From an uncultured Spirochaetaceae bacterium (GTDB lineage Bacteria > Spirochaetota > Spirochaetia > Sphaerochaetales > Sphaerochaetaceae), in the NCBI GenBank assembly GCA_944389075.1, contig CALXLA010000052.1, positions 1 to 59,216 on the forward strand: 59,216 nucleotides of DNA. The letters run 5' to 3'. How positions within the stretch are numbered: position 1 is the first letter of the stretch; each line of letters starts with the position of its first letter. The notes beneath the pieces were generated by a model. That model saw only the letters and a program-made list of their open reading frames with translations. It did not search any database and was not told where the DNA came from. This document shows positions 1 to 59,216 of this stretch, in pieces. The position numbers and the translations under genes were made by a program.

Positions 1-1175
1 GGAAGGTGATCTTCATCATTGATGAGTATGATGTCCCTCTCGATAAGGCCGAGAAGAACGGCTACTACAGAGAGATGCTGGATGTGATCAGAGCCATGCT
101 TCTCTCAGTGCTCAAGGACTGCCCATACACAGAGAAAGGGATACTCACAGGCTGCCTGAGGATATCAAGGGAAAGCCTGTTCACAGGGCTGAACAACCTC
201 ACGGTCTATTCAGTGACTGGGGAGAAGTTCGCAGATGCCTTCGGTTTCACGGACGAGGAAGTCATGAGGCTCCTTCATGATGCAGGCCTTGAGGATAAGG
301 CCGATATCATCAGAAAATGGTATGATGGCTACTCAATCGGCGGGATCAGCATCTATACGCCATGGGATGTTATATCATATGCGGACAAGCTTCTTGTGAA
401 TCCTGACTCGAAGCCTGAGAACTACTGGGCTAACTCAAGCGGCAATGATGTAATAAAGCGCTTTATAGAGATGACTGATGCGGAGGTCGGAGATGATTAT
501 TCTGCCCTCATCAGCGGGAGCGCGATAAGGAAGAGAATCACGGAGACGCTTACATACAGCAATCTCTATTCCGCGCCAGAGAATATCTGGAGCCTGTTCC
601 TGATGACAGGATACCTCACCCTTGCTGGCGAATATGATGCTAATGAAGAGAACGAGCTCAGGCTTCCGAATGAGGAGATAAGGAGGCTGTTCATATCATC
701 TGTCGATGAATGGTTCTCTGAGAAAGTGAGAAGAAGCAACAGGAAAGAACTGTTTGATGCAATATGGTCTGGGAATGAGACAGATCTATCGAATGAGATA
801 TCAAAGTATCTGAAGCAGACAATAAGCACATATGACTTCAGGGAACATTTCTACCATGCGTTCCTAGCGGGCCTCTTTTCCGGTGCTGGATATATCGTCA
901 GATCCAACAGGGAATCGGGAGATGGCAGACCGGATATCATCCTCCTGGACAGGAATACCGGCTATGCAGCTGTTTTTGAGCTGAAGATTGCGGACAGTCC
1001 CGAAGATATGGGGAATGCAGCGGACAGGGCAATAGCGCAGCTGAAGGAACGTGAATACGGAAGTGACCTTTTCGACTATGACAGGATAATCGGTTTCGGC
1101 ATCTCGTTCTTCCGTAAACGTGCTCTTGTCAGAACCGCTGATATGGAACAATACACAGGAAACATAACCTGGTAG
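1..1175 (+). CDS. AAA-ATPase-like / PD-(D/E)XK nuclease family protein, 5' end outside window
   Basis: The reading frame is open to the left edge, so the gene starts upstream of the window. The first visible residues (KVIFIIDEYD) are the Walker B strand, so the Walker A part is missing only because of the cut. About 390 residues remain. The C-terminus carries a PD-(D/E)XK-like core: RPDII near residue 308 and FELKIA near 325. This matches the widespread AAA-ATPase_like plus PDDEXK_9 architecture, common in gut bacteria and often present in many copies per genome; its biological role is not established. The next gene is a full-length paralogue on the same strand. The family call is confident; any function beyond ATP binding and a nuclease fold is not supported. 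Confidence 0.85.
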   Translation, partial: KVIFIIDEYDVPLDKAEKNGYYREMLDVIRAMLLSVLKDCPYTEKGILTGCLRISRESLFTGLNNLTVYSVTGEKFADAFGFTDEEVMRLLHDAGLEDKADIIRKWYDGYSIGGISIYTPWDVISYADKLLVNPDSKPENYWANSSGNDVIKRFIEMTDAEVGDDYSALISGSAIRKRITETLTYSNLYSAPENIWSLFLMTGYLTLAGEYDANEENELRLPNEEIRRLFISSVDEWFSEKVRRSNRKELFDAIWSGNETDLSNEISKYLKQTISTYDFREHFYHAFLAGLFSGAGYIVRSNRESGDGRPDIILLDRNTGYAAVFELKIADSPEDMGNAADRAIAQLKEREYGSDLFDYDRIIGFGISFFRKRALVRTADMEQYTGNITW

Positions 1176-1550
1176 TATTGATTCAGTTTATGCTATCGAC
1201 CCGGAATGAATGATCATCGCACTGTTCTGAAACAATGCTTATGCATTCAAATATGGTATGTATACATGTTAAAGCTTGGCAGAGAGGTGTTTTCTATGGA
1301 AATCAGTGGCTCAATTGAGCAGCGGGTATCATCATGATTCGGTTTATCTTATAAGTCATTCAGGTATTTCTTTCCGATAGCTTCTGCTGTTTTTCTGCAT
1401 CCCTCATCCCGTCCCATCCGGCTTCCATGAGTTTCCTATATGCGATGATTAGAAGCCATAATGAATAATGAATCATCACTTTGAGAACTTTACGCCCTTA
1501 TTGATTGTCGGAAATATGATTTCCCTGCGTATATATATCAGGGGGAAGTT
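1176..1550. other. 375-base gap between the two AAA/nuclease paralogues
   Basis: No confident gene lies here. It holds a perfect 12-base palindrome GCTCAATTGAGC at 1309-1320, a possible 13-codon plus-strand ORF starting at 1295 that I do not believe, and a minus-strand coding-like remnant at 1349-1476 listed separately. The end of the gap supplies the GGGGGAAG ribosome binding site of the next gene. Confidence 0.6.
1349..1476 (-). pseudogene. Possible frameshifted remnant of a small unknown protein
   Basis: On the minus strand an ATG at 1476 opens a 38-codon frame (stop at 1360-1362) containing AYRKLMEAGWDGMRDAEK. A different frame then reads TAEAIGKKYLNDL and stops at 1349-1351. Both segments look like real protein sequence, and joining them needs one frameshift near a run of five A residues (complement of 1394-1400). 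I do not recognise the family. It could also be a genuine 38-residue ORF or chance. Confidence 0.25.
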
Positions 1551-3191
1551 ATGACGAATACTCTTGATACAGTGTATACTGAGGACATGAAGGACGTGAC
1601 AGTAAGCACATCTGATTTCCGTACGATCAGGCAGTGCGATATGGTATATGTTGATAAGACGGAATATGCCTACAGGCTTGCAAGAAGCCCGGAAGGGAGC
1701 TTCTTCTTCCTGTCGCGCCCGAGAAGGTTCGGGAAGAGCCTGTTCTGTTCGACGCTTCATGAGCTCTTTGAAGGAAACAGAGAGCTTTTCGAAGGACTGT
1801 ACATAACAGAGAAGACAGACTACAGCTTCGAGAAGTATCCTGTCCTGCATTTCTCATTCAGCAGCATAACAATGCTGAGGGATATTTATTTCTCAAGACT
1901 GCAGCGCATGATTGCCAGGGAAGCCCGCCATAACGGTGTGGTTATAGAAAACAGCGATCCTGCCAGCATGCTTGAGAATCTTATCGATGTGCTTGTCAGA
2001 AAGACTGGGAAGAAAGTTGTCATAATAATCGATGAGTATGACTCACCGTTCACATCGCTTCTGGAATCGGATGACAGAGCATTCATCGGAGAGGTCAGGG
2101 CGGTATTCAATTCCCTGTACAAGACGATCAAGGATATGACAGGCTCCACCAGGATGCTGTTCATAACAGGGATCGTGAAACTCGCGAATCTCTCGATATT
2201 CTCTGCGATGAACAATCTCCGGGACATCTCAATGGATCCTGTGTTCGCAGCGGCATTCGGCTATACGGATAAGGAGCTGGGCGATTATTTCGGAGAGGGC
2301 ATGGATGAGTACCTTGAGGAGCATCCAGGAGAATACAGATCAAGGGAAGAGTTCCAGAGGAAGATAAGGGAATACTATGATGGATACAGATTCTCATACA
2401 TGTCGGATGTGACAGTGTATAATCCTGTATCGATAGGGTTCTTCTTCACGACATACTATGAGTTCCGAGCCTGGTGGATAGAGACGGGAGCGTCCACGAT
2501 GGCAGTGAATCTTGCCAGGAACAATAATCTTCTGGAGCTGCTTGATGATGACAGGCTTTTTATCAGTCCGGATGCATTCTCTGTGTTTGATATAGATGAT
2601 ATAGCGGATGGGACTCTCTCTTCAGAGGGAGCTTCCGCATTCCTGTATTACGCAGGCTATCTCTCAATCGGTACATATGAGGACGGAATGCTGGGGCTTG
2701 CGTTTCCGAACAATGAGGTGAGAAGGAGCTTTGTCCGTGATCTGGTACGGAAATACAGGGGAAATACAGATCTGAATGATGCGTTGTGGATAAGGTCATT
2801 CATCAGGGCCTGCCGTGAAGGGAATGCCGAGGAGGTGATGGGAAGGCTCGATGAGTATTTCTCCGCATTCTCGTATGAGCTTGCAGGGAATATGGGCGAG
2901 AGGTTCTATCACTCTATATTCCATGCAGTGTTCATAATGGCAGGTATGCTGTCATACAGCGAGGACAGGGGATACAGGGGAAGGGCAGATGAGGCGATAA
3001 TCACGGACAGCCATATCTGGATATTCGAGCTGAAGGTTGACAGGAGCGCGGAAGAGGCGTTGCATCAGATAGAAGAGCGTGGATATGCCAAGAAATACAG
3101 CTATCTGATGAGGCCTGAGACGAAGATCCACAAAGTTGGTATAAGCTTCTCTTCTGCAGAGAGGGGAATCACTGAATGGAAATGTATCTGA
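1551..3191 (+). CDS. AAA-ATPase-like / PD-(D/E)XK nuclease family protein, full length
   Basis: This 546-residue protein starts at an ATG preceded by GGGGGAAG. Residues 56-63 (RPRRFGKS) are the family's P-loop variant. Residues about 157-165 (VVIIIDEYD) are Walker B. The C-terminus has the nuclease core, with acidic residues in ADEAIITD and the FELKVD strand near residue 490. It is a paralogue of the truncated gene upstream: both share the IIDEYD motif, the EYYDGYRF/KWYDGYSI-type central motif and the FELK strand. Members are typically about 500-580 residues, so this copy appears intact. The role is unknown; DNA-targeting, mobile-element or defence roles have been considered for related nucleases, but nothing here proves one. 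It ends 67 bases before the convergent ABC ATPase gene. Confidence 0.88.
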   Translation: MTNTLDTVYTEDMKDVTVSTSDFRTIRQCDMVYVDKTEYAYRLARSPEGSFFFLSRPRRFGKSLFCSTLHELFEGNRELFEGLYITEKTDYSFEKYPVLHFSFSSITMLRDIYFSRLQRMIAREARHNGVVIENSDPASMLENLIDVLVRKTGKKVVIIIDEYDSPFTSLLESDDRAFIGEVRAVFNSLYKTIKDMTGSTRMLFITGIVKLANLSIFSAMNNLRDISMDPVFAAAFGYTDKELGDYFGEGMDEYLEEHPGEYRSREEFQRKIREYYDGYRFSYMSDVTVYNPVSIGFFFTTYYEFRAWWIETGASTMAVNLARNNNLLELLDDDRLFISPDAFSVFDIDDIADGTLSSEGASAFLYYAGYLSIGTYEDGMLGLAFPNNEVRRSFVRDLVRKYRGNTDLNDALWIRSFIRACREGNAEEVMGRLDEYFSAFSYELAGNMGERFYHSIFHAVFIMAGMLSYSEDRGYRGRADEAIITDSHIWIFELKVDRSAEEALHQIEERGYAKKYSYLMRPETKIHKVGISFSSAERGITEWKCI

Positions 3192-3258
3192 ATCTCCAGA
3201 CGTGTTATGTGATTGAAGAAAGAAAGCCGAAGCTTTATCAGCCCCGGCCATTTAGTTC

Positions 3259-4047
3259 CTAGTTGGTAAGAAGCCCTTCGTCTGAATCGAATTCCTTCTT
3301 CCTTATATGTCTGAATTCATCTACGAGGCCTTGTACGGTAAGGCCTTTCTTATCGTCACCAGCAAGGTCAAGGATTATGTGGCCCTCATCCATCATTATA
3401 AGCCTGTTGCCGTAGTCTATGGCGAACTGCATGTTGTGAGTGACCATCATCGCAGTGAGGTTGTCACGCTTGATGTACTCCTTTGTGAGATCCATGACGA
3501 TTTCTGCATTTCTGGGGTCAAGCGCTGCGGTGTGTTCATCAAGAAGCATCAGCTTAGGGTGTGAGAGGGTCGCCATAAGCAATGTAAGGGCCTGACGCTG
3601 TCCACCGGAGAGAAGCCCTACATTGTCTGACATCCTGTCATCAAGGCCGATTGACTCAAGGAGTCCCTGGAAATACTTTCTCCTTTCCTTCGTGAGTCCG
3701 AATCTGAGGCCTTTCATGCCTTTTGAGGATGCGAGATTCATATTGTCCTCAACAGACATATTCGCACTTGTGCCTTTAGTCGGATCCTGGAAAATCCTTC
3801 CGATCATGAAGGCCCTCTTGTATTCAGGAGCGTTAGTTATATCCTTCCCATCCAGCTTTATCGTACCGGATGTCACAGGGAAAGTCCCCGCTATCATGTT
3901 GAAGAGGGTTGATTTGCCAGATCCGTTGGAACCGATTACGCAGATCACATCACCGGAATTGACATGGAGGTTTATATTCTCAAGCGCCACTTTCTCATTC
4001 ACGGTTCCAGGGAAGAAGACTTTTGTTACGTGTTCGATATCAAGCAT
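3259..4047 (-). CDS. ABC transporter ATPase, tryptophan/TrpZ-type system
   Basis: This 262-residue cytoplasmic ATPase energises the adjacent permease. Visible motifs are Walker A GSNGSGKST, signature LSGGQRQ, Walker B LMLLDEH and the H-loop VTHN. The phrase LDEHTAALDP and the gene order (two PF04392-type binding proteins, permease, ATPase) match the TrpXYZ-like systems annotated as tryptophan or unknown-substrate importers. The start codon overlaps the permease stop by 8 bases (4040-4047), indicating translational coupling. The substrate cannot be read from sequence: tryptophan is the best-known case, but this family is broad. Confidence 0.9.
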   Translation of the reverse strand: MLDIEHVTKVFFPGTVNEKVALENINLHVNSGDVICVIGSNGSGKSTLFNMIAGTFPVTSGTIKLDGKDITNAPEYKRAFMIGRIFQDPTKGTSANMSVEDNMNLASSKGMKGLRFGLTKERRKYFQGLLESIGLDDRMSDNVGLLSGGQRQALTLLMATLSHPKLMLLDEHTAALDPRNAEIVMDLTKEYIKRDNLTAMMVTHNMQFAIDYGNRLIMMDEGHIILDLAGDDKKGLTVQGLVDEFRHIRKKEFDSDEGLLTN

Positions 4048-4975
4048 TCTCGGTACCTCCGTTCTCGATTCTCGAAAGGGCTTTCTTTCTTGCAGTGCCT
4101 GCAGCTGCCATTGCCCTTGTCTGAGCTACTGCAAGGGAGATGATGACAAGTATGCCTGTAAGAAGCTTGAAGTCGTTCGGCGTGATGCCGATGAGATAAC
4201 CATACTTCCTGCCGAGGAACATCAGTGCTTTGTAGATGATGCCGCCGAGTATTGCCCTGAGTGTTATAAGCGTGATTTTATTGGACGAGAAGAGGAATTC
4301 TCCGAGCATGATCGCTGCCAGTCCCTGTACGACCATTCCTGTTCCGAGATTGGCATCAGCAAAGCCCTGATACTGCGCGAGAAGTCCTCCTGAGAGAGCG
4401 ATGAGGCCATTTGAGAGCCCGACTCCGATGAGCTTCAGGGCCGATGGATTCATTCCCTGAGAGATTATGACCTGCTCATTTCCGCCAAGAGCTCCGAGTG
4501 CGAGTCCTAGATCTGTACGGAAGAAGAGATCCATGAGGATCTTCACTATAAGTACGAAGATGAGCGTGCCGGCAAGGGATGCCACAGCATCAGACAGGAA
4601 TGGAAATGCTTCCGGGAACAGCCTGTACAGTGTCTCGACCCTTACGAGCGATACATTCGCTTTGTTCCCGAGAATCCTGAGATTGATGGAATAGAGCATA
4701 GTCATTGTCAGAATACCTGCAAGAAGCCCGGGGATGCGGAGCTTGTTGTGTATCGTTGCAGTTACAAGTCCGCAGAGGACTCCTGTCAGGAATGCCAGCA
4801 CAAGCCCGACCGTTATACCAAGTCCATTCACTATGCACATCGTTGCGACTGCCGCGCCAGTTGCGACAGATCCATCGCATGTCAGATCCGCGAAATCGAG
4901 AATCCTGTAGCTTATCAGGATTCCCAGAACCATTATCGAGAAGATCAGGCCTTCTACGAAAATTCCTTCAATCAT
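4040..4975 (-). CDS. ABC transporter permease, BPL_HMP/TrpY type
   Basis: This integral membrane protein of 311 residues has about eight or nine hydrophobic segments. It begins MIEGIFVEGLIFSIMVLGI, and YRILDFADLTCDGS is the family's conserved early motif. This permease type resembles branched-chain amino-acid permeases and pairs with PF04392-type binding proteins. It sits between the binding-protein gene (85 bases upstream, with a stable hairpin in the gap) and the ATPase gene, which it overlaps. Only one permease gene is present, so a homodimeric channel is inferred. The ribosome binding site (AAAGGATGGG) is imperfect. Confidence 0.88.
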   Translation of the reverse strand: MIEGIFVEGLIFSIMVLGILISYRILDFADLTCDGSVATGAAVATMCIVNGLGITVGLVLAFLTGVLCGLVTATIHNKLRIPGLLAGILTMTMLYSINLRILGNKANVSLVRVETLYRLFPEAFPFLSDAVASLAGTLIFVLIVKILMDLFFRTDLGLALGALGGNEQVIISQGMNPSALKLIGVGLSNGLIALSGGLLAQYQGFADANLGTGMVVQGLAAIMLGEFLFSSNKITLITLRAILGGIIYKALMFLGRKYGYLIGITPNDFKLLTGILVIISLAVAQTRAMAAAGTARKKALSRIENGGTENA

Positions 4976-5020
4976 AAATGATTACCGCCCATCCTTTGGT
5001 TTCGTGTATTTCAAAGCAGA

Positions 5021-5040
5021 AGACCGCCATAAGGCGGCCT
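5021..5040 (-). terminator. Hairpin between binding-protein and permease genes
   Basis: On the minus strand the arms AGGCCGCC and GGCGGTCT form an 8-bp stem (one G.U) around a TTAT loop. It is followed by TCTGCTTT, a poor U-tract. It lies just after the binding-protein stop. It could be a weak terminator or an mRNA-stabilising stem that lets the binding protein be made in excess over the membrane parts. Confidence 0.5.
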
Positions 5041-5059
5041 ATTCTACAATAGCAGATTT

Positions 5060-6061
5060 TCAGCGTACTGTCTTCACGCCATTTTCGATTATGACTTTAG
5101 CGCTGTCGATCTGTTCCTGAGGAATCTCGATTCCGAGCTTCTTTGCTGTGTCAAGATTGTACCAGAGCTCGAAATCAGCAGGATCTGTCAGGAATACAGT
5201 GCCGAGTGAACCAGGATTCTCCCCATTGACGATTCTCTCGATGAGCTTTCCGACCTCGACACCGATTGAATGGTAGTTGAATCCCCATGAGATGAGGAAT
5301 GGAAGACCATCGACTCCGGATGGATCTGCTGCAAAGAGAGCCTTGCCTGCGGAATCGCAGACATCTGCGATGGCAGAGAGCGCGGAGATTACATTGTTGT
5401 CAGTTGCGATATATACGGCATCGACTCTGTCTATGATCGACTGGGTTGCCATCATCACCTCAGAAGAGTTTGTTACAGCAACCTCGACAAACTCCACCCC
5501 GAGCTTTTCACAGGCGGCCTTGGCCTGTTCCATGAGGACTATGCCATTCTGCTCACCTGATGAGTAGACATTGCCGATTGTCTTTGCGCCTGTGATATCG
5601 ATGAGAAGCTTGATCTGGGCTTCTACAGGATTCATGTCGCTGACGCCGCAGACATTGCTTTCCGGATCTGGCGCATTGTTATCTGCGACAAGGCCGGCAT
5701 CCTGAGGATCTGTCACAGCAGCGAAAAGTACAGGGATGTCAGTGAAGACATTCGCCAGAGCCTGTGCCGATGCTGTTCCGATTCCGAGGACGATGTCAGC
5801 ACCTTCGCTCTTGAACTGCTGGGCAATCGACGATGCTGTAGAGATATCGCCATTTGCATTCTGGAAATCATATCTTACATTGATATCAGTCGTCGCAAGA
5901 TATTCCTGCATACCTTCCTCTACAGAATCAAGCGCAGCATGGGAAAGGAGCTTAGAAACTCCTATCAGTATAGTGCCATCATCGGCAGCCTCTGCAGTTC
6001 CTCCTGCAGCAAGAGCAAATGTCTGAATAAGTACTGCAAGCAGAATCAGTATCTTTTTCAT
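5060..6061 (-). CDS. ABC transporter substrate-binding protein (TrpX/PF04392 type), copy 1
   Basis: This 333-residue periplasmic binding protein has a Sec-type leader (MKKILILLAVLIQTFALAAG) and then ILIGVSKLLSHAALDSVEEG, the family's first strand and helix. Other hallmarks are NANGDISTASSIAQ and GIGTASAQALAN. GGAGG precedes the ATG. It is the last binding-protein gene before the permease, so it is the likelier main partner. It is closely related to the next gene upstream (6161-7099), which implies tandem duplication. The substrate is probably an aromatic amino acid or related small molecule; this is inferred from the family name only. Confidence 0.9.
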   Translation of the reverse strand: MKKILILLAVLIQTFALAAGGTAEAADDGTILIGVSKLLSHAALDSVEEGMQEYLATTDINVRYDFQNANGDISTASSIAQQFKSEGADIVLGIGTASAQALANVFTDIPVLFAAVTDPQDAGLVADNNAPDPESNVCGVSDMNPVEAQIKLLIDITGAKTIGNVYSSGEQNGIVLMEQAKAACEKLGVEFVEVAVTNSSEVMMATQSIIDRVDAVYIATDNNVISALSAIADVCDSAGKALFAADPSGVDGLPFLISWGFNYHSIGVEVGKLIERIVNGENPGSLGTVFLTDPADFELWYNLDTAKKLGIEIPQEQIDSAKVIIENGVKTVR

Positions 6062-6069
6062 AAGACCTC

Positions 6070-6095
6070 CCTGTTAGTTATTCGAACTATACAGG
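6070..6095 (-). promoter_or_regulatory. Imperfect inverted repeat upstream of binding protein copy 1
   Basis: The arms CCTGTTAGTT and AACTATACAGG (plus-strand reading) pair with a single bulged base around ATTCG. It lies 9-34 bases before the start codon at 6061. It may be an operator or an RNA hairpin in the leader between the two binding-protein genes. The GGAGG of the downstream gene sits at its edge. Confidence 0.35.
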
Positions 6096-6160
6096 AAGGA
6101 GAGATTAGAATGCAATGTTTGAGATTCAAAGTGTGAATAAATATTCAGAAAATATTCTTT

Positions 6161-7099
6161 TCAGACAACGTATGCAGCGTTCTCAAGCATATCAGCAGGT
6201 ATTTCAATGCCAAGCCTTGATGCGACTGACGTATTTATATAGAGATCCAGATCCTCAAGATATTCAGTACCTATCTCAGAAGGGCTTTCGCCATTGAGGA
6301 TCCTGAGGACAATCTCTCCCGTCTGCCGTCCTGACTGATAGTAGTTGAAGCCTCCGGCTACAAGCACATCGGTTCCGAATGACGAGGTCGTGTCTGCGCT
6401 GAACAGAGGGACAGAGGCCTCAGTGCAGACTTCGGAAAGCGATGAGATTGCTGATATCACCGTGTTGTCTGTTGCGACATACATCGCATCTACCCTGTCT
6501 ATTATGGAAAGCGCCGCCATCCGGACCTCTGAAGAGTTTGCCACGGACGCGGAGATGAAGCTGACTCCGTTTTCCTTGCATACGGCTTTCATCCTCTCCA
6601 TGCTCGCTATCCCGTTTGCCTCGCCTGAGGTGTAGAGCATGCCGATTGATTCCGCTCCTGTCAGCTGCTCAATCAGGCTGAAGTGCTCTTTGATGGGCAC
6701 TTCGTCTGATGTGCCTGCGACATTATCCAGACCAGAAAGACCTGCTGCTTCCACATCCGTTACTGTAGCGAAGACGACAGGAATGTCCTCAAAGGCATTT
6801 GCCAGCGCCTGCGCAGCCGGTGTGGCTATTCCTATTGTTATGTCAACACCCTCTGTCCTGAATACATTCGCAATCGACGCAGCTGTCGAGATATCGCCAT
6901 TTGCGTTCTGGAGATCGTATTCGGCATTGACTCCATTTTCCTCAAGATAGTCGATTATGCCTCTTTCTATATCATCAAGGGCAGGGTGGGCCATCAGCTT
7001 CGATATGCCTATTTTCAGGTCATCGCTTTCTGCCGAAGCCTGCGCAGATAGCGAGAATGACGAAATCAGAAGCAGCGAAAGCAATAGTATCTTCCTCAT
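6161..7099 (-). CDS. ABC transporter substrate-binding protein (TrpX/PF04392 type), copy 2
   Basis: This 312-residue periplasmic protein has a cleavable leader ending near SLSAQASAES. It keeps the same order of motifs as copy 1: LKIGISKLMAHPALDDIERG, NANGDISTAASIAN, GIATPAAQALAN. It is the first gene of the minus-strand importer operon and lies directly behind a pair of TTAC-N8-GTAA repeats that look like the operon operator. GGGAG precedes the ATG. Two binding proteins feeding one permease usually broaden or tune ligand range. The divergence suggests the copies are not redundant, but the ligands cannot be told apart from sequence. Confidence 0.9.
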   Translation of the reverse strand: MRKILLLSLLLISSFSLSAQASAESDDLKIGISKLMAHPALDDIERGIIDYLEENGVNAEYDLQNANGDISTAASIANVFRTEGVDITIGIATPAAQALANAFEDIPVVFATVTDVEAAGLSGLDNVAGTSDEVPIKEHFSLIEQLTGAESIGMLYTSGEANGIASMERMKAVCKENGVSFISASVANSSEVRMAALSIIDRVDAMYVATDNTVISAISSLSEVCTEASVPLFSADTTSSFGTDVLVAGGFNYYQSGRQTGEIVLRILNGESPSEIGTEYLEDLDLYINTSVASRLGIEIPADMLENAAYVV

Positions 7100-7102
7100 G
7101 TG

Positions 7103-7137
7103 TTACTCCCTATAGTAATTGTTACTATAAGAAGTAA
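7103..7137. promoter_or_regulatory. Tandem palindromic operator upstream of the TrpXYZ-like operon
   Basis: Two copies of TTAC-N8-GTAA lie at 7103-7118 and 7122-7137, exactly 19 bases apart. Between them sits a second symmetric arrangement, TATAGTAA-TTG-TTACTATA (7111-7129). They occupy 4-38 bases upstream of the start at 7099. Symmetry and position suit a dimeric repressor. The regulator is not identifiable here; TrpR is only a guess, since the match to the known TrpR operator is poor. Confidence 0.5.
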
Positions 7138-7160
7138 TCACTGTGATGTCAATACATCTT

Positions 7161-7319
7161 TCAGAAATCTATATCGAGATACTCATCATCTTCGTCTTCA
7201 TACAATCCGCTGTCTTCGGCTATCCCGTCATCGATTTCGGGTATGATTGTATAGAGGACATCTTCCTCGGTATCTTCTGTCTCTTCCATGACCTGATTAT
7301 AATCCTTTTTCCTATTCAT
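7161..7319 (-). CDS. Small, very acidic hypothetical protein (52 aa)
   Basis: An ATG at 7319 gives a 52-residue frame beginning MNRKKDYNQVMEETEDTEED and ending EDEDDEYLDIDF. Over a third of the residues are Asp or Glu. There is no membrane segment or leader. It lies between the importer operon and the divergent PdxA-like gene, 29 bases from that gene's start. The upstream sequence lacks a good ribosome binding site; an earlier start would lengthen it to 77 residues but would overlap the PdxA-like gene. I do not recognise it. Amino-acid bias of this kind is typical of small acidic proteins but can also arise by chance. Confidence 0.4.
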   Translation of the reverse strand: MNRKKDYNQVMEETEDTEEDVLYTIIPEIDDGIAEDSGLYEDEDDEYLDIDF

Positions 7320-7336
7320 GGTAGCTTGTCTTGTGG

Positions 7337-7342
7337 TAGAAT
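7337..7342 (+). promoter_or_regulatory. Possible -10 element (TAGAAT) for a leaderless PdxA-like transcript
   Basis: TAGAAT lies 7 bases before the ATG at 7349, and no ribosome binding site is visible in between. If used, transcription would begin at or next to the start codon. The -35 region (TTCATG, 16-base spacer) is weak, so support is limited. Confidence 0.3.
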
Positions 7343-7348
7343 TCCTGT

Positions 7349-8362
7349 ATGCGCACGTATACAGTTCTCTCAATGGGAGATCCTTGTGGGACATCCCCGG
7401 AGATTATCATCAAGACTGTCGATGCACTCTCATCATCAAAGGATGCTGCTATAGTCGTTTCCGGTGATGCCGGCATTTTCAGGCAGACAGCAGCAGATCT
7501 TTCAGTGCCTCTCCCTTTTTCATGCTTTGCTGAAACCGAAGATGAGCTCAGGGCTGCGGAAAGGGAAGGTGAACGGTTCATATTCTTCTCTTCATCAGAG
7601 ATTCCTCTCAGGGACTTCGGTTACGGTAAGGTCATCCCTGAGGCTGGAGAGGCATCATACAGGGCGCTTGAGAAAGCTGTCGATATCATCCAGAACGGAC
7701 TTGGAAGCTCCCTCGTTACATGTCCTGTAAGCGGCGCATCGCTTTCTGCCGCTGGCTATAAGGAGAAATCCGTACATGAGCTTCTCCGGATCTTCGCATC
7801 GTCTGACAGGCTGGAGAATATGCTGTTCGCAGGCAATCTCAATATATTCGGCCTGACTCACAGACGTTCGCTTGTCTCTGCGATTGCCGAAGTCACGCGC
7901 GAGAAGATCATAGAGGAAATTATAAAGATCGATGCTCTCCGCGTTTCCCCGTATTTTGATAAGGATAAGCCCTTGGCTGTAGGTTCTCTCAATCCCCAGT
8001 ATGCAGATGGAAGCTGGGCAGGCAAGGAGGAAGCTGAAGCTATCATTCCTGCCGTTGACATCACGAAGCACCTCGGTATGAATGTCATAGGACCGATCGC
8101 GCCTGAGTATCTTTTCGCAAACGGCGCGAGGGGAGAATATGCTGCGATACTTGTCATGACCAGCGTGGAAGGTTTTGCCGCATGTTCTGCGGCAGCTCCG
8201 GATGAGACGCTGATCCTCTCATGGGGACTGCCATTCCTTCGTATAGGTCTCGTGGGTGATGCAGGGCTTTCCGAAGCTGGCAGGGGCAATGCAGGGATAA
8301 AGGGAATGCTGAAGGCGGTGTCCGAAGCCTTGAGGCTGAGGGACTCGAGCTTCATGGCATGA
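7349..8362 (+). CDS. PdxA-family protein with altered active site
   Basis: This 337-residue protein starts MRTYTVLSMGDPCGTSPEI, the clear PdxA opening (GDPxGxxPE). It keeps THRRSL (the substrate-site His region). Elsewhere the catalytic signatures have changed. GHTE is replaced by KSVHEL, LNPHxGE by LNPQYADG, HDQG by MTSVEG, and SVDHGTA by LVGDAGLS. In PdxA the metal ion is held by histidines in those motifs, so at least two ligands appear lost. It may have a different substrate, be metal-independent, or be non-catalytic. It should not be called 4-hydroxythreonine-4-phosphate dehydrogenase without testing. A canonical family member lies at 19386-20384 for comparison. The downstream lipoprotein may share its transcript. 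Confidence 0.7.
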   Translation: MRTYTVLSMGDPCGTSPEIIIKTVDALSSSKDAAIVVSGDAGIFRQTAADLSVPLPFSCFAETEDELRAAEREGERFIFFSSSEIPLRDFGYGKVIPEAGEASYRALEKAVDIIQNGLGSSLVTCPVSGASLSAAGYKEKSVHELLRIFASSDRLENMLFAGNLNIFGLTHRRSLVSAIAEVTREKIIEEIIKIDALRVSPYFDKDKPLAVGSLNPQYADGSWAGKEEAEAIIPAVDITKHLGMNVIGPIAPEYLFANGARGEYAAILVMTSVEGFAACSAAAPDETLILSWGLPFLRIGLVGDAGLSEAGRGNAGIKGMLKAVSEALRLRDSSFMA

Positions 8363-8366
8363 TGTG

Positions 8367-8383
8367 AACACCCGTCGGGTGTT
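8367..8383 (+). terminator. Short hairpin after the PdxA-like gene
   Basis: AACACCC and GGGTGTT form a perfect 7-bp stem with a GTC loop, beginning 5 bases after the stop codon. No U-tract follows, so this may be a processing or pausing stem rather than a terminator. Confidence 0.35.
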
Positions 8384-8441
8384 GGAGATAGAAAGATTCT
8401 GCTATAGGGGGAATGGCAGTCTGAGTGGATTGCCTTTGCTT

Positions 8442-9548
8442 ATGAAAATCAAATCAAGAATGCTTGTGATGCTTTTTGCTCTGGTTCTGCTGCTTGCATC
8501 ATGTGCGACTACTGTATCGATTCCGTATACCATGCCTTCTGAGGTGAATATGGGCAGATACCGCAATCTTGCTGTTGCGTCTACTGTTCCGTATCGTGGC
8601 TATGTCTCCAGCGGAAGCTGGATACCTGTCGATGCGGCAGGCTTCGGTGTCATGATTCATCCTACGTGGGGCTCGGGAACCGCAGCATCTGTCGCTTCCT
8701 ATGCGACGGACCAGCTCTGGTCCACACTCAGTTCGTCAGGTTATTACAATCTGCTTTCGCCGTCGCAGACGGATGCCGTGCTGTATGCGCCTGTGAATGT
8801 CTCCAGAGAGCTCAGGAGAATGGGGTACGATGCTGTGATGATTCCTCGTATCGATGCGATGAATGTAGATGAGAGCATCTATACCACAGTCGACAGGGTC
8901 TCATATTACGATCCGTACTACGGCGGATATGTCGATGACTATGAATACGAGTATCATCTCAAGAGAAGAATCTCGATCACTTATTCAATCACAGTTGTCG
9001 ATACAGCTACAGAGAGGATTGTCACTACGAAGACATTCTCCGACTATACGAGCTTTACGGAGACAATCGATCCGATGTGGCCATCTTACAACGATTCTGA
9101 ATACTACTTCCGCCGCATGATCCGCAATTTCCAGGAAGGTGTCATACGTCTTTTCGTGCCTACCACAGCCTACTATGATGTGACGCTGATGGATAACAAT
9201 CCGGAGCTTGCGGAGGCCGGTCCTGCATATGATGCTGTATCGAACGGGGATTATCAGACGGCGCTCTCAGTCTTCCTTTCTTGCTGGAACTCATATGGAC
9301 ATGCGCCATCAGGATACAATGCCGCATTGCTTATAGCTGCACAGGGCAGATATGATGATGCAATCGGAATTCTCCAGGAAGTTCAGAAGGTCTCGCCTGC
9401 GCAGAATGTCCAGAATACCATTTCCGATCTGACGACTGTCTCAAGGCGCAACAAGGAGGCTCAGGCCCAGCTTGCTGCCGAGACCGAGAGCTTCGTCATT
9501 CCTGAGGAATGGCTCGATGATTCTATTTATGAGTATCTAGTGAGGTGA
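8442..9548 (+). CDS. Putative lipoprotein with C-terminal TPR-like region
   Basis: The chosen ATG at 8442 gives 368 residues beginning MKIKSRMLVMLFALVLLLASC, a lipoprotein signal with the lipobox LLASC. The frame is open further upstream to 8364, but that part reads as non-signal sequence. No good ribosome binding site precedes either start. The mature protein is rich in Tyr, Ser and Thr. Near the C-terminus, AAQGRYDDAIGILQEVQ and GDYQTALSVFLSC look like paired TPR helices. It is predicted to be anchored in the periplasm or outer membrane. I do not recognise a named family. It is followed at once by a small gene (3-base gap), suggesting one operon. Confidence 0.7.
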   Translation: MKIKSRMLVMLFALVLLLASCATTVSIPYTMPSEVNMGRYRNLAVASTVPYRGYVSSGSWIPVDAAGFGVMIHPTWGSGTAASVASYATDQLWSTLSSSGYYNLLSPSQTDAVLYAPVNVSRELRRMGYDAVMIPRIDAMNVDESIYTTVDRVSYYDPYYGGYVDDYEYEYHLKRRISITYSITVVDTATERIVTTKTFSDYTSFTETIDPMWPSYNDSEYYFRRMIRNFQEGVIRLFVPTTAYYDVTLMDNNPELAEAGPAYDAVSNGDYQTALSVFLSCWNSYGHAPSGYNAALLIAAQGRYDDAIGILQEVQKVSPAQNVQNTISDLTTVSRRNKEAQAQLAAETESFVIPEEWLDDSIYEYLVR

Positions 9549-9550
9549 GA

Positions 9551-9922
9551 ATGCTTTTTGTCAGGGATGAGACAACGATACCGGATCTTTCCTCGAAGAA
9601 GAGTGCCTGCATTGCGTTTGCGGGCAAGTCATCCGTAAAGGCTTCGAGGATGCAGGTTGCGGCAAATCCGAACAATGGAATGGAAGTGCTGAAGCGTTTT
9701 GTGAGTTCCGCATCATTCAGCGTGATCGTGCTTTCTGGAATTACCGATGTGCTTGCGGAGATAAAGCCTTCCAGCATTTCATGGCTTGTGGATCATCTTT
9801 CAGAGCCTGGCATGCCTGCCGTGGTTGTTACAGGTGCGAAGAAGCCGGAAGGAGCGTTCGGCGAGCTCAGGGAAGTTGAAACTCCTTTTGAGCTGACAAA
9901 TATATTGATGAATTTAAACTAG
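9551..9922 (+). CDS. Hypothetical small cytoplasmic protein (123 aa)
   Basis: The ATG at 9551 lies 3 bases after the lipoprotein stop, with GAGGTGAG as ribosome binding site; a GTG two codons earlier is also possible. It has no leader and no membrane segment. Alternating hydrophobic strands such as FSVIVLSGI and PAVVVTGAKKPEG suggest a small alpha/beta fold resembling a receiver or nucleotide-binding core, but the key residues of those families are not evident. I cannot assign a function. It ends 23 bases before a large RNA-like hairpin. Confidence 0.65.
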   Translation: MLFVRDETTIPDLSSKKSACIAFAGKSSVKASRMQVAANPNNGMEVLKRFVSSASFSVIVLSGITDVLAEIKPSSISWLVDHLSEPGMPAVVVTGAKKPEGAFGELREVETPFELTNILMNLN

Positions 9923-9944
9923 TTTTCTGAAAAATTTTCAATAT

Positions 9945-10018
9945 GATATCCTGAGAATGGTAGATTGAGCACTCAAAATGCAGGTTTTATTTCAATAGTC
10001 TACCGTTTTCAGGGTATT
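9945..10018 (+). ncRNA. Long hairpin whose mismatches are all G.U in the plus-strand RNA
   Basis: Bases 9945-9967 pair with 9996-10018 over 23 positions around a 28-base loop. Seventeen pairs are Watson-Crick and six are G.U wobbles when read as plus-strand RNA; none is a true mismatch. On the other strand the same positions would be A.C mismatches. This asymmetry supports a function as plus-strand RNA. It lies between the small hypothetical gene and the rloA promoter, so it would be the 3' end of the upstream transcript or a separate small RNA. No U-tract follows. Confidence 0.45.
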
Positions 10019-10030
10019 TGAATTGTATTC

Positions 10031-10050
10031 TCAGGCTATTGATTGCCTGA
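10031..10050 (+). other. Second small hairpin upstream of rloA promoter
   Basis: TCAGGC and GCCTGA form a 6-bp stem around an 8-base loop. It lies 13 bases after the large hairpin and 23 bases before the rloA -35 box. Confidence 0.35.
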
Positions 10051-10073
10051 AAGCGCAATAATGACGATATTTT

Positions 10074-10102
10074 TTGCAGTATCATGCTTCAACTGCTATA
10101 AT
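10074..10102 (+). promoter_or_regulatory. Sigma70-type promoter of the rloA operon
   Basis: TTGCAG (10074-10079), a 17-base spacer, and TATAAT (10097-10102) preceded by TG, giving an extended -10. The predicted start is near 10109, leaving a leader of about 42 bases that ends in AAGGAGGTGG before the ATG at 10151. Confidence 0.75.
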
Positions 10103-10150
10103 CGGAACAGTACAAGCGATGAGCCAAGTGCTCGATTAAGGAGGTGGCAG

Positions 10151-11428
10151 ATGCTGCTGAACATGACTATTGCGAACTTCAAGTCCGTGAAGTCTCCACA
10201 GACGATAAGCTTCCAGGCTGTACGCGATTCGCGGCTGTCTGAGTCGAAAGTCGTAGCAGTGAATGATAAGCTTAGTGTCATAAAGACAAGCGCTATCATC
10301 GGACCTAATGGGGCGGGAAAGAGTTCTTTTGTCCGTGCTCTTGAGGTCCTGAAGAGAATCGTCATGGCACCGGATGGGCCGGAGAATCCTCTCCAGAGCG
10401 CATTGACTGGAACGACATTCGCATATGGCATAGATAAGGCAACGCCTGCGACTATTGCGATCGATGTCCTTCTTGATAAGGGCGATGGAACCGAAGAGCA
10501 TCCTTCAGTAATCGCGAAGTACACGCTCCGCGCCAACAAGGAGCGCATTTTCGAGGAAAGCCTCTACTATGTCCTTGGCTCTTCCAAGAAGCTTATGTTC
10601 GAAAGGCTCCTTTCCGATGATGGTACCTATTCATATCGCTTTGGAAAGCTTTATCGCGGAGAGAAGAAGAGACAGGCTGCGAAGCTTCCTGAGAACAGGA
10701 CATTCCTTGCCGGATCTGCACGTAAGGGAGGACAGACATCAGCAGAACTCTACAACTGGTTCAGCGATCGGCTGAATATCCTGCCGATGGGTGTCAGCAG
10801 CAAGGCAGAGTCATATGTCTGCGATCTTCTCAAGGCGCATCCAGGATGGGGCGAGCAGTTCGTTAACTATCTCTGGGCGATGGATATCACGGACATAAGC
10901 AGAATCGAGGTAAAGACGAACGACAAAGGGGAGGATCATCTCCGCTATACTCATATCTATGTCAACGATAAGAAAGCCGAGGGCTATGCCAATATGTTCC
11001 AGGGAGAGAGCCTCTCGCTGAGAAGGCTCACGGCAATCGGCTTTGCATTCTTCGAGGCATTCGTCACCCAGAAAACGCTTGTAATCGATGATTTCGGACA
11101 GCTTCTCCATCCAGATGTTCTCTGCCATATCGTGGAGATATTCGAGAACTGCGATAAGGAAAGCCAGATGCTCGTGGTAGACTGCAATCCATCGCTTCTC
11201 AGGGATGGCCTTCTCAGGCGCGATGCGATCTGGTTCGCGCAGAAGGATTCCGAAAGCTCGACAGAATATTTCTCACTTTCCGATTTCAAGGGAGCCAGAT
11301 CAAGGATCCCTACATCGCAGCGGTACATGCAGGGTGCTTTCGGCTCGCTGCCTATCCTCAGCGAATTCTATTTCGTACACGATGGAACGCCTGTTCAGGC
11401 ATCTGCTAATGAGGAGGTATCCGAATGA
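10151..11428 (+). CDS. rloA: RloA-like AAA15-family ATPase (defence-type)
   Basis: This 425-residue protein starts at the ATG after AAGGAGGTGGCAG; a longer frame to 10043 runs through the promoter and is rejected. Residues 51-59 (GPNGAGKSS) are Walker A. LSLRRLTAIGF is the signature-like region, and LVIDDFGQLLHPD is Walker B with its D-loop. The C-terminal RRDAIWFAQKD and YFSLSDF are typical of RloA/AAA15 proteins. The usual TTHNxxLL switch-histidine motif reads VDCNPSLL here, so the conserved His is missing. RloA-like ATPases pair with RloB in AbiL-type phage defence and resemble the AriA ATPase of PARIS, where the ATPase senses phage proteins. It overlaps rloB by 4 bases (ATGA). The family and pairing are confident; activity is inferred. 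Confidence 0.85.
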   Translation: MLLNMTIANFKSVKSPQTISFQAVRDSRLSESKVVAVNDKLSVIKTSAIIGPNGAGKSSFVRALEVLKRIVMAPDGPENPLQSALTGTTFAYGIDKATPATIAIDVLLDKGDGTEEHPSVIAKYTLRANKERIFEESLYYVLGSSKKLMFERLLSDDGTYSYRFGKLYRGEKKRQAAKLPENRTFLAGSARKGGQTSAELYNWFSDRLNILPMGVSSKAESYVCDLLKAHPGWGEQFVNYLWAMDITDISRIEVKTNDKGEDHLRYTHIYVNDKKAEGYANMFQGESLSLRRLTAIGFAFFEAFVTQKTLVIDDFGQLLHPDVLCHIVEIFENCDKESQMLVVDCNPSLLRDGLLRRDAIWFAQKDSESSTEYFSLSDFKGARSRIPTSQRYMQGAFGSLPILSEFYFVHDGTPVQASANEEVSE

Positions 11429-12054
11429 TCAAGCGCAGGAAGAATATAACAGATCCAAAGCAGACAATCCTCATCGTCTGCGCTACAGAGGCGGAAGCGC
11501 TGTATTTCTCTCAGATGAGGAAGGACTGCAGATATGTCAATCTTACTGTACTCACATCCCCTAAGCAGGATATCAAGACACTGATTGACTATACAGGCAG
11601 GGAAAGATCCCGTGGCCGCTTCGACTCGGCATGGGCGCTTTTCGGATTCGATGATGTTTCGATAGATAAGGATGGTCTGAAGGAAGTGGAGGAAGTCGCG
11701 GAGCGTAAGAAGGTGAAGCTCTGCTGGTTCAATCCTTCATTCGAACTCTGGTTCGCATTCCATCTCACAGCTCCCTCTTCGTTCACAACCGATCTTGCTC
11801 CATATATGAACAAGCTCAGGGAATCATTCCCGGGGTTTGCTCTCACTCCGGAGTATTTCCTGACAAAAGGCCTGAATGTGGACATCCGCCTCTTCCCAAG
11901 GCGTGCTGCTGCCGATATCAATGCAAGGAACTACAATACAGTCGCAAGGCAGGCAACCGGCATTGATGCAAGCCGCATCTCCATGCTTCTGGAAGATGTC
12001 ACCGCAATCTGCGGCAAAGCGGATATGTCCCATAACCAGAGGGTCAGAAGGTAG
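11425..12054 (+). CDS. rloB: RloB-like TOPRIM-fold protein (defence effector candidate)
   Basis: This 209-residue protein, the usual length for RloB, is translationally coupled to rloA through ATGA. ILIVCATEAEALYF corresponds to the family's opening strand (usually VCEGEKTE). FGFDDVS matches the acidic second motif, and NPSFELWFAFHL is the hallmark RloB motif. In related systems (AbiL, and AriB of PARIS) the TOPRIM-like partner is the toxic effector; AriB is known to cut tRNA. Whether this protein is a nuclease, and of what, is inference. The first acidic motif is changed from the common EGE, so activity may be altered. The next gene begins on the base after its stop. Confidence 0.85.
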   Translation: MIKRRKNITDPKQTILIVCATEAEALYFSQMRKDCRYVNLTVLTSPKQDIKTLIDYTGRERSRGRFDSAWALFGFDDVSIDKDGLKEVEEVAERKKVKLCWFNPSFELWFAFHLTAPSSFTTDLAPYMNKLRESFPGFALTPEYFLTKGLNVDIRLFPRRAAADINARNYNTVARQATGIDASRISMLLEDVTAICGKADMSHNQRVRR

Positions 12055-12948
12055 ATGGAGGCAGTCCCCCTACTTCTAAGTCTGGGAGCGCTGGTCATTG
12101 TCAGCATGGACCTTGCGCTCTCGATAATCTGGAACCGCAGGGCGCGATACAGCTGGTCGCGCGCCTGCATAGTTTTTACTGCATCCGTAATGGGTGCAAT
12201 TGTCGTATATGTACTGGCTCTCTATTCGGCCTATGCATTTTCCGGAACGCCTGGCATCGTGCTGCGCTATATCTGGGAAGCCCTGATTGCGGCAGATTGC
12301 GCATTCATAATAGCCATGCTTCCGTTCTTTGCCTGCTGGATAGTCGCACGTCCTATGCATACGGCTGAGAAGATCGTCACGATAATCTTCGGATGCGTAT
12401 ATCTGGGAGTATCCGCAGCATATATCATTCTGGAGATGCCGTTCTTCTCTTTGCTGCAGTATCTTCTCTGGATAATGGCGGAAATTTACTGTGTGGTCAT
12501 CGCATGCGTGTTTTCGCGGAATATCGCGGACAGATCGGTGCAGACCATGTGCAGGACGCTCTCGATAATCTCGTTCGCTCTTCTTCCTCTCCTGATTCTT
12601 TCCTGCATATTCCGGTGGATGCGGGAGTTCTCCGCGGCTATTGCCCTGATTGCGTATTCCATTGCCATCCTTGTATTCCTTTTCATCGCGACAGCGCACC
12701 AGGAGGAAAACTGTGAAGAGAAGAAGGAGCCGCTCTCTTCTGAGACTATACAGGAAAAGTATCATATTACGGACAGGGAACTCGAGGTCATAAGGCTTAT
12801 AAAAGCGGGGTATACCAATAAGGAGATTGCCTATGAGCTCGGAATCTCAGTCAATACAGTGAATAATCATATTGCCAATATTTTCGGAAAGACAGAGGTC
12901 AGGAGCAGGATAGATCTGCTTAATCTCCTGCAGGAGGCATCATGGTGA
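12055..12948 (+). CDS. Membrane-anchored LuxR-type transcriptional regulator
   Basis: This 297-residue protein has about seven hydrophobic segments over residues 1-210. A charged linker (EENCEEKKEPL) follows, then a LuxR/GerE helix-turn-helix at about residues 235-292: ITDRELEVIRLIKAGYTNKE, followed by IAYELGISVNTVNNHIANIF. Such proteins couple a membrane sensor directly to DNA binding. Its ATG directly follows the rloB stop, with AGAAGG as ribosome binding site, and it overlaps the next gene by 7 bases. The position suggests co-expression with the rloAB cassette. Whether it regulates that cassette is unknown; the ligand is not deducible. Confidence 0.85.
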   Translation: MEAVPLLLSLGALVIVSMDLALSIIWNRRARYSWSRACIVFTASVMGAIVVYVLALYSAYAFSGTPGIVLRYIWEALIAADCAFIIAMLPFFACWIVARPMHTAEKIVTIIFGCVYLGVSAAYIILEMPFFSLLQYLLWIMAEIYCVVIACVFSRNIADRSVQTMCRTLSIISFALLPLLILSCIFRWMREFSAAIALIAYSIAILVFLFIATAHQEENCEEKKEPLSSETIQEKYHITDRELEVIRLIKAGYTNKEIAYELGISVNTVNNHIANIFGKTEVRSRIDLLNLLQEASW

Positions 12949-13802
12949 AGGGAAGCAGCATTTTCAGATATACGGTTCCTCAATATTGGTACAAAGGGGT
13001 ATATGAGGATAAGGCAATGCCGTGCAAGGCAGGGCGTTCTTTCACGCTTGCACAGCCTTTTCGCCCTGAAAGCGCCATACTCATCATCCATGGCTATACA
13101 GGATATCCTGGCGAGGTCGTGAGGCCGGCTCGTGATCTTTTCGCTCTCGGTTATGATGTCTATGCGCCGCGCCTTCCCGGACATGGGACATCCGGAAAGG
13201 ATTTCGCACATACAGACATGATGGACTGGATGAGGCTTGTCATGAATGCTGTGGCGGATCTCAAGGAGAAATACCGCAATGTGTATATCGCGGGACATTC
13301 CATGGGCGGGGCTCTTGCTGTGATAGCAGCAGCGGAGAAGGATATCGAGAAGACGTTGCTTCTTGCCCCTGCCGCGGCTCCAGGGGATGCCAGGCTTCCT
13401 ATCGCAAAGCTTTCAGCCGCATCGTTGTTCTCAAAGCGGAAAAAGACGGAGTGGCACAATGATCCAGGGTATTCCATGTATTATGAGGATGCTCCTGCTG
13501 ATGATATGTATCTTGGTTCTGAATACTGGTCGTGGATCTATTTCAGGCAGCTTGCATCGCTTATGAAGCTTTCAAGGAAGGCAATGGACAAGGCACCTCT
13601 GCTGAAAGGTTCAGTGAAGATCATTGCTGCTGGCAATGATGCTTTGATTCCTTCTGAGTGGACTGATGCGCTGTATCGCTCTATGACATGCGGCAAGGAG
13701 CTCGTGACGATTCCTGGCGCAACCCATTACATGCTCTACGACAAGGACAAGAAAGCAGAGGATGAAGTCATCGCGTCTGCTTTGTCGTTCTTCGCCTGTT
13801 AG
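12942..13802 (+). CDS. Alpha/beta hydrolase (carboxylesterase or monoglyceride lipase type)
   Basis: This 286-residue cytoplasmic protein keeps all the marks of the fold. HGYTGYPGE is the oxyanion region. GHSMGG is the nucleophile elbow. The acid is in AAGNDALIP and the catalytic His in GATHYMLYD. PGHGTSGK matches Est30/monoacylglycerol-lipase relatives. The start overlaps the luxR-type gene by 7 bases, so it is probably translated from the same message. The substrate is unknown. It is followed 51 bases later by gltX, with only a weak promoter candidate between. Confidence 0.85.
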   Translation: MVKGSSIFRYTVPQYWYKGVYEDKAMPCKAGRSFTLAQPFRPESAILIIHGYTGYPGEVVRPARDLFALGYDVYAPRLPGHGTSGKDFAHTDMMDWMRLVMNAVADLKEKYRNVYIAGHSMGGALAVIAAAEKDIEKTLLLAPAAAPGDARLPIAKLSAASLFSKRKKTEWHNDPGYSMYYEDAPADDMYLGSEYWSWIYFRQLASLMKLSRKAMDKAPLLKGSVKIIAAGNDALIPSEWTDALYRSMTCGKELVTIPGATHYMLYDKDKKAEDEVIASALSFFAC

Positions 13803-13831
13803 TTGCCTTATGGGGATAAAGATATTAAGAT
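13803..13831 (+). promoter_or_regulatory. Weak candidate promoter for gltX-glyQS-tyrS
   Basis: TTGCCT, a 17-base spacer and TAAGAT lie between the hydrolase stop and the gltX start. Each box matches 4 of 6 consensus bases. If real, it would partly uncouple the synthetase genes from the rloA promoter. Confidence 0.35.
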
Positions 13832-13853
13832 TGGACACGTTTTAGGAGAGAAT

Positions 13854-15332
13854 ATGGACGTTCGTGTTCGCTATGCCCCATCACCGACAGGGCTGCAGCA
13901 TATCGGTGGCATCCGTACTGCGCTGTACAACTATTTCTTCGCACGCTCACAGGGCGGCAAGTTCATCCTCCGCGTCGAGGATACAGACAGGGAAAGATAT
14001 TCAGATGAGTCTCTTGAAGATCTCTATTCAACACTTGACTGGCTTGGCATCAAATGGGATGAAGGACCTGTAGTTGGAGGTCCCTGCGGTCCGTATATCC
14101 AGTCAGAGCGCTTCGATATCTATAAGCAGTATGCCCAGCAGCTTGTGAAGGAAGGAAAGGCTTACTACTGCTATTGTTCTGCCGAGAGGCTTGAGGCTCT
14201 GAGGAAGGAGCAGACCGAGAGCAAGAGCGAATACCAGGGATACGACAGGCACTGTGCGAATCTGACAGATGAGGAAAGGGCCGAGTATGAGAGACAGGGA
14301 ATAAAGCCTGTCATCCGCTTCCGTGTCCCGACAGAAGGCAAGACCACATTCCATGATATCCTCATGGGTGATATCTCAAGGCGCAATCGCGATATCTCAC
14401 CTGATCCTATCATCCTGAAGAGCGATGGTTTCCCGACATACCATCTGGCTAATGTCATAGATGACCATCTGATGGGCATCACCCATATCATGAGAGCTCA
14501 GGAATGGATTCCGTCAGGTCCATTGCATGTGCTTCTCTATCAGGCATTCGGATGGGAGATTCCCCAGTACTGCCATCTTCCCATGGTAATGGGCAAGGAC
14601 AGGCAGAAGCTTTCAAAGCGCCATGGTTCGACAGCCGTCCGCGATTTCCGTGCGAAAGGCTATCTTCCTGAGGCCATCATCAACTATGTTGCGCTTGTTG
14701 GCTGGTCACTTGATGGCTCTACGGAGTTCTTCACCCGCGAGGAGCTTGAGAAGTGCTTCACGCTTTCGGGAATCCACAAATCCCCTGCGATTTTCGATTA
14801 TAAGAAGCTTGACTGGTTCAATGGCCAGTATATAAGGGCATGCAGCGATGAGCGTCTTGTCTCGCTTATAGTCCCTTATCTTCAGGAAGCGGGATTCGTC
14901 CATGACCCGATGACAGAAGAAGAGAGCTCCAAGGTAGCTGCGCTTGTGAAACCTGCGAAGGAGAGGATGAAGGTCCTTTCTGATATCGTTCCTCTTTCCG
15001 CATTCATCTTCCGCGATGAGCCTGTCACTGACAAGTCTGTATACATAGCAAAGGGCTCTGATGAGGAGAAGACCGTAAAGGCTCTGTCGGAAGGCAGCAG
15101 GATACTCATCTCTGGTCTTAAGGAAGGTAAGGCGCAGGCACAGATCGAGGAAGAGCTGGCGGCGCTTTCCACTGCATTGGAGATCAAGGTCAATGGTGTT
15201 TTCCAGCCAATCAGGGTCGCGATAACAAACTCAGCTGTATCGCTTCCGCTTTTTGATTCAATAGAACTACTAGGGCTCGATGAGGCTGAGAGACGTCTCT
15301 GCCGCGGCCTTTCAATACTTGAGGAGAAATAA
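13854..15332 (+). CDS. gltX: Glutamyl-tRNA synthetase
   Basis: Starting at the ATG after AGGAGAG gives 492 residues, the normal length; the upstream extension from a TTG at 13803 is rejected. It charges glutamate onto tRNA(Glu) using ATP in the cytoplasm. Class I motifs are present: PSPTGLQHIGG (HIGH region, residues 9-19) and QKLSKRHG (KMSKS region, near 251). The C-terminal helical anticodon domain is intact. It leads a block of three synthetases: glyQS starts on the next base. No GatCAB genes are nearby, so it is not clear whether it also charges tRNA(Gln). Confidence 0.96.
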   Translation: MDVRVRYAPSPTGLQHIGGIRTALYNYFFARSQGGKFILRVEDTDRERYSDESLEDLYSTLDWLGIKWDEGPVVGGPCGPYIQSERFDIYKQYAQQLVKEGKAYYCYCSAERLEALRKEQTESKSEYQGYDRHCANLTDEERAEYERQGIKPVIRFRVPTEGKTTFHDILMGDISRRNRDISPDPIILKSDGFPTYHLANVIDDHLMGITHIMRAQEWIPSGPLHVLLYQAFGWEIPQYCHLPMVMGKDRQKLSKRHGSTAVRDFRAKGYLPEAIINYVALVGWSLDGSTEFFTREELEKCFTLSGIHKSPAIFDYKKLDWFNGQYIRACSDERLVSLIVPYLQEAGFVHDPMTEEESSKVAALVKPAKERMKVLSDIVPLSAFIFRDEPVTDKSVYIAKGSDEEKTVKALSEGSRILISGLKEGKAQAQIEEELAALSTALEIKVNGVFQPIRVAITNSAVSLPLFDSIELLGLDEAERRLCRGLSILEEK

Positions 15333-16661
15333 ATGTCACAAGCAGCAACAATGGATAAGATCGTATCGCTCTGCCGCCGCCGCGGCTTCATCTTCCAGTC
15401 CAGCGAAATATATGGCGGACTCAATGGTGCCTATGACTACGGTCCGATGGGAGTAGAGCTGAAGAACAATATCAGGGATTTCTGGTGGAAGGAAATGATC
15501 CAGATGCATGACAACATCGTTGGCCTTGATGCCTCGATCCTGATGCATCCAAGGGTATGGGAAGCATCAGGGCATGTTTCCAACTTCACGGATCCGATGG
15601 TTGACTGCAAAGTCTGCAAATCACGTTTCCGCGCGGATCAGATTGATCTTGAGGCTGCTTGCCCCGTGTGTGGCAACAAGGGTACATTCACGGCTCCAAG
15701 GAACTTCAATCTGATGTTCCAGACGCATATCGGTGCTAATGCGGATGACGCATCCATTGTCTATCTTAGACCGGAGACTGCGCAGGGCATCTATGTCAAC
15801 TTCAAGAATGTCCTCCAGTCTTCGAGAGTGAAGCTTCCATTCGGAATCGCTCAGGTTGGCAAATCATTCAGGAATGAGATCACGACAAAGAACTTCATCT
15901 TCCGCTCATGTGAATTCGAGCAGATGGAGATGCAGTTCTTCTGCAAGCCAGGTACCGATGAGGAATGGTTCCCGTACTGGAGAGAGCAGAGAATGGAATT
16001 CTACAAGAAGATGGGCATCCATCCTGAGAGCCTGAGATGGCATCAGCATGGACCTGATGAGCTTGCATTCTATGCAAAGGATGCCTATGACATCCAGTTC
16101 CTCTTCCCGATGGGATGGCAGGAGCTTGAAGGTGTTCATTCAAGAACCGATTATGATCTCACCCAGCATCAGAAGTTCTCAGGAAAGGATCTCACATACC
16201 TGGATCCGGAAACACAGGAGAGATATATCCCATATGTTGTCGAGACCTCTGCAGGTCTTACAAGGAATGTGCTGATGGCACTCTGCGATGCATATGATGA
16301 GGAAGCTACTCCGGAAGGTGATACAAGGGTCGTTCTCCATTTCCATCCTGCGATTGCTCCTGTGAAGGTCGCTGTCCTTCCGCTTGTGAAGAAGGATGGC
16401 CTTGCTGAATATGCGACGAAGCTTGAGCACTCGCTCCGCTCCGATTTCTTCACTTTCTACGATCAGTCAGGTGCTGTTGGAAGAAGATACAGGAGAATGG
16501 ATGAGATCGGTACTCCATACTGTGTGACAGTCGATTACCAGACACTTGAGGATCATACAGTCACAGTCCGCTACCGTGATTCGATGGAGCAGGTGAGAGT
16601 CAGCGCAGATCAACTTGTTCCATTCCTCCATGACGCAATGAAGAACTACAAGAGGGCCTGA
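15333..16661 (+). CDS. glyQS: Glycyl-tRNA synthetase, single-chain alpha2 type
   Basis: This 442-residue class II synthetase is of the eukaryote/archaeal-like homodimeric type, also found in many bacteria, as opposed to the GlyQ/GlyS two-subunit enzyme. YGGLNGAYDYGPMG is the characteristic motif 1 neighbourhood. CKVCK and CPVCG (residues about 92-114) form a four-Cys zinc site inserted after it. RPETAQGIY is motif 2 region, and ETSAGLTRN is motif 3 region. The ATG begins right after the gltX stop, with GAGGAG upstream. The C-terminal anticodon-binding domain starts near APVKVAVLPL. Confidence 0.95.
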   Translation: MSQAATMDKIVSLCRRRGFIFQSSEIYGGLNGAYDYGPMGVELKNNIRDFWWKEMIQMHDNIVGLDASILMHPRVWEASGHVSNFTDPMVDCKVCKSRFRADQIDLEAACPVCGNKGTFTAPRNFNLMFQTHIGANADDASIVYLRPETAQGIYVNFKNVLQSSRVKLPFGIAQVGKSFRNEITTKNFIFRSCEFEQMEMQFFCKPGTDEEWFPYWREQRMEFYKKMGIHPESLRWHQHGPDELAFYAKDAYDIQFLFPMGWQELEGVHSRTDYDLTQHQKFSGKDLTYLDPETQERYIPYVVETSAGLTRNVLMALCDAYDEEATPEGDTRVVLHFHPAIAPVKVAVLPLVKKDGLAEYATKLEHSLRSDFFTFYDQSGAVGRRYRRMDEIGTPYCVTVDYQTLEDHTVTVRYRDSMEQVRVSADQLVPFLHDAMKNYKRA

Positions 16662-16662
16662 T

Positions 16663-17913
16663 ATGAATAAAGCACTTCAGGTTCTTATCGACAGAGGCTT
16701 TGTCAAGGATTGCACGGACTGGGATGGCCTTTCTGACCTTATGGACAAAGGTCCTGTGACATTCTACTGTGGTGTCGATCCGACAGGTCCATCCCTTCAT
16801 GTAGGACATATTGTTCCGTTCTTCGCAATGCATCATCTGCAGGAAGCTGGTCACAATCCAATTGCTCTTGTAGGCGGTGGTACTGGCCTTATCGGAGATC
16901 CATCGGGAAAGACCGAGATGAGGAAGATCCTCTCGGAAGAGACCATTCAGGAGAATGTGGGGAAAATCAAGGGCCAGCTCGGCAAGATCGTCGATCTTTC
17001 AGACAATCCTGCCCCCGGTCTTGGAAAGGCACGCCTGATGAACAATGCGGACTGGCTTGTGGATCTTAACTACATAAAGTTCCTCAGAGAGGTAGGAGTC
17101 TATTTCTCTGTGAACAGGATGCTGACATTCGAAGGTGTCAAGCAGCGCCTTGAGAGAGGACTTTCCTTCATTGAGTTCAACTACCAGCTCCTTCAGTCAT
17201 ATGACTACCACATGCTGAATGATCTCACAGGATGCCGCCTCCAGATAGGTGGAGCTGATCAGTGGGGGAATATAGTCGCAGGTATTGACCTCATACAGCG
17301 TATGGGCGGTGAGCAGTGCTATGGCCTCACCTTCAATCTGATAATGCGCGCTGATGGAAAGAAGATGGGCAAGAGCGAGAAGGGAGCAGTATTCCTTTCT
17401 CCTGAGCTCTATTCGCCATATGACTTCTTCCAGTACTGGAGGAATGTCGCAGATGCAGATGCTGTGAGGTTCATGAAACTCTTCACATTCCTTTCTCTTG
17501 ATGAGATCGCTGAATACGAGGATCCAAAGAGAAACATCAACGAGACGAAAGAGCGCCTTGCCTATGAGGTGACAAAGATTGTCCATGGGGAAGAGGAAGC
17601 CGATAAGGCCCTCAATGCCGCAAGGAATCTTTTCTCTGCAGGTTCTGGTGCGAGCAAGGAAGGTGTCCCTTCCATTGTCGTTTCGAAAGCAGATCTCGAT
17701 AATGGCATCGGAGTTCTTGATCTCTTCACGCGTTCAGGTCTTTCTTCCTCCAATGGAGAGGCAAGGCGTCTTGTCACCCAGGGTGGTGCAGAGGTGAATG
17801 GAAAGAAGATCACGGATCCGAAGACAGTCGTTTCCTCTTCTGAGCTTGATAGCGATGACGAGCTTCTCCTGAAAGCGGGGAAGAAACGTTTCATGCGCAT
17901 AATCGCAGAATGA
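16663..17913 (+). CDS. tyrS: Tyrosyl-tRNA synthetase
   Basis: This 416-residue class I enzyme activates tyrosine and loads tRNA(Tyr). DPTGPSLHVGH (residues 39-49) is the HIGH region, and KKMGKSEKG (near 233) is the KMSKS loop. The C-terminal S4-like RNA-binding region is seen in SSNGEARRLVTQGGAEVNGK. It lies 1 base after glyQS and is the last gene before a strong terminator. A single-copy housekeeping role is assumed. Spacing of 0 and 1 base within gltX-glyQS-tyrS indicates tight co-expression. Confidence 0.96.
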   Translation: MNKALQVLIDRGFVKDCTDWDGLSDLMDKGPVTFYCGVDPTGPSLHVGHIVPFFAMHHLQEAGHNPIALVGGGTGLIGDPSGKTEMRKILSEETIQENVGKIKGQLGKIVDLSDNPAPGLGKARLMNNADWLVDLNYIKFLREVGVYFSVNRMLTFEGVKQRLERGLSFIEFNYQLLQSYDYHMLNDLTGCRLQIGGADQWGNIVAGIDLIQRMGGEQCYGLTFNLIMRADGKKMGKSEKGAVFLSPELYSPYDFFQYWRNVADADAVRFMKLFTFLSLDEIAEYEDPKRNINETKERLAYEVTKIVHGEEEADKALNAARNLFSAGSGASKEGVPSIVVSKADLDNGIGVLDLFTRSGLSSSNGEARRLVTQGGAEVNGKKITDPKTVVSSSELDSDDELLLKAGKKRFMRIIAE

Positions 17914-17920
17914 TTTGATG

Positions 17921-17950
17921 AGCGGCATGGTTTCAATGCCGCTTTTCTAT
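17921..17950 (+). terminator. Intrinsic terminator after tyrS
   Basis: AGCGGCAT (17921-17928) pairs perfectly with ATGCCGCT (17936-17943) around a 7-base loop, followed by TTTCTATTT. It reaches the stop codon of the convergent kinase gene. A few A residues on the other side make it a possible two-way terminator. Confidence 0.85.
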
Positions 17951-19392
17951 TTCTTTCCTGCTATTGCCCCGTTCTGGCTGATTGTGGCATCAGATTCATG
18001 TTTCCCGGATAATCTCCGGTATGCTTTCAATAGGCTATCCTTGCTGCCTACATTTCCAGGGAATATCGCGATTGATGTATTGTCAGGAAGAACCCAGAGA
18101 GGAACACCCCTTTCAATCTGACCTGCTATGAGTGCCATGTCCGCATGGAAGCAATACTTTATGATATCACTTGATGTATTTCCACCTTTTGCAATGAAAT
18201 ACCTGAAATGGGATTTGACTTTATCAACAATGGAAATGAATGCATGAGAGATTCTGACTGTAAGTAATAGTTGTTCTTCGGGGGTTGCATCATCTAAATC
18301 GATTCTATTCCTGTTTGTCTCAAGAACAACATCGCAACCGTCCTCTATTGCTTCATATATGGCTTTTTCGACCCTCAAAAGCTCTCTGTCCAGTTCTTCT
18401 TTATTCAATACAGATGCCTGGTTGAATACAACAGCCCTTATATTGTTTGCCTTTGAAAGCAGATATTCTACTTGTTCGCTTGTTCTTTTCATATGGGAAC
18501 CAACAGCAATCAGGATATTGGAATTTTCTGTGATAATATCATCCATTAATCCGGAGCCCTTGTTGAATATCGCTGCCTTTACACCGGAAGAGGCTGTTCT
18601 CAGTATGTATGACTTCCCTGATTCCCTGAGCTTGCAGATTGCTCTCATAATAGAGAACAAATCTCTATATTCGATGCTGTCTGCAACAGCTGTACAGAAA
18701 TTCCTGCAGCTTAGAAGCTTATTGCTTATGTTTCTCCAGTCTGACCGGATTTCATCAAGGTTGAATGTATATACAGATGAGCCAGAAATTCTTCCATTGC
18801 TTTTCTCCTCAATCCAGGAAGGGAGATAGGATGATGAGAAACCGAAGGTCTTATCTGCTGAATATTCAGTAGAGGAGACCGGTATAAGCAAGTTATCATC
18901 ATCCATGCTGTACTGCTGTAGGTTATACGTATATCTGCGCCCTTCTTCAAAAAACGGGAATATGATTTCACCATCCACATGATATCCTGAATTCTCTAGG
19001 GCTTTTATGATGGCATTTGTCTCGCATGGATAATGAGTCCTGAGTGTTGAGTCTGATCTGCAGATGATCTGTATCGATAAGTTACGTCTCTGAGCTTCCA
19101 TCGCAGCATTTGAGATTATATTAAAGCAGCATTTATATGCTTCTTCCTCTGTCATGCTTCTTGTAGACGTAAGTATGAAGAATGCCTTATATCCGGCATC
19201 GAATGCTTTTTCTATATTCTCTTTATCCCATGCCAATAAAACAGGCACATTGCTTACCGCCTGCCCACCTAATGGATCATCATCCAGTATTATTGAGACG
19301 TCAGCAGGGAATTCACTGCATTCATTCCACCAATCGGAAGATTCATCGCTATATGATGAATATTCCTTGATCAAATCATATAATTTCAGCAA
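17947..19392 (-). CDS. Four-carbon acid sugar kinase family protein (DUF1537, DtnK/OtnK type)
   Basis: This 481-residue cytoplasmic kinase acts in the family on C4 sugar acids such as threonate or erythronate, phosphorylating them at O4. The N-terminal domain shows ILDDDPLGGQ, TSTRSM, and CRSDSTLRTHYP, the DUF1537 signatures. FPFFEEGRRYT follows, and the C-terminal nucleotide domain has IAKGGNTSSD and IFPGNVG. The start overlaps the PdxA2 gene by 7 bases, reproducing the well-known DtnK-PdxA2 pairing. It is the last gene of a seven-gene minus-strand operon that begins with a sugar-binding protein. The exact acid (D-threonate, L-threonate or D-erythronate) cannot be told from sequence. Confidence 0.87.
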   Translation of the reverse strand: MLKLYDLIKEYSSYSDESSDWWNECSEFPADVSIILDDDPLGGQAVSNVPVLLAWDKENIEKAFDAGYKAFFILTSTRSMTEEEAYKCCFNIISNAAMEAQRRNLSIQIICRSDSTLRTHYPCETNAIIKALENSGYHVDGEIIFPFFEEGRRYTYNLQQYSMDDDNLLIPVSSTEYSADKTFGFSSSYLPSWIEEKSNGRISGSSVYTFNLDEIRSDWRNISNKLLSCRNFCTAVADSIEYRDLFSIMRAICKLRESGKSYILRTASSGVKAAIFNKGSGLMDDIITENSNILIAVGSHMKRTSEQVEYLLSKANNIRAVVFNQASVLNKEELDRELLRVEKAIYEAIEDGCDVVLETNRNRIDLDDATPEEQLLLTVRISHAFISIVDKVKSHFRYFIAKGGNTSSDIIKYCFHADMALIAGQIERGVPLWVLPDNTSIAIFPGNVGSKDSLLKAYRRLSGKHESDATISQNGAIAGKK

Positions 19393-20384
19393 TGTTTATC
19401 CTTCCTGAATGATGGGGCATATATATAAGCTGCCTTCAGTGCTTCTACCATTCCTGTTTCATTTGCAATACCTTTTCCTGCAATGTCCATTGCTGTTCCA
19501 TGGTCAACAGATGTCCGGAGTATAGGCATTCCAAGTGTGAGGGAAATTGTTTTATCGAAATTGTAGGTCTTCGCTGCGATATGTCCCTGATCATGATAAA
19601 GACTCAGCACACTTGTATATTTGCCTTGCAGTGCTTGATGGAAAACAGAATCTGCACTTACAGGCCCTGTTACATCAAATCCCATCTGTCGCAAATCCAA
19701 GACTGCTTTCACTATAGCATCTTCTTCATTGCCGAAAAGCCCATGATCCCCAGAATGTGGATTGAGTCCAGCTATAGCCATTGTTCCTTTGTCTATTCCT
19801 AGCTGATGCAGAGCTCTTGAGCATCTGATTGCATAATCCATTAGCCTGTCATATGTGACCATATCACAAGCTTGGCGCAATGCTACATGGCGCGTAAGAA
19901 AGAATATCCTCATATTCTCGACCTGAAACATGGTGAGGGGATCTGCTGAATTTGTAAGTGCGGCAAATATCTCAGTATGACCGATATATGGAACATTTGC
20001 CATGTGAAGCGCTACCTTGTTTATCGGAGCAGTACATACAGCATCAATCTTTCCTGAAAGGGCATGTTTTATACTTTCAGCAATATATTCATATGAAGCT
20101 TTGCCGCACTGGATTGATTCCTTTCCCTCATGGAAATTTTTCATATCGAGATTATGCATATCGAATACATTCAGAAGTCTTCTGCCATTTATAGCATCTT
20201 CAATTCTTGAGATAGGCCTTAGGTCAATTCTCGGCATTCCCGGATATTCCATAGCCCGCTCAAGAATGGTCATATCACCGAAGGCAATATAGGAAGCATC
20301 GCTTTCCTCCATTACAGCAATTGCTTTTATTGTTATTTCCGGTCCTATGCCAGCAGGATCTCCTATTGTTATACCGATACGCAT
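19386..20384 (-). CDS. pdxA2: PdxA2-type 4-phospho-tetronate dehydrogenase
   Basis: This 332-residue NAD-dependent oxidative decarboxylase has a complete PdxA active site: GDPAGIGPE, APINKVALHMANVPYIGHTE, LTRHVALRQ, GLNPHSGDHGLFGNEE, YHDQGHIAAK and TSVDHGTAMDIAG. All metal-binding histidines are in place. Coupling to the DUF1537 kinase gene points to PdxA2, which converts 4-phospho-tetronate to dihydroxyacetone phosphate and CO2, rather than to vitamin B6 synthesis. This assignment rests on context, since PdxA and PdxA2 share the same motifs. It follows the second GH31 gene by 17 bases. Confidence 0.85.
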   Translation of the reverse strand: MRIGITIGDPAGIGPEITIKAIAVMEESDASYIAFGDMTILERAMEYPGMPRIDLRPISRIEDAINGRRLLNVFDMHNLDMKNFHEGKESIQCGKASYEYIAESIKHALSGKIDAVCTAPINKVALHMANVPYIGHTEIFAALTNSADPLTMFQVENMRIFFLTRHVALRQACDMVTYDRLMDYAIRCSRALHQLGIDKGTMAIAGLNPHSGDHGLFGNEEDAIVKAVLDLRQMGFDVTGPVSADSVFHQALQGKYTSVLSLYHDQGHIAAKTYNFDKTISLTLGMPILRTSVDHGTAMDIAGKGIANETGMVEALKAAYIYAPSFRKDKHC

Positions 20385-20401
20385 AAATCTCTCCTTATGA
20401 A

Positions 20402-22417
20402 TCAGCTGAACAACATTAAGTCTCTTCCATTCCTATAGAATACAGGAATACTGTCAATATCTGCCTGAACAGTAATCATCTGGCCGCCATCGTACTGTTT
20501 TCCTGTCCTTGCATCTGTCCATTGGGTGCCAGATGGAAGATACACGGATCTTTCTCTGGCTCTATATTCCAATATCGGTGCGACAAGCAGATCCGGACCA
20601 AACATAAATTGGTTATCTATGCTATATGTCTGGCTGTCATTCTCGAAGTCAAAGAAAAGAGGTCTGTAAAGAGGAGTTCCATCCTCACTGGCTTTTTCCA
20701 TGTTTTCCATGATGTAGGGGATAAGCTTCTCTCTGATATTCAGGAATTTGCTGAGAATCTCATAGGCCGTCTCACCAAAGCTCCAAAGTTCATTAGGGCC
20801 ACCTGAGCCACAATATCCATCAGGATCAAGTGGATGGCGGATAGGTTCAGGAAGTCTGAATCCATGGAGCCTAAGAACAGGGCAGAAGACACTGAACTGG
20901 AACCACCGGACTATAAGTTCCCTGAATTCCTCATCATTAGGATCTCCATTGAGGAATCCACCTGTATCTGTTGTCCACCATGGAATTCCGCAGAGAGATA
21001 CATTCAACCCCGCCTTAAGCTGTTTTCGCAGGCTGTCGAAAGTCGATGCGATATCGCCGGACCACAGAACAGCCCCATATCTCTGGGTTCCGAACCATGC
21101 ACAGCGGACAAGATTGCAGATCTCATCTTCTCCAAGCGATTTCATTCCATCATAGAAGGCTTTTGCATAACCTACGCAATAAATGTTACCGACTTCTGCT
21201 GCATTGCCAAGATACATCCTTACATTGTCATAATCATATGGTCTCATTTCCGGTTCTGCTTCATCCAGCCAGAACATGCGGATCCCATAGTCATAATAAT
21301 TCTGCTTAGCTCGTGACCACACGAACTTCTGAGCTTCTGGATATGTCGCATCAAAAGATGTCTGCGGTCCAAAGAACATGAAATTCACATCTACGCCACG
21401 TTCCCCTCTAATGAACAGATTATGCCGGCTCATATATTCATAGTTCTCGCTTCTCGGATCGACTGTAGGCCATATAGATACCATAAGCTTGATTCCCATT
21501 GAATTAAGCTCCTCGACCATTGCTTTTGGATCAGGCCATTTCTCCGGATCGAATTTCCATTCACCCTGCATTGTCCAATGGAAATAGTCAATTACTATTA
21601 CTGAAATAGGCAGTCCTCTCCGCTTGTATTCCCTTGCAACGGAAAGCAGTTCTTCCTGAGTTTCATATCGAAGCTTGCTCTGCCATAGTCCTGCAGCCCA
21701 GCGAGGGAACTTGGGAGCTCGTCCAGTTATTGAAGTAAATGTCTTGTTTATTTCAGGAAGGCTTTCTCCTGTCATTATTATATAGTCTATCTGCTTACTG
21801 CATTCTGAATGCCATAGCGTATGGTTATTGACGAACTCTGCACGTCCTATTGACGGATTGTTCCACATAAAGCCATAGCCTTTTGATGAATATACATATG
21901 GGATTGTGCATTTTCCATTCTTCTGAAGCAGTTCCACGGTGGAACCTTTGAGGTCAAAGCAATCATTGGCATCCTGACCCATTCCATAGAAATGCTCATT
22001 TCTGTCTGCCTTGAAATAAAGATCTATCTTGAATGAGTCTCCTGATATTACACGATATTCTCTAGCTCTCCGGAGTGGGGCGGTATGGACTCTGCCATCT
22101 ATCCAAGATTCAGCAAGAAGCAGCTCATGATCTGATGTCCTGTAATACTCGACTGTACCATCTCCTGTTATCTCTGCGGTGATATTTCCGTTTACAAGGA
22201 TGCCTTTTTCTTTAGATATGATTATTTCAGGGATGCATTCTTCAACAGAAAGGAGATTCCAGTTCAGTCCTGTGTCGATCCTCAGCGATTTTGAAGCTCT
22301 GAAACGTATTGCATTTTTTCCATATGGTTCCAGATAGACTATTTCTCCTGCAAGCATGAGAACTATTCTGTTCCCATCTCTTATTCCATCAAATTCCGGT
22401 ACAACATAATAAGCCAT
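20402..22417 (-). CDS. GH31 glycosidase, alpha-xylosidase-like (671 aa)
   Basis: This glycoside hydrolase family 31 enzyme has an N-terminal beta-sandwich (residues 1-230) and a TIM barrel. FWLDEAEPEM (near 382-389) holds the nucleophile Asp, as in xyloglucan-acting Xyl31-type enzymes. WSGDIASTFDSL (near 455) holds the acid/base Asp, and IPWWTTDTGGF is the next conserved motif. There is no signal peptide, so it should act on imported oligosaccharides in the cytoplasm. Its ATG follows directly on the stop of the other GH31 gene, behind AGGAGG. The two GH31 proteins differ in nucleophile motif and are unlikely to be redundant. Alpha-glucosidase activity is the main alternative. Confidence 0.87.
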   Translation of the reverse strand: MAYYVVPEFDGIRDGNRIVLMLAGEIVYLEPYGKNAIRFRASKSLRIDTGLNWNLLSVEECIPEIIISKEKGILVNGNITAEITGDGTVEYYRTSDHELLLAESWIDGRVHTAPLRRAREYRVISGDSFKIDLYFKADRNEHFYGMGQDANDCFDLKGSTVELLQKNGKCTIPYVYSSKGYGFMWNNPSIGRAEFVNNHTLWHSECSKQIDYIIMTGESLPEINKTFTSITGRAPKFPRWAAGLWQSKLRYETQEELLSVAREYKRRGLPISVIVIDYFHWTMQGEWKFDPEKWPDPKAMVEELNSMGIKLMVSIWPTVDPRSENYEYMSRHNLFIRGERGVDVNFMFFGPQTSFDATYPEAQKFVWSRAKQNYYDYGIRMFWLDEAEPEMRPYDYDNVRMYLGNAAEVGNIYCVGYAKAFYDGMKSLGEDEICNLVRCAWFGTQRYGAVLWSGDIASTFDSLRKQLKAGLNVSLCGIPWWTTDTGGFLNGDPNDEEFRELIVRWFQFSVFCPVLRLHGFRLPEPIRHPLDPDGYCGSGGPNELWSFGETAYEILSKFLNIREKLIPYIMENMEKASEDGTPLYRPLFFDFENDSQTYSIDNQFMFGPDLLVAPILEYRARERSVYLPSGTQWTDARTGKQYDGGQMITVQADIDSIPVFYRNGRDLMLFS

Positions 22418-24817
22418 CTAGTTCCTCCTGAATTCATAACGGCCAGTTGATACCGCAGTCTTTTCCAAGGTCCCTTCATGTATTGCGATATATACTGGAC
22501 CTTCGTAACTGCTGGTGATATTCATGCTTATTGTTTCTTTTGTAATGTCGACATCACAGTGTATGCCGAATGCATCGAAGCATGCATGACTGTCTTTTCC
22601 TGTATCTGGGTAAATATTCAGAGTCATTTCTGGATTCTGGATTTCTCCCACATAGTTCATTGAAGGCCATGTCGGAATGATTGCATCAGGTTTTGCGAAG
22701 ACAGGGAATTCATCCAATGCATATGTTTTCTCGATCCATCTGCCGCCATTGATCTTTTCTCCTGATATTATGTCCGTCCATGTTCCTTCAGGAAGATATG
22801 TTCTTGCATAACCACCTCGTTCAAGAACAGGGGAGACCAGCAATTCGCTGCCGAACATGTATTCCGTTTCGATGTTTTCCGTATTCGGGTCGTCAGGATA
22901 GCAGCTGATCATCGCACGATGCATAAGTGAACCATTTGCAGCTTTTTCTGCCTGACTGATTATGTATGGCATGAGTTCATACCGCAGTTTCACATAGTCT
23001 CGGAAAATCCTGACTGTCTCGTTTCCAAAATCCCAAGGTTCCCTTGTATAGAAGCCATGAAGACGTGCATGAGAGCAGAACATTCCGAATTGTGACCATC
23101 GGATATAAAGTTCCGGATCTGTATCGAACCAGAATCCTCCGATATCGCTTGACCAGAAAGGCAATCCACTAAGTGATAAGCTGAGGCAGCTTCTCAATGA
23201 AGTTGCAAGACTTCCGAAGTCTGTACCAGCATCACCTCCCCAATGGACAGGATATCGCTGAGATCCAGCCCAGGCACTGCGTGCCCAAATCAGTGCGTTG
23301 TCGCCTTTGACTTCGCGTGATACGTCATAAACAGCCTTGTTGTATAGAAGAGCATATAGATTATGCATTTCCTCACTCTTCTTTCCGGCATATTTGAAGA
23401 ATTCAGGAGCTGATTCTCCGAAGTCGACTTTTATGACATCGACACCTTCTTCAAGAAGAGGTCTGATGAGCTTATTCTTATACCATTCGACAGCTTCCGG
23501 GTTTGTCATGTCTATGAGCCCATGTGGGAACATCAGGTTTCCATTGTCGACCGAAGCGAAGTATCCTTTCTCGACACCTTCGTCATATACTTCCGTAGAG
23601 ATGTTCCCTCGCTCGACATATGGAAATTGCCATAGAGAAAGCTTGTATCCTTGTTTGTGCAGATCGCTTATCATCTTTTTCTCGTCAGGGAAGCGGTCTT
23701 TTGCGAATTTCCAGTCACATACCCAGTTTTCCTCAAACCAGTCTGTGTCTACGTGTATTACATCGCAGGGAATATCATCATCGCGGAAATGCTTTGCTAC
23801 GTTTCTCACTTCCTCTTCGCTTCTGTAGCTTATCTTCCCGATCCAGAGCCCGAAAGACCATGCAGGAGGAATGGCAGGTTTTCCTGTGAGCCTGTAGTAT
23901 GAGCGTAGGCGATCCTCAAATGTATTTCCTGTGAATACGAAGTATTCAATACAATCACCTCCGACCATCACTTCGGTTGCTTTTGAAAGCTTATTGCCAT
24001 AGTCCACATGGATTTTGTGGGAAGAGTTGATCATTACGGCATAACCTTTTGAGCTATGGAAGAATGGTATGTTCTTATAAGCTCTATTTGTATTCACGCC
24101 TAATGCATTCGTATTCCAGAGCGTTATGGCTCTTCCTTTCCTGTTTAACATGCCGAAATTCTCTCCGGAACCGTATATGTTTTCGTGAGGGCCCAGACTG
24201 AATGAATCACAGGCGTATACTTCATCGCCATCATAAAGGAATCCTGCAGGACAGACCTCATATGGCATGAAGGAATGGTTATCCCTACCGAATTGTGAGA
24301 AGATCTCCTTTCCATCTTTGACTATTTTCAGAAGCCATGGATTTTTGTTTATTACGACATCAATATGTCCATTTGATATATAAAGATGGCCATCATCTTC
24401 CTTTGCATCGATTTTCTGATCAAAAGGTTCATGAGGCGATATCATATCGGTATCTTCCATCTTGTGGCTGAATCCTTGATGGATATTTATCCTGACGGTA
24501 TCAGAATAAGCAAACTGTATGGACACAGTGATTGTCCCATGGTTTTTCTGTTCGCTGAATACCTGCCTGTAATCAAAGTATCTGTAAATATATCTCTCTT
24601 TTATATATGCAGCATCTACTATGCAGTCTATGCAGTCATTGCCATGTATTTTCCAGCTTCTTAAGCTGGAACAGAGCATAAGAGAAAGACCTTTGCTTTC
24701 GCTTATCATAGGGAAGTGAGGCATATTCACGAATACGATATCATCAGGTACTGCCGATGTATCAGACAATCCATGCATGATATTCCCCAGATCCTCATTC
24801 ATTTTCTTCTTATCCAT
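22418..24817 (-). CDS. GH31 glycosidase, YicI-type alpha-xylosidase (799 aa)
   Basis: This is a 799-residue GH31 enzyme. IKVDFGES (near residue 460) is the KxDFGE nucleophile motif typical of YicI alpha-xylosidases, which release xylose from isoprimeverose-like ends. HWGGDAGTDFGSL (near 526) has the acid/base Asp, and LPFWSSDIGGF follows. The protein is cytoplasmic (no leader). A long N-terminal beta-sandwich precedes the barrel, and an extended C-terminal region follows it. It is preceded by AGGAGG, 16 bases after the permease gene. Together with the second GH31 and the GH43 in the divergent operon it suggests xyloglucan or xylan oligosaccharide processing. Confidence 0.88.
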   Translation of the reverse strand: MDKKKMNEDLGNIMHGLSDTSAVPDDIVFVNMPHFPMISESKGLSLMLCSSLRSWKIHGNDCIDCIVDAAYIKERYIYRYFDYRQVFSEQKNHGTITVSIQFAYSDTVRINIHQGFSHKMEDTDMISPHEPFDQKIDAKEDDGHLYISNGHIDVVINKNPWLLKIVKDGKEIFSQFGRDNHSFMPYEVCPAGFLYDGDEVYACDSFSLGPHENIYGSGENFGMLNRKGRAITLWNTNALGVNTNRAYKNIPFFHSSKGYAVMINSSHKIHVDYGNKLSKATEVMVGGDCIEYFVFTGNTFEDRLRSYYRLTGKPAIPPAWSFGLWIGKISYRSEEEVRNVAKHFRDDDIPCDVIHVDTDWFEENWVCDWKFAKDRFPDEKKMISDLHKQGYKLSLWQFPYVERGNISTEVYDEGVEKGYFASVDNGNLMFPHGLIDMTNPEAVEWYKNKLIRPLLEEGVDVIKVDFGESAPEFFKYAGKKSEEMHNLYALLYNKAVYDVSREVKGDNALIWARSAWAGSQRYPVHWGGDAGTDFGSLATSLRSCLSLSLSGLPFWSSDIGGFWFDTDPELYIRWSQFGMFCSHARLHGFYTREPWDFGNETVRIFRDYVKLRYELMPYIISQAEKAANGSLMHRAMISCYPDDPNTENIETEYMFGSELLVSPVLERGGYARTYLPEGTWTDIISGEKINGGRWIEKTYALDEFPVFAKPDAIIPTWPSMNYVGEIQNPEMTLNIYPDTGKDSHACFDAFGIHCDVDITKETISMNITSSYEGPVYIAIHEGTLEKTAVSTGRYEFRRN

Positions 24818-24833
24818 AAAGGCACCTCCTTTT

Positions 24834-25679
24834 CTAGCCTTTGACAGAACCTGCTGTGAGACCGCTTATCAGGAATCTCTGCAGGAATACGAACATTATG
24901 ATTATTGGAATGATTACGATCGTTGCGTATGCCATGAGTATTTCCCATCTGACGCCCAGCTCTCCCATAGCCTTATAGAGGATCAATGGAAGTGTTCTGA
25001 GTCTGTCTCTTGTAAGAAGTGTCAGCGAGAAGACCATATCACCCCAGGACATTATCAGTGACATCGATATCGCGGTGATGATTCCCGGGAATGTCACAGG
25101 GATCATTATCTTAAGGAATGTCGTATAAGGTCCTGCACCATCTATCAGTGCAGCTTCCTCAAGTTCCTTTGGTATATCCTTGAAATATGTCCTTAGGATT
25201 ATCACAGAGAAGGGAATCGTTATAGTAGCATCGGCAAGCATGACTCCCAGATGATTGTTTATGAGCCCTAGATTGCTGAATGTCACGAATATAGGGGTAA
25301 GGATGAGCGAACTCGGCATCATCTGAGCCACTAGGAATACAAAGATGATTGGGCTGACTATCTTCAGGTTGAATCTGCCGATTGCATATGCAGCAGGTAT
25401 GGCCAGAATTATCGTAAGGATTGTCGTACCTAATGATACAACTACACTGTTCATGAAGTATGACCATATCGATACACCATTTTCCGTTTGCATTACATAT
25501 GCGGAGAATTGCACGGATTCAGGGAAGAATGACGGATTTGTGAATGTTGAACCTGGCTCACGTATCGATGTTGTGATCATCCAGTAAAGCGGGAATAGGA
25601 ACAGACATGTTACACCAATGCCGATGATAAGGAAGATGGCATTTGAAATCAGCTGTTTTTTCTTCATTTTCGAAATCAT
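24834..25679 (-). CDS. Carbohydrate ABC transporter permease, MalG type
   Basis: This 281-residue inner-membrane protein has six predicted helices. The EAA loop reads EEAALIDGAGPYTTFLKIM, the contact with the ATPase. It begins MISKMKKKQLISNAIF, with a first helix rich in Phe and Leu, and ends in FLQRFLISGLTAGSVKG, the standard MalG-family tail. It overlaps the partner permease gene by 4 bases (ATGA). No ATP-binding subunit lies in the operon, so a shared MsmK/UgpC-type ATPase elsewhere is likely. The sugar is probably a xylose-containing oligosaccharide, by context. Confidence 0.92.
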   Translation of the reverse strand: MISKMKKKQLISNAIFLIIGIGVTCLFLFPLYWMITTSIREPGSTFTNPSFFPESVQFSAYVMQTENGVSIWSYFMNSVVVSLGTTILTIILAIPAAYAIGRFNLKIVSPIIFVFLVAQMMPSSLILTPIFVTFSNLGLINNHLGVMLADATITIPFSVIILRTYFKDIPKELEEAALIDGAGPYTTFLKIMIPVTFPGIITAISMSLIMSWGDMVFSLTLLTRDRLRTLPLILYKAMGELGVRWEILMAYATIVIIPIIIMFVFLQRFLISGLTAGSVKG

Positions 25680-26590
25680 CTGCGACCTCCTTTTGATTCC
25701 TTGTCTTCTTTGTTGACGAGATATATGTAGAAAAGTCCTACAATCATCAGCAGGATGAACAGGATATTTGCAACTGCTGCACCTTTTGAGAAATTGTATT
25801 CAGAGAATGAGAATCGGTAAGCAAGGCTGGAAAGAACTTCTGTCGATGATCCTGGGCCTCCGCTTGTCATCACATAAATCAGGTCGAATACCTTGAATGT
25901 GTATATGAATCCGAGTGTCAGTACCGAAAGCATTGCGGGCTTCAGGAGAGGGACTGTGATTTTGAAGAATCTCTGTACTGGAGTTGCTCCATCGATGATA
26001 GCTGCTTCATATATATCCTCTGGAAGTGTAGTGAGGGCAGTAGCGAGGAGTATCATATTGAAAGGAACGCCTTTCCAGACATTTGCAATAATGACTGCCG
26101 CCATTGCGGTATTTCCATAAGCAAGCCACTGGATAGGTTCCTGGATTAAATGCAGTCCCATAAGCATGCGGTTTATTATGCCGATATCAGCATTGAACAT
26201 ATATTTGAATATGCCAGCAACCGCTACCATTGGAATCATCCATGGTATGAAGTTTATTCCACGAAGAGATGGCGCACCTGGGAAGTGTCTTGAAAACAGC
26301 ATCGCCATAGCAAAACCAATCGGGAATTGGAATATAAGACACCATATCGTGAACACTAATGTATTCTTCATGGAAATCCATAGGAGAGGATCCTTGAAAA
26401 TGGTTTTATATACCTCTGTTCCGACGAAGGAGCTTCCACCTTGTGCGAAGTTCATCAGATTTATGTCTCTGAAACTGATGGCAATGTTGTAGATTATCGG
26501 GAAAATCACCATCAATATCATGTATATTGCTGCTGGAAGTACGAATGACAAGAACAGCAATGTATTTCTTGTTTTCAGTTTGCTTTTCAT
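25676..26590 (-). CDS. Carbohydrate ABC transporter permease, MalF type
   Basis: The ATG at 26590 is favoured over that at 26599 because AAGGGATGG then sits at a normal distance; the result is 304 residues. Six membrane helices are visible. The EAA loop reads YEAAIIDGATPVQRFFKITV. The family's PGSSTEVLSSLAYRFSF motif near the C-terminus is present. It forms a heterodimer with the following permease, which it overlaps. A strong hairpin terminator separates it from the binding-protein gene, so its expression should be lower than that of the binding protein. Confidence 0.92.
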   Translation of the reverse strand: MKSKLKTRNTLLFLSFVLPAAIYMILMVIFPIIYNIAISFRDINLMNFAQGGSSFVGTEVYKTIFKDPLLWISMKNTLVFTIWCLIFQFPIGFAMAMLFSRHFPGAPSLRGINFIPWMIPMVAVAGIFKYMFNADIGIINRMLMGLHLIQEPIQWLAYGNTAMAAVIIANVWKGVPFNMILLATALTTLPEDIYEAAIIDGATPVQRFFKITVPLLKPAMLSVLTLGFIYTFKVFDLIYVMTSGGPGSSTEVLSSLAYRFSFSEYNFSKGAAVANILFILLMIVGLFYIYLVNKEDKESKGGRR

Positions 26591-26634
26591 GGATACCATC
26601 CCTTTTGAATTCAGATATTCGGGTTGAAAACGGA

Positions 26635-26670
26635 AAAAAGATCCCCCTGCTTCACAATTGGCAGGGGGAT
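26635..26670 (-). terminator. Intrinsic terminator between binding-protein and permease genes (minus operon)
   Basis: On the minus strand ATCCCCCTGC and GCAGGGGGAT form a perfect 10-bp stem around a 10-base loop, followed by CTTTTTT. It begins 8 bases after the binding-protein stop. Partial read-through is expected to feed the permease and enzyme genes. Confidence 0.88.
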
Positions 26671-26677
26671 TTCGGAA

Positions 26678-27922
26678 TCATTCTATTCCTTTGATAGTCT
26701 CTGCCGCTGTTGAAAGTGCATCTTCTACAGTCGCATTTCCAGAAAGAACACTCTGGAATGCTGCTTGTATAGCATTTGAAATCTCTGGCCAACGAGGATG
26801 TGGTCCGCGCGGCATAGCAACAGCAAGCTGCTTTGCATATACAGAAAGGATAGGATCCGTTGTCCATAGCTCGCTCATTTCCACAACATCAGCTCTCGGT
26901 GAGATATATCCACATTCTTCGTTGTAGTACAGTGAATTCTCTGGTGAGCTGAGATATTGCATGAGTCTCCAGGATGCTTCCTTATGATCATCCTTGAGCA
27001 TCATTATATTGCCACCGCCGATACAAGAAGCTGCATTCGCATCACCATTTGCAAATGTTACTACACCATAGTTGAGATCAGGATTTTCGTTCTGGATATT
27101 TGTATTAAGCCAGCTTCCGGCTACCATCATTGCAGATTTTCCTGTTGCGAAGAATGCAGCGCACATGTCAGCCTGTGTCATGGAGATAAGCTCTTTGCTC
27201 ATGTATCCACCCTGATAAAGATCATTGATCATGGTGAGGGCTTTTGCTGCCTCAGGGGTATCAAGCGTATTCCAGTCAGCACCAGCCTGCCATATGAATG
27301 GAAGTACGTTGAAAGTACCTTCCTCTGATCTGCAGAGGCACATCGTAAGACCGAAATGTTCAGGGGTTGTTGTCTGCTTTGCAACTTCTACGAAATCTTC
27401 CCATGTCCAGTCAGGTGTAGGATAAGGGATTCCCATTTCATCGAAGATGTCTTTGTTGTACATGATTGCGAGACAATTGCTGTAGTAGGGAAGGCCATAA
27501 TAGCGGTCATTGTACATTGCAGATTTTCTTGGAGCATCGAAGAAGTTGTCGATTTCACCCCATGCATTGACTTCATCGGTTATGTCAATCGCAACACCTG
27601 CTGCAGCGAAGGATGCATTGTCTACTGTATCGCAGAGCGTGACGTCTGGAAGCTGTCTTGCCGCTGCGCCGATTGTAAGCTGCTTCTTGATTTCAGCGAA
27701 TGCAATACTCTGTGTTTCGACTATGATATCGGGATTCTCTTCTTCAAACTTATCTACAAGTTCCAGAAGAATCGCGGCCTGATCCGGAGATATGTGATAC
27801 CACAGTTCTATAGTTGTTTTATCCCCTCCCGTAGTCGTTTCAGCACTTTCGCCGGATCCACCGGCAAAAACAGCTGAGATTGTAAGTAGAGAAACCATCA
27901 AAATTGAAAGAATCTTTCTCAC
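26678..27922 (-). CDS. Carbohydrate ABC transporter substrate-binding protein (minus operon)
   Basis: The GTG at 27922, with GGAGG 7 bases upstream, gives 414 residues; a longer frame to 27985 runs into the operator and is rejected. The leader (RKILSILMVSLLTISAVFA) precedes GGSGESAE, a style common in spirochaete binding proteins. The mature part has ELWYHISPDQ and the family 1 solute-binding pattern (GVATIDITDEV, FFATGKSAMMVAGSW). It resembles ugp/msm binding proteins for oligosaccharides. It is the first gene of the seven-gene operon ending with the tetronate kinase. The ligand is unproven. Confidence 0.92.
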   Translation of the reverse strand: MRKILSILMVSLLTISAVFAGGSGESAETTTGGDKTTIELWYHISPDQAAILLELVDKFEEENPDIIVETQSIAFAEIKKQLTIGAAARQLPDVTLCDTVDNASFAAAGVAIDITDEVNAWGEIDNFFDAPRKSAMYNDRYYGLPYYSNCLAIMYNKDIFDEMGIPYPTPDWTWEDFVEVAKQTTTPEHFGLTMCLCRSEEGTFNVLPFIWQAGADWNTLDTPEAAKALTMINDLYQGGYMSKELISMTQADMCAAFFATGKSAMMVAGSWLNTNIQNENPDLNYGVVTFANGDANAASCIGGGNIMMLKDDHKEASWRLMQYLSSPENSLYYNEECGYISPRADVVEMSELWTTDPILSVYAKQLAVAMPRGPHPRWPEISNAIQAAFQSVLSGNATVEDALSTAAETIKGIE

Positions 27923-27954
27923 AGTACTGCCTCCTTTTTTGTTTTTTGTATTGC

Positions 27955-27966
27955 GTGCTTGAGCAC
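27955..27966. promoter_or_regulatory. Operator 1, shared palindrome (minus operon)
   Basis: GTGCTTGAGCAC is a near-perfect palindrome and differs from operator 2 by one base in its core. It lies 33-44 bases upstream of the GTG start and 18 bases downstream of the -10 box, a position suited to repression. The style fits a LacI-family regulator. Confidence 0.65.
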
Positions 27967-27983
27967 ACCCCCTCTTTTCCTTC

Positions 27984-28012
27984 ATTTTCCTTGCCTAAAA
28001 ATGGGTTGTCAA
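27984..28012 (-). promoter_or_regulatory. Promoter candidate for the minus-strand sugar operon
   Basis: On the minus strand TTGACA (28007-28012) is followed by a 17-base spacer and GAAAAT (27984-27989). The -35 is perfect, while the -10 matches 4 of 6. It lies upstream of operator 1. Confidence 0.55.
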
Positions 28013-28153
28013 GAAAAATTGAAAGTATCCATACAGGTTGGTTGTTCGAGGTGATGTATCGGTGATATGTGATGAATAAAAGTCTGTACCTTCGTATTTA
28101 ATACATGTATATTCTTCTGTATAATGAATATAATAAAGTGCTGAAAAAAGAAG

Positions 28154-28181
28154 TTGACAGCTATTTAGAGTGCTTTATACT
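28154..28181 (+). promoter_or_regulatory. Promoter of the plus-strand sugar operon
   Basis: TTGACA (28154-28159), a 16-base spacer and TATACT (28176-28181). The predicted start (about 28188) falls on the first base of operator 2. The leader then runs through GGAGG to the ATG at 28216. Confidence 0.8.
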
Positions 28182-28187
28182 AGATAG

Positions 28188-28201
28188 TGTGCTCGAGCAC
28201 A
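28188..28201. promoter_or_regulatory. Operator 2, perfect palindrome TGTGCTCGAGCACA
   Basis: A 14-base perfect palindrome with central CG, typical of LacI-family operators, sits on the transcription start of the plus-strand operon. The core matches operator 1 on the other operon, so one regulator probably controls both. No regulator gene is adjacent. Confidence 0.75.
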
Positions 28202-28215
28202 TATGGAGGTTCAAG

Positions 28216-29499
28216 ATGAGAAAGGCTCTTTCCATTCTGGCAGTGGCTATCATCTCCGCCACAATGGTATTCGCAGGTGGTTCAGGAGAAAGCTCTTCCA
28301 ATTCTCTTCGTTTCATGTGGTGGGGCGGTGATGCACGCAACGCTGCTACGATTGATGTAATCAATAAATACATGGAAGAGAATCCAGGCATCCAGATTGC
28401 AGCAGAAATCAACAGTGATTCAGGATATATCGACAAGGTGGCAGTCATGCTTTCAAGCGGAACAGCCCCTGATATCATGCAGCAGAATGTAGACGCTGTT
28501 CCTGATTTCGTATCCCGTGGTGACTTCTTCGTAGATCTCAAGCAGTATCCAGAGCTTTTCGATACGTCGGGATTCGATCCTGCCTTCCTTGAAAGCTTCG
28601 GCACATTCGATGGCAAGCTCCTTGCTGTTCCTACGGGAATCTCCGGCCTTGCGATGATCGCGAACAATGAAGCTGCTGAAGTATGCGGAATCGACCTCAC
28701 AAAGCAGATCACATGGGATAACATGCTTGAGGATGGCGCAAGGCTTCATCAGGAGCATCCTGATTACTACTACCTGAATGTCGATACAAGGATTCTCACA
28801 GAGTATGTCCTCAGACCATATCTCAGGCAGATGACAGGCAAGAAGTTCATTGAGGACGAGACAAAGACTCTCGGCTTCACACGCGATCAGCTCGTCGATG
28901 CTCTCTCTTATATCGACCAGTGCTACAAGCAGGGTGTGTTCCAGCCGGCATCCGAGAGTGCTACATTCAAGCAGCAGATCCAGAACAACCCGGCATGGAT
29001 GAATGGCAAGTTCGTATTCGGCTTCGCAGCATCTTCCAATGCGAACCTTCTCATGGAAGCGATTCCTGGCGGTTCGTTCACTGCAGTGAAGCTTCCTCTT
29101 GCTGAGGACAGAGTCACAGATGGATACTTCGTAGATACTCCGCAGTATATGACAATATACTCCGGCTCGAAGAATATCGAAGAAGCTATCAAGTTCCTCA
29201 ACTACTTCTACAATAATCCAGAGGCTCAGGCTATCCTGAAGGATGTTAGGTCTGTTCCTCCGACATCTACAGCAAGAGCTTACTGCGCTGAGAATGGAAT
29301 ACTTGACCCGGTTATCATGCAGGCTGTTGATTATGCACAGAGCATGAATGGCACAAGCGATAAGGGTCTTTCGACGAATCCTGAGGTCATCCAGATCCAG
29401 GAAGATGCAATTGAGAGCGTAGCATATGGCACAGCAACTCCTGAGGCTGCTGCAGATCAGGCTATTGTTCTTCTCGAGGACTTCCTCAGCAGACAGTAA
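28216..29499 (+). CDS. Carbohydrate ABC transporter substrate-binding protein (plus operon)
   Basis: The ATG at 28216 follows GGAGG and gives 427 residues; the longer frame from 28105 includes the promoter and operator and is rejected. The leader MRKALSILAVAIISATMVFA precedes GGSGESSS. RFMWWGGDARNAATIDVINK and MLSSGTAPDIMQQNVD are typical of family 1 binding proteins. It shares its leader style with the divergent operon's binding protein but is otherwise quite different, so the two importers likely take different oligosaccharides. A terminator follows 15 bases after its stop. Confidence 0.93.
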   Translation: MRKALSILAVAIISATMVFAGGSGESSSNSLRFMWWGGDARNAATIDVINKYMEENPGIQIAAEINSDSGYIDKVAVMLSSGTAPDIMQQNVDAVPDFVSRGDFFVDLKQYPELFDTSGFDPAFLESFGTFDGKLLAVPTGISGLAMIANNEAAEVCGIDLTKQITWDNMLEDGARLHQEHPDYYYLNVDTRILTEYVLRPYLRQMTGKKFIEDETKTLGFTRDQLVDALSYIDQCYKQGVFQPASESATFKQQIQNNPAWMNGKFVFGFAASSNANLLMEAIPGGSFTAVKLPLAEDRVTDGYFVDTPQYMTIYSGSKNIEEAIKFLNYFYNNPEAQAILKDVRSVPPTSTARAYCAENGILDPVIMQAVDYAQSMNGTSDKGLSTNPEVIQIQEDAIESVAYGTATPEAAADQAIVLLEDFLSRQ

Positions 29500-29514
29500 A
29501 AATATCGTATTTTC

Positions 29515-29554
29515 CGGCAGCTCTGTCATAATAGGGGCTGCCGTCTTTCTTTTC
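29515..29554 (+). terminator. Intrinsic terminator between binding-protein and permease genes (plus operon)
   Basis: CGGCAGCTC (29515-29523) pairs with GGGCTGCCG (29535-29543), 9 bp with one G.U, around an 11-base loop, followed by TCTTTCTTTT. It occupies the same place in this operon as the terminator at 26635-26670 does in the divergent one. Confidence 0.82.
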
Positions 29555-29568
29555 CTTAGGGGGATTCT

Positions 29569-30486
29569 ATGGCTTCAAAAACGCTTGATGCTAGTGGAAA
29601 GCTGAGAAGGGGAGGCTGGCATAAGAGAAACAGGACCGGTCTTTATTATGTCAGCATCTGGCTTATCGGATTCGCTTTGTTCCAGCTTTATCCATTCATC
29701 ACATCACTATGGTATTCGTTCACTGACTACAGCATCTTCAAGGCTCCTCAGTTTGTCGGCCTCGATAACTATGTGCGCCTGTTCACGATTGACAATGACT
29801 TCTTCAACTCGATGAAGGTCACGCTTCAGTACACATTCATCACTGTCCCTGGAAAAGTCATCCTTGCTCTTCTCATTGCAATGCTTCTCAATAAGAAGCT
29901 CAAAGGCGTCAATTACATAAGGACCATCTACTATATACCTTCGCTTCTCAGTGGATCTGTTGCCGTATCCATTCTCTGGAAGGTCCTTTTCATGGATGAT
30001 GGATTCATCAACAATCTTCTTGCTGCGGTCCATCTCCCGGCTGTTCCATGGCTTGGTTCCACGCATACAGCGCTCCTGACAATCTGTCTTCTTGAGATCT
30101 GGCAGTTCGGTTCTTCGATGGTGCTTTTCCTTTCTGCCCTGAAGCAGGTTCCTACATCGCTTTATGAGGCGGCTACAATCGATGGCGCGAAGAAGCATAC
30201 GGTATTCTTCAAGATCACGCTTCCTATGATTTCCTCTGTGGCCTTCTTCAATATAATCATGCAGCTGATTCAGGCGCTTCAGAACTTCACATCGGCATTT
30301 GTCGTGACAAATGGTGGTCCTTCAAAGGCTACTTATGTGCTTGGAATGAAGCTCTATACAGATGCATTCAGGAATTTCAGGATGGGATACGCATGTGCGA
30401 CATCATGGATCATGTTCGCACTCATGCTTGTGATGACGCTCGTACTCTTCGCTACTTCGAAGAAGTGGGTCTACTACGATAACTAA
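29569..30486 (+). CDS. Carbohydrate ABC transporter permease, MalF type
   Basis: This 305-residue inner-membrane protein has six helices and a charged N-terminal tail (KLRRGGWHKRNRTGLYYV). The EAA loop reads YEAATIDGAKKHTVFFKITL, which contacts the ATPase. NGGPSKATYVLGMKLYTDAF is the usual sequence before the last helix. The ribosome binding site is AGGGGGA. It pairs with the next gene, 11 bases downstream. No ATPase gene is present in the operon. Confidence 0.93.
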   Translation: MASKTLDASGKLRRGGWHKRNRTGLYYVSIWLIGFALFQLYPFITSLWYSFTDYSIFKAPQFVGLDNYVRLFTIDNDFFNSMKVTLQYTFITVPGKVILALLIAMLLNKKLKGVNYIRTIYYIPSLLSGSVAVSILWKVLFMDDGFINNLLAAVHLPAVPWLGSTHTALLTICLLEIWQFGSSMVLFLSALKQVPTSLYEAATIDGAKKHTVFFKITLPMISSVAFFNIIMQLIQALQNFTSAFVVTNGGPSKATYVLGMKLYTDAFRNFRMGYACATSWIMFALMLVMTLVLFATSKKWVYYDN

Positions 30487-30497
30487 GGAGGAAGGAT

Positions 30498-31343
30498 ATG
30501 ACAAAGTCACAGAAAGATATCAAGGCAACGATAATGTATATCATCCTCATAGCAGTCGGCATAGTAATGCTTTTCCCTGTCTTCTGGATGTTCCTTGCAT
30601 GCTTCAAGACAAACAATGAGATATTCGGAAGCCTGCAGTTGCTGCCATCGTCATGGAGCTTCGAGGCATTTATCAGAGGCTGGCAGACGACAGGTACATT
30701 CACGTATTCGACATATTTTGCCAATACATTCATGCTTGTCGTTCCTACAGTCATGTTCACGATCGCATCATGTTCTCTTGTCGCATATGGCTTCGCACGC
30801 TTCGACTTCAGGGGAAAGAATGTGCTTTTCATGATCCTGATAACGACGCTCATGCTGCCGAACTCAGTCATCATCATTCCGCGTTATGCGCTTTTCAACA
30901 AGCTTCACTGGCTTGATTCCTATCTGACATACTGGGTGCCTGCGATTTTCGCCTGTTATCCGTTCTTCGTATTCATGATGGTACAGTTCCTGAGAGGAAT
31001 TCCCAAGGATCTCGATGAGTCAGCCTACATGGATGGATGCTCATCATTCAGATGCTTCATGCAGATCCTTATTCCGCTTCTGAAGCCTGCGCTCTTCTCA
31101 GCAGCTCTCTTCCAGTTCCTCTGGACATGGAATGACTTCTTCAATACGAACATCTATATCAACTCGAATTCGAAGTTCCCGATGTCGCTTGCTCTTAGAA
31201 TGAGCATCGATACGACATCCTCAATCCAGTGGAACCAGATCATGGCGATGGGTCTTGTATCGATCCTTCCTCTGATCATCCTCTTCTTCGCAGGACAGAG
31301 ATACTTCGTTGAAGGTATTGCCACTACAGGCATGAAGAACTAG
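30498..31343 (+). CDS. Carbohydrate ABC transporter permease, MalG type
   Basis: This 281-residue inner-membrane protein has six helices, starting MTKSQKDIKATIMYIIL behind AAGGAGGAAGG. The EAA loop is degenerate but recognisable in LDESAYMDGCSSFRCFMQIL. The C-terminus GQRYFVEGIATTGMKN is the MalG-family signature. It is followed 8 bases later by the GH43 gene, so the importer and the enzyme acting on its cargo are co-expressed. Confidence 0.93.
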   Translation: MTKSQKDIKATIMYIILIAVGIVMLFPVFWMFLACFKTNNEIFGSLQLLPSSWSFEAFIRGWQTTGTFTYSTYFANTFMLVVPTVMFTIASCSLVAYGFARFDFRGKNVLFMILITTLMLPNSVIIIPRYALFNKLHWLDSYLTYWVPAIFACYPFFVFMMVQFLRGIPKDLDESAYMDGCSSFRCFMQILIPLLKPALFSAALFQFLWTWNDFFNTNIYINSNSKFPMSLALRMSIDTTSSIQWNQIMAMGLVSILPLIILFFAGQRYFVEGIATTGMKN

Positions 31344-31351
31344 GAGATGTC

Positions 31352-32866
31352 ATGGGCAGTTATCATAATCCGATAATCCATGCAGACTATTCAGATCCTG
31401 ACGTCATATGCGTCGGGAATGATTTCTACATGGTGGCATCGTCATTCACCTACATTCCTGGTGTTCCCATTCTTCATTCAAAGGATCTTGTGCACTGGCA
31501 TATCATAAACTATGCCGTGCGATCTCTTCCTTTCGATAAATATCGTAAGCCGAGCCATGGCTCAGGTACATGGGCTCCTTCAATCAGATATCATGAAGGG
31601 ACATTCTATGTGTTCATTCCTCTCGTGGACGAAGGAATCATGGTTGCCAGGAGCAGGGATATCAATGGCGAGTTCGAGCTGAATATGCTGACTCATACTT
31701 CAGGCTGGATCGATCCATGTCCTCTCTGGGATGATGATGGCAGGGCCTACATGTTCTTCGCATACGCAAAGAGCCGGTGCGGTCTCAAGCATAAGCTGAT
31801 GATGATCGAGATCGACAGCGAATGCAGGAAGACCATCGGAAAGGAACGTCTTATATTCGATGGTACGCAGACTGCTCATACATGCGAAGGACCTAAAGCT
31901 TATAAGAAAGATGGCTGGTATTACATATTCTTCCCAGCAGGCGGGGTGGCTACTGGCTGGCAGGCCGCAATACGCTCGAAGTCACTGGAAGGTCCATTTG
32001 AGTATAAGATCCTCCTGAATCAGGGTGCGACAGCTATCAACGGCCCTCATCAGGGCGCATGGGTCACTGCTCCTGATGGACGCGACTGGTTCGTTCATTT
32101 CCAGGATGTCATAGAGCTCGGACGCATAACGCATCTTCAGCCTATGACTTTCTTCCAGGGCTGGCCGTATATAGGAATGGATATAAATGGCGATGGAATA
32201 GGGGAGCCTGTCCCCGAGTGGGATATCCCGGTGGAGAATGCTCCTGAGTATCAGATCCAGACATCCGATGATTTCTCATCTCCTGAGCTTGGCCTTCAGT
32301 GGCAGTGGCAGGCGAATCCAGATGAGAAAGCATATTCCCTTACAGAGAATCCCGGCCATCTGAGGATGAGATGCATAAGGAACGAAGAGCGTGAGCCATA
32401 TCTCTGGTATGCGCCTAACGCGCTTACACAGATTCCCCAGTCTGAGGAACTTGTAATGACTGCAACTCTTGGTCTTGAGGGAAGAGAGAATGGAGACTCC
32501 GCATCCATAGGCATCATCGGTCATGAGTATGGCTATCTGTCCATATATTATGATGGAGCAGGATATAGCCTTAGATTATACGGGGGACATGTGTCTGAAA
32601 TCACATATGAAGGCAAGGCCAAGGAAGAGATGATCCTCTCAAAGCCTCTGAGTTCATCCCGTGTTCACCTCAGGCTTAAGCTTGGTAAGGATAAGATGTA
32701 TAAGTTCTCTTACTCAGAAGATGGACGCACATATATTCCTGTAGGTCCTGCGTTCAGGCTGGAACGTGCTACATGGACCGGTGCGAAGCTCTGCATATGG
32801 GCTGTGCAGAAGGAAGGGCTCGTGTCTTCCGGATATGCGGATTTCGATTCCGTGGATATAATATAA
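31352..32866 (+). CDS. GH43 beta-xylosidase / alpha-L-arabinofuranosidase
   Basis: This 504-residue enzyme has no signal peptide, so it is cytoplasmic. The five-bladed propeller domain (residues 1-310) begins YHNPIIHADYSDPDV with the catalytic-base Asp near residue 15. The second Asp is in WIDPCPLWDDDG (near 119) and the acid Glu in TCEGPKAYK (near 177). The C-terminal beta-sandwich (residues about 315-504) is of the GH43_C2 type, which helps close the active site. Family members remove xylose or arabinose from xylo-oligosaccharides, and the two activities cannot be separated by motif. It is the last gene of the operon and is followed by a hairpin. Confidence 0.9.
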   Translation: MGSYHNPIIHADYSDPDVICVGNDFYMVASSFTYIPGVPILHSKDLVHWHIINYAVRSLPFDKYRKPSHGSGTWAPSIRYHEGTFYVFIPLVDEGIMVARSRDINGEFELNMLTHTSGWIDPCPLWDDDGRAYMFFAYAKSRCGLKHKLMMIEIDSECRKTIGKERLIFDGTQTAHTCEGPKAYKKDGWYYIFFPAGGVATGWQAAIRSKSLEGPFEYKILLNQGATAINGPHQGAWVTAPDGRDWFVHFQDVIELGRITHLQPMTFFQGWPYIGMDINGDGIGEPVPEWDIPVENAPEYQIQTSDDFSSPELGLQWQWQANPDEKAYSLTENPGHLRMRCIRNEEREPYLWYAPNALTQIPQSEELVMTATLGLEGRENGDSASIGIIGHEYGYLSIYYDGAGYSLRLYGGHVSEITYEGKAKEEMILSKPLSSSRVHLRLKLGKDKMYKFSYSEDGRTYIPVGPAFRLERATWTGAKLCIWAVQKEGLVSSGYADFDSVDII

Positions 32867-32868
32867 TG

Positions 32869-32901
32869 ATATGTGCCGCAAGAGATTCCTGCGGCGCATA
32901 T
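32869..32901 (+). terminator. Hairpin after the GH43 gene
   Basis: ATATGTGCCGCA pairs with TGCGGCGCATAT over 12 bp with one G.U around a 9-base loop, 2 bases after the stop codon. There is no clear U-tract (TCACAC follows), so termination may be weak or factor-assisted. Confidence 0.6.
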
Positions 32902-32992
32902 TCACACTACTGGACTTGTTCCGTCATATTCCGAACATATTTCCGTCTTCTATGTAGTTTATGTGAAGTTGACGTGCCATGAACGGCTAATG

Positions 32993-33014
32993 AATATGTA
33001 GCAGACTACATATT
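32993..33014. promoter_or_regulatory. Palindromic operator of the RND efflux operon
   Basis: AATATGTAG and CTACATATT are perfect inverted 9-base arms separated by CAGA. The site ends 3 bases before the -35 box of the candidate promoter. The arrangement is typical of TetR- or MarR-family control of efflux pumps. No such regulator gene is adjacent. Confidence 0.65.
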
Positions 33015-33016
33015 TC

Positions 33017-33045
33017 TTGACAATAAATTCATCAATAGCCATATT
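33017..33045 (+). promoter_or_regulatory. Promoter candidate for tolC-adaptor-RND operon
   Basis: TTGACA (33017-33022), a 17-base spacer and CATATT (33040-33045). The start of transcription would be near 33052, about 60 bases before the first ATG. Confidence 0.6.
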
Positions 33046-33111
33046 CGTTTTACATATTGGTTTGGTAACGTACAAATGGAGAATATCCAGAAGATATTTT
33101 AGGAGAACGAT

Positions 33112-34479
33112 ATGAGAAATGTTTTCACGTTTCTGCTGTCGTTGGCATTATTCCTGGCACCTGTTGCCGCTGCTGATGAGCTGCCTGTCATAACGCTTGA
33201 CGAGGCACTCGAATCTGCAGAAGCAAGCAGTATAAGCCTTCAGCAGGCCAGGATTTTGCTTGAACAGACTATGAGGAACCAGAATGCGGTCATGACTACG
33301 TTCATGCCTGACCTTACGCTCACCGCTGGATTGTCAACCGGAGCGACTTTTCCAGGCAATGTATCATTGAGCAGTGGTATGACGCCGAGTACTACCACTG
33401 AATTCAGTGGCCTCAATGTCTCAGCAGGACTTTCAGCTTCATTCAGCTTCAATGGCACCATGATAACAGATGCGGAGACAAGGAGAATCGCAAAAGAAGG
33501 AGCGTCCCTTACATATGCATCATCTTATCGGCAGGTAAGCAATTCCATAACAGATACATACTGGACACTTGCTGCGTATAAGGCGTCAGAGGATACTGCC
33601 AGGCTGAGTCTTGAGAATGCACAGACAAGCTATCAGTCTGCACAGGAGATGTATGATGCAGGTCTTGCCGATGAGCTTACGCTCAGGGAAGCGGAGCTCA
33701 TGGTCCAGCAGGCTGAGATCCAGGTGCAGACAAGTGCTGATACCTATGCACGTTCGATGTCTGCTTTCAAGAATGCTACAGGAATAGAGGAGGATTTCGT
33801 TACAGAACCTATTCCGGAGACAGTCTTCCTTTCATTCCCTTCTCCTGAGGAAATATATGCGGATTATGCTGATGCGACTCTCGATATAAGGACTGCGAGA
33901 AATAGTCTCCTGAGTGCGCAGAATGGCCTCAATACGGCGAATATCGCATCATATGTGCCAATCATAACAGTAGGTGTCAACTACAACTATGCAGGAGGAG
34001 CTGGTGCAAACAATAACTGGAATTATAACCATCAGACGCATGGCCTTACAGGCAGTGTGAATCTGAGTCTTCCTATTGATGCGATGATCCCGGGAAGTTC
34101 AGAGGATATGCAGCGCAAGGATGCAAAGGATGCTGTATCAATCGCATCCCTTTCCCTGAAGAACGCCCAGGATACTCTTCTCGAGGATATAAGGCAGTCC
34201 GTGATGACGATCGATCAGAATCAGAAGACGATCGAGATGGAAAAGACAAGGCTAGAAACAGAGGAGAAGACATTCGCACTTGCACAGGAATCCTTTGAAG
34301 CAGGTCTCATGACCGCTGCAGATCTCAATACGAGAAGGAACAGCCTTCTTTCAGCACAGCTTTCATTGCTGACAGCTGAGCTCAATCAGCTTGTAGCATC
34401 GTATGATCTTTCATATAAGCTTGGAATAAGCCTGGAAGATCTTCAGAATCAGTATGGTACCACGGGAGATAATGACTGA
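33112..34479 (+). CDS. TolC-family outer membrane efflux protein
   Basis: This 455-residue protein has a signal peptide ending near LAPVAAADE. The internal repeat is visible as two copies of the coiled-coil helical hairpin; for example ESAEASSISLQQARILLEQT near the N-terminus, and AQESFEAGLMTAADLNTRRN in the second half. This is the outer-membrane channel of a tripartite pump, proving an outer membrane. AGGAGAACG precedes the ATG. The stop codon overlaps the adaptor's start by one base, so expression is coupled. Confidence 0.9.
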   Translation: MRNVFTFLLSLALFLAPVAAADELPVITLDEALESAEASSISLQQARILLEQTMRNQNAVMTTFMPDLTLTAGLSTGATFPGNVSLSSGMTPSTTTEFSGLNVSAGLSASFSFNGTMITDAETRRIAKEGASLTYASSYRQVSNSITDTYWTLAAYKASEDTARLSLENAQTSYQSAQEMYDAGLADELTLREAELMVQQAEIQVQTSADTYARSMSAFKNATGIEEDFVTEPIPETVFLSFPSPEEIYADYADATLDIRTARNSLLSAQNGLNTANIASYVPIITVGVNYNYAGGAGANNNWNYNHQTHGLTGSVNLSLPIDAMIPGSSEDMQRKDAKDAVSIASLSLKNAQDTLLEDIRQSVMTIDQNQKTIEMEKTRLETEEKTFALAQESFEAGLMTAADLNTRRNSLLSAQLSLLTAELNQLVASYDLSYKLGISLEDLQNQYGTTGDND

Positions 34480-35468
34480 TGGAAAACGAAGATAAGAACA
34501 TAGACAGAACCGAACAGGTCGTAGACTCGAAGATAGATTTCAATCAGCTTGGAGCAAAGCCAAAGGCTTCCAAGTTCGACAGGATAACGACAGTGATCCT
34601 GCTTATCATCTGTATTGGGCTGGCCGCTTTCATCATTTTCGGCTCAGTTGGGTCCAGAACTGTCGCTGTTGAAGAGGAAGCTGTGGACAGCAGGATAAAT
34701 GTCAGGGCTGAGGAAGTGACGCCTGGTACATTCAGGAACTACACGAGGCTCAATGGAGAAATCGGCAGTGACAACAGCGATGTCTCTGTTGTCCCTGATA
34801 CTGCAGGCGATGTCGTATCGATTCTTGTCAAGCGCGGTGATTCGGTAAAAGCAGGCGATGTCATTGCATATCTGGATCCTTCCCGTCCGGGAGCTTCCTA
34901 TAAGGAAAGCCCTGTCACCGCTCCTGTTGATGGCATCATAACATCGATTCCTGTATCGATTGGCGAGCATGTAAGCACAGCATCTGCCATTGCCACGGTT
35001 TCAGGCGCTAAGACGCTCTATATTGAATCCAGGCTTCCTGAGCGCTATATCGGTACAGCTGCGGCAGGTATGACTGCAGAATTCACAAGCGTCGCATATC
35101 CAGGAGAGACATTCACAGCAGTTCTTTCCTTCATTGCTCCTACTGTCAGTTCGACAAACCGCACAGCGGATATCGAGCTGGAAATCACGGAAGGCGCGGA
35201 GAAGCTCAGGGAAGGAATGTATGTCACGATCGATCTTGTCACAGAAGAGCAGACGGATGTCATCACTGTCCCTGTGTCTGCCATCACTGAAACGCTTGAT
35301 GGCAATATCGTATACGTAGTCGAAGATGGAAGGGCTTCATCCAGAACCGTTACTGTGGGCAGCCGCAACGAAAGCGAGGCTGTGATCGTGTCTGGTCTTG
35401 AAGCAGGCGATGTCGTCATCACAGCAGGTACTGTCGCTGAAGGCAGTTCTGTCAATGTGCTCGAATAA
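34479..35468 (+). CDS. RND efflux periplasmic adaptor (HlyD/MFP family)
   Basis: This 329-residue protein has a short cytoplasmic tail, one membrane segment at about residues 34-53 (TVILLIICIGLAAFIIFG), then the adaptor domains. The lipoyl-like half-motifs are AGDVVSILVKRGDSVKAGDV and SPVTAPVDGIITSIPVSIGE. The intervening coiled-coil hairpin is very short, so the protein probably contacts TolC differently from AcrA. The beta-barrel and membrane-proximal domains follow to residue 329. It is membrane-anchored rather than lipid-anchored. It lies 12 bases before the pump gene. Confidence 0.9.
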   Translation: MENEDKNIDRTEQVVDSKIDFNQLGAKPKASKFDRITTVILLIICIGLAAFIIFGSVGSRTVAVEEEAVDSRINVRAEEVTPGTFRNYTRLNGEIGSDNSDVSVVPDTAGDVVSILVKRGDSVKAGDVIAYLDPSRPGASYKESPVTAPVDGIITSIPVSIGEHVSTASAIATVSGAKTLYIESRLPERYIGTAAAGMTAEFTSVAYPGETFTAVLSFIAPTVSSTNRTADIELEITEGAEKLREGMYVTIDLVTEEQTDVITVPVSAITETLDGNIVYVVEDGRASSRTVTVGSRNESEAVIVSGLEAGDVVITAGTVAEGSSVNVLE

Positions 35469-35480
35469 GGAGGAGCAGCG

Positions 35481-38400
35481 ATGACATTATCGGAATTATC
35501 AGTAAGGAGGCCTGTGCTGATGACCATGATCTATATCCTGATCATGGTGATTGCGCTGGTATTCCTTCCGAGGATGGAGATTGCTCTCTATCCTGATATT
35601 GACCTGCCTGTCATAACCGTCTTCGTCGACTGTAATGATGCAGGTCCTGAGGAAATCGAGCAGCAGGTTGCAAAGGAGCTTGAGGATAGGTTCAGCTCAC
35701 TTGAGAATCTCGATCAGATCACTACCATCTCCAGCGATGGAAGCTGTCTTGCTGTGCTGCAGTATGACTATGGCACGGATCTCGATGATTCGGAGCGAGA
35801 TCTCAACTCCGCGATCACGATCCTTTCCCAGCTCCTGCCGACATGGACAGAGACTCCTCAGTACTTCAGGCTCGACTCGATGGGCGCATCTACAGCCCTG
35901 AGGCTTTCACTTACCAGTGACACGATGTCCCTCGATAACCTCAAGATGCTTGGAGAGACGACAATTTCCCCTCTTATTGAGAGAATCGAAGGTGTCGGAC
36001 AGGTATCGGTAAGAGGTGGAAGCGATATCGAGTATCATATCGATGTCGATCCTAACAGGCTTGAGGCCTATAATCTTTCCCTCAGCCAGATTGTCGCTGC
36101 AGTATCTGCTGACAATATACAGGCAACAGGAGGGCAGATCACGGAAAGCGGTGTGAACCTTCAGGTTGCTGCTGATGCGAGATACGTCACATTCAGTGAT
36201 ATCGGAAACACGGTCATCACGAAGATCGATGGCACCCCTATCCGCATCAACGATGTCGCTACTGTCGTGCAGGGAGCTGATGAGGACAATAGAAGCGAAT
36301 CTTATCTTGGCGATGAGAGAATCGTCACGATCTCGATCACCAATGACTCGGACAGCAATGCGACAACAGTCGCTACTGCAGTTCTTGCTGAACTTGACTC
36401 AATCAAGGCAGAGCTGCCTGAAGGTGTCTCCCTTGAGCTCCTGACAGACTCTACTGAGATGATCCGCAGTACGATGAGCGAGGCATTCAATTCGCTTTAC
36501 CAGGGCGTTATCCTTGCAGCTCTCATCATCTGGATCTTCCTCAGAGGTATCAAGACGACGATCATAATCTCGCTCTCAATGCCTATATGTGTCCTCATCA
36601 CGATGATGCTCATGTCGATTTTCGACGTGACAATCAACGCAATGAGTATGTCCGGCCTCATCCTTGGCATAGGTATGATTGTCGATGCATCGATCGTTAT
36701 TCTTGAGAATACATACTCATACAGGCTTCTTGGACAGAAGAGCGCGGTAGCTGCCATTCTTGGAAGCAAGAACATGTTCAATGCCATCTTCGCTTCTACG
36801 CTGACGACGATCTGCGTATTCGTGCCTATCATCATCTTCAAGAATGATCTCGAGTTCCTGGGGATCATGTTCCAGGATATCGTCATCACGATCTGTATAT
36901 CACTCGCGTGTTCGCTCTTTGTCGCTGTCACGCTTGTCCCGGCCCTCTGTGGATCGATTCTCAGAATCAACACAAGAACGCAGAAGCCGCTCAAGATCCG
37001 CTGGATGAAGGCCATTGATGACAAGTGCGTCGCATTCGAGGATTCGATGAAGAGAGGATATGTCCGTGTCCTTGCATACTTCATGAATCATCGTCTGCTT
37101 CTTGTGGTCTTCCTTGTCCTTCTCCTTATATTCTGCTTCAAGCTCTTCCCGCTTCTTGGCTTCGACCTGATGCCTCAGCAGACGACAGATGACGAAGTCA
37201 ATATGAATCTCGAGCTTGAGCAGGGTACTGCGATCGATGTCACCAGGGATTACATGATGGATATGTACCATAATATCCAGAGCGTTCTTCCTGAGGGCTC
37301 ATACGAAAGCATCCAGCTTTATATCGGCACAGGTATGCTTACGACAACGGAGAATACCGGAAGCATAACAATCAAGCTGCCGGATATCACGGAGCAGACA
37401 ATCAGTGCCACGGAAGTACAGGATCTGATAAGGCCATTTATGGATGAGGATCCGAATGCTTCATGGGTATTCGAGACATCTCAGGCAGGCAGTGTTAGCG
37501 CAATCGATGTGGAGATTCACAGCGATGATACAAATGATGCCAAGTATGTTGCTGATCAGATTGTCGCGATCATGCATGAGCATGTGCCTGGTGCTGTCAA
37601 TATCGATAGTGATGCGGATAGCGGTACACCGAAGATCAGCGTAGTCATCGATAAGGATCTTGCTGCTGATTATGGTATTACGGTATCTACTATCACATCT
37701 GTCCTTCAGACGGCTATCTCCGGTTCGACTGCTTCTACGATCTCGACATTCGACAGTACCGAGACATACGATGTAATCGTCGAAATCGATCCTGATACGA
37801 TCATGACAGTAGACCAGCTTGGACAGCTTCTGATCCCATCTTCTTCCGGTATGGTAAGGCTTGATACGATTGCCCAGTTCGAGCGCACGACAACGCCAGT
37901 ATCGATTACAAGGGAGGATAGGGTAAGGATCAACCATGTTACTGCTGATGTCCGTGACGGATATGCTTCCAGCGATGTACAGAACGTGCTTGACCAGGCT
38001 CTCGCCGAATATCTTGTGCTTCCTGAAGGAGTGACCATCAATCAGGGTGGACAGATGAGCGAGATGATGGGCTATGCAAAAACACTCGTCATGATTGTCG
38101 CCCTTGCACTCTTCCTTGTCTATGCGGTAATGGCTGCGCAGTTCGAGTCGCTTATCGATCCGTTCATCATCTTCGCGACCATTCCGTTGCTGATGATCGG
38201 TGTTATCGGAATCCATCTTCTGTATGGACAGTCGTTCTCTCTCTTCTCAATCGTCGGCATTGTCGCGCTTATCGGCGTTGTCGTAAACAACGGCATCGTC
38301 CTTATCGACTGCATCAACCGTCTTGTGAAGCAGAAGGTCCCTGTCCGTGTGGCTTGTCTGCAGGCTGCATATGGTCGTCTGAGGCCTATCCTGATGACAA

Positions 38401-38654
38401 CTCTTACGACTATCCTTGGTCTGATTCCTATGGCATTCTTCCCTGGAGAAGGTGCGGAGATGCTTCAGCCTATCGCACTGACATTCACAGGAGGCATTCT
38501 TACAGGCGCATTCCTCACGTTGCTTCTTTCCCCTGTCCTCTATTCGGTATTCAACAGCAGGAGAGAGAAGAAGTTCGAAGATCCTGAATCACTCAATAAC
38601 CAGCTGAGGGAGTACGATATGAGGCGTATGGCCCACATAGACAGCCTGCTGTAA
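35481..38654 (+). CDS. RND efflux pump, HAE/AcrB-like inner-membrane transporter
   Basis: This 1057-residue protein has the RND layout: one N-terminal helix, a large periplasmic loop, six helices, a second loop, and five helices. Helix 4 reads GMIVDASIVILEN (near residue 398). The proton-relay Asp pair of AcrB is reduced to a single Asp here, with Ala in the second position, a variant seen in several non-proteobacterial RND pumps. VVNNGIVLID in the second half marks helix 10. The three genes are in the usual order and closely spaced. Substrates are probably drugs, bile acids or lipids; this is inference. A strong terminator follows. Confidence 0.92.
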   Translation: MTLSELSVRRPVLMTMIYILIMVIALVFLPRMEIALYPDIDLPVITVFVDCNDAGPEEIEQQVAKELEDRFSSLENLDQITTISSDGSCLAVLQYDYGTDLDDSERDLNSAITILSQLLPTWTETPQYFRLDSMGASTALRLSLTSDTMSLDNLKMLGETTISPLIERIEGVGQVSVRGGSDIEYHIDVDPNRLEAYNLSLSQIVAAVSADNIQATGGQITESGVNLQVAADARYVTFSDIGNTVITKIDGTPIRINDVATVVQGADEDNRSESYLGDERIVTISITNDSDSNATTVATAVLAELDSIKAELPEGVSLELLTDSTEMIRSTMSEAFNSLYQGVILAALIIWIFLRGIKTTIIISLSMPICVLITMMLMSIFDVTINAMSMSGLILGIGMIVDASIVILENTYSYRLLGQKSAVAAILGSKNMFNAIFASTLTTICVFVPIIIFKNDLEFLGIMFQDIVITICISLACSLFVAVTLVPALCGSILRINTRTQKPLKIRWMKAIDDKCVAFEDSMKRGYVRVLAYFMNHRLLLVVFLVLLLIFCFKLFPLLGFDLMPQQTTDDEVNMNLELEQGTAIDVTRDYMMDMYHNIQSVLPEGSYESIQLYIGTGMLTTTENTGSITIKLPDITEQTISATEVQDLIRPFMDEDPNASWVFETSQAGSVSAIDVEIHSDDTNDAKYVADQIVAIMHEHVPGAVNIDSDADSGTPKISVVIDKDLAADYGITVSTITSVLQTAISGSTASTISTFDSTETYDVIVEIDPDTIMTVDQLGQLLIPSSSGMVRLDTIAQFERTTTPVSITREDRVRINHVTADVRDGYASSDVQNVLDQALAEYLVLPEGVTINQGGQMSEMMGYAKTLVMIVALALFLVYAVMAAQFESLIDPFIIFATIPLLMIGVIGIHLLYGQSFSLFSIVGIVALIGVVVNNGIVLIDCINRLVKQKVPVRVACLQAAYGRLRPILMTTLTTILGLIPMAFFPGEGAEMLQPIALTFTGGILTGAFLTLLLSPVLYSVFNSRREKKFEDPESLNNQLREYDMRRMAHIDSLL

Positions 38655-38673
38655 TCTGGCGGTTATTTCACTG

Positions 38674-38708
38674 AGTGCTATTCACCTTGCGGTGGATAGC
38701 GCTTTTTT
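38674..38708 (+). terminator. Intrinsic terminator after the RND operon
   Basis: AGTGCTATTCACC pairs with GGTGGATAGCGCT over 13 bp (two G.U) around a TTGC loop and is followed by six T residues. It lies 20 bases after the pump's stop codon. Confidence 0.92.
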
Positions 38709-38758
38709 GCAGATAATTGGAGATGGTATTCAGATATTATTGTGACATCTGATTTCTT

Positions 38759-38805
38759 CATGGCCCTTCACCTGTTGATATTTTTCTGGTTCTCTTGGGG
38801 CCATG
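38759..38805. repeat. Inverted repeat CATGGCCC / GGGCCATG upstream of the aminotransferase gene
   Basis: Perfect 8-base arms at 38759-38766 and 38798-38805 are separated by a 31-base pyrimidine-rich spacer. It lies 74 bases before the ATG at 38879. It could be an operator pair or a leader hairpin. Confidence 0.45.
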
Positions 38806-38878
38806 TACTGTCTAAAAATATTCATCGCATATGGATTATAAACACCGAGGTGGCTAGAATAACCTTCGAGGTTCAGAT

Positions 38879-39682
38879 ATGGAAAGAAGTGCTATCAAGA
38901 ACGGAGTTGTCATTCCTGAAAGAGATGCGGTCATGCCGGTTACGCTCAAGGCTGTGCAGTATTCATTTTCTATCTATGAGGCATTGCGGGTACTTCATGG
39001 TGAGGTTGTCCATCTTGCAGATCATCTTGAGAGATTGCGTGCTTCTGCTTCAGCTATTGATCTTGTCCATCCATTTACCGATCAGATAATTGAGGATTCA
39101 ATCAATGCCCTTATAAAGGCAGACTCTATTGAAGATGCTACTATGAGGATTCTTGTGGTAGGCGGGGATGAGCCGCTTCTGTTCATCACTTACCATGAGC
39201 TGCTCTCATATCCTGACAGCTATTATACGGAAGGCATTTCCTGTATCTCATTCAAAGGAGAAAGATATCTTCCTGAAGCTAAGACATCGAATCTCCTTAT
39301 GCAGTATATAGCGCTTGAGAAAGCAAAGGGCTGTGGAGCTTTTGAAGCACTTCTCGAGAACAGGGACGGATGTCTTCTTGAAGGTACAAGGTCGAATCTC
39401 TATGCGCTTAAGGGCAATGTCATGTACACAGCTCCTGATGATAAAGTCCTTTCCGGTATCACGAGGATATCCGTACTGAGAGCTGCAGCGGCAATGGGCC
39501 TCTCAGTAAGTCATGAGCTTATAAGGCTTGATGGAATCCTTTCCTATGATTCCGTTTTCATCTCATCTACAAGCATGGGAGCGATGCCAGTGAACGCAAT
39601 CGACGGAATAGCTCTTGGCAGATCCCGGTGGAACGATATTGCCGAGATATGCAGGCTTGTCAGAGGCTGGGAGCTGGAGTGA
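38879..39682 (+). CDS. Class IV PLP-dependent aminotransferase
   Basis: This 267-residue cytoplasmic enzyme belongs to the branched-chain / D-amino-acid aminotransferase and ADC-lyase fold. FKGERYLPEAKTSNL contains the PLP-binding Lys (in EAKTSN). LLEGTRSNLY has the Glu that contacts the pyridine nitrogen, and ISSTSMGAMPV is the phosphate-side loop. It has no partner such as pabB nearby, so ADC lyase is not favoured. The precise amino acid is undetermined. GAGG lies 7-10 bases upstream of the ATG. The MATE gene overlaps its stop by 4 bases (GTGA). Confidence 0.85.
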   Translation: MERSAIKNGVVIPERDAVMPVTLKAVQYSFSIYEALRVLHGEVVHLADHLERLRASASAIDLVHPFTDQIIEDSINALIKADSIEDATMRILVVGGDEPLLFITYHELLSYPDSYYTEGISCISFKGERYLPEAKTSNLLMQYIALEKAKGCGAFEALLENRDGCLLEGTRSNLYALKGNVMYTAPDDKVLSGITRISVLRAAAAMGLSVSHELIRLDGILSYDSVFISSTSMGAMPVNAIDGIALGRSRWNDIAEICRLVRGWELE

Positions 39683-41025
39683 AAGACAGCGCTATTGATT
39701 TCACGAAAGGTAATATCGTCAGAGATCTCATAGCTTTCGCCGTTCCTCTTCTCCTTGGTAATCTGTTCCAGCAGCTTTACAATGCTGCAGACTCGCTCAT
39801 AGTCGGCAATTTCCTTGGACGCGAGGCCCTTGCCGCGGTCTCATCATCAGGGAATCTGATTTTCATGATGGTAGGATTCTTCAATGGCCTTGCAGTAGGC
39901 GCAGGCGTTGTGATTGCCAGAGCATGCGGTGCAAAGGATCGTGAGAGAATCAGGAAAGCCGTACACACTGACATAGCTTTCGGAATAGCGGCAGGACTGT
40001 GCCTTACAGTATTTGCCATCCTTTTCACTCCTGTGATCCTCCGCCTTATATCCACTCCTCCGGATATCATGCCGCTCAGCATCGCATACTTCCGTGTGTA
40101 TTCGGCAGGTATCATATTCTCGGTCCTGTACAACATACTGATGGGAATCATGAATGCATCCGGTGATAGCCGCCATCCGCTTTATTATCTGATCATCTCA
40201 TCTGTGGTTAATATCGTCCTTGATGTGCTTTTCATCGGAGGATTCGGTCTAGGCGTAGGTTCTGCTGCGGCAGCCACCATAATATCTCAGGCGTTGAGTT
40301 CCGTGCTGTGTTTTGCAAAGCTTATGAGGGCAGAGGGGCCTGTTCATGTGAGGCTATCCGAAATCAGGTTCGACAGAGTCCAGCTCAGGGCTATAGTATC
40401 ATATGGTTTTCCCGCAGGTGTCCAGAACTCAGTCATAGGGCTTGCCAATACAGTCATACAGAGAAGCGTGAATGCCTTTCCTGCTGCAGTCATCGCAGGT
40501 TTTGGGGTCTATTCCAAGATCGAAGGCTTCATACTTCTTCCGATTACGACGATATCGCTTGCGCTTACAACGCTTGTCGGACAGAATCTGGGTGCAAAGG
40601 AGTATGGCCGGGCATCAAACGGATCTGCAAGGGGAGTCCTCATATCAATAGCCATAGCAGAAATACTTGGTGCGTTGCTGTTTGCATCAGCTCCGTTTCT
40701 CGTCTCATTGTTCTCATCAGATCCTGATGTCATCGCTGCTGGTGCAGGGCAGGCAAGGCTTGAGGCATTCTTCTATCTCCTTGTCGCTATATCCCATGGT
40801 GCAGCTGGCGTCCTCAGAGGTGCCGGGAAGTCATCGGTCCCTATGCTTGTGATGCTCTCAGTCTGGTGTGTCTTCCGCGTGATTTATGTCAATCTGATTC
40901 TGCTGATATGGCCTGAGCCTGTTGCGATATACTCTGCATACCCGCTGACATGGTTCATATCCTCAGCGGTCTTCCTCATTTACCTCCGGAAATCAGACTG
41001 GCTCCATGCCATGGAAAAGCATTGA
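39679..41025 (+). CDS. MATE family efflux transporter
   Basis: Starting at the GTG that overlaps the aminotransferase stop (GTGA) gives 448 residues and twelve membrane helices; the longer frame to 39628 would lie inside the aminotransferase gene. FQQLYNAADSLIVGNFLG is the family's first helix motif, and the internal repeat is seen again around GLANTVIQRSVNAFPAAVIA. MATE proteins export cationic drugs or metabolites using sodium or proton gradients. The link to the aminotransferase suggests it might export a product of that pathway, but that is a guess. The stop codon abuts the convergent peptidase stop with no gap. Confidence 0.93.
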   Translation: MKDSAIDFTKGNIVRDLIAFAVPLLLGNLFQQLYNAADSLIVGNFLGREALAAVSSSGNLIFMMVGFFNGLAVGAGVVIARACGAKDRERIRKAVHTDIAFGIAAGLCLTVFAILFTPVILRLISTPPDIMPLSIAYFRVYSAGIIFSVLYNILMGIMNASGDSRHPLYYLIISSVVNIVLDVLFIGGFGLGVGSAAAATIISQALSSVLCFAKLMRAEGPVHVRLSEIRFDRVQLRAIVSYGFPAGVQNSVIGLANTVIQRSVNAFPAAVIAGFGVYSKIEGFILLPITTISLALTTLVGQNLGAKEYGRASNGSARGVLISIAIAEILGALLFASAPFLVSLFSSDPDVIAAGAGQARLEAFFYLLVAISHGAAGVLRGAGKSSVPMLVMLSVWCVFRVIYVNLILLIWPEPVAIYSAYPLTWFISSAVFLIYLRKSDWLHAMEKH

Positions 41026-42291
41026 TCAGCGTCTGAAGAAAGCTTTGAAGAGTCTGTACAGGTATTCGCTGTCCCTTACTCCTGCTGTCTCATAAGGCGA
41101 ATGCATCGCAAGCTGCGCAGCTCCTATATCAGCACCTCTTATGCTGATTTTCTCTGCAGACAGATTGCCAAGGGTGGAACCGCCAGGAATGTCTGAATGA
41201 TTGTGGAATACCTGATATGGAATCCCATTATCGCTGCAGAGCATCTTTACATATGCACCAGTCTCTCCATCTGTCATGTATTTGTTCTGTGCGCTGTATT
41301 TGATGAGCACTCCGCCATTGAGTACAGGATGGTTCTCCGGATCTGCCTTGTCTATGTGCGCGGGATGCACAGCATGTCCATTATCAGCGCTGAGCATGAA
41401 AGATGATGCGATTGCGATTGCTTTCTCCTCATCATCCATTCCAAGAGATGATGAGATTCTGGAAATGATGGATGCAAGGAAATCAGAGAGCGCTCCTGAT
41501 ACTGAACCGCTTCCTGTCTCTTCGCTGCTGAATAGTGCTGTCATGGCAATGGAAGAGGGATTCCCTGTCTCTGAAAGAGCCGTGACTGCTGCCCATGCGC
41601 ACATCAGGTCATCAATTCTGGGAGCGGAGAAGAATTGTCTTTCGCTTCCCCAGATTGCCGGTTCTGATGCAGAGTAGATGTACAGGTCATCTCCAAGAAT
41701 CCTGTCGATGCCGGTTTCTTCCATTATGATGTCCGAGAGAGTCTTCTTGCCATTGCCTTCGGAAAAGAGCGGAAGCATGTCCTTCTGTATACTGAGCGCA
41801 ATACCTTCATTGGCCTTCCTGTTCATATGGATTGCGAGGCTTGGAATCATCACCAGAGGCCTTTTTGCATCATAGAGAGCTGTCTTTATCTCGTTTCCAT
41901 CTTTGTATGCAATGCGTCCGGCAACGGACAGAGGCCTGTCGAACCATGGCGCAAGGAGCGCCCCGCCATAACCCTCGATATCAAGTGTGGTGTACAGATT
42001 TCCGGCATTATGCTCTGGATTGCTCTTTATCCTGAAACAGGGGCTGTCCGTATGTGCAGCTGCAATTGAGAAGGATGTTGGCTTCTCGGGGATTATGAAT
42101 GCAATCAATGCATTGCCTGCACGCTTTGCATAGTACTTCCCACCTTTCTTTATATCAAAGCGTGATGTCTCCTGTATTTCTTCAAAACCAGCTGCAGAAA
42201 GCAGTCTTTCTGCTGTATATACTGCATGATATGGCGATGTCGCTTCTTTTATGAATCCTAGTAATCTTTCAGTTTCCTGCATGAAATTCAT
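41026..42291 (-). CDS. M18 family aminopeptidase
   Basis: This 421-residue cytosolic metallopeptidase forms large tetrahedral assemblies in its family and trims acidic or neutral N-terminal residues from peptides. Metal and catalytic motifs are clear: AAHTDSPCFRIK (His ligand), GGALLAPWFDRPL, SSEETGSGSVSGALSDF (Glu ligand and catalytic Glu) and ADNGHAVHPAHIDK. The C-terminal HNHSDIPGGSTLGN holds the last His. The ribosome binding site is weak. It lies 80 bases from the divergent purine gene. Confidence 0.93.
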   Translation of the reverse strand: MNFMQETERLLGFIKEATSPYHAVYTAERLLSAAGFEEIQETSRFDIKKGGKYYAKRAGNALIAFIIPEKPTSFSIAAAHTDSPCFRIKSNPEHNAGNLYTTLDIEGYGGALLAPWFDRPLSVAGRIAYKDGNEIKTALYDAKRPLVMIPSLAIHMNRKANEGIALSIQKDMLPLFSEGNGKKTLSDIIMEETGIDRILGDDLYIYSASEPAIWGSERQFFSAPRIDDLMCAWAAVTALSETGNPSSIAMTALFSSEETGSGSVSGALSDFLASIISRISSSLGMDDEEKAIAIASSFMLSADNGHAVHPAHIDKADPENHPVLNGGVLIKYSAQNKYMTDGETGAYVKMLCSDNGIPYQVFHNHSDIPGGSTLGNLSAEKISIRGADIGAAQLAMHSPYETAGVRDSEYLYRLFKAFFRR

Positions 42292-42371
42292 TCTACATTT
42301 TCAGCCTGCAAGTCCGCAACAGATGTTGATGCTCTTTGCCATAGCCTTCAGAATATTCACAGGAGGCGGAC

Positions 42372-43043
42372 ATGAAGGCAGGAGAGTATCTTAAAGGTAT
42401 TGATTATCCAGGCAGGATAATACTCTGCGGCATATCGGAAAGCGGCGAGGACATCCTCATGTATGCAGTTACGGGAAGAAGCCAGAACAGCAGGAGGAGG
42501 CTATTCGCACTGGAAGGAAGCCTGCTCAGGACAATCCCGGCAGAAGGCGTTTCCGCAGATAATCCGGAGTTGCTGGTGTATACCGCGAAGAAAAAAGTCG
42601 ATGATACAATTATCATCGCCAATGGAAGGCACACGGATCTGATAGCAGATTGCCTTGCCTGCGGGAAGTCATTCGAGGATGCGGTCGCTTCCATGACATA
42701 TGAGCCGGATACTCCTATATTCACTCCGCGCATCTCTCTCGAAATGAGAAGCGATTCCTACAGCATGGCTGTTGTCTCTAAGGCAGAGGATTCGGATCAG
42801 ACAGTACGCAAAGTATTCTCCTATGAGAAGGAAATGGGAATCTGCCATATCTGCCATACATATCAGGGTGATCCTGAACATGTCGAGGCTTTTTCATCTG
42901 CGCCTGTGCGCATCGATGCAGGAGAGTCCGCTTTCTCCATTGCTTCTGATATCTGGAATGCATTGAGACCTGAGTACAGGGTATCTGTGTATGTCTCTTT
43001 CGGATGCGAGGAGATTCTTGTAAATGGAGGCTGTGATGAATGA
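42372..43043 (+). CDS. IMP cyclohydrolase, PurO-type (PF07826)
   Basis: This 223-residue protein is not related to the PurH cyclohydrolase domain but to the PurO fold. TGRSQNSRRRLFALEG is the hallmark region (usual pattern TGRSxxSxxR), NGRHTDLI follows, and YEPDTPIFTPRIS is another family motif. It closes FAICAR to IMP, the last step of purine synthesis. AGGAGGCGG precedes the ATG. It overlaps the AICAR transformylase gene by 8 bases, which strongly supports the assignment, since together they supply both halves of what PurH does. Confidence 0.88.
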   Translation: MKAGEYLKGIDYPGRIILCGISESGEDILMYAVTGRSQNSRRRLFALEGSLLRTIPAEGVSADNPELLVYTAKKKVDDTIIIANGRHTDLIADCLACGKSFEDAVASMTYEPDTPIFTPRISLEMRSDSYSMAVVSKAEDSDQTVRKVFSYEKEMGICHICHTYQGDPEHVEAFSSAPVRIDAGESAFSIASDIWNALRPEYRVSVYVSFGCEEILVNGGCDE

Positions 43044-44208
43044 CAGGATTGATTTGAGATATGGCTGCAATCCGAATCAGAAGATGGCTTATATCCATAG
43101 GGATGGAGGTCTTCCGGTTTCCGTGCTCAATGGTAAGCCGGGATATATAAACTTCCTTGATGCGCTCAATGGATGGCAGCTTGTCAGTGAGCTGAAGGCT
43201 GTGACAGGATTGCCCTCAGCAGCTTCATTCAAACATGTATCTCCTGCAGGTGCTGCTGTCGCGTTACCTCTTGACGAGAGCGAGAGGAGAATGTGCTTCA
43301 TCTCCGAGAAGACAGAGCTGTCGCCACTGGCTGCTGCTTATGTCAGGGCACGCGGCGCCGACAGGATGTCATCATTCGGGGACTTCATATCGCTTTCGGA
43401 TCCTTGCGATGAATCCACCGCAGTGATCATCTCGAAAGAAGTCTCCGATGGCATAATAGCTCCAGGATATGATGCTTCCGCACTTGAAATCCTGAAAGCC
43501 AAGCGCGGAGGGAATTACACGATACTGCAGATAGACCCGTATTACGTACCTGACAGTATCGATAGACGTACTGTCTTCGGCATTGAATTCGTTCAGGACA
43601 GGAACAGCTATGTTCCATCGGATGATGATTTTTGCAATATTGTCACCAAGCGCAGTACGATGACCGATGATGAGAAAAGGGATCTGAAGGTTGCCCTGAT
43701 AGCTCTTAAGTATACCCAGTCGAATTCTGTCGCATATGCTTATCATGGCCAGACAATAGGAATAGGGGCAGGCCAGCAGTCCAGAATTCATTGCACAAGA
43801 CTTGCGGGCGATAAGGCCGACAGATGGAATCTCAGGCGTACGGAGCGCATTCTCTCGCTTCCATTCAGGAAAGGTCTTTCCAGAAATGAGAAAGATAATG
43901 CGATAGAGCAGTATCTTTCCGATGAACCTGAGATCGATGTCGTATCATGCTGGCAGGAATATTTCTCTGAAAAGCCATCGAGACTTGAAAGGGAAGAGAA
44001 GGCAGAGCTTCTCTCACTTGCGGATGGAGTATCATTGGCATCAGATGCCTTCTTCCCGTTTCCGGATAATATCGACAGGGCACACAGAAGCAGGGTAAGT
44101 GCCATTGCAGAGCCAGGTGGCAGTCTCCGCGATGATCTTGTGATAAAAAGAGCCGATGAGTATGGCATGGTGATGGCCTTCACCTCTGTACGGCTCTTTC
44201 ATCACTGA
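43036..44208 (+). CDS. Stand-alone AICAR formyltransferase (PurH C-terminal domain type)
   Basis: The ATG at 43036, with TGGAGG upstream, gives 390 residues beginning MNDRIDLRYGCNPNQK. This corresponds to the formyltransferase domain of PurH without the N-terminal cyclohydrolase domain. FKHVSPAGAAVA contains the catalytic Lys-His region, and KYTQSNSVAYAYHGQTIGIG and the following QQSRIHCTRLAGDKAD are conserved active-site strands. It transfers formyl from 10-formyl-THF to AICAR. The longer frame to 43024 lies within the cyclohydrolase gene. The gene ends one base from the convergent permease stop. Confidence 0.92.
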   Translation: MNDRIDLRYGCNPNQKMAYIHRDGGLPVSVLNGKPGYINFLDALNGWQLVSELKAVTGLPSAASFKHVSPAGAAVALPLDESERRMCFISEKTELSPLAAAYVRARGADRMSSFGDFISLSDPCDESTAVIISKEVSDGIIAPGYDASALEILKAKRGGNYTILQIDPYYVPDSIDRRTVFGIEFVQDRNSYVPSDDDFCNIVTKRSTMTDDEKRDLKVALIALKYTQSNSVAYAYHGQTIGIGAGQQSRIHCTRLAGDKADRWNLRRTERILSLPFRKGLSRNEKDNAIEQYLSDEPEIDVVSCWQEYFSEKPSRLEREEKAELLSLADGVSLASDAFFPFPDNIDRAHRSRVSAIAEPGGSLRDDLVIKRADEYGMVMAFTSVRLFHH

Positions 44209-44209
44209 T

Positions 44210-45040
44210 TCATTCCTTCACTGCTCCGCTTGTAAGACCTGCGATGAAATAGCGTTGCAGGAATACGAAGATGATCGTCACAGGAATTGCGGCTACGATT
44301 GATGCGGACATCATCGCGGCCCAGTTTGTGCTTGCCTCTCCCAGATATGTCATTACAAGGCCAGGCGCAAGTGTTCTCCTTGAAGGGTCTGTGACAAGAG
44401 TCATGGAATACAGGAGATCGTTCCATGACCAGACAAAGCCATAGATCGCTATTGAAATCATCCCTGGTACAGCCATAGGGAAGATGATCTTCCTCATTAT
44501 CTTCAGATTGCCGGCTCCATCGATTTTAGCGCTCTCGATAAGTGAGTCCGGGAGAGCATCGAAGTATCCTTTCAGGGTCCATGTGCCTACAGGCAGCGTG
44601 AATACCACATAGCTTATCAGAAGCGACCAGTAGGAACCCAGGAGCCCAAGCTTCTGCATCATAAGATAAATTGAGAGCAGGAGAATTGCCTGCGGGAATG
44701 CCTGGCTCATCATGAATGCTCCCATGATCAGTTTCCTGCCCTTGTATCGGAATTTCGAGAAGCTGTAGCCCGCGAATGCGGAGACCAGTGTCGCGAAGAA
44801 GCTGGAGAGGAACGAGACAATCAATGAATTCTTCAGATAGGTCATGATGGTCCTGTCCGTGATAATCGATATTATATTATCCAGCGTCAGTGGTCCGAAG
44901 AAGAAATACAGAGAGAATGTCTGATCGGATGGCTTGAGCGCCGTGTTGATAAGCCAGAGAAGCGGCAGGAAGACAAAGCATCCTATCAATATGGCCGAAA
45001 CTGTGAAGAATATCCTGAATGCAAGTGTTTTCTGAAACAT
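44210..45040 (-). CDS. Carbohydrate ABC transporter permease, MalG type (third system)
   Basis: This 276-residue inner-membrane protein has six helices. The EAA loop reads IESAKIDGAGNLKIMRKIIF. It ends VFLQRYFIAGLTSGAVKE, the MalG-family tail. GAAGGAGTCAG precedes the ATG, and only one base separates it from the upstream permease stop. It is the last gene of the operon led by the FAD oxidoreductase. There is no ATPase in the operon, again implying a shared one. Confidence 0.93.
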   Translation of the reverse strand: MFQKTLAFRIFFTVSAILIGCFVFLPLLWLINTALKPSDQTFSLYFFFGPLTLDNIISIITDRTIMTYLKNSLIVSFLSSFFATLVSAFAGYSFSKFRYKGRKLIMGAFMMSQAFPQAILLLSIYLMMQKLGLLGSYWSLLISYVVFTLPVGTWTLKGYFDALPDSLIESAKIDGAGNLKIMRKIIFPMAVPGMISIAIYGFVWSWNDLLYSMTLVTDPSRRTLAPGLVMTYLGEASTNWAAMMSASIVAAIPVTIIFVFLQRYFIAGLTSGAVKE

Positions 45041-45041
45041 G

Positions 45042-45932
45042 TTATTCTGACTCCTTCACCTGTTTGAGATATACAAATGAGAAGGCAGCAAGCAGTATTG
45101 CCCAGATTGTGCCGACTGTGGCAGCCTGTCCAAGCTTCCAGTTCTGGAAAGCTGTCCTGTATACCTCAAGTGAGAGCGTTGTCGTTGCCCTTGCAGGTCC
45201 TCCCTGGGTCATTGTCCATGGGATATCGAAATGCTGGAGATTGCCTATGGCTCCGAGAATGAGCACGAGGAAGAATATCTGTCTCATTCCCGGAATGACG
45301 ATGTACCTGAAGACCTGCAGGTTGTTTGCTCCATCAATCCTGGCAGCCTCTATCCTGTCCATAGGAACGGACTGAAGTCCTCCAAGAAGGAATGCCATAT
45401 ACCAGGGGAGCATCTGCCAGCTTCTGGCTATGATTACGCAGGGGAGAGCTGTAGATGTCTGTCCCAGGAAGCTTATGTTGCTATCGATGATTCCCAGTGA
45501 TATGAGGAGCCCGTTGAGGATTCCGTATTGTCCGTTGAATATCCATGACCAGAGGAAACCTATTGCCGTGCCTGGTATGATCCAGTTGACAAGCGTGACG
45601 CCCCTGAGGAATTCAGAACCCCTGAATCCCTGATTGAGCACTATTGCCCAGATCAAGCCCAGCGTGAATGGTATCAGTGTCGAGAATATGACGAATACGA
45701 TGGTCGTCCATACTGTCTTCAGAAAGTACGGATCCGAAAAGATCTTCCTGTAGTTCGCAAATCCGACGCCATTGCTGGAAGGACTGAGAAGCGTCCTGTC
45801 CGTAAATGACATGAGTATCGCACTGATGAAAGGGTAGAGAATGACAGCGATGAATACCGCAATGCCAGGAACTACCAGCAGGAAGCCTACCTGTCCATCA
45901 GTAAGCTTGCCATTATTACGTATCTTTGCCAT
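45042..45932 (-). CDS. Carbohydrate ABC transporter permease, MalF type (third system)
   Basis: This 296-residue protein has six helices and a short polar start (MAKIRNNGKLTDGQVGFLLV). The EAA loop is IEAARIDGANNLQVFRYIVI. TQGGPARATTTLSLEVYRTA is the pattern before the last helix. AGGAGGGTAGGA precedes the ATG. It lies 22 bases after the binding-protein gene, with no terminator between, unlike the two operons at 26-30 kb. This suggests a more even expression of the three transporter genes. Confidence 0.93.
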   Translation of the reverse strand: MAKIRNNGKLTDGQVGFLLVVPGIAVFIAVILYPFISAILMSFTDRTLLSPSSNGVGFANYRKIFSDPYFLKTVWTTIVFVIFSTLIPFTLGLIWAIVLNQGFRGSEFLRGVTLVNWIIPGTAIGFLWSWIFNGQYGILNGLLISLGIIDSNISFLGQTSTALPCVIIARSWQMLPWYMAFLLGGLQSVPMDRIEAARIDGANNLQVFRYIVIPGMRQIFFLVLILGAIGNLQHFDIPWTMTQGGPARATTTLSLEVYRTAFQNWKLGQAATVGTIWAILLAAFSFVYLKQVKESE

Positions 45933-45954
45933 TCCTACCCTCCTTGCTTATCTA

Positions 45955-47214
45955 TCAAAGAGATCCGAGACGGGATCTGAGATTCTCTACGCACTGCTCA
46001 GCCGTTGTCTGGCCAAGAAGCGTTGCCTGCAGCTCTTCGACGATGACTGTCTTGATTTCGTTTGCGTTGACCATCCTTGCAGTCTCATCGAGCTTTGCTG
46101 TTGCTGTTGAGTCGATGAAGCCTTTCAGATACTGGTCGTTGACAACTGCTTCGTTTTCCGATGCCGAATTCGTTACAGGTGGCATGCCATTCTGTTCGAA
46201 ATACCTGAGAGCGATATCATCGCTGACAAGGTACTTCGCAAACTCGGCGGCGATATCCTTATGCTGTGATGCATCGAAGATGACGAGCATGTGACCCCAC
46301 ATAGTGCTCTGTGGCGCATCGCCCTCGCTGAGCACAGGACGTGGCATTGCGGAACACACATTGACGACCTCAGCCGGGTCCACTCCTGCGGAGACAGCCT
46401 GGCCTTTTGCGAGGACCGCGTCATCGTAGAATGCCATCTTGCCCTGAGCAAAAAGCTGTCTGGCATCGCCTCTGCCGATATCCATCTGGATATATCCCTT
46501 CGCAAGGAGATCCTTGTACCACTGGATTGTCTCCGCTGCGCCTGGTCCGAGGTTTACAGTGCCATCTTCATTGAAGATCGATGTGCCGAATGTCCAGAGC
46601 CATGGCATGAGATCTCCGGCTGCTGTTGAGTCCTTTGTTGAGACGCCATAAGGAATGATTCCTTCATCGAGCGCTACGATGTCTGCCATGCACTGCTCGA
46701 ATTCAGCGACTGTCACAGGCGGCTTATCCCATCCAGCCCTGCTGAGGATCTCTGGATTGTATACCATCGTGATTGCAGCCATCGACCATGGCAGTCCGAC
46801 CTGCTTACCATCAATCTTGCCGACATCCAGCGTAGCCTGTGGGAATGTCGATTCAAGCCATTCTGTCCCGAATACATCCTCAAGGTCTGCAAGCGTGCCT
46901 GTCTGGGCTATTGTGTTGAAGATGCCGATATCTGCCTGTGCGATATCGAGCTGCTCTCCGCCCTGGAGTCTGATCAGAAGCTGCTGAGCCGTATCTGCCC
47001 AGGTCCAGCCTACCCAGTTCACCTTATTGCCTGTCTGGGCTTCGAAGCCTGTCCGCATTTCCTCGAATATGGCCTTTGAAGCCTCTTCTTCGCCTGACCA
47101 GCCTGCCCATACGATCGAGGCAGGTCCTTCTGGAGCAGAGGATTCTCCGCTTCCAGAAGCAATCAGTGAGAATGCCATCAGTGATACCAGAAGCAGTGTA
47201 AGCGCTTTCTTCAT
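45955..47214 (-). CDS. Carbohydrate ABC transporter substrate-binding protein (third system)
   Basis: This 419-residue exported protein has the leader MKKALTLLLVSLMAFSLIAS followed by GSGESSAPEG, the local style. The mature part has IVWAGWSGEEEASKAIFEEM and the typical LAQGKMAFYDDAV and MWGHMLVIF segments of family 1 binding proteins. It follows the FAD oxidoreductase gene by 24 bases. The ligand cannot be read; oxidoreductases of the adjacent type are often found with uronate or glycan catabolism. Confidence 0.92.
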   Translation of the reverse strand: MKKALTLLLVSLMAFSLIASGSGESSAPEGPASIVWAGWSGEEEASKAIFEEMRTGFEAQTGNKVNWVGWTWADTAQQLLIRLQGGEQLDIAQADIGIFNTIAQTGTLADLEDVFGTEWLESTFPQATLDVGKIDGKQVGLPWSMAAITMVYNPEILSRAGWDKPPVTVAEFEQCMADIVALDEGIIPYGVSTKDSTAAGDLMPWLWTFGTSIFNEDGTVNLGPGAAETIQWYKDLLAKGYIQMDIGRGDARQLFAQGKMAFYDDAVLAKGQAVSAGVDPAEVVNVCSAMPRPVLSEGDAPQSTMWGHMLVIFDASQHKDIAAEFAKYLVSDDIALRYFEQNGMPPVTNSASENEAVVNDQYLKGFIDSTATAKLDETARMVNANEIKTVIVEELQATLLGQTTAEQCVENLRSRLGSL

Positions 47215-47238
47215 ATTTTTCTCCTTTTTATTATATTC

Positions 47239-49005
47239 TCAGACGATTGTGTCGCCAGCCTTGAACACCTCTTTCCTCTCTATGCGCTTGAGCATCGACA
47301 GGAACTCATCAAGATGCACTGCATATACATCCTTTGGCTTGCATCCATACTTATGGCAGATAGCTGCTGCGTAGCCTACGACTTCGCCCATTATGCCACA
47401 TGTCCTCATTACTCTTGCAGTGCCGGATGCATCATGGGAGACGCTGACATTCCTGCCTGCCATGAACATGTTCCTGATATTCCTGGAATACAGGATCCTG
47501 TATGGAAGGAAGTATGGCCAGTCTACAAGTTCCCTGCAGTCCATAGTTATGAATGCATCACCTTCATGAAATGCTGCATAGTAGTCTTTATGAGGATAAT
47601 GCACATCGAAGTTCCAGGTTGTCGCAGCACATGCATCGGGGAACTGATAGGCAAAGTCAGCCTTTGTCAGCACTAGATCCCCGAGAAGCCTTCTTGACTC
47701 CCTTTTGCCAGCAATCGCAGCTGCGAATGTTAGCTCATAGTCCTGATAGTCCTTGTCAATATTCCTTAATGTATCCCATGCACCGTACATGGCCCTGAAA
47801 TTCACGTCACGCGCATACTCGGCTTTCGCGATAGGATCTTCCGTCATGCCGCTTTCCCAGAACCAGCATCCGAGTGACAGATCTCTCTTATGCCCGTAGA
47901 AATCTTCCTTGTCTCCTCTGCCGGGAAAGTCAGCTTCGCTTAGGTCTATGGCCCAGAGACAGCGGGGGAATGGCTGCGGATTGTCAGTCTTCTCTATGTG
48001 CCAGAGGTTCGAAAGCCCCATATGACCATTTGTCGTGACCTCGAAATCAGCGCCTGACATTGCGCCTAGATGTCCATCACCCGTTGTATCTGCGAAGAGA
48101 GGTGCGTGTGCTTTCAAAACCCTCTCGTTTCTGTAGTCAAGCAGCGTTACAGAGGAAATCAGTCCATCATTCGTCTCGGATCCGATCAGACAATGCTCAA
48201 GAAGCAGAGTGAGATTCTTCTCATTCCTCAGTATCTCAAGCTTCCTGTCATCCTCATAGAGCTCTGCCTTGTTCTCAGCACCATAATGGCCGATTCTCTT
48301 CTGTTCGAATTCTCCGACGATGTTCCCGAGACCTGGGAATGGATCATAGTTCGTGCCGCCTCCAAGCCATACGCGGATTTCCGAGCTGTTGTTTCCTCCG
48401 ACTACCGGCCTGTCCTGCACGAGAAGTGTCTTCAGGGATGAACGTGCCGCTGCAAGCGATGCGCACATGCCTGCGAATCCGCCCCCGACGACAATGAAGT
48501 CGAATTCCGAACTTCCTTCATTTTCCGTGCACTCCGATATGTAGCAGGAAAGAAGATCCCTGCCTGTCGGCAGATCCTTCTCTTCCTTTGATATGAAGAT
48601 GTATGCAACGCGTCCTTCGAATCCAGTCAGGTCATGTATACGTATCTTATTGATTCCTTCGCTGATGAATATTCTTCCGCCATGCTCCCAGCCCCAGCTT
48701 TCCGCTTTTGTACCGAATACTGATGATCGATTTCCGCCTATTTCTATGTCGAACTGGCCAGGTGCCATATCCTTGTGCCATGGCGCTACCCAGTTATATG
48801 TATATGCGTATATATGGTATTCTCCGGATTCAGTACAGAGCAGTTCCGATTCCGCATCTTCAACAGGTTTGCCAAGACCATGCGCAAGAAGATATACGCC
48901 ACCCATTTCAAGTATGAACTCACTGTCGCGGATCCATCCGCCATTTTCAGGGAATGCAGCTGTTGCCATAAGCAGACTGCCATTGAGGATTTTCTTCTTT
49001 TGCAT
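47239..49005 (-). CDS. FAD-dependent oxidoreductase with N-terminal beta-rich domain (FAD_oxidored type)
   Basis: The ATG at 49005, with AAGAGG upstream, gives 588 residues; GTG two codons earlier overlaps the ribosome binding site. Residues 1-160 form a beta-rich, aromatic domain (AYTYNWVAPWHKD, GGRIFISEGINKIRIHDLTG) that looks like a carbohydrate-binding or sandwich module. The FAD dinucleotide motif VVGGGFAGMCASLAAARSSL is near residues 170-185. PVVGGNNSSEIRVWLGGG is the PF12831 signature, and FADTTGDGHLGAMSGADFEV follows. There is no leader. It heads the operon with a sugar importer, so a sugar-derived substrate is likely. The reaction is unknown. Confidence 0.82.
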   Translation of the reverse strand: MQKKKILNGSLLMATAAFPENGGWIRDSEFILEMGGVYLLAHGLGKPVEDAESELLCTESGEYHIYAYTYNWVAPWHKDMAPGQFDIEIGGNRSSVFGTKAESWGWEHGGRIFISEGINKIRIHDLTGFEGRVAYIFISKEEKDLPTGRDLLSCYISECTENEGSSEFDFIVVGGGFAGMCASLAAARSSLKTLLVQDRPVVGGNNSSEIRVWLGGGTNYDPFPGLGNIVGEFEQKRIGHYGAENKAELYEDDRKLEILRNEKNLTLLLEHCLIGSETNDGLISSVTLLDYRNERVLKAHAPLFADTTGDGHLGAMSGADFEVTTNGHMGLSNLWHIEKTDNPQPFPRCLWAIDLSEADFPGRGDKEDFYGHKRDLSLGCWFWESGMTEDPIAKAEYARDVNFRAMYGAWDTLRNIDKDYQDYELTFAAAIAGKRESRRLLGDLVLTKADFAYQFPDACAATTWNFDVHYPHKDYYAAFHEGDAFITMDCRELVDWPYFLPYRILYSRNIRNMFMAGRNVSVSHDASGTARVMRTCGIMGEVVGYAAAICHKYGCKPKDVYAVHLDEFLSMLKRIERKEVFKAGDTIV

Positions 49006-49071
49006 ATCCACCTCTTACTTCAATTGAAACTCATAATCGGCTCTTTTGAATGTTCTTTTCCTTCTCTGATT

Positions 49072-49084
49072 TGTCAAATATGAT
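49072..49084. promoter_or_regulatory. Overlapping divergent promoter elements between FAD oxidoreductase and araC-type genes
   Basis: Plus strand: TATGAT (49079-49084) is 6 bases before the AraC ATG at 49091. Minus strand: TTGACA (complement of 49072-49077) is a -35 for the oxidoreductase operon, although its -10 at a 17-base spacer (AACATT) is poor. The two elements are next to each other, so one bound protein could affect both. Confidence 0.45.
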
Positions 49085-49090
49085 ATTCAT

Positions 49091-49900
49091 ATGGACTATT
49101 CATGGATTGATGATCATGCAAATGAATACGCCACAGCGCTCAATGGAAGGCTTTTTGCAGGAATAAGCTGCAACAGGGAAAGCATACACCGCACGTCGTC
49201 GACTGAGGATGGTATGATTCTGACTCTTGTCATTTCCGGCGAAGGACAGCTGGAAGCGGATGGAGAGAACTACAGGATAGAGCCTGGTACTGTTCTTTTC
49301 CGCCATCCTAGAATGGATTACAGGCTTTCGCTATCGTCACAGACATTCCACAGACGTTGCTATATTGCGCTTCCCAATGAGCTTTTCATGCTGTATATCC
49401 AGCTTCATCCGAATCTGCTGAAGACGCCTCCTGTCCAGAATGTCGAGAATGTGGGGAAGTGCTTTGATGATTTCATGATAGTACTCAGCCATCTTTGCGA
49501 GGCCACGGATGACAGCTTCTTCTCAATCCTTCCTGTTATAGACAGGTATTTACGTCATGTGCTCTCGCCATTCGCAATTGAAGGAAAGGCCTCCAAGCTC
49601 AGGGAAGCCAAAGCTGTGCTTGAGGCCGATTTCCGTTCCACGCTTGAGGAAATCGCAGGAAGCCACATGATGAGCTATAGCACTTTCCGCAAGGCATTTG
49701 CCGAGAATTATGGAATTTCTCCGCAGCAGTACAGGCTCAGATGCCGTATTGAGAAAGCGAAGCAGCTCCTGTCTATGGGATACAGCTGCGGAGAAGTCGC
49801 TGATATGCTCTCATATCCTGATCCATACAGCTTCTCTCATCAGTTCAAGCTGATGACTGGCATGACGCCCAAAAATTACCGCAGGGATCACATCCTCTGA
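49091..49900 (+). CDS. AraC-family transcriptional regulator
   Basis: This 269-residue protein has an N-terminal cupin sensor domain (LVISGEGQLEADGENYRI and PGTVLFRHPRMDYRL) and two C-terminal helix-turn-helices at about residues 185-265. The first contains LEEIAGSHMMSYSTFRKAF, the second GEVADMLSYPDPYSFSHQFK, with the MTGMTPKNYRR ending typical of the family. No ribosome binding site precedes the ATG, and a -10 box lies 6 bases upstream, suggesting a leaderless mRNA. It is divergent from, and probably regulates, the oxidoreductase-importer operon in response to a sugar. Its stop abuts the threonine aldolase stop. Confidence 0.9.
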   Translation: MDYSWIDDHANEYATALNGRLFAGISCNRESIHRTSSTEDGMILTLVISGEGQLEADGENYRIEPGTVLFRHPRMDYRLSLSSQTFHRRCYIALPNELFMLYIQLHPNLLKTPPVQNVENVGKCFDDFMIVLSHLCEATDDSFFSILPVIDRYLRHVLSPFAIEGKASKLREAKAVLEADFRSTLEEIAGSHMMSYSTFRKAFAENYGISPQQYRLRCRIEKAKQLLSMGYSCGEVADMLSYPDPYSFSHQFKLMTGMTPKNYRRDHIL

Positions 49901-50923
49901 TCAGAGTATACCGATAAGCTTCTCTATATCCTCATCCGTCGTTGCCCAGCTTGTTGCGAATCTGACGACTGTGTGCTCGTCATCGATTCTTTCCCAGAAG
50001 CCGAAGCGGACGTCCTTTGAAAGACGTTCCTTCGTCTTGCTGTCCAGTATGACGAAGAGCTGGTTCGTCGGTGAGTCTATTGCCATCTTGTAACCTTTAT
50101 CTATAAGAGCCTGCTTGAGCTTCCTTGCCTGCCTGATAGCATTGCCGGCTATTTCAGTATAGAGATTGTCTGTGAATAGCGCTGAGAACTGCACGCCGAG
50201 AAGACGGCCTTTCGCAAGCATCGCGCCCTGCTGCTTTGTCATAGTGAGGAAGTGCTCTGGTGTTTTCCTTGTGAATACTACAGCCTCACCGCACAGGGCG
50301 CCAACCTTTGTACCTCCTATATAGAATACATCCGCAAGCTCTGCGATTCTTTCAAGTGTCAGATCAGAGTTCGGGCATGCAAGGGCATAACCAAGCCTGG
50401 CTCCATCGAGGAAGAGAGGAATGTCATATCTGTGACAGATCTCGCTGATGGCTGTAAGTTCTTTATCCGAATATAGAGTTCCGTATTCGGTAGGGTGAGA
50501 TACATAAACCATCCCTGGAAACACCATATGCTCGTGGTTTGCATCCTTGTAGAATCCCGAGATCATCTCATCGAGCTCTTCCGGATCTATCTTCCCGTCA
50601 TGATGAGGAAGCGTCATCACCTTATGCCCTGTATATTCTATGGCACCGGCCTCGTGTCCGTTGACATGGCCTGTCACTGCAGCGATTACGCCTTCATAGC
50701 GTTTGAGCATTGTGCTGATGATTACCAGATTGGTCTGGGTACCTCCTGCGATGAAGAAGACATCCGCATCTTCTTTCCCGACTGCCTTTCTTATCTTTTC
50801 CCTTGCTTCCTCTGTGTATCTGTCATTGCCGTATCCTGAAAGCTTTTCCATATTGGTCTCGAGGAGTTTCTCAAGTACAAGCGGATGAGCTCCTTCGGAA
50901 TAGTCATTTTCAAAAACAAGCAT
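49901..50923 (-). CDS. Low-specificity threonine aldolase (PLP, beta-eliminating lyase family)
   Basis: This 340-residue cytoplasmic enzyme cleaves L-threonine or L-allo-threonine to glycine and acetaldehyde. FFIAGGTQTNLVIIS is the PLP phosphate region. PLFLDGARLGYALA has the Asp that contacts the pyridine ring, and YIGGTKVGALCGEA contains the Schiff-base Lys. AGGAGG precedes the ATG. It is apparently a single-gene unit, divergent from corA by 88 bases to the leader ORF. Related lyases acting on other amino acids are possible. Confidence 0.9.
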   Translation of the reverse strand: MLVFENDYSEGAHPLVLEKLLETNMEKLSGYGNDRYTEEAREKIRKAVGKEDADVFFIAGGTQTNLVIISTMLKRYEGVIAAVTGHVNGHEAGAIEYTGHKVMTLPHHDGKIDPEELDEMISGFYKDANHEHMVFPGMVYVSHPTEYGTLYSDKELTAISEICHRYDIPLFLDGARLGYALACPNSDLTLERIAELADVFYIGGTKVGALCGEAVVFTRKTPEHFLTMTKQQGAMLAKGRLLGVQFSALFTDNLYTEIAGNAIRQARKLKQALIDKGYKMAIDSPTNQLFVILDSKTKERLSKDVRFGFWERIDDEHTVVRFATSWATTDEDIEKLIGIL

Positions 50924-50960
50924 ACATGCCTCCTAAGGCATTTTATTGCTGTTTTGTGGT

Positions 50961-50989
50961 TTGTCATAGACCCGAGCTTGTGATACTAT
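50961..50989 (+). promoter_or_regulatory. Promoter candidate for the corA transcript
   Basis: TTGTCA (50961-50966), a 17-base spacer and TACTAT (50984-50989). Transcription would start near 50996, giving a leader of about 115 bases that contains the 26-codon ORF. Confidence 0.55.
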
Positions 50990-51011
50990 TCATAAGGATA
51001 AGGAGTACAGC

Positions 51012-51092
51012 ATGGACGAAGGCGGTAGTATAAAACCTTTACCTAGAAAGAATAACTTTTTGAAAGCCTTCGGATGTGCATATAAGGTCTGA
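51012..51092 (+). CDS. 26-residue leader peptide upstream of corA
   Basis: An ATG at 51012 with AAGGAG 7 bases upstream opens 26 codons ending in TGA at 51090-51092. The peptide starts MDEGGSIKPLPRKNNF. Two Asp/Glu residues at the start followed by PLPRK recall the MgtL leader peptide of enterobacterial mgtA (acidic and proline-containing), and corA in Salmonella also has a leader ORF (corL). Its last codons form one arm of a 12-bp hairpin. The ORF ends 17 bases before the corA ATG. The peptide itself need not have a function; the act of translating it may be the signal. Too short to be certain. Confidence 0.5.
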   Translation: MDEGGSIKPLPRKNNFLKAFGCAYKV

Positions 51093-51108
51093 AGGCTTGG
51101 GAGAGCCT
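51064..51108 (+). promoter_or_regulatory. Mutually exclusive hairpins in the corA leader
   Basis: Hairpin A: 51064-51075 pairs with 51087-51098 (12 bp, two G.U) around an 11-base loop. Hairpin B: AGGCT (51093-51097) pairs with AGCCT (51104-51108) around TGGGAG, which contains the corA ribosome binding site. AGGCT takes part in both, so they cannot coexist. A ribosome on the leader ORF would cover the left arm of A. Confidence 0.55.
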
Positions 51109-51109
51109 G

Positions 51110-52135
51110 ATGATTGCAAAAAGAACTGATTTATCCCCAATGCAGCAGTTCACATGGATTGATGCCAGGGAGCTTGATAAGGATGATATTTCGATTTTGA
51201 CAGATGAATTCATGATTTCATCTGAGCTTCTTGCTGATATCATGGATGCCGACGAGCAGAGCAGAATAGAAAAGGAAGATGAATATACTGTCATCATCTG
51301 CCGTCTGCCTTCTGCCGAGGAAGATGATGAGAAACCATTGGAACGCACTTCGATACCTTTAGGTATCGTGCTTTTCCCTGATAAGGTGATCACGATCTGC
51401 CGTGGCGACAGCGTCGTAATCGATGATTTTGCACGCCATCGTTTCAGACAGTGCCCTGTCGAGACAAAGGAGGGCTTTGTCATATCCATACTCGGACGGG
51501 CAGCTCTTGTGTATATAAGGCTCCTGAAATACATAAACAGGCAGAAGGATATCGTTGAGGAACAGCTTCATAAGTCGATCATGAACTATGAGCTCATACA
51601 GCTTCTGCAGATACAGAAGTCGCTTGTATATCTCACTACGGGCCTCACTGATAACCAGCTGCTTCTGGAGAAGCTTCAGAAGACTCCGCTATTCCACCTC
51701 AATAACGATGATGAGCGTGAGTTCCTTGAAGATTCCATTACGGATAACAAGCAGGCTATTGCCATGGCCAATATCTATTCGGATATTCTTACGGGAACGA
51801 TGGATGCCTTCGCTTCTGTCATCGGCAACAATATGAACCTGATCATGAAGAGGCTGACTGTCATATCGCTCAGCCTCATGTTCCCGACCTTCATTACCGG
51901 ATTCTTCGGAATGAATGTTGATCTTCCTCTTGTCGGCAGGCCGTTTGCCTGGCTTATCCTGCTTGGACTCTGCGCGCTTGCGGCAATCATAGGGTCCTGG
52001 CTTATTTCCGACAGGCAGAGCCGGTCGCTGATCCGGGCCAATCTTGGAGAGAAGCGCAAGAGAGGCAAGGATGAGCGCACGCCTTCTGAAGTCAAGTATC
52101 TAAGGAGGAAGAAGGAAGTCCTGGAAGGTGACTGA
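51110..52135 (+). CDS. corA: CorA-family divalent metal transporter
   Basis: This 341-residue protein forms a pentameric inner-membrane channel for Mg2+ (or Co2+/Ni2+) in its family. The long cytoplasmic domain (residues 1-275) includes acidic stretches such as DIMDADEQSR and ERTSIPLGIVLFPDKV. Two C-terminal helices follow, the first ending in FFGMNVDLPL, which contains the GMN selectivity motif. A basic tail (KRKRGKDER-like) closes the protein. The ribosome binding site is GGGAG, located in the loop of a possible hairpin. The stop codon abuts the convergent methyltransferase stop. Confidence 0.93.
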   Translation: MIAKRTDLSPMQQFTWIDARELDKDDISILTDEFMISSELLADIMDADEQSRIEKEDEYTVIICRLPSAEEDDEKPLERTSIPLGIVLFPDKVITICRGDSVVIDDFARHRFRQCPVETKEGFVISILGRAALVYIRLLKYINRQKDIVEEQLHKSIMNYELIQLLQIQKSLVYLTTGLTDNQLLLEKLQKTPLFHLNNDDEREFLEDSITDNKQAIAMANIYSDILTGTMDAFASVIGNNMNLIMKRLTVISLSLMFPTFITGFFGMNVDLPLVGRPFAWLILLGLCALAAIIGSWLISDRQSRSLIRANLGEKRKRGKDERTPSEVKYLRRKKEVLEGD

Positions 52136-53359
52136 TCACTTCCAGATCCTGAGTATGAAGCCTTTGAGGTATTCGCTTTCAGGAAATGATACTCTTACCG
52201 GATGATCTTCTCCTGCAGAGAGCGTCCTCAGTATCTGGACTTCCACACCTGCATCCGCAGCGGCCCAGGCTATGATTGTCTGGAAATTCTCCCTCGTCAT
52301 GGCTCCTGAGCATGAGAATGTCGCGATGATGCCTCCATCCTTGATTTTCTCCATGGCAACCCTGTTGAGATCCTTATATGCCTTGACAGCCTGCTCAAGT
52401 CCTGATTTCGTCTTTGCGAGCTTCGGTGGATCCAGGATCATCATGTCGTATTTGTCTTTCTCTGCGTTCCTGAGGAACTCAAAGGCATTTCCCTGATGTG
52501 TCTCAACCTTATCCCTTGATGATGGTGGAAGGACTCCCTTGTTCTCGTTCAGATGTATCTGGTAAAGCAGGTGCCGGAGTGCGCTCTCAGATGAATCGAC
52601 TGAATCGACAGAGAGAGCACCTCCTCTGAGCGCATGCAGGGTGAAGCCTCCTGTGTAGGAGAAAAGATCGAGGACTGTCTTTCCTTTCGCATAGAGTTCT
52701 GTTATCTGCCTGTTGTCCCTCTGATCTGCATAGAATCCTGACTTCTGTCCTTTGCCGGGTGCTGCCTCATAGTAGATTCCGTTCTCCACGAAGAGTACAT
52801 TCGGTCTTTCATCGCTCTCCTTTGTCTCCTTTCCTTCCCTGAAATGGCGTGTCTTCTCGGAAAGCCCTTCGGAGGATGCATAGGTTTTATCGACAGTCGA
52901 TTCGATTACAGACGGATGAAGCATAGAATCAAGTTCTGCCGCGATAACTGGAAGGAATGCATCTGCGAATCGCGATGATATTATGATCCGTATCTCCTTC
53001 CCATAGCAGTCGGCCGCTATTCCAGGAAGGAAATCCGCATCCCCATGTATCAGCCTGAGTGCGGTGGTATCATCGAGGGAGAGAAGATACCTTCTCCTGA
53101 GCACTGATTGCCTTACAAGATTCCTGATAAGTTCATCTCCGGGGCTGTTGTTTCTTTTCCATGAAATCAGATGAAGAACAATATGGCTTCTTTCGTCATA
53201 GTAGCCATAGGCAATGAATCTGCCATCACAGGAATATACCTCTGCCCAGTCCGCTTTGGTGTATGATGGCATTATCTTATCTATCGCACCGGAGAATATC
53301 CAGGGATGATGTTTCTGAGGGAGCTTCTCCCTTCCTTCCTTTAGAGTTATCGAGTACAT
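52136..53359 (-). CDS. RlmI-type class I SAM-dependent rRNA (cytosine-C5) methyltransferase
   Basis: With the ATG at 53359 the protein has 407 residues; a TTG at 53383 is an alternative start with GAGAAGG nearby. The N-terminal PUA domain shows HHPWIFSGAIDK and EVYSCDGRFIAYGYYD. A central domain leads to the Rossmann core, with DLFSYTGGFTLHALRGG as SAM motif I and LDPPKLAKTKSGLEQAV as motif IV. FSCSGAMTRENF is motif VI. In E. coli RlmI makes m5C1962 in 23S rRNA. The family is broad (RlmI, RlmL-like), so the exact site is inferred. The next gene is divergent, 52 bases away. Confidence 0.87.
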   Translation of the reverse strand: MYSITLKEGREKLPQKHHPWIFSGAIDKIMPSYTKADWAEVYSCDGRFIAYGYYDERSHIVLHLISWKRNNSPGDELIRNLVRQSVLRRRYLLSLDDTTALRLIHGDADFLPGIAADCYGKEIRIIISSRFADAFLPVIAAELDSMLHPSVIESTVDKTYASSEGLSEKTRHFREGKETKESDERPNVLFVENGIYYEAAPGKGQKSGFYADQRDNRQITELYAKGKTVLDLFSYTGGFTLHALRGGALSVDSVDSSESALRHLLYQIHLNENKGVLPPSSRDKVETHQGNAFEFLRNAEKDKYDMMILDPPKLAKTKSGLEQAVKAYKDLNRVAMEKIKDGGIIATFSCSGAMTRENFQTIIAWAAADAGVEVQILRTLSAGEDHPVRVSFPESEYLKGFILRIWK

Positions 53360-53411
53360 AGCCTGATTGTACAGCCTTCTCAATGTCTATGAAAACAGCT
53401 ATCGTGAAGAT

Positions 53412-54116
53412 ATGAAAGCAGTGCTTTTCGATCTGGATGGTACGTTGTTCGATACGCTTGAGGATATAAGGAGCGCAATAAACTACGCGCTCAGGGCATG
53501 GGATGGCACGGAGGCTTCCGCAGATGATGTGAGAAGGTATGTGGGAAGAGGTCTGAGACGTGCTATGGCTTCTGCGGCAGCTGAGCATTGCAGCCAGCTT
53601 GAGGAAGGCGAGGGCGAGCTCATGTTCCAGCTGATGAAGAGCTATTACAGGAATCATCCTGCTGTATATGCATCCTTTTATCCCGGAGTCCGGGAACTTC
53701 TGAGTGCTCTGAAGAATGCGGGAGTGAAGGTTGGCATCGTCTCGAATAAGGATGATGGGATATTGAAGGAGATAGTTTCTGCTTCCGGTTTTGCGTTCGA
53801 TTACGCAGCCGGTGAAAAGCCTGGCATTCCGCTGAAGCCAGATCCGAAGGCCCTTCTTGATGCGGTCGCCGCACTTGGCTCAGATGTGAGTTCCTCAGTC
53901 TTCGTGGGCGACAGCGAGGTCGATGCGGAAACAGGAAAGAGAGCAGGAATTGAGACGCTGATAGTCTCATGGGGCTTCCGCACAGCTGATGAGCTCGCAT
54001 CCTCCGGCATTCATGATACTTCGGAAAATGCTGAGAAGCTGTGGTTCAGGATGTCGCAGTCTCCTGTTTTGAGTGGTACAATAGCAGACAGAGGAGAAAA
54101 TCATGGATTTCACTGA
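53412..54116 (+). CDS. HAD-family hydrolase, phosphoglycolate phosphatase type
   Basis: The ATG at 53412 is chosen because MKAVLFDLDGTLFDT is the standard HAD motif I opening; the frame is open to 53367 but overlaps the divergent gene's start region. The protein has 234 residues. The helical cap follows motif I. Motif II is VGIVSNKDD, motif III KPDPKALLD, and motif IV VFVGDSEVDAETGKRAG. It belongs to the Gph-like group, which dephosphorylates phosphoglycolate or other small phosphates. It overlaps the mutase gene by 14 bases, suggesting coupled translation and perhaps a role in sugar phosphate metabolism. Confidence 0.9.
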   Translation: MKAVLFDLDGTLFDTLEDIRSAINYALRAWDGTEASADDVRRYVGRGLRRAMASAAAEHCSQLEEGEGELMFQLMKSYYRNHPAVYASFYPGVRELLSALKNAGVKVGIVSNKDDGILKEIVSASGFAFDYAAGEKPGIPLKPDPKALLDAVAALGSDVSSSVFVGDSEVDAETGKRAGIETLIVSWGFRTADELASSGIHDTSENAEKLWFRMSQSPVLSGTIADRGENHGFH

Positions 54117-55821
54117 GAAAATGAAGGAGGATATCCTTGCAAAAGCACGTGCTTATGTAGGGGCAGAAAAGGACCGCGTCTTCAGGGAAGAAGTCGAGAA
54201 TGCCATCGCAATGGAAGATTGGGAAGGGCTTTATGATAGATTCTATACATCGCTTGCTTTCGGCACTGCCGGAATGCGTGGTGTCATAGGCGGCGGTACG
54301 AACAGGATCAATACATTCATGGTATGCAAGGTCACGCAGGGACTAAGTGAGTATCTCAGGAAGAACTGCGCTGAGCCATCATGTGTAATCGCATATGATT
54401 CGAGGCTCTTCTCTTCTGAATTCGCACATAGCGCGGCACGGGTTCTGGCTGCTAATGGGGTGAGGGTGTATCTTTATGATTCACTGCGTCCTGTTCCTAT
54501 GCTTTCATTTGCCGTAAGATACCTGAAGGCATCTGCCGGCATTGTCATAACAGCAAGCCATAATCCATCGAAATACAATGGATACAAGGTCTACTGGGGC
54601 CATGGCGGGCAGGTCACTCCGCCTCATGATATAGGAATCGCAGATCTTGCGAATGCTGTTAAACCTGATGGAATCAAGGAGCTTACCGAAGAGGAAGCAA
54701 GGGAATCGGGTCTTCTCACATCTGTTCCCGATGCTGTTGACAATGCTTATTACTCAATGGTGATGGAATCGCTGAGACGTGTTGATCTCATAAAGGAAAG
54801 CACAGTCAAGGTTGCCTACACACCGCTTCATGGTTCCGGGAATGTCCCTGTCAGGCATATGCTTTCAGAGCTTGGCCTTTCGGTCGCTGTCGTTGCGGAG
54901 CAGGAGCTTCCGGATGGAAAGTTCCCGACTGTGAAGCTTCCGAATCCAGAGAGCGCTGAAGCAATGAGCAAGGTGATCGCGCTTGGAATCAAGACCGGTG
55001 CCGATATCGTTCTCGGTACGGATCCTGATGCCGACAGGCTTGGCATTGCGATTCCTGAGGATGAGAAGAAGACATCGTATAAACTCCTTACAGGTAATCA
55101 GATTGCAACGCTGCTTGTCGACTACCTCCTGCTTACATACAAGGAGCAGGGTGGCAAGGAGATCCCATTTGTCGCGAAGTCGCTTGTCACTACTGATATA
55201 GTCAGGAGAATCACGGAAGCGAATGGTGGGGAATGCAAGGATGTCCTTACAGGATTCAAGTACATTGCTGAGGAAATCGACAGGATTGACAGGGGAGAGA
55301 ATCCAGGACACCGCTTCCTCTTCGGATGCGAGGAAAGCTACGGATTCCTTACTGTAAGCCATGTCCATGACAAGGATGCTGTCTCATCATCTGTCGCAGC
55401 TGTCGAGATGATGTGCTACTGGGCATCAAAGGGGAAGACTCTTATCCAGAGGCTCGATGAGATCTATGCTGAATACGGCTATTCGACAGAGGTCGTGTTC
55501 TCTGCAGAGTATGATGGAGCCGAAGGCAAGGCCAAGATGGCATCGATCATGGCAGGTCTCAGGGCAAAGAATACCGGCGATGATATCGTCGGCAGGAAGA
55601 TTGCCACGAAGGAAGATCTCCTTGGGGAGAATACAGGATTCCCGAAGGCTGATGTCCTTATCTTCCGCTTCGAGAGCGGTGAGAAGCTTGTCGTGCGTCC
55701 TTCCGGAACTGAGCCTAAGATCAAGTACTATCTCTTCCTCACAGAAGGGAAGGATGGCAGGGCAGCTCTTGAGAAAGCAGCTCCAGAGATAAAGGAAGAA
55801 TTCCAGAAAGAGCTTCTTTAA
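54103..55821 (+). CDS. Phosphohexomutase (phosphoglucomutase/phosphomannomutase, PgcA type)
   Basis: This 572-residue cytoplasmic enzyme interconverts hexose 1- and 6-phosphates. IVITASHNPSKYNGYKVY contains the phosphoserine (in TASHN). LGTDPDADRLGIA is the magnesium loop. FGCEESYGFL is the sugar-binding loop, and VVRPSGTEPKIKYYL is the phosphate-binding loop. The length fits the larger PgcA/PGM2 type rather than the 450-residue ManB type. AGGAGAAAATC precedes the ATG. Glucose versus mannose preference is not certain. It is followed 6 bases later by the ComEC-type gene. Confidence 0.93.
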   Translation: MDFTEKMKEDILAKARAYVGAEKDRVFREEVENAIAMEDWEGLYDRFYTSLAFGTAGMRGVIGGGTNRINTFMVCKVTQGLSEYLRKNCAEPSCVIAYDSRLFSSEFAHSAARVLAANGVRVYLYDSLRPVPMLSFAVRYLKASAGIVITASHNPSKYNGYKVYWGHGGQVTPPHDIGIADLANAVKPDGIKELTEEEARESGLLTSVPDAVDNAYYSMVMESLRRVDLIKESTVKVAYTPLHGSGNVPVRHMLSELGLSVAVVAEQELPDGKFPTVKLPNPESAEAMSKVIALGIKTGADIVLGTDPDADRLGIAIPEDEKKTSYKLLTGNQIATLLVDYLLLTYKEQGGKEIPFVAKSLVTTDIVRRITEANGGECKDVLTGFKYIAEEIDRIDRGENPGHRFLFGCEESYGFLTVSHVHDKDAVSSSVAAVEMMCYWASKGKTLIQRLDEIYAEYGYSTEVVFSAEYDGAEGKAKMASIMAGLRAKNTGDDIVGRKIATKEDLLGENTGFPKADVLIFRFESGEKLVVRPSGTEPKIKYYLFLTEGKDGRAALEKAAPEIKEEFQKELL

Positions 55822-55827
55822 CAGATA

Positions 55828-57204
55828 TTGACTGTCAGAAATCGCATTTCATCGCGTATATATAGCATGAGCTTTCTGGCAGTTCCGTTGGCAATATATC
55901 TTCAGACAGGACCAGCTGGTGCATCCATCCTGCTGCTGGTCCTGTTATTGTTACTCACAGGCTCCTTCATCCTTTCCGTTTTCTTCCGCGGACTGCCAGA
56001 GCTCTCCTTATCGGTTCTTGAATGCGCAGTATTGCTTATCGTGATACTCAGGGCGCTTCCTGTCATAAGCCTTTCATTCGGAATGCCTTCAGAACATGTT
56101 GAAGGTATAGCGGCCAAAGCTCTTCAGGACAGTGTTCAGAGGGAATACAGAAGTGTCGGCTTCCGCGCAGAGCTTATTGCGTCATCCGATGGCTCTATGC
56201 TCGCATCCTCATCAGGCACCATCTATGTTATATCTGAGCAGGCCGATATTACGGCAGGTGATTATCTCTATCTTCCAGGAACAGTGAGTGGTCCTGTCTT
56301 CTATGCAGATGGTGTCCATATCCTGTCTCGTTCTCCTTTTTCGTGCATCAGGATAGAACTGAGGGGATTCATAAGGGAGAAGTTCATGAGACTCGGAGAT
56401 GCAGGTGAGTTGTCCCTGCGTCTGCTTCTCGGCACAGGCGAGATGGGAAGCTACCAATATGGAGACAATGCCAGACTTTCAGGACTTGCTCATGTGATTG
56501 CGCTTTCAGGGATGCATCTTTCAGTGCTTGCCATGATCATATCAAAGCTGTTCTTCTTCCTTCCGAAGACTATGAAGGACTGGATAACTGCAGTCTTCCT
56601 CCTGTTCTTCACATTCCTGTCAGGCATGAGACCTTCGCTTTTCAGGGCATTCATATACCGCATAGCACTTAAGGCAACAGGGAACAGCAATGACAGTTTC
56701 GCTCTTTCCGCGCTTTTCCTCTTTGGCCTGTTCCCGGAGTCTGTCTCGGACCTTGGTGCCCAATACTCATTCATAGCTCTTGGCGGCATTTTCTTCCTGT
56801 CATCATCGGCAGATGAGGGCATAAGGGCTATTGTTCCGATTCCTTATGCTGTCTCTTCATCTGTAGCATCATCCATTGCGGCCCTTATATTCTCGATACC
56901 GCTTACTATCATGACATTCGGAAGTTATACGATAGGCTCTCTTTTCACGACATTGCCTGCAACTATCATGATAACTGTCTACATGGGCATAAGCCTTGCT
57001 GTCCTCTTTTTCCCGTTTCTTTCACCGGTACTCGATTTCTTCTTTGATATCATCTCTGCTTTCTTCTCATTCGCGGCGTCATTCCCGCAAGCTGATGACT
57101 TAGTTCCATACATTGTTGTTCTGACATCAGGAATTGTGTTCTATGCAATAGGCTCTCTCAGAAAGAGGCGTATAGCAAAGAATGCTATTCTTAAGGTATG
57201 CTGA
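55828..57204 (+). CDS. Short ComEC/Rec2-family membrane protein
   Basis: This protein of 458 residues (TTG at 55828) or 445 (ATG at 55867) has several N-terminal helices, then an extracytoplasmic segment (residues about 95-190), then the competence domain. HVIALSGMHLSVLAMIIS (near residue 222) is the hallmark ComEC motif, and LFFTFLSGMRPSLFRAFIYR is the next conserved helix. It ends after the membrane domain, so the C-terminal metallo-beta-lactamase domain of full ComEC is absent. In competent bacteria ComEC carries single-stranded DNA across the inner membrane. No other competence genes are nearby. Neither start has a good ribosome binding site. Confidence 0.8.
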   Translation: MTVRNRISSRIYSMSFLAVPLAIYLQTGPAGASILLLVLLLLLTGSFILSVFFRGLPELSLSVLECAVLLIVILRALPVISLSFGMPSEHVEGIAAKALQDSVQREYRSVGFRAELIASSDGSMLASSSGTIYVISEQADITAGDYLYLPGTVSGPVFYADGVHILSRSPFSCIRIELRGFIREKFMRLGDAGELSLRLLLGTGEMGSYQYGDNARLSGLAHVIALSGMHLSVLAMIISKLFFFLPKTMKDWITAVFLLFFTFLSGMRPSLFRAFIYRIALKATGNSNDSFALSALFLFGLFPESVSDLGAQYSFIALGGIFFLSSSADEGIRAIVPIPYAVSSSVASSIAALIFSIPLTIMTFGSYTIGSLFTTLPATIMITVYMGISLAVLFFPFLSPVLDFFFDIISAFFSFAASFPQADDLVPYIVVLTSGIVFYAIGSLRKRRIAKNAILKVC

Positions 57205-57208
57205 ATGC

Positions 57209-58039
57209 ATGTGGTCACTTAATTACAGCAGCATATCATCCATTCAGAAAGTGCTTGAGGAAAATGGTCTTGCAATGACAAAGAAGTTCGGGCAGAACTT
57301 CCTTATCTCTGAGGACTGCAGAGTACGTATTGTTCAGGCAATGGATCTGGAAAAGGGGATGAAGGTCTGGGAAGTAGGGCCAGGCCTTGGCGCCATAACC
57401 CATCTGCTTTTCGATAAAGGCGCATCTGTGACTGCATTTGAGATAGATCATGGCTTTGCTTCTGTTCTCAGGGAGAAGGCTTTTGCTGATGAGGATTTCA
57501 CTTTAGTTGAAGGTGATGCCCTCAAGACGCTGTTCGAGAGACCTCTTGATGCCGAGAGGATAATCGGCAATCTTCCATACAATGTTGGGTCTCAGATCAT
57601 CGCACGGCTTATAGAGAATGGCTATCTTCCGCCCCTTATGGTATTCACGCTTCAGAGGGAAGTCGCGGACAGGATGAGGGCTCTTCCCGGGGATCCTGAC
57701 TATTCGTCATTCTCTGTTCTCACACAGCTTGATTACGTGAATACGATGCCGCTTGTGATCAAGGCGGGGAGCTTCTTCCCGGCTCCTCGCGTGGATAGCG
57801 CTGTTGTCGTGATGAAAAGAAAGGAGAATATCATTCCTATGGAAGAGAGGCGCGTGCTGCTTCCGCTTGTCAGGGCATTATTCGCACAGAGAAGGAAGAC
57901 GATAAAGAACAATCTCTCATCGACATCTTTCGCATCAAAGATGGATGATGCTTTCACAGCCTGTTCTCTTACAGGAAAAGAGAGGGCCGAGACCCTCTCT
58001 CTTGAAAAGCTTATACAGCTGGCAAGGGCTATCAGTTAA
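57209..58039 (+). CDS. rsmA: 16S rRNA dimethyladenosine transferase RsmA (KsgA)
   Basis: Using the ATG at 57209, 5 bases after the ComEC-type stop, gives 276 residues; an upstream start at 57182 would overlap that gene. It dimethylates two adjacent adenosines at the 3' end of 16S rRNA. KKFGQNFLI is the family opening, VWEVGPGLGAITHLL is SAM motif I, IIGNLPYNVGSQIIARL is motif IV (NLPY), and FFPAPRVDSAVV follows. The C-terminal helical domain is present. Its last 8 bases overlap the convergent pta gene. Confidence 0.93.
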   Translation: MWSLNYSSISSIQKVLEENGLAMTKKFGQNFLISEDCRVRIVQAMDLEKGMKVWEVGPGLGAITHLLFDKGASVTAFEIDHGFASVLREKAFADEDFTLVEGDALKTLFERPLDAERIIGNLPYNVGSQIIARLIENGYLPPLMVFTLQREVADRMRALPGDPDYSSFSVLTQLDYVNTMPLVIKAGSFFPAPRVDSAVVVMKRKENIIPMEERRVLLPLVRALFAQRRKTIKNNLSSTSFASKMDDAFTACSLTGKERAETLSLEKLIQLARAIS

Positions 58040-59036
58040 GAGAGCCTGCCTGTGCAAGTGTGATTGCTGCTGTAACGACGATATCCTCGTCAGAGCATCC
58101 TCTTGAAAGATCGGAAACAGGCTTTGCGAATCCCTGGAGAATAGGGCCGTATGCTTCTGCTCCTGCGAAGCGCTGTACGAGCTTGTAGCCGATGTTTCCA
58201 GCCTGGAGATCAGGGAATACAAGGACGTTTGCCTTGCCAGCTACATCAGAACCCTTTGCCTTGAGTGCTGCGACAGATGGCTCGATTGATGCATCAAGTT
58301 GAAGCTCTCCGTCGACCTTGAGTTCCGGGCACTTTGCCTTGACAAGCTCAAGAGCGTTCTTCACTTTGTCGATAAGCTCGCCCTTTGCAGATCCCTTTGT
58401 AGAGTAGGAGAGCATGGCGACAACAGGTTCCGCATTTAGGAATACGCGGCAGCTGTTCGCAGCTTCTTCTGCGATCTCTGCAAGCTGTTCTGCTGTCGGG
58501 TTAGGGATTGTGGCGCAGTCAGAGAAGATCAGGGAGCCATTTGTTCCATACTGTGCTTTGTCCGTAGCCATGACGAAGCATGATGATGCGCTCTTGATTC
58601 CTGGCTTTGTCTTGATGATTGTCAGTGCGGCTCTGAGAACGTCAGCTGTTGTGCTCTCTGCGCCTGCGACCATTGCGTCAGCATAGCCGAGATGAACGAG
58701 CATCGAGCCCCATCTGAGCTTGTCCTTGATATCGATGGCAGCCTGTTCCTCTGTCATTCCCTTATGCTTTCTGAGCTCATAGTATTCCTTTGCGAATTCT
58801 GCAAGCTTGTCGCTCTTCTCAGGATCGCATACCTCGATTCCCTCAAGAGAGACACCGAGCTTCTCTGCATTTGCTCTTACTTCTGCTTCGTTTCCGATAA
58901 GCGTAACAGAAGCAGCAATGCCTTCATCGGCAATTATCCTTGCTGCGCGTACAGTCCTCGGCTCAAGACCTTCAGGAAGAACAAGATGCTTATGTGCATC
59001 TTTTGCAAGACCTTTCATTTTCTCTGCAAATGTCAT
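58032..59036 (-). CDS. pta: Phosphate acetyltransferase
   Basis: This 334-residue single-domain enzyme is the short Pta type without the N-terminal DRTGG regulatory region. It converts acetyl-CoA and phosphate to acetyl phosphate, the first step of acetate fermentation, consistent with an anaerobic lifestyle. SSCFVMATDK, IFSDCATIPNPT, MLSYSTKGSAKG, and VLVFPDLQAGNIGYKLVQRF are conserved active-site segments. AAGGAG precedes the ATG. The partner ackA is not within the window. It could belong to the PduL-unrelated Pta/butyryltransferase family, but motifs favour Pta. Confidence 0.94.
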   Translation of the reverse strand: MTFAEKMKGLAKDAHKHLVLPEGLEPRTVRAARIIADEGIAASVTLIGNEAEVRANAEKLGVSLEGIEVCDPEKSDKLAEFAKEYYELRKHKGMTEEQAAIDIKDKLRWGSMLVHLGYADAMVAGAESTTADVLRAALTIIKTKPGIKSASSCFVMATDKAQYGTNGSLIFSDCATIPNPTAEQLAEIAEEAANSCRVFLNAEPVVAMLSYSTKGSAKGELIDKVKNALELVKAKCPELKVDGELQLDASIEPSVAALKAKGSDVAGKANVLVFPDLQAGNIGYKLVQRFAGAEAYGPILQGFAKPVSDLSRGCSDEDIVVTAAITLAQAGSLN

Positions 59037-59094
59037 CAGATTATCTCCTTAGATTTATGTCTCTGATTCTATCGTCATTTTTGATTGATGTGAA

Positions 59095-59216
59095 CTACTC
59101 CATCTTAGCTGACGCTTGAAAATGGAGCTTCCGGGCTCTTTCCTTTTCAGGGCGTTTCGCAGAATGCTCCCATGCCTCATACGAGGTATAGAAGGCTGAC
59201 TTCCGCTCCTCCGGAG
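59095..59216 (-). CDS. C-terminal end of an unrecognised gene cut by the window edge
   Basis: On the minus strand the frame is open from the right edge and stops with TAG at 59095-59097. The 39 visible residues include PEERKSAFYTSYEAWEHSAK and end LHFQASAKME, a charged, helical tail that reads like real protein. It lies 58 bases upstream of pta on the same strand. No start is visible and no family can be named. It could be a small protein or the end of a larger one. Confidence 0.5.
   Translation of the reverse strand, partial: PEERKSAFYTSYEAWEHSAKRPEKERARKLHFQASAKME

Follow-up and report, generated by a model that had tools for sequence, protein, structure and literature searches.

CorA is regarded as constitutive in some bacteria, and the question raised by the present locus is whether, and in which direction, a spirochaete controls this Mg2+ transporter through a short leader. 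The window, i.e. the whole stretch of 59,216 nucleotides analysed herein, carries a corA gene that is preceded by a short open reading frame (ORF) and by RNA structures around the corA ribosome binding site (RBS). A sequence-only reading of this stretch had proposed an MgtL-like leader peptide and a translation-coupled switch of two competing hairpins in a spirochaete-like organism, and had left the direction of control unclear. The analysis of this leader, its relatives and its computed folding is reported below.

Results

Source genome and transcription of the leader

The spirochaete host that had been suggested was borne out, since the genus of the window is that of Candidatus Ornithospirochaeta, a group of gut spirochaetes. 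The position of CorA is shared by G033, which belongs to this genus, and JADIMT010000022, named Ca. O. stercoripullorum. A single CorA was found in the assembly. Neither MgtE nor an MgtA-type ATPase was found above the cut-off in this assembly (95% complete), and CorA may therefore be the main Mg2+ importer of the source genome. The gene for bL31 is present in the genome.

When the sequence of the window was checked, the AAGGAG motif, the leader ORF and the hairpins were all located at the coordinates first given for them (Table 1). The candidate promoter matches the consensus at 9 of 12 positions and has TG ahead of the second hexamer. Because TTGTCA-17-TACTAT with its extended -10 lies upstream, the leader-corA transcript most likely starts just before the leader, approximately 12-16 nt upstream of its ATG, and a start downstream of 51092, which the sequence-only reading had counted against its own proposal, is unlikely since the predicted promoter sits at 50961. 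In congeners, the region ahead of the leader repeatedly contains a TGTGNTANNAT-like motif. In the curated list of 118 leaders that was used for all cross-family counts, TGnTAnnnT lies no more than 110 nt upstream of 83 leaders, and an SD-like motif precedes 115. Elsewhere in the genome, pattern matches to the leader motif did not exceed the control level, the leader peptide matched nothing in Pfam or NCBIfam, and the leader RNA matched nothing in Rfam.

Table 1. Positions of the leader, its RNA regions and corA in the window
Feature	Position	Strand	Remarks
Putative sigma-70-type promoter of the leader-corA transcript	50961..50989	+	TTGTCA-17-TACTAT, extended -10 TG
Shine-Dalgarno region of the leader ORF (AAGGAG/AGGAG)	51001..51006	+	Sequence
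Leader peptide ORF	51012..51092	+	ATG 51012 to TGA 51092, 26 codons, encodes MDEGGSIKPLPRKNNFLKAFGCAYKV
Region 1, CGAAGGC, within leader codons 2-4	51017..51023	+	Pairs with region 2
Region 2, left arm AAGCCTTCGGAT, 3' part of the leader ORF	51064..51075	+	Pairs with region 1 or region 3
Region 3, GTCTGAAGGCTT	51087..51098	+	Right arm of 2:3; 51093-51097 is the left arm of 3:4
corA Shine-Dalgarno GGGAG, in the loop of hairpin 3:4	51099..51103	+	Sequence
Region 4, AGCCT 51104-51108 and GATT 51112-51115	51104..51115	+	Pairs with region 3 and with GGTC 51086-51089
corA, CorA-type Mg2+ transporter, 341 aa, controlled gene	51110..52135	+	PF01544, E 3.1e-53

Conservation of the leader peptide

Conservation of the ORF in relatives had been set beforehand as a test of the proposal, and the ORF proved to be present upstream of corA in 42 of 42 distinct congener loci, i.e. 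beyond chance, throughout the family, and in most of the other Spirochaetia families sampled. Among the 42 congener sequences, the codons for M, D, D/E, P, L and P show zero differences at the first and second positions, and the third positions of the five non-Met conserved codons differ in 18-49% of congener pairs. Since the variation is confined to third positions, these results argue for protein-level selection on the N-terminus of the leader. The C-terminal part and the length vary, ranging from 14 to 28 codons in congeners.

In the wider family, the Sphaerochaeta leaders (MSTVDDGGSINPLPR) follow the pattern MS(T/S/V)(V/L/S)D[DE]GGS(I/T)[NTI]PLP, and other genera carry MSDDSGSPLP, VKRQSEEANPHPDS, MSTSDDGGSIRYRP and others. 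Most of the other Spirochaetia families with this CorA have leaders such as MDSDPGS.., MSDPDGGS.., MPDPDS.., MDPDPDS.. and MDETPGS.., and an acidic leader was absent from about a dozen of the 40 upstream regions sampled in these other families. Exactly two acidic residues were observed in codons 2-8 of 111 of the 118 leaders. The PLP motif has been lost in several genera (RYRP, PHP), and thus the sensor is not one fixed sequence.

Three further observations concern these upstream regions. For the serine that follows the acidic pair (51027-51029 in the window), 94 of 115 leaders from many families use AGT, compared with only 22 of the 205 serines further along the same leaders, which points to a constraint at the codon or RNA level. 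In some leaders of family f24 (L161, L162, L167 and L168), the acidic ORF (MDSDPGS...) crosses the corA start out of frame with no stop before it, so that complete translation of the leader would pass over the corA start. In relatives of this CorA from Clostridiaceae metagenome-assembled genomes (L061-L065), the acidic leader is absent, and in several of them corA is preceded by a hairpin of the GATGCAAG...CTTGCATC type with a T-run behind it, resembling an intrinsic terminator or attenuator.

Four RNA regions and their exclusive pairings

The two mutually exclusive hairpins around the corA RBS that had been described were recovered at their positions. Hairpin 2:3 joins 51064-51075 with 51087-51098 through 12 pairs, including G-U, with a computed stability of -19.2 kcal/mol. 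Hairpin 3:4 joins AGGCT 51093-51097 with AGCCT 51104-51108 and holds GGGAG in a six-base loop; it is extended over the corA start by the pairing of GGTC 51086-51089 with GATT 51112-51115, the latter including the last base of the corA start codon, to a total of -10.7 kcal/mol. Both hairpins require bases 51093-51097. A third pairing was also observed, in which CGAAGGC 51017-51023 meets GCCTTCG 51066-51072 (hairpin 1:2, -24.0 kcal/mol with neighbouring pairs), and the GAAGGC in the right arm of 2:3 repeats the sequence of leader codons 3-4. Because codons 2-4 thus compete for the same left arm, the plain two-hairpin reading was dropped in favour of four regions. In the minimum free energy (MFE) fold of the whole leader, with no ribosome, 1:2 and 3:4 are formed and the large hairpin is absent; with region 1 covered, the MFE fold usually contains 2:3. 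In the folding model, the corA leader is a four-region set in which 1:2 with 3:4 sequesters the corA SD and start, and 2:3 frees both. A pseudoknot between the pyrimidine-rich loop of 2:3 and the SD was also considered, and was dropped because it is not kept in the closest relatives of the window.

Covarying stems in relatives had been named as a check, and covariation was observed for one of the two hairpins. Among 23 distinct MDEGGS-clade sequences, five pairs of helix 2:3 are changed on both sides, in 22 such cells, a level that was reached by 0 of 500 shuffles and that collapses when the helix is slid. Helix 1:2 is paired in 93.8% of cells in the 23 congeners of this clade and is mostly invariant. 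Helix 3:4 is paired in 78% of cells with an invariant core, and it is short in this clade, with 3-5 core pairs and a variable outer stem; since no covariation beyond shuffles was observed for it, the case for 3:4 in the MDEGGS clade is one of conservation. In the MDDGSYPLP clade, the helix sequences differ and the layout is equal, for example CCGTCAG/CTGACGG in L030 versus CCGTTAG/CTAGCGG in L031 for 2:3, and CATGCC/GGCATG for 3:4. Consensus folding recovered the structure in part only, namely pairing of the leader TCCTCC with the corA SD for Sphaerochaeta leaders and hairpin 3:4 for those of g26. The TCCTCC at the end of the leader ORF in Sphaerochaeta (L098-L113) can pair with the corA SD GGAGGA in 81 of 84 cells; this is an extra, direct sequestration in Sphaerochaeta that is not seen in the genus of the window.

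Computed opening of the corA RBS

The energy required to open the RBS was computed for the free RNA (S0), for the RNA with region 1 covered as a stand-in for a ribosome positioned at the leader start (S1), and for S1 with the region 2 segment dinucleotide-shuffled. The opening energy was taken from the SD to the start codon, with the profile beginning at -11/-12; a profile beginning at -15 overlapped the right arm of 2:3, blurred the MDEGGS clade and was rejected. The mean unpaired probability of the SD alone was also replaced, since in the MDEGGS clade the SD is a loop segment of 3:4 that remains unpaired, which makes this measure misleading there. All energies are predictions for isolated RNA at 37 C in which cotranscriptional folding and pseudoknots are ignored.

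In congeners, opening the RBS cost a median of 7.8 kcal/mol for the free RNA and 5.1 kcal/mol with region 1 covered; shuffling of region 2 in the latter state raised the median to 10.4 kcal/mol (paired Wilcoxon p 9e-13, uncorrected for relatedness). Shuffling of region 2 closed the RBS in 85 of 88 family leaders, i.e. the native value was lower than the shuffled mean. The shuffled mean was higher in 25 of 25 genera or families, a per-group count that is safer than the pooled p-value, in which relatedness is uncorrected. The value with region 1 covered was lower than that of the free RNA in 78 of 88 family leaders, with S1 not below S0 in the other 10, and the gain in the window itself is modest (approximately 2 kcal/mol). 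Outside the family, the difference between S0 and S1 was weak (14 of 23 leaders), and region 2 still opened the RBS relative to shuffles in 19 of 23. When 36 genes of the window were treated alike as a control, the median difference was -0.2, and corA alone reached p<=0.05. In these computations, once region 1 is covered, the presence of region 2 specifically makes the corA RBS cheaper to open.

Other genes of the window also have costly RBSs in the same computation. The divergent gene for a PLP-dependent lyase (start 50923, minus strand) has its SD AGGAGG inside a 6-bp hairpin, ATGCCT-TAGG-AGGCAT (50926-50941), and its computed cost of 14.4 kcal/mol is among the highest in the window. Two adjacent minus-strand genes (starts 6061 and 7099) have unusually closed RBSs (17.1 and 16.1 kcal/mol), far exceeding their own shuffled controls.

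Discussion

Herein, we propose that the corA leader is a four-region attenuator acting at the level of translation, which is read by the ribosome on a short acidic leader peptide and is switched on at low Mg2+, and we consider this reading probable. Low cytoplasmic Mg2+ would cause ribosomes that have made the acidic/proline N-terminus to turn unstable or pause, as for MgtL and MgtQ. Such early pausing or abortion would leave region 1 covered and region 2 unreached, so that 2:3 could form and CorA would be made. Under sufficient Mg2+, the leader would be finished, region 2 or the RBS would be covered, 3:4 could form, and CorA synthesis would fall; in the window, a ribosome finishing the leader would sit on the corA RBS itself and leave it off. 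If the leader were untranslated, 1:2 with 3:4 would be expected to keep corA low. Since a ribosome that covers hairpin 3:4 would cover the RBS too, both routes of the terminating ribosome would lead to the off state. On the other hand, the on state would need repeated initiation or pausing, because a true drop-off frees region 1 again. By analogy with these leaders, we infer that the signal sensed is Mg2+, and induction of corA when Mg2+ is low would be sensible for an importer in a genome where MgtE and an MgtA-type ATPase were not found.

The earlier proposal of a switch thus stands in that it is predicted to be linked to translation and built of exclusive hairpins, but it comprises four regions instead of two hairpins, and it is family-wide and mostly class-wide rather than local. 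A ribosome at the leader stop would indeed also cover the second hairpin, as had been noted, yet the direction can be predicted, namely on after an early pause and off when the leader is finished.

The switch logic is known from Salmonella mgtQ, an ORF of 8 codons with Asp2 and Glu5 that controls mgtB translation via 1:2 with 3:4 versus 2:3 (Choi et al. 2021, PMC8092293). This model is backed by disrupting and compensatory changes; in an attenuator of this type, the acidic residues reduce translation of the leader and increase that of the downstream gene, an effect opposed by ribosomal protein L31 (PMC8092293). In both systems, a short ORF encodes two acidic residues close to the N-terminus and contains region 1, the RBS of an Mg2+ transporter gene is trapped in 3:4, the choice lies between 1:2 with 3:4 and 2:3 (computed here), and control is exerted at translation (predicted here). 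The published stabilities of -16.4 (2:3) and -12.26 (3:4) for mgtQ-mgtB (PMC8092293) resemble the -19.2 and -10.7 of the window. In contrast, mgtQ lies between mgtC and mgtB within an operon, upstream of a P-type ATPase gene, whereas the spirochaete leader is longer than its 8 codons, occupies the 5' end of the corA mRNA with a putative promoter of its own, and has region 2 in or just after the end of the ORF; it belongs to another phylum, and a sequence relation is not established.

Nascent chains that begin with acidic and proline residues destabilise the ribosome, an effect that is stronger at low Mg2+ and when L31 is missing, and this property controls mgtA via MgtL, a leader known from E. 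coli and Salmonella (PMC11282234, describing Chadani et al. 2017; PMC11552253). The likeness to MgtL suggested by the sequence-only reading was supported when E. coli MgtL was set against MDEGGSIKPLPRK of the window: both have N-terminal acidic/proline residues followed by P-L-P-R, exclusive RNA structures, and an Mg2+ transporter gene downstream. Exact counterparts of the D-P repeats of the MgtL EPDP type are found in other families (MDPDPDS in L165), and the window has DEGGS..PLPR. MgtL works by way of Rho, at the level of transcription termination, and PhoP is a further regulator of mgtA. The spirochaete leader is not a member of the MgtL type, because the gene downstream is corA instead of an mgtA-type ATPase gene and the structures contain the RBS; the similarity is short, and the shared PLPR may represent convergence. 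CorL of Salmonella and E. coli is likened to the spirochaete leader by position and description, common descent not being established: it is a short ORF upstream of corA with exclusive leader structures, and leader translation and corA expression are expected to be inverse, although it acts through Rho and has few acidic or proline residues (PMC11552253). In erm- and trp-type attenuators, the position of the ribosome on a leader ORF also selects between exclusive hairpins, but the signal differs, being macrolide stalling for erm and charged tRNA for trp.

Several other explanations of the leader were weighed. The same peptide and hairpins might report translation capacity (EF-P, prolyl-tRNA, ABC-F factors, antibiotics or polyamines) instead of Mg2+, consistent with the P-x-P behind the acidic pair in most family leaders, the PLP that is constant in 42 of 42 congeners, and the easing by EttA of pausing on the acidic residues of MgtL (PMC11282234). 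However, several genera and most other families have kept the two acidic residues with no P-x-P, and the target is an Mg2+ transporter, the same kind of target as that of comparable acidic leaders studied by experiment, and thus we regard this signal as unlikely. Transcription attenuation, in which leader translation sets the access of Rho and the RBS hairpins are secondary, would correspond to enterobacterial mgtL and corL (PMC11552253), and untranslated corA mRNA could be open to Rho. Nevertheless, one clade after another has the SD and start codon of corA within the competing hairpin, and an intrinsic terminator finds no counterpart either, since the leader has no hairpin with a T-run and T-runs near corA occur in only 4 of 42 congeners. 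Control through Rho is accordingly judged very unlikely herein, and control appears to be exerted at the RBS, as in Salmonella mgtQ-mgtB (PMC8092293), and not through Rho as proposed for enterobacterial mgtA and corA.

Simple translational coupling, in which a ribosome would complete the leader and reinitiate at corA without any sensing, might be suggested by the leader stop that lies only 17 nt from the corA start in the window. The spacing, however variable, covers 17-51 nt in congeners and approximately 23-75 nt elsewhere, and coupling would leave the conserved acidic N-terminus and regions 1 and 2 unexplained, which renders it highly improbable. Mg2+-binding riboswitches control Mg2+ transporters elsewhere, and the leader RNA is structured, so a riboswitch with an incidental ORF was also considered. 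The amino-acid sequence of the peptide N-terminus, however, is conserved, in contrast to the freely varying linkers, loops and C-terminal part, and no Rfam match was obtained for the window at the gathering threshold or for the leader loci at E<=1, the ykoK M-box and mgtA leader models included; this explanation is extremely improbable. The translational attenuator responding to Mg2+ is thus the reading that we retain.

No description of a spirochaete corA leader was found in the literature searched, which was mostly open-access, and the leader is in this sense undescribed. In the same literature, control by intrinsic ribosome destabilisation has been experimentally shown only in E. coli and Salmonella. 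We hypothesize, with even confidence for and against, that Mg2+ sensing via a ribosome-destabilising acidic nascent peptide is an old device of the Spirochaetia, which was established at corA close to the class root and whose readout helices have been rewritten many times, and that MgtL and MgtQ arose independently around the same property of the ribosome. If this is true, Mg2+-dependent ribosome stability would be a general cellular sensor and not an enterobacterial speciality, and the class-wide leader would supply dozens of natural variants with which ribosome-destabilising nascent sequences could be defined. Moreover, it would give the first attenuator model for Mg2+ supply in the spirochaete phylum, suggesting that corA, which is often called constitutive, is regulated.
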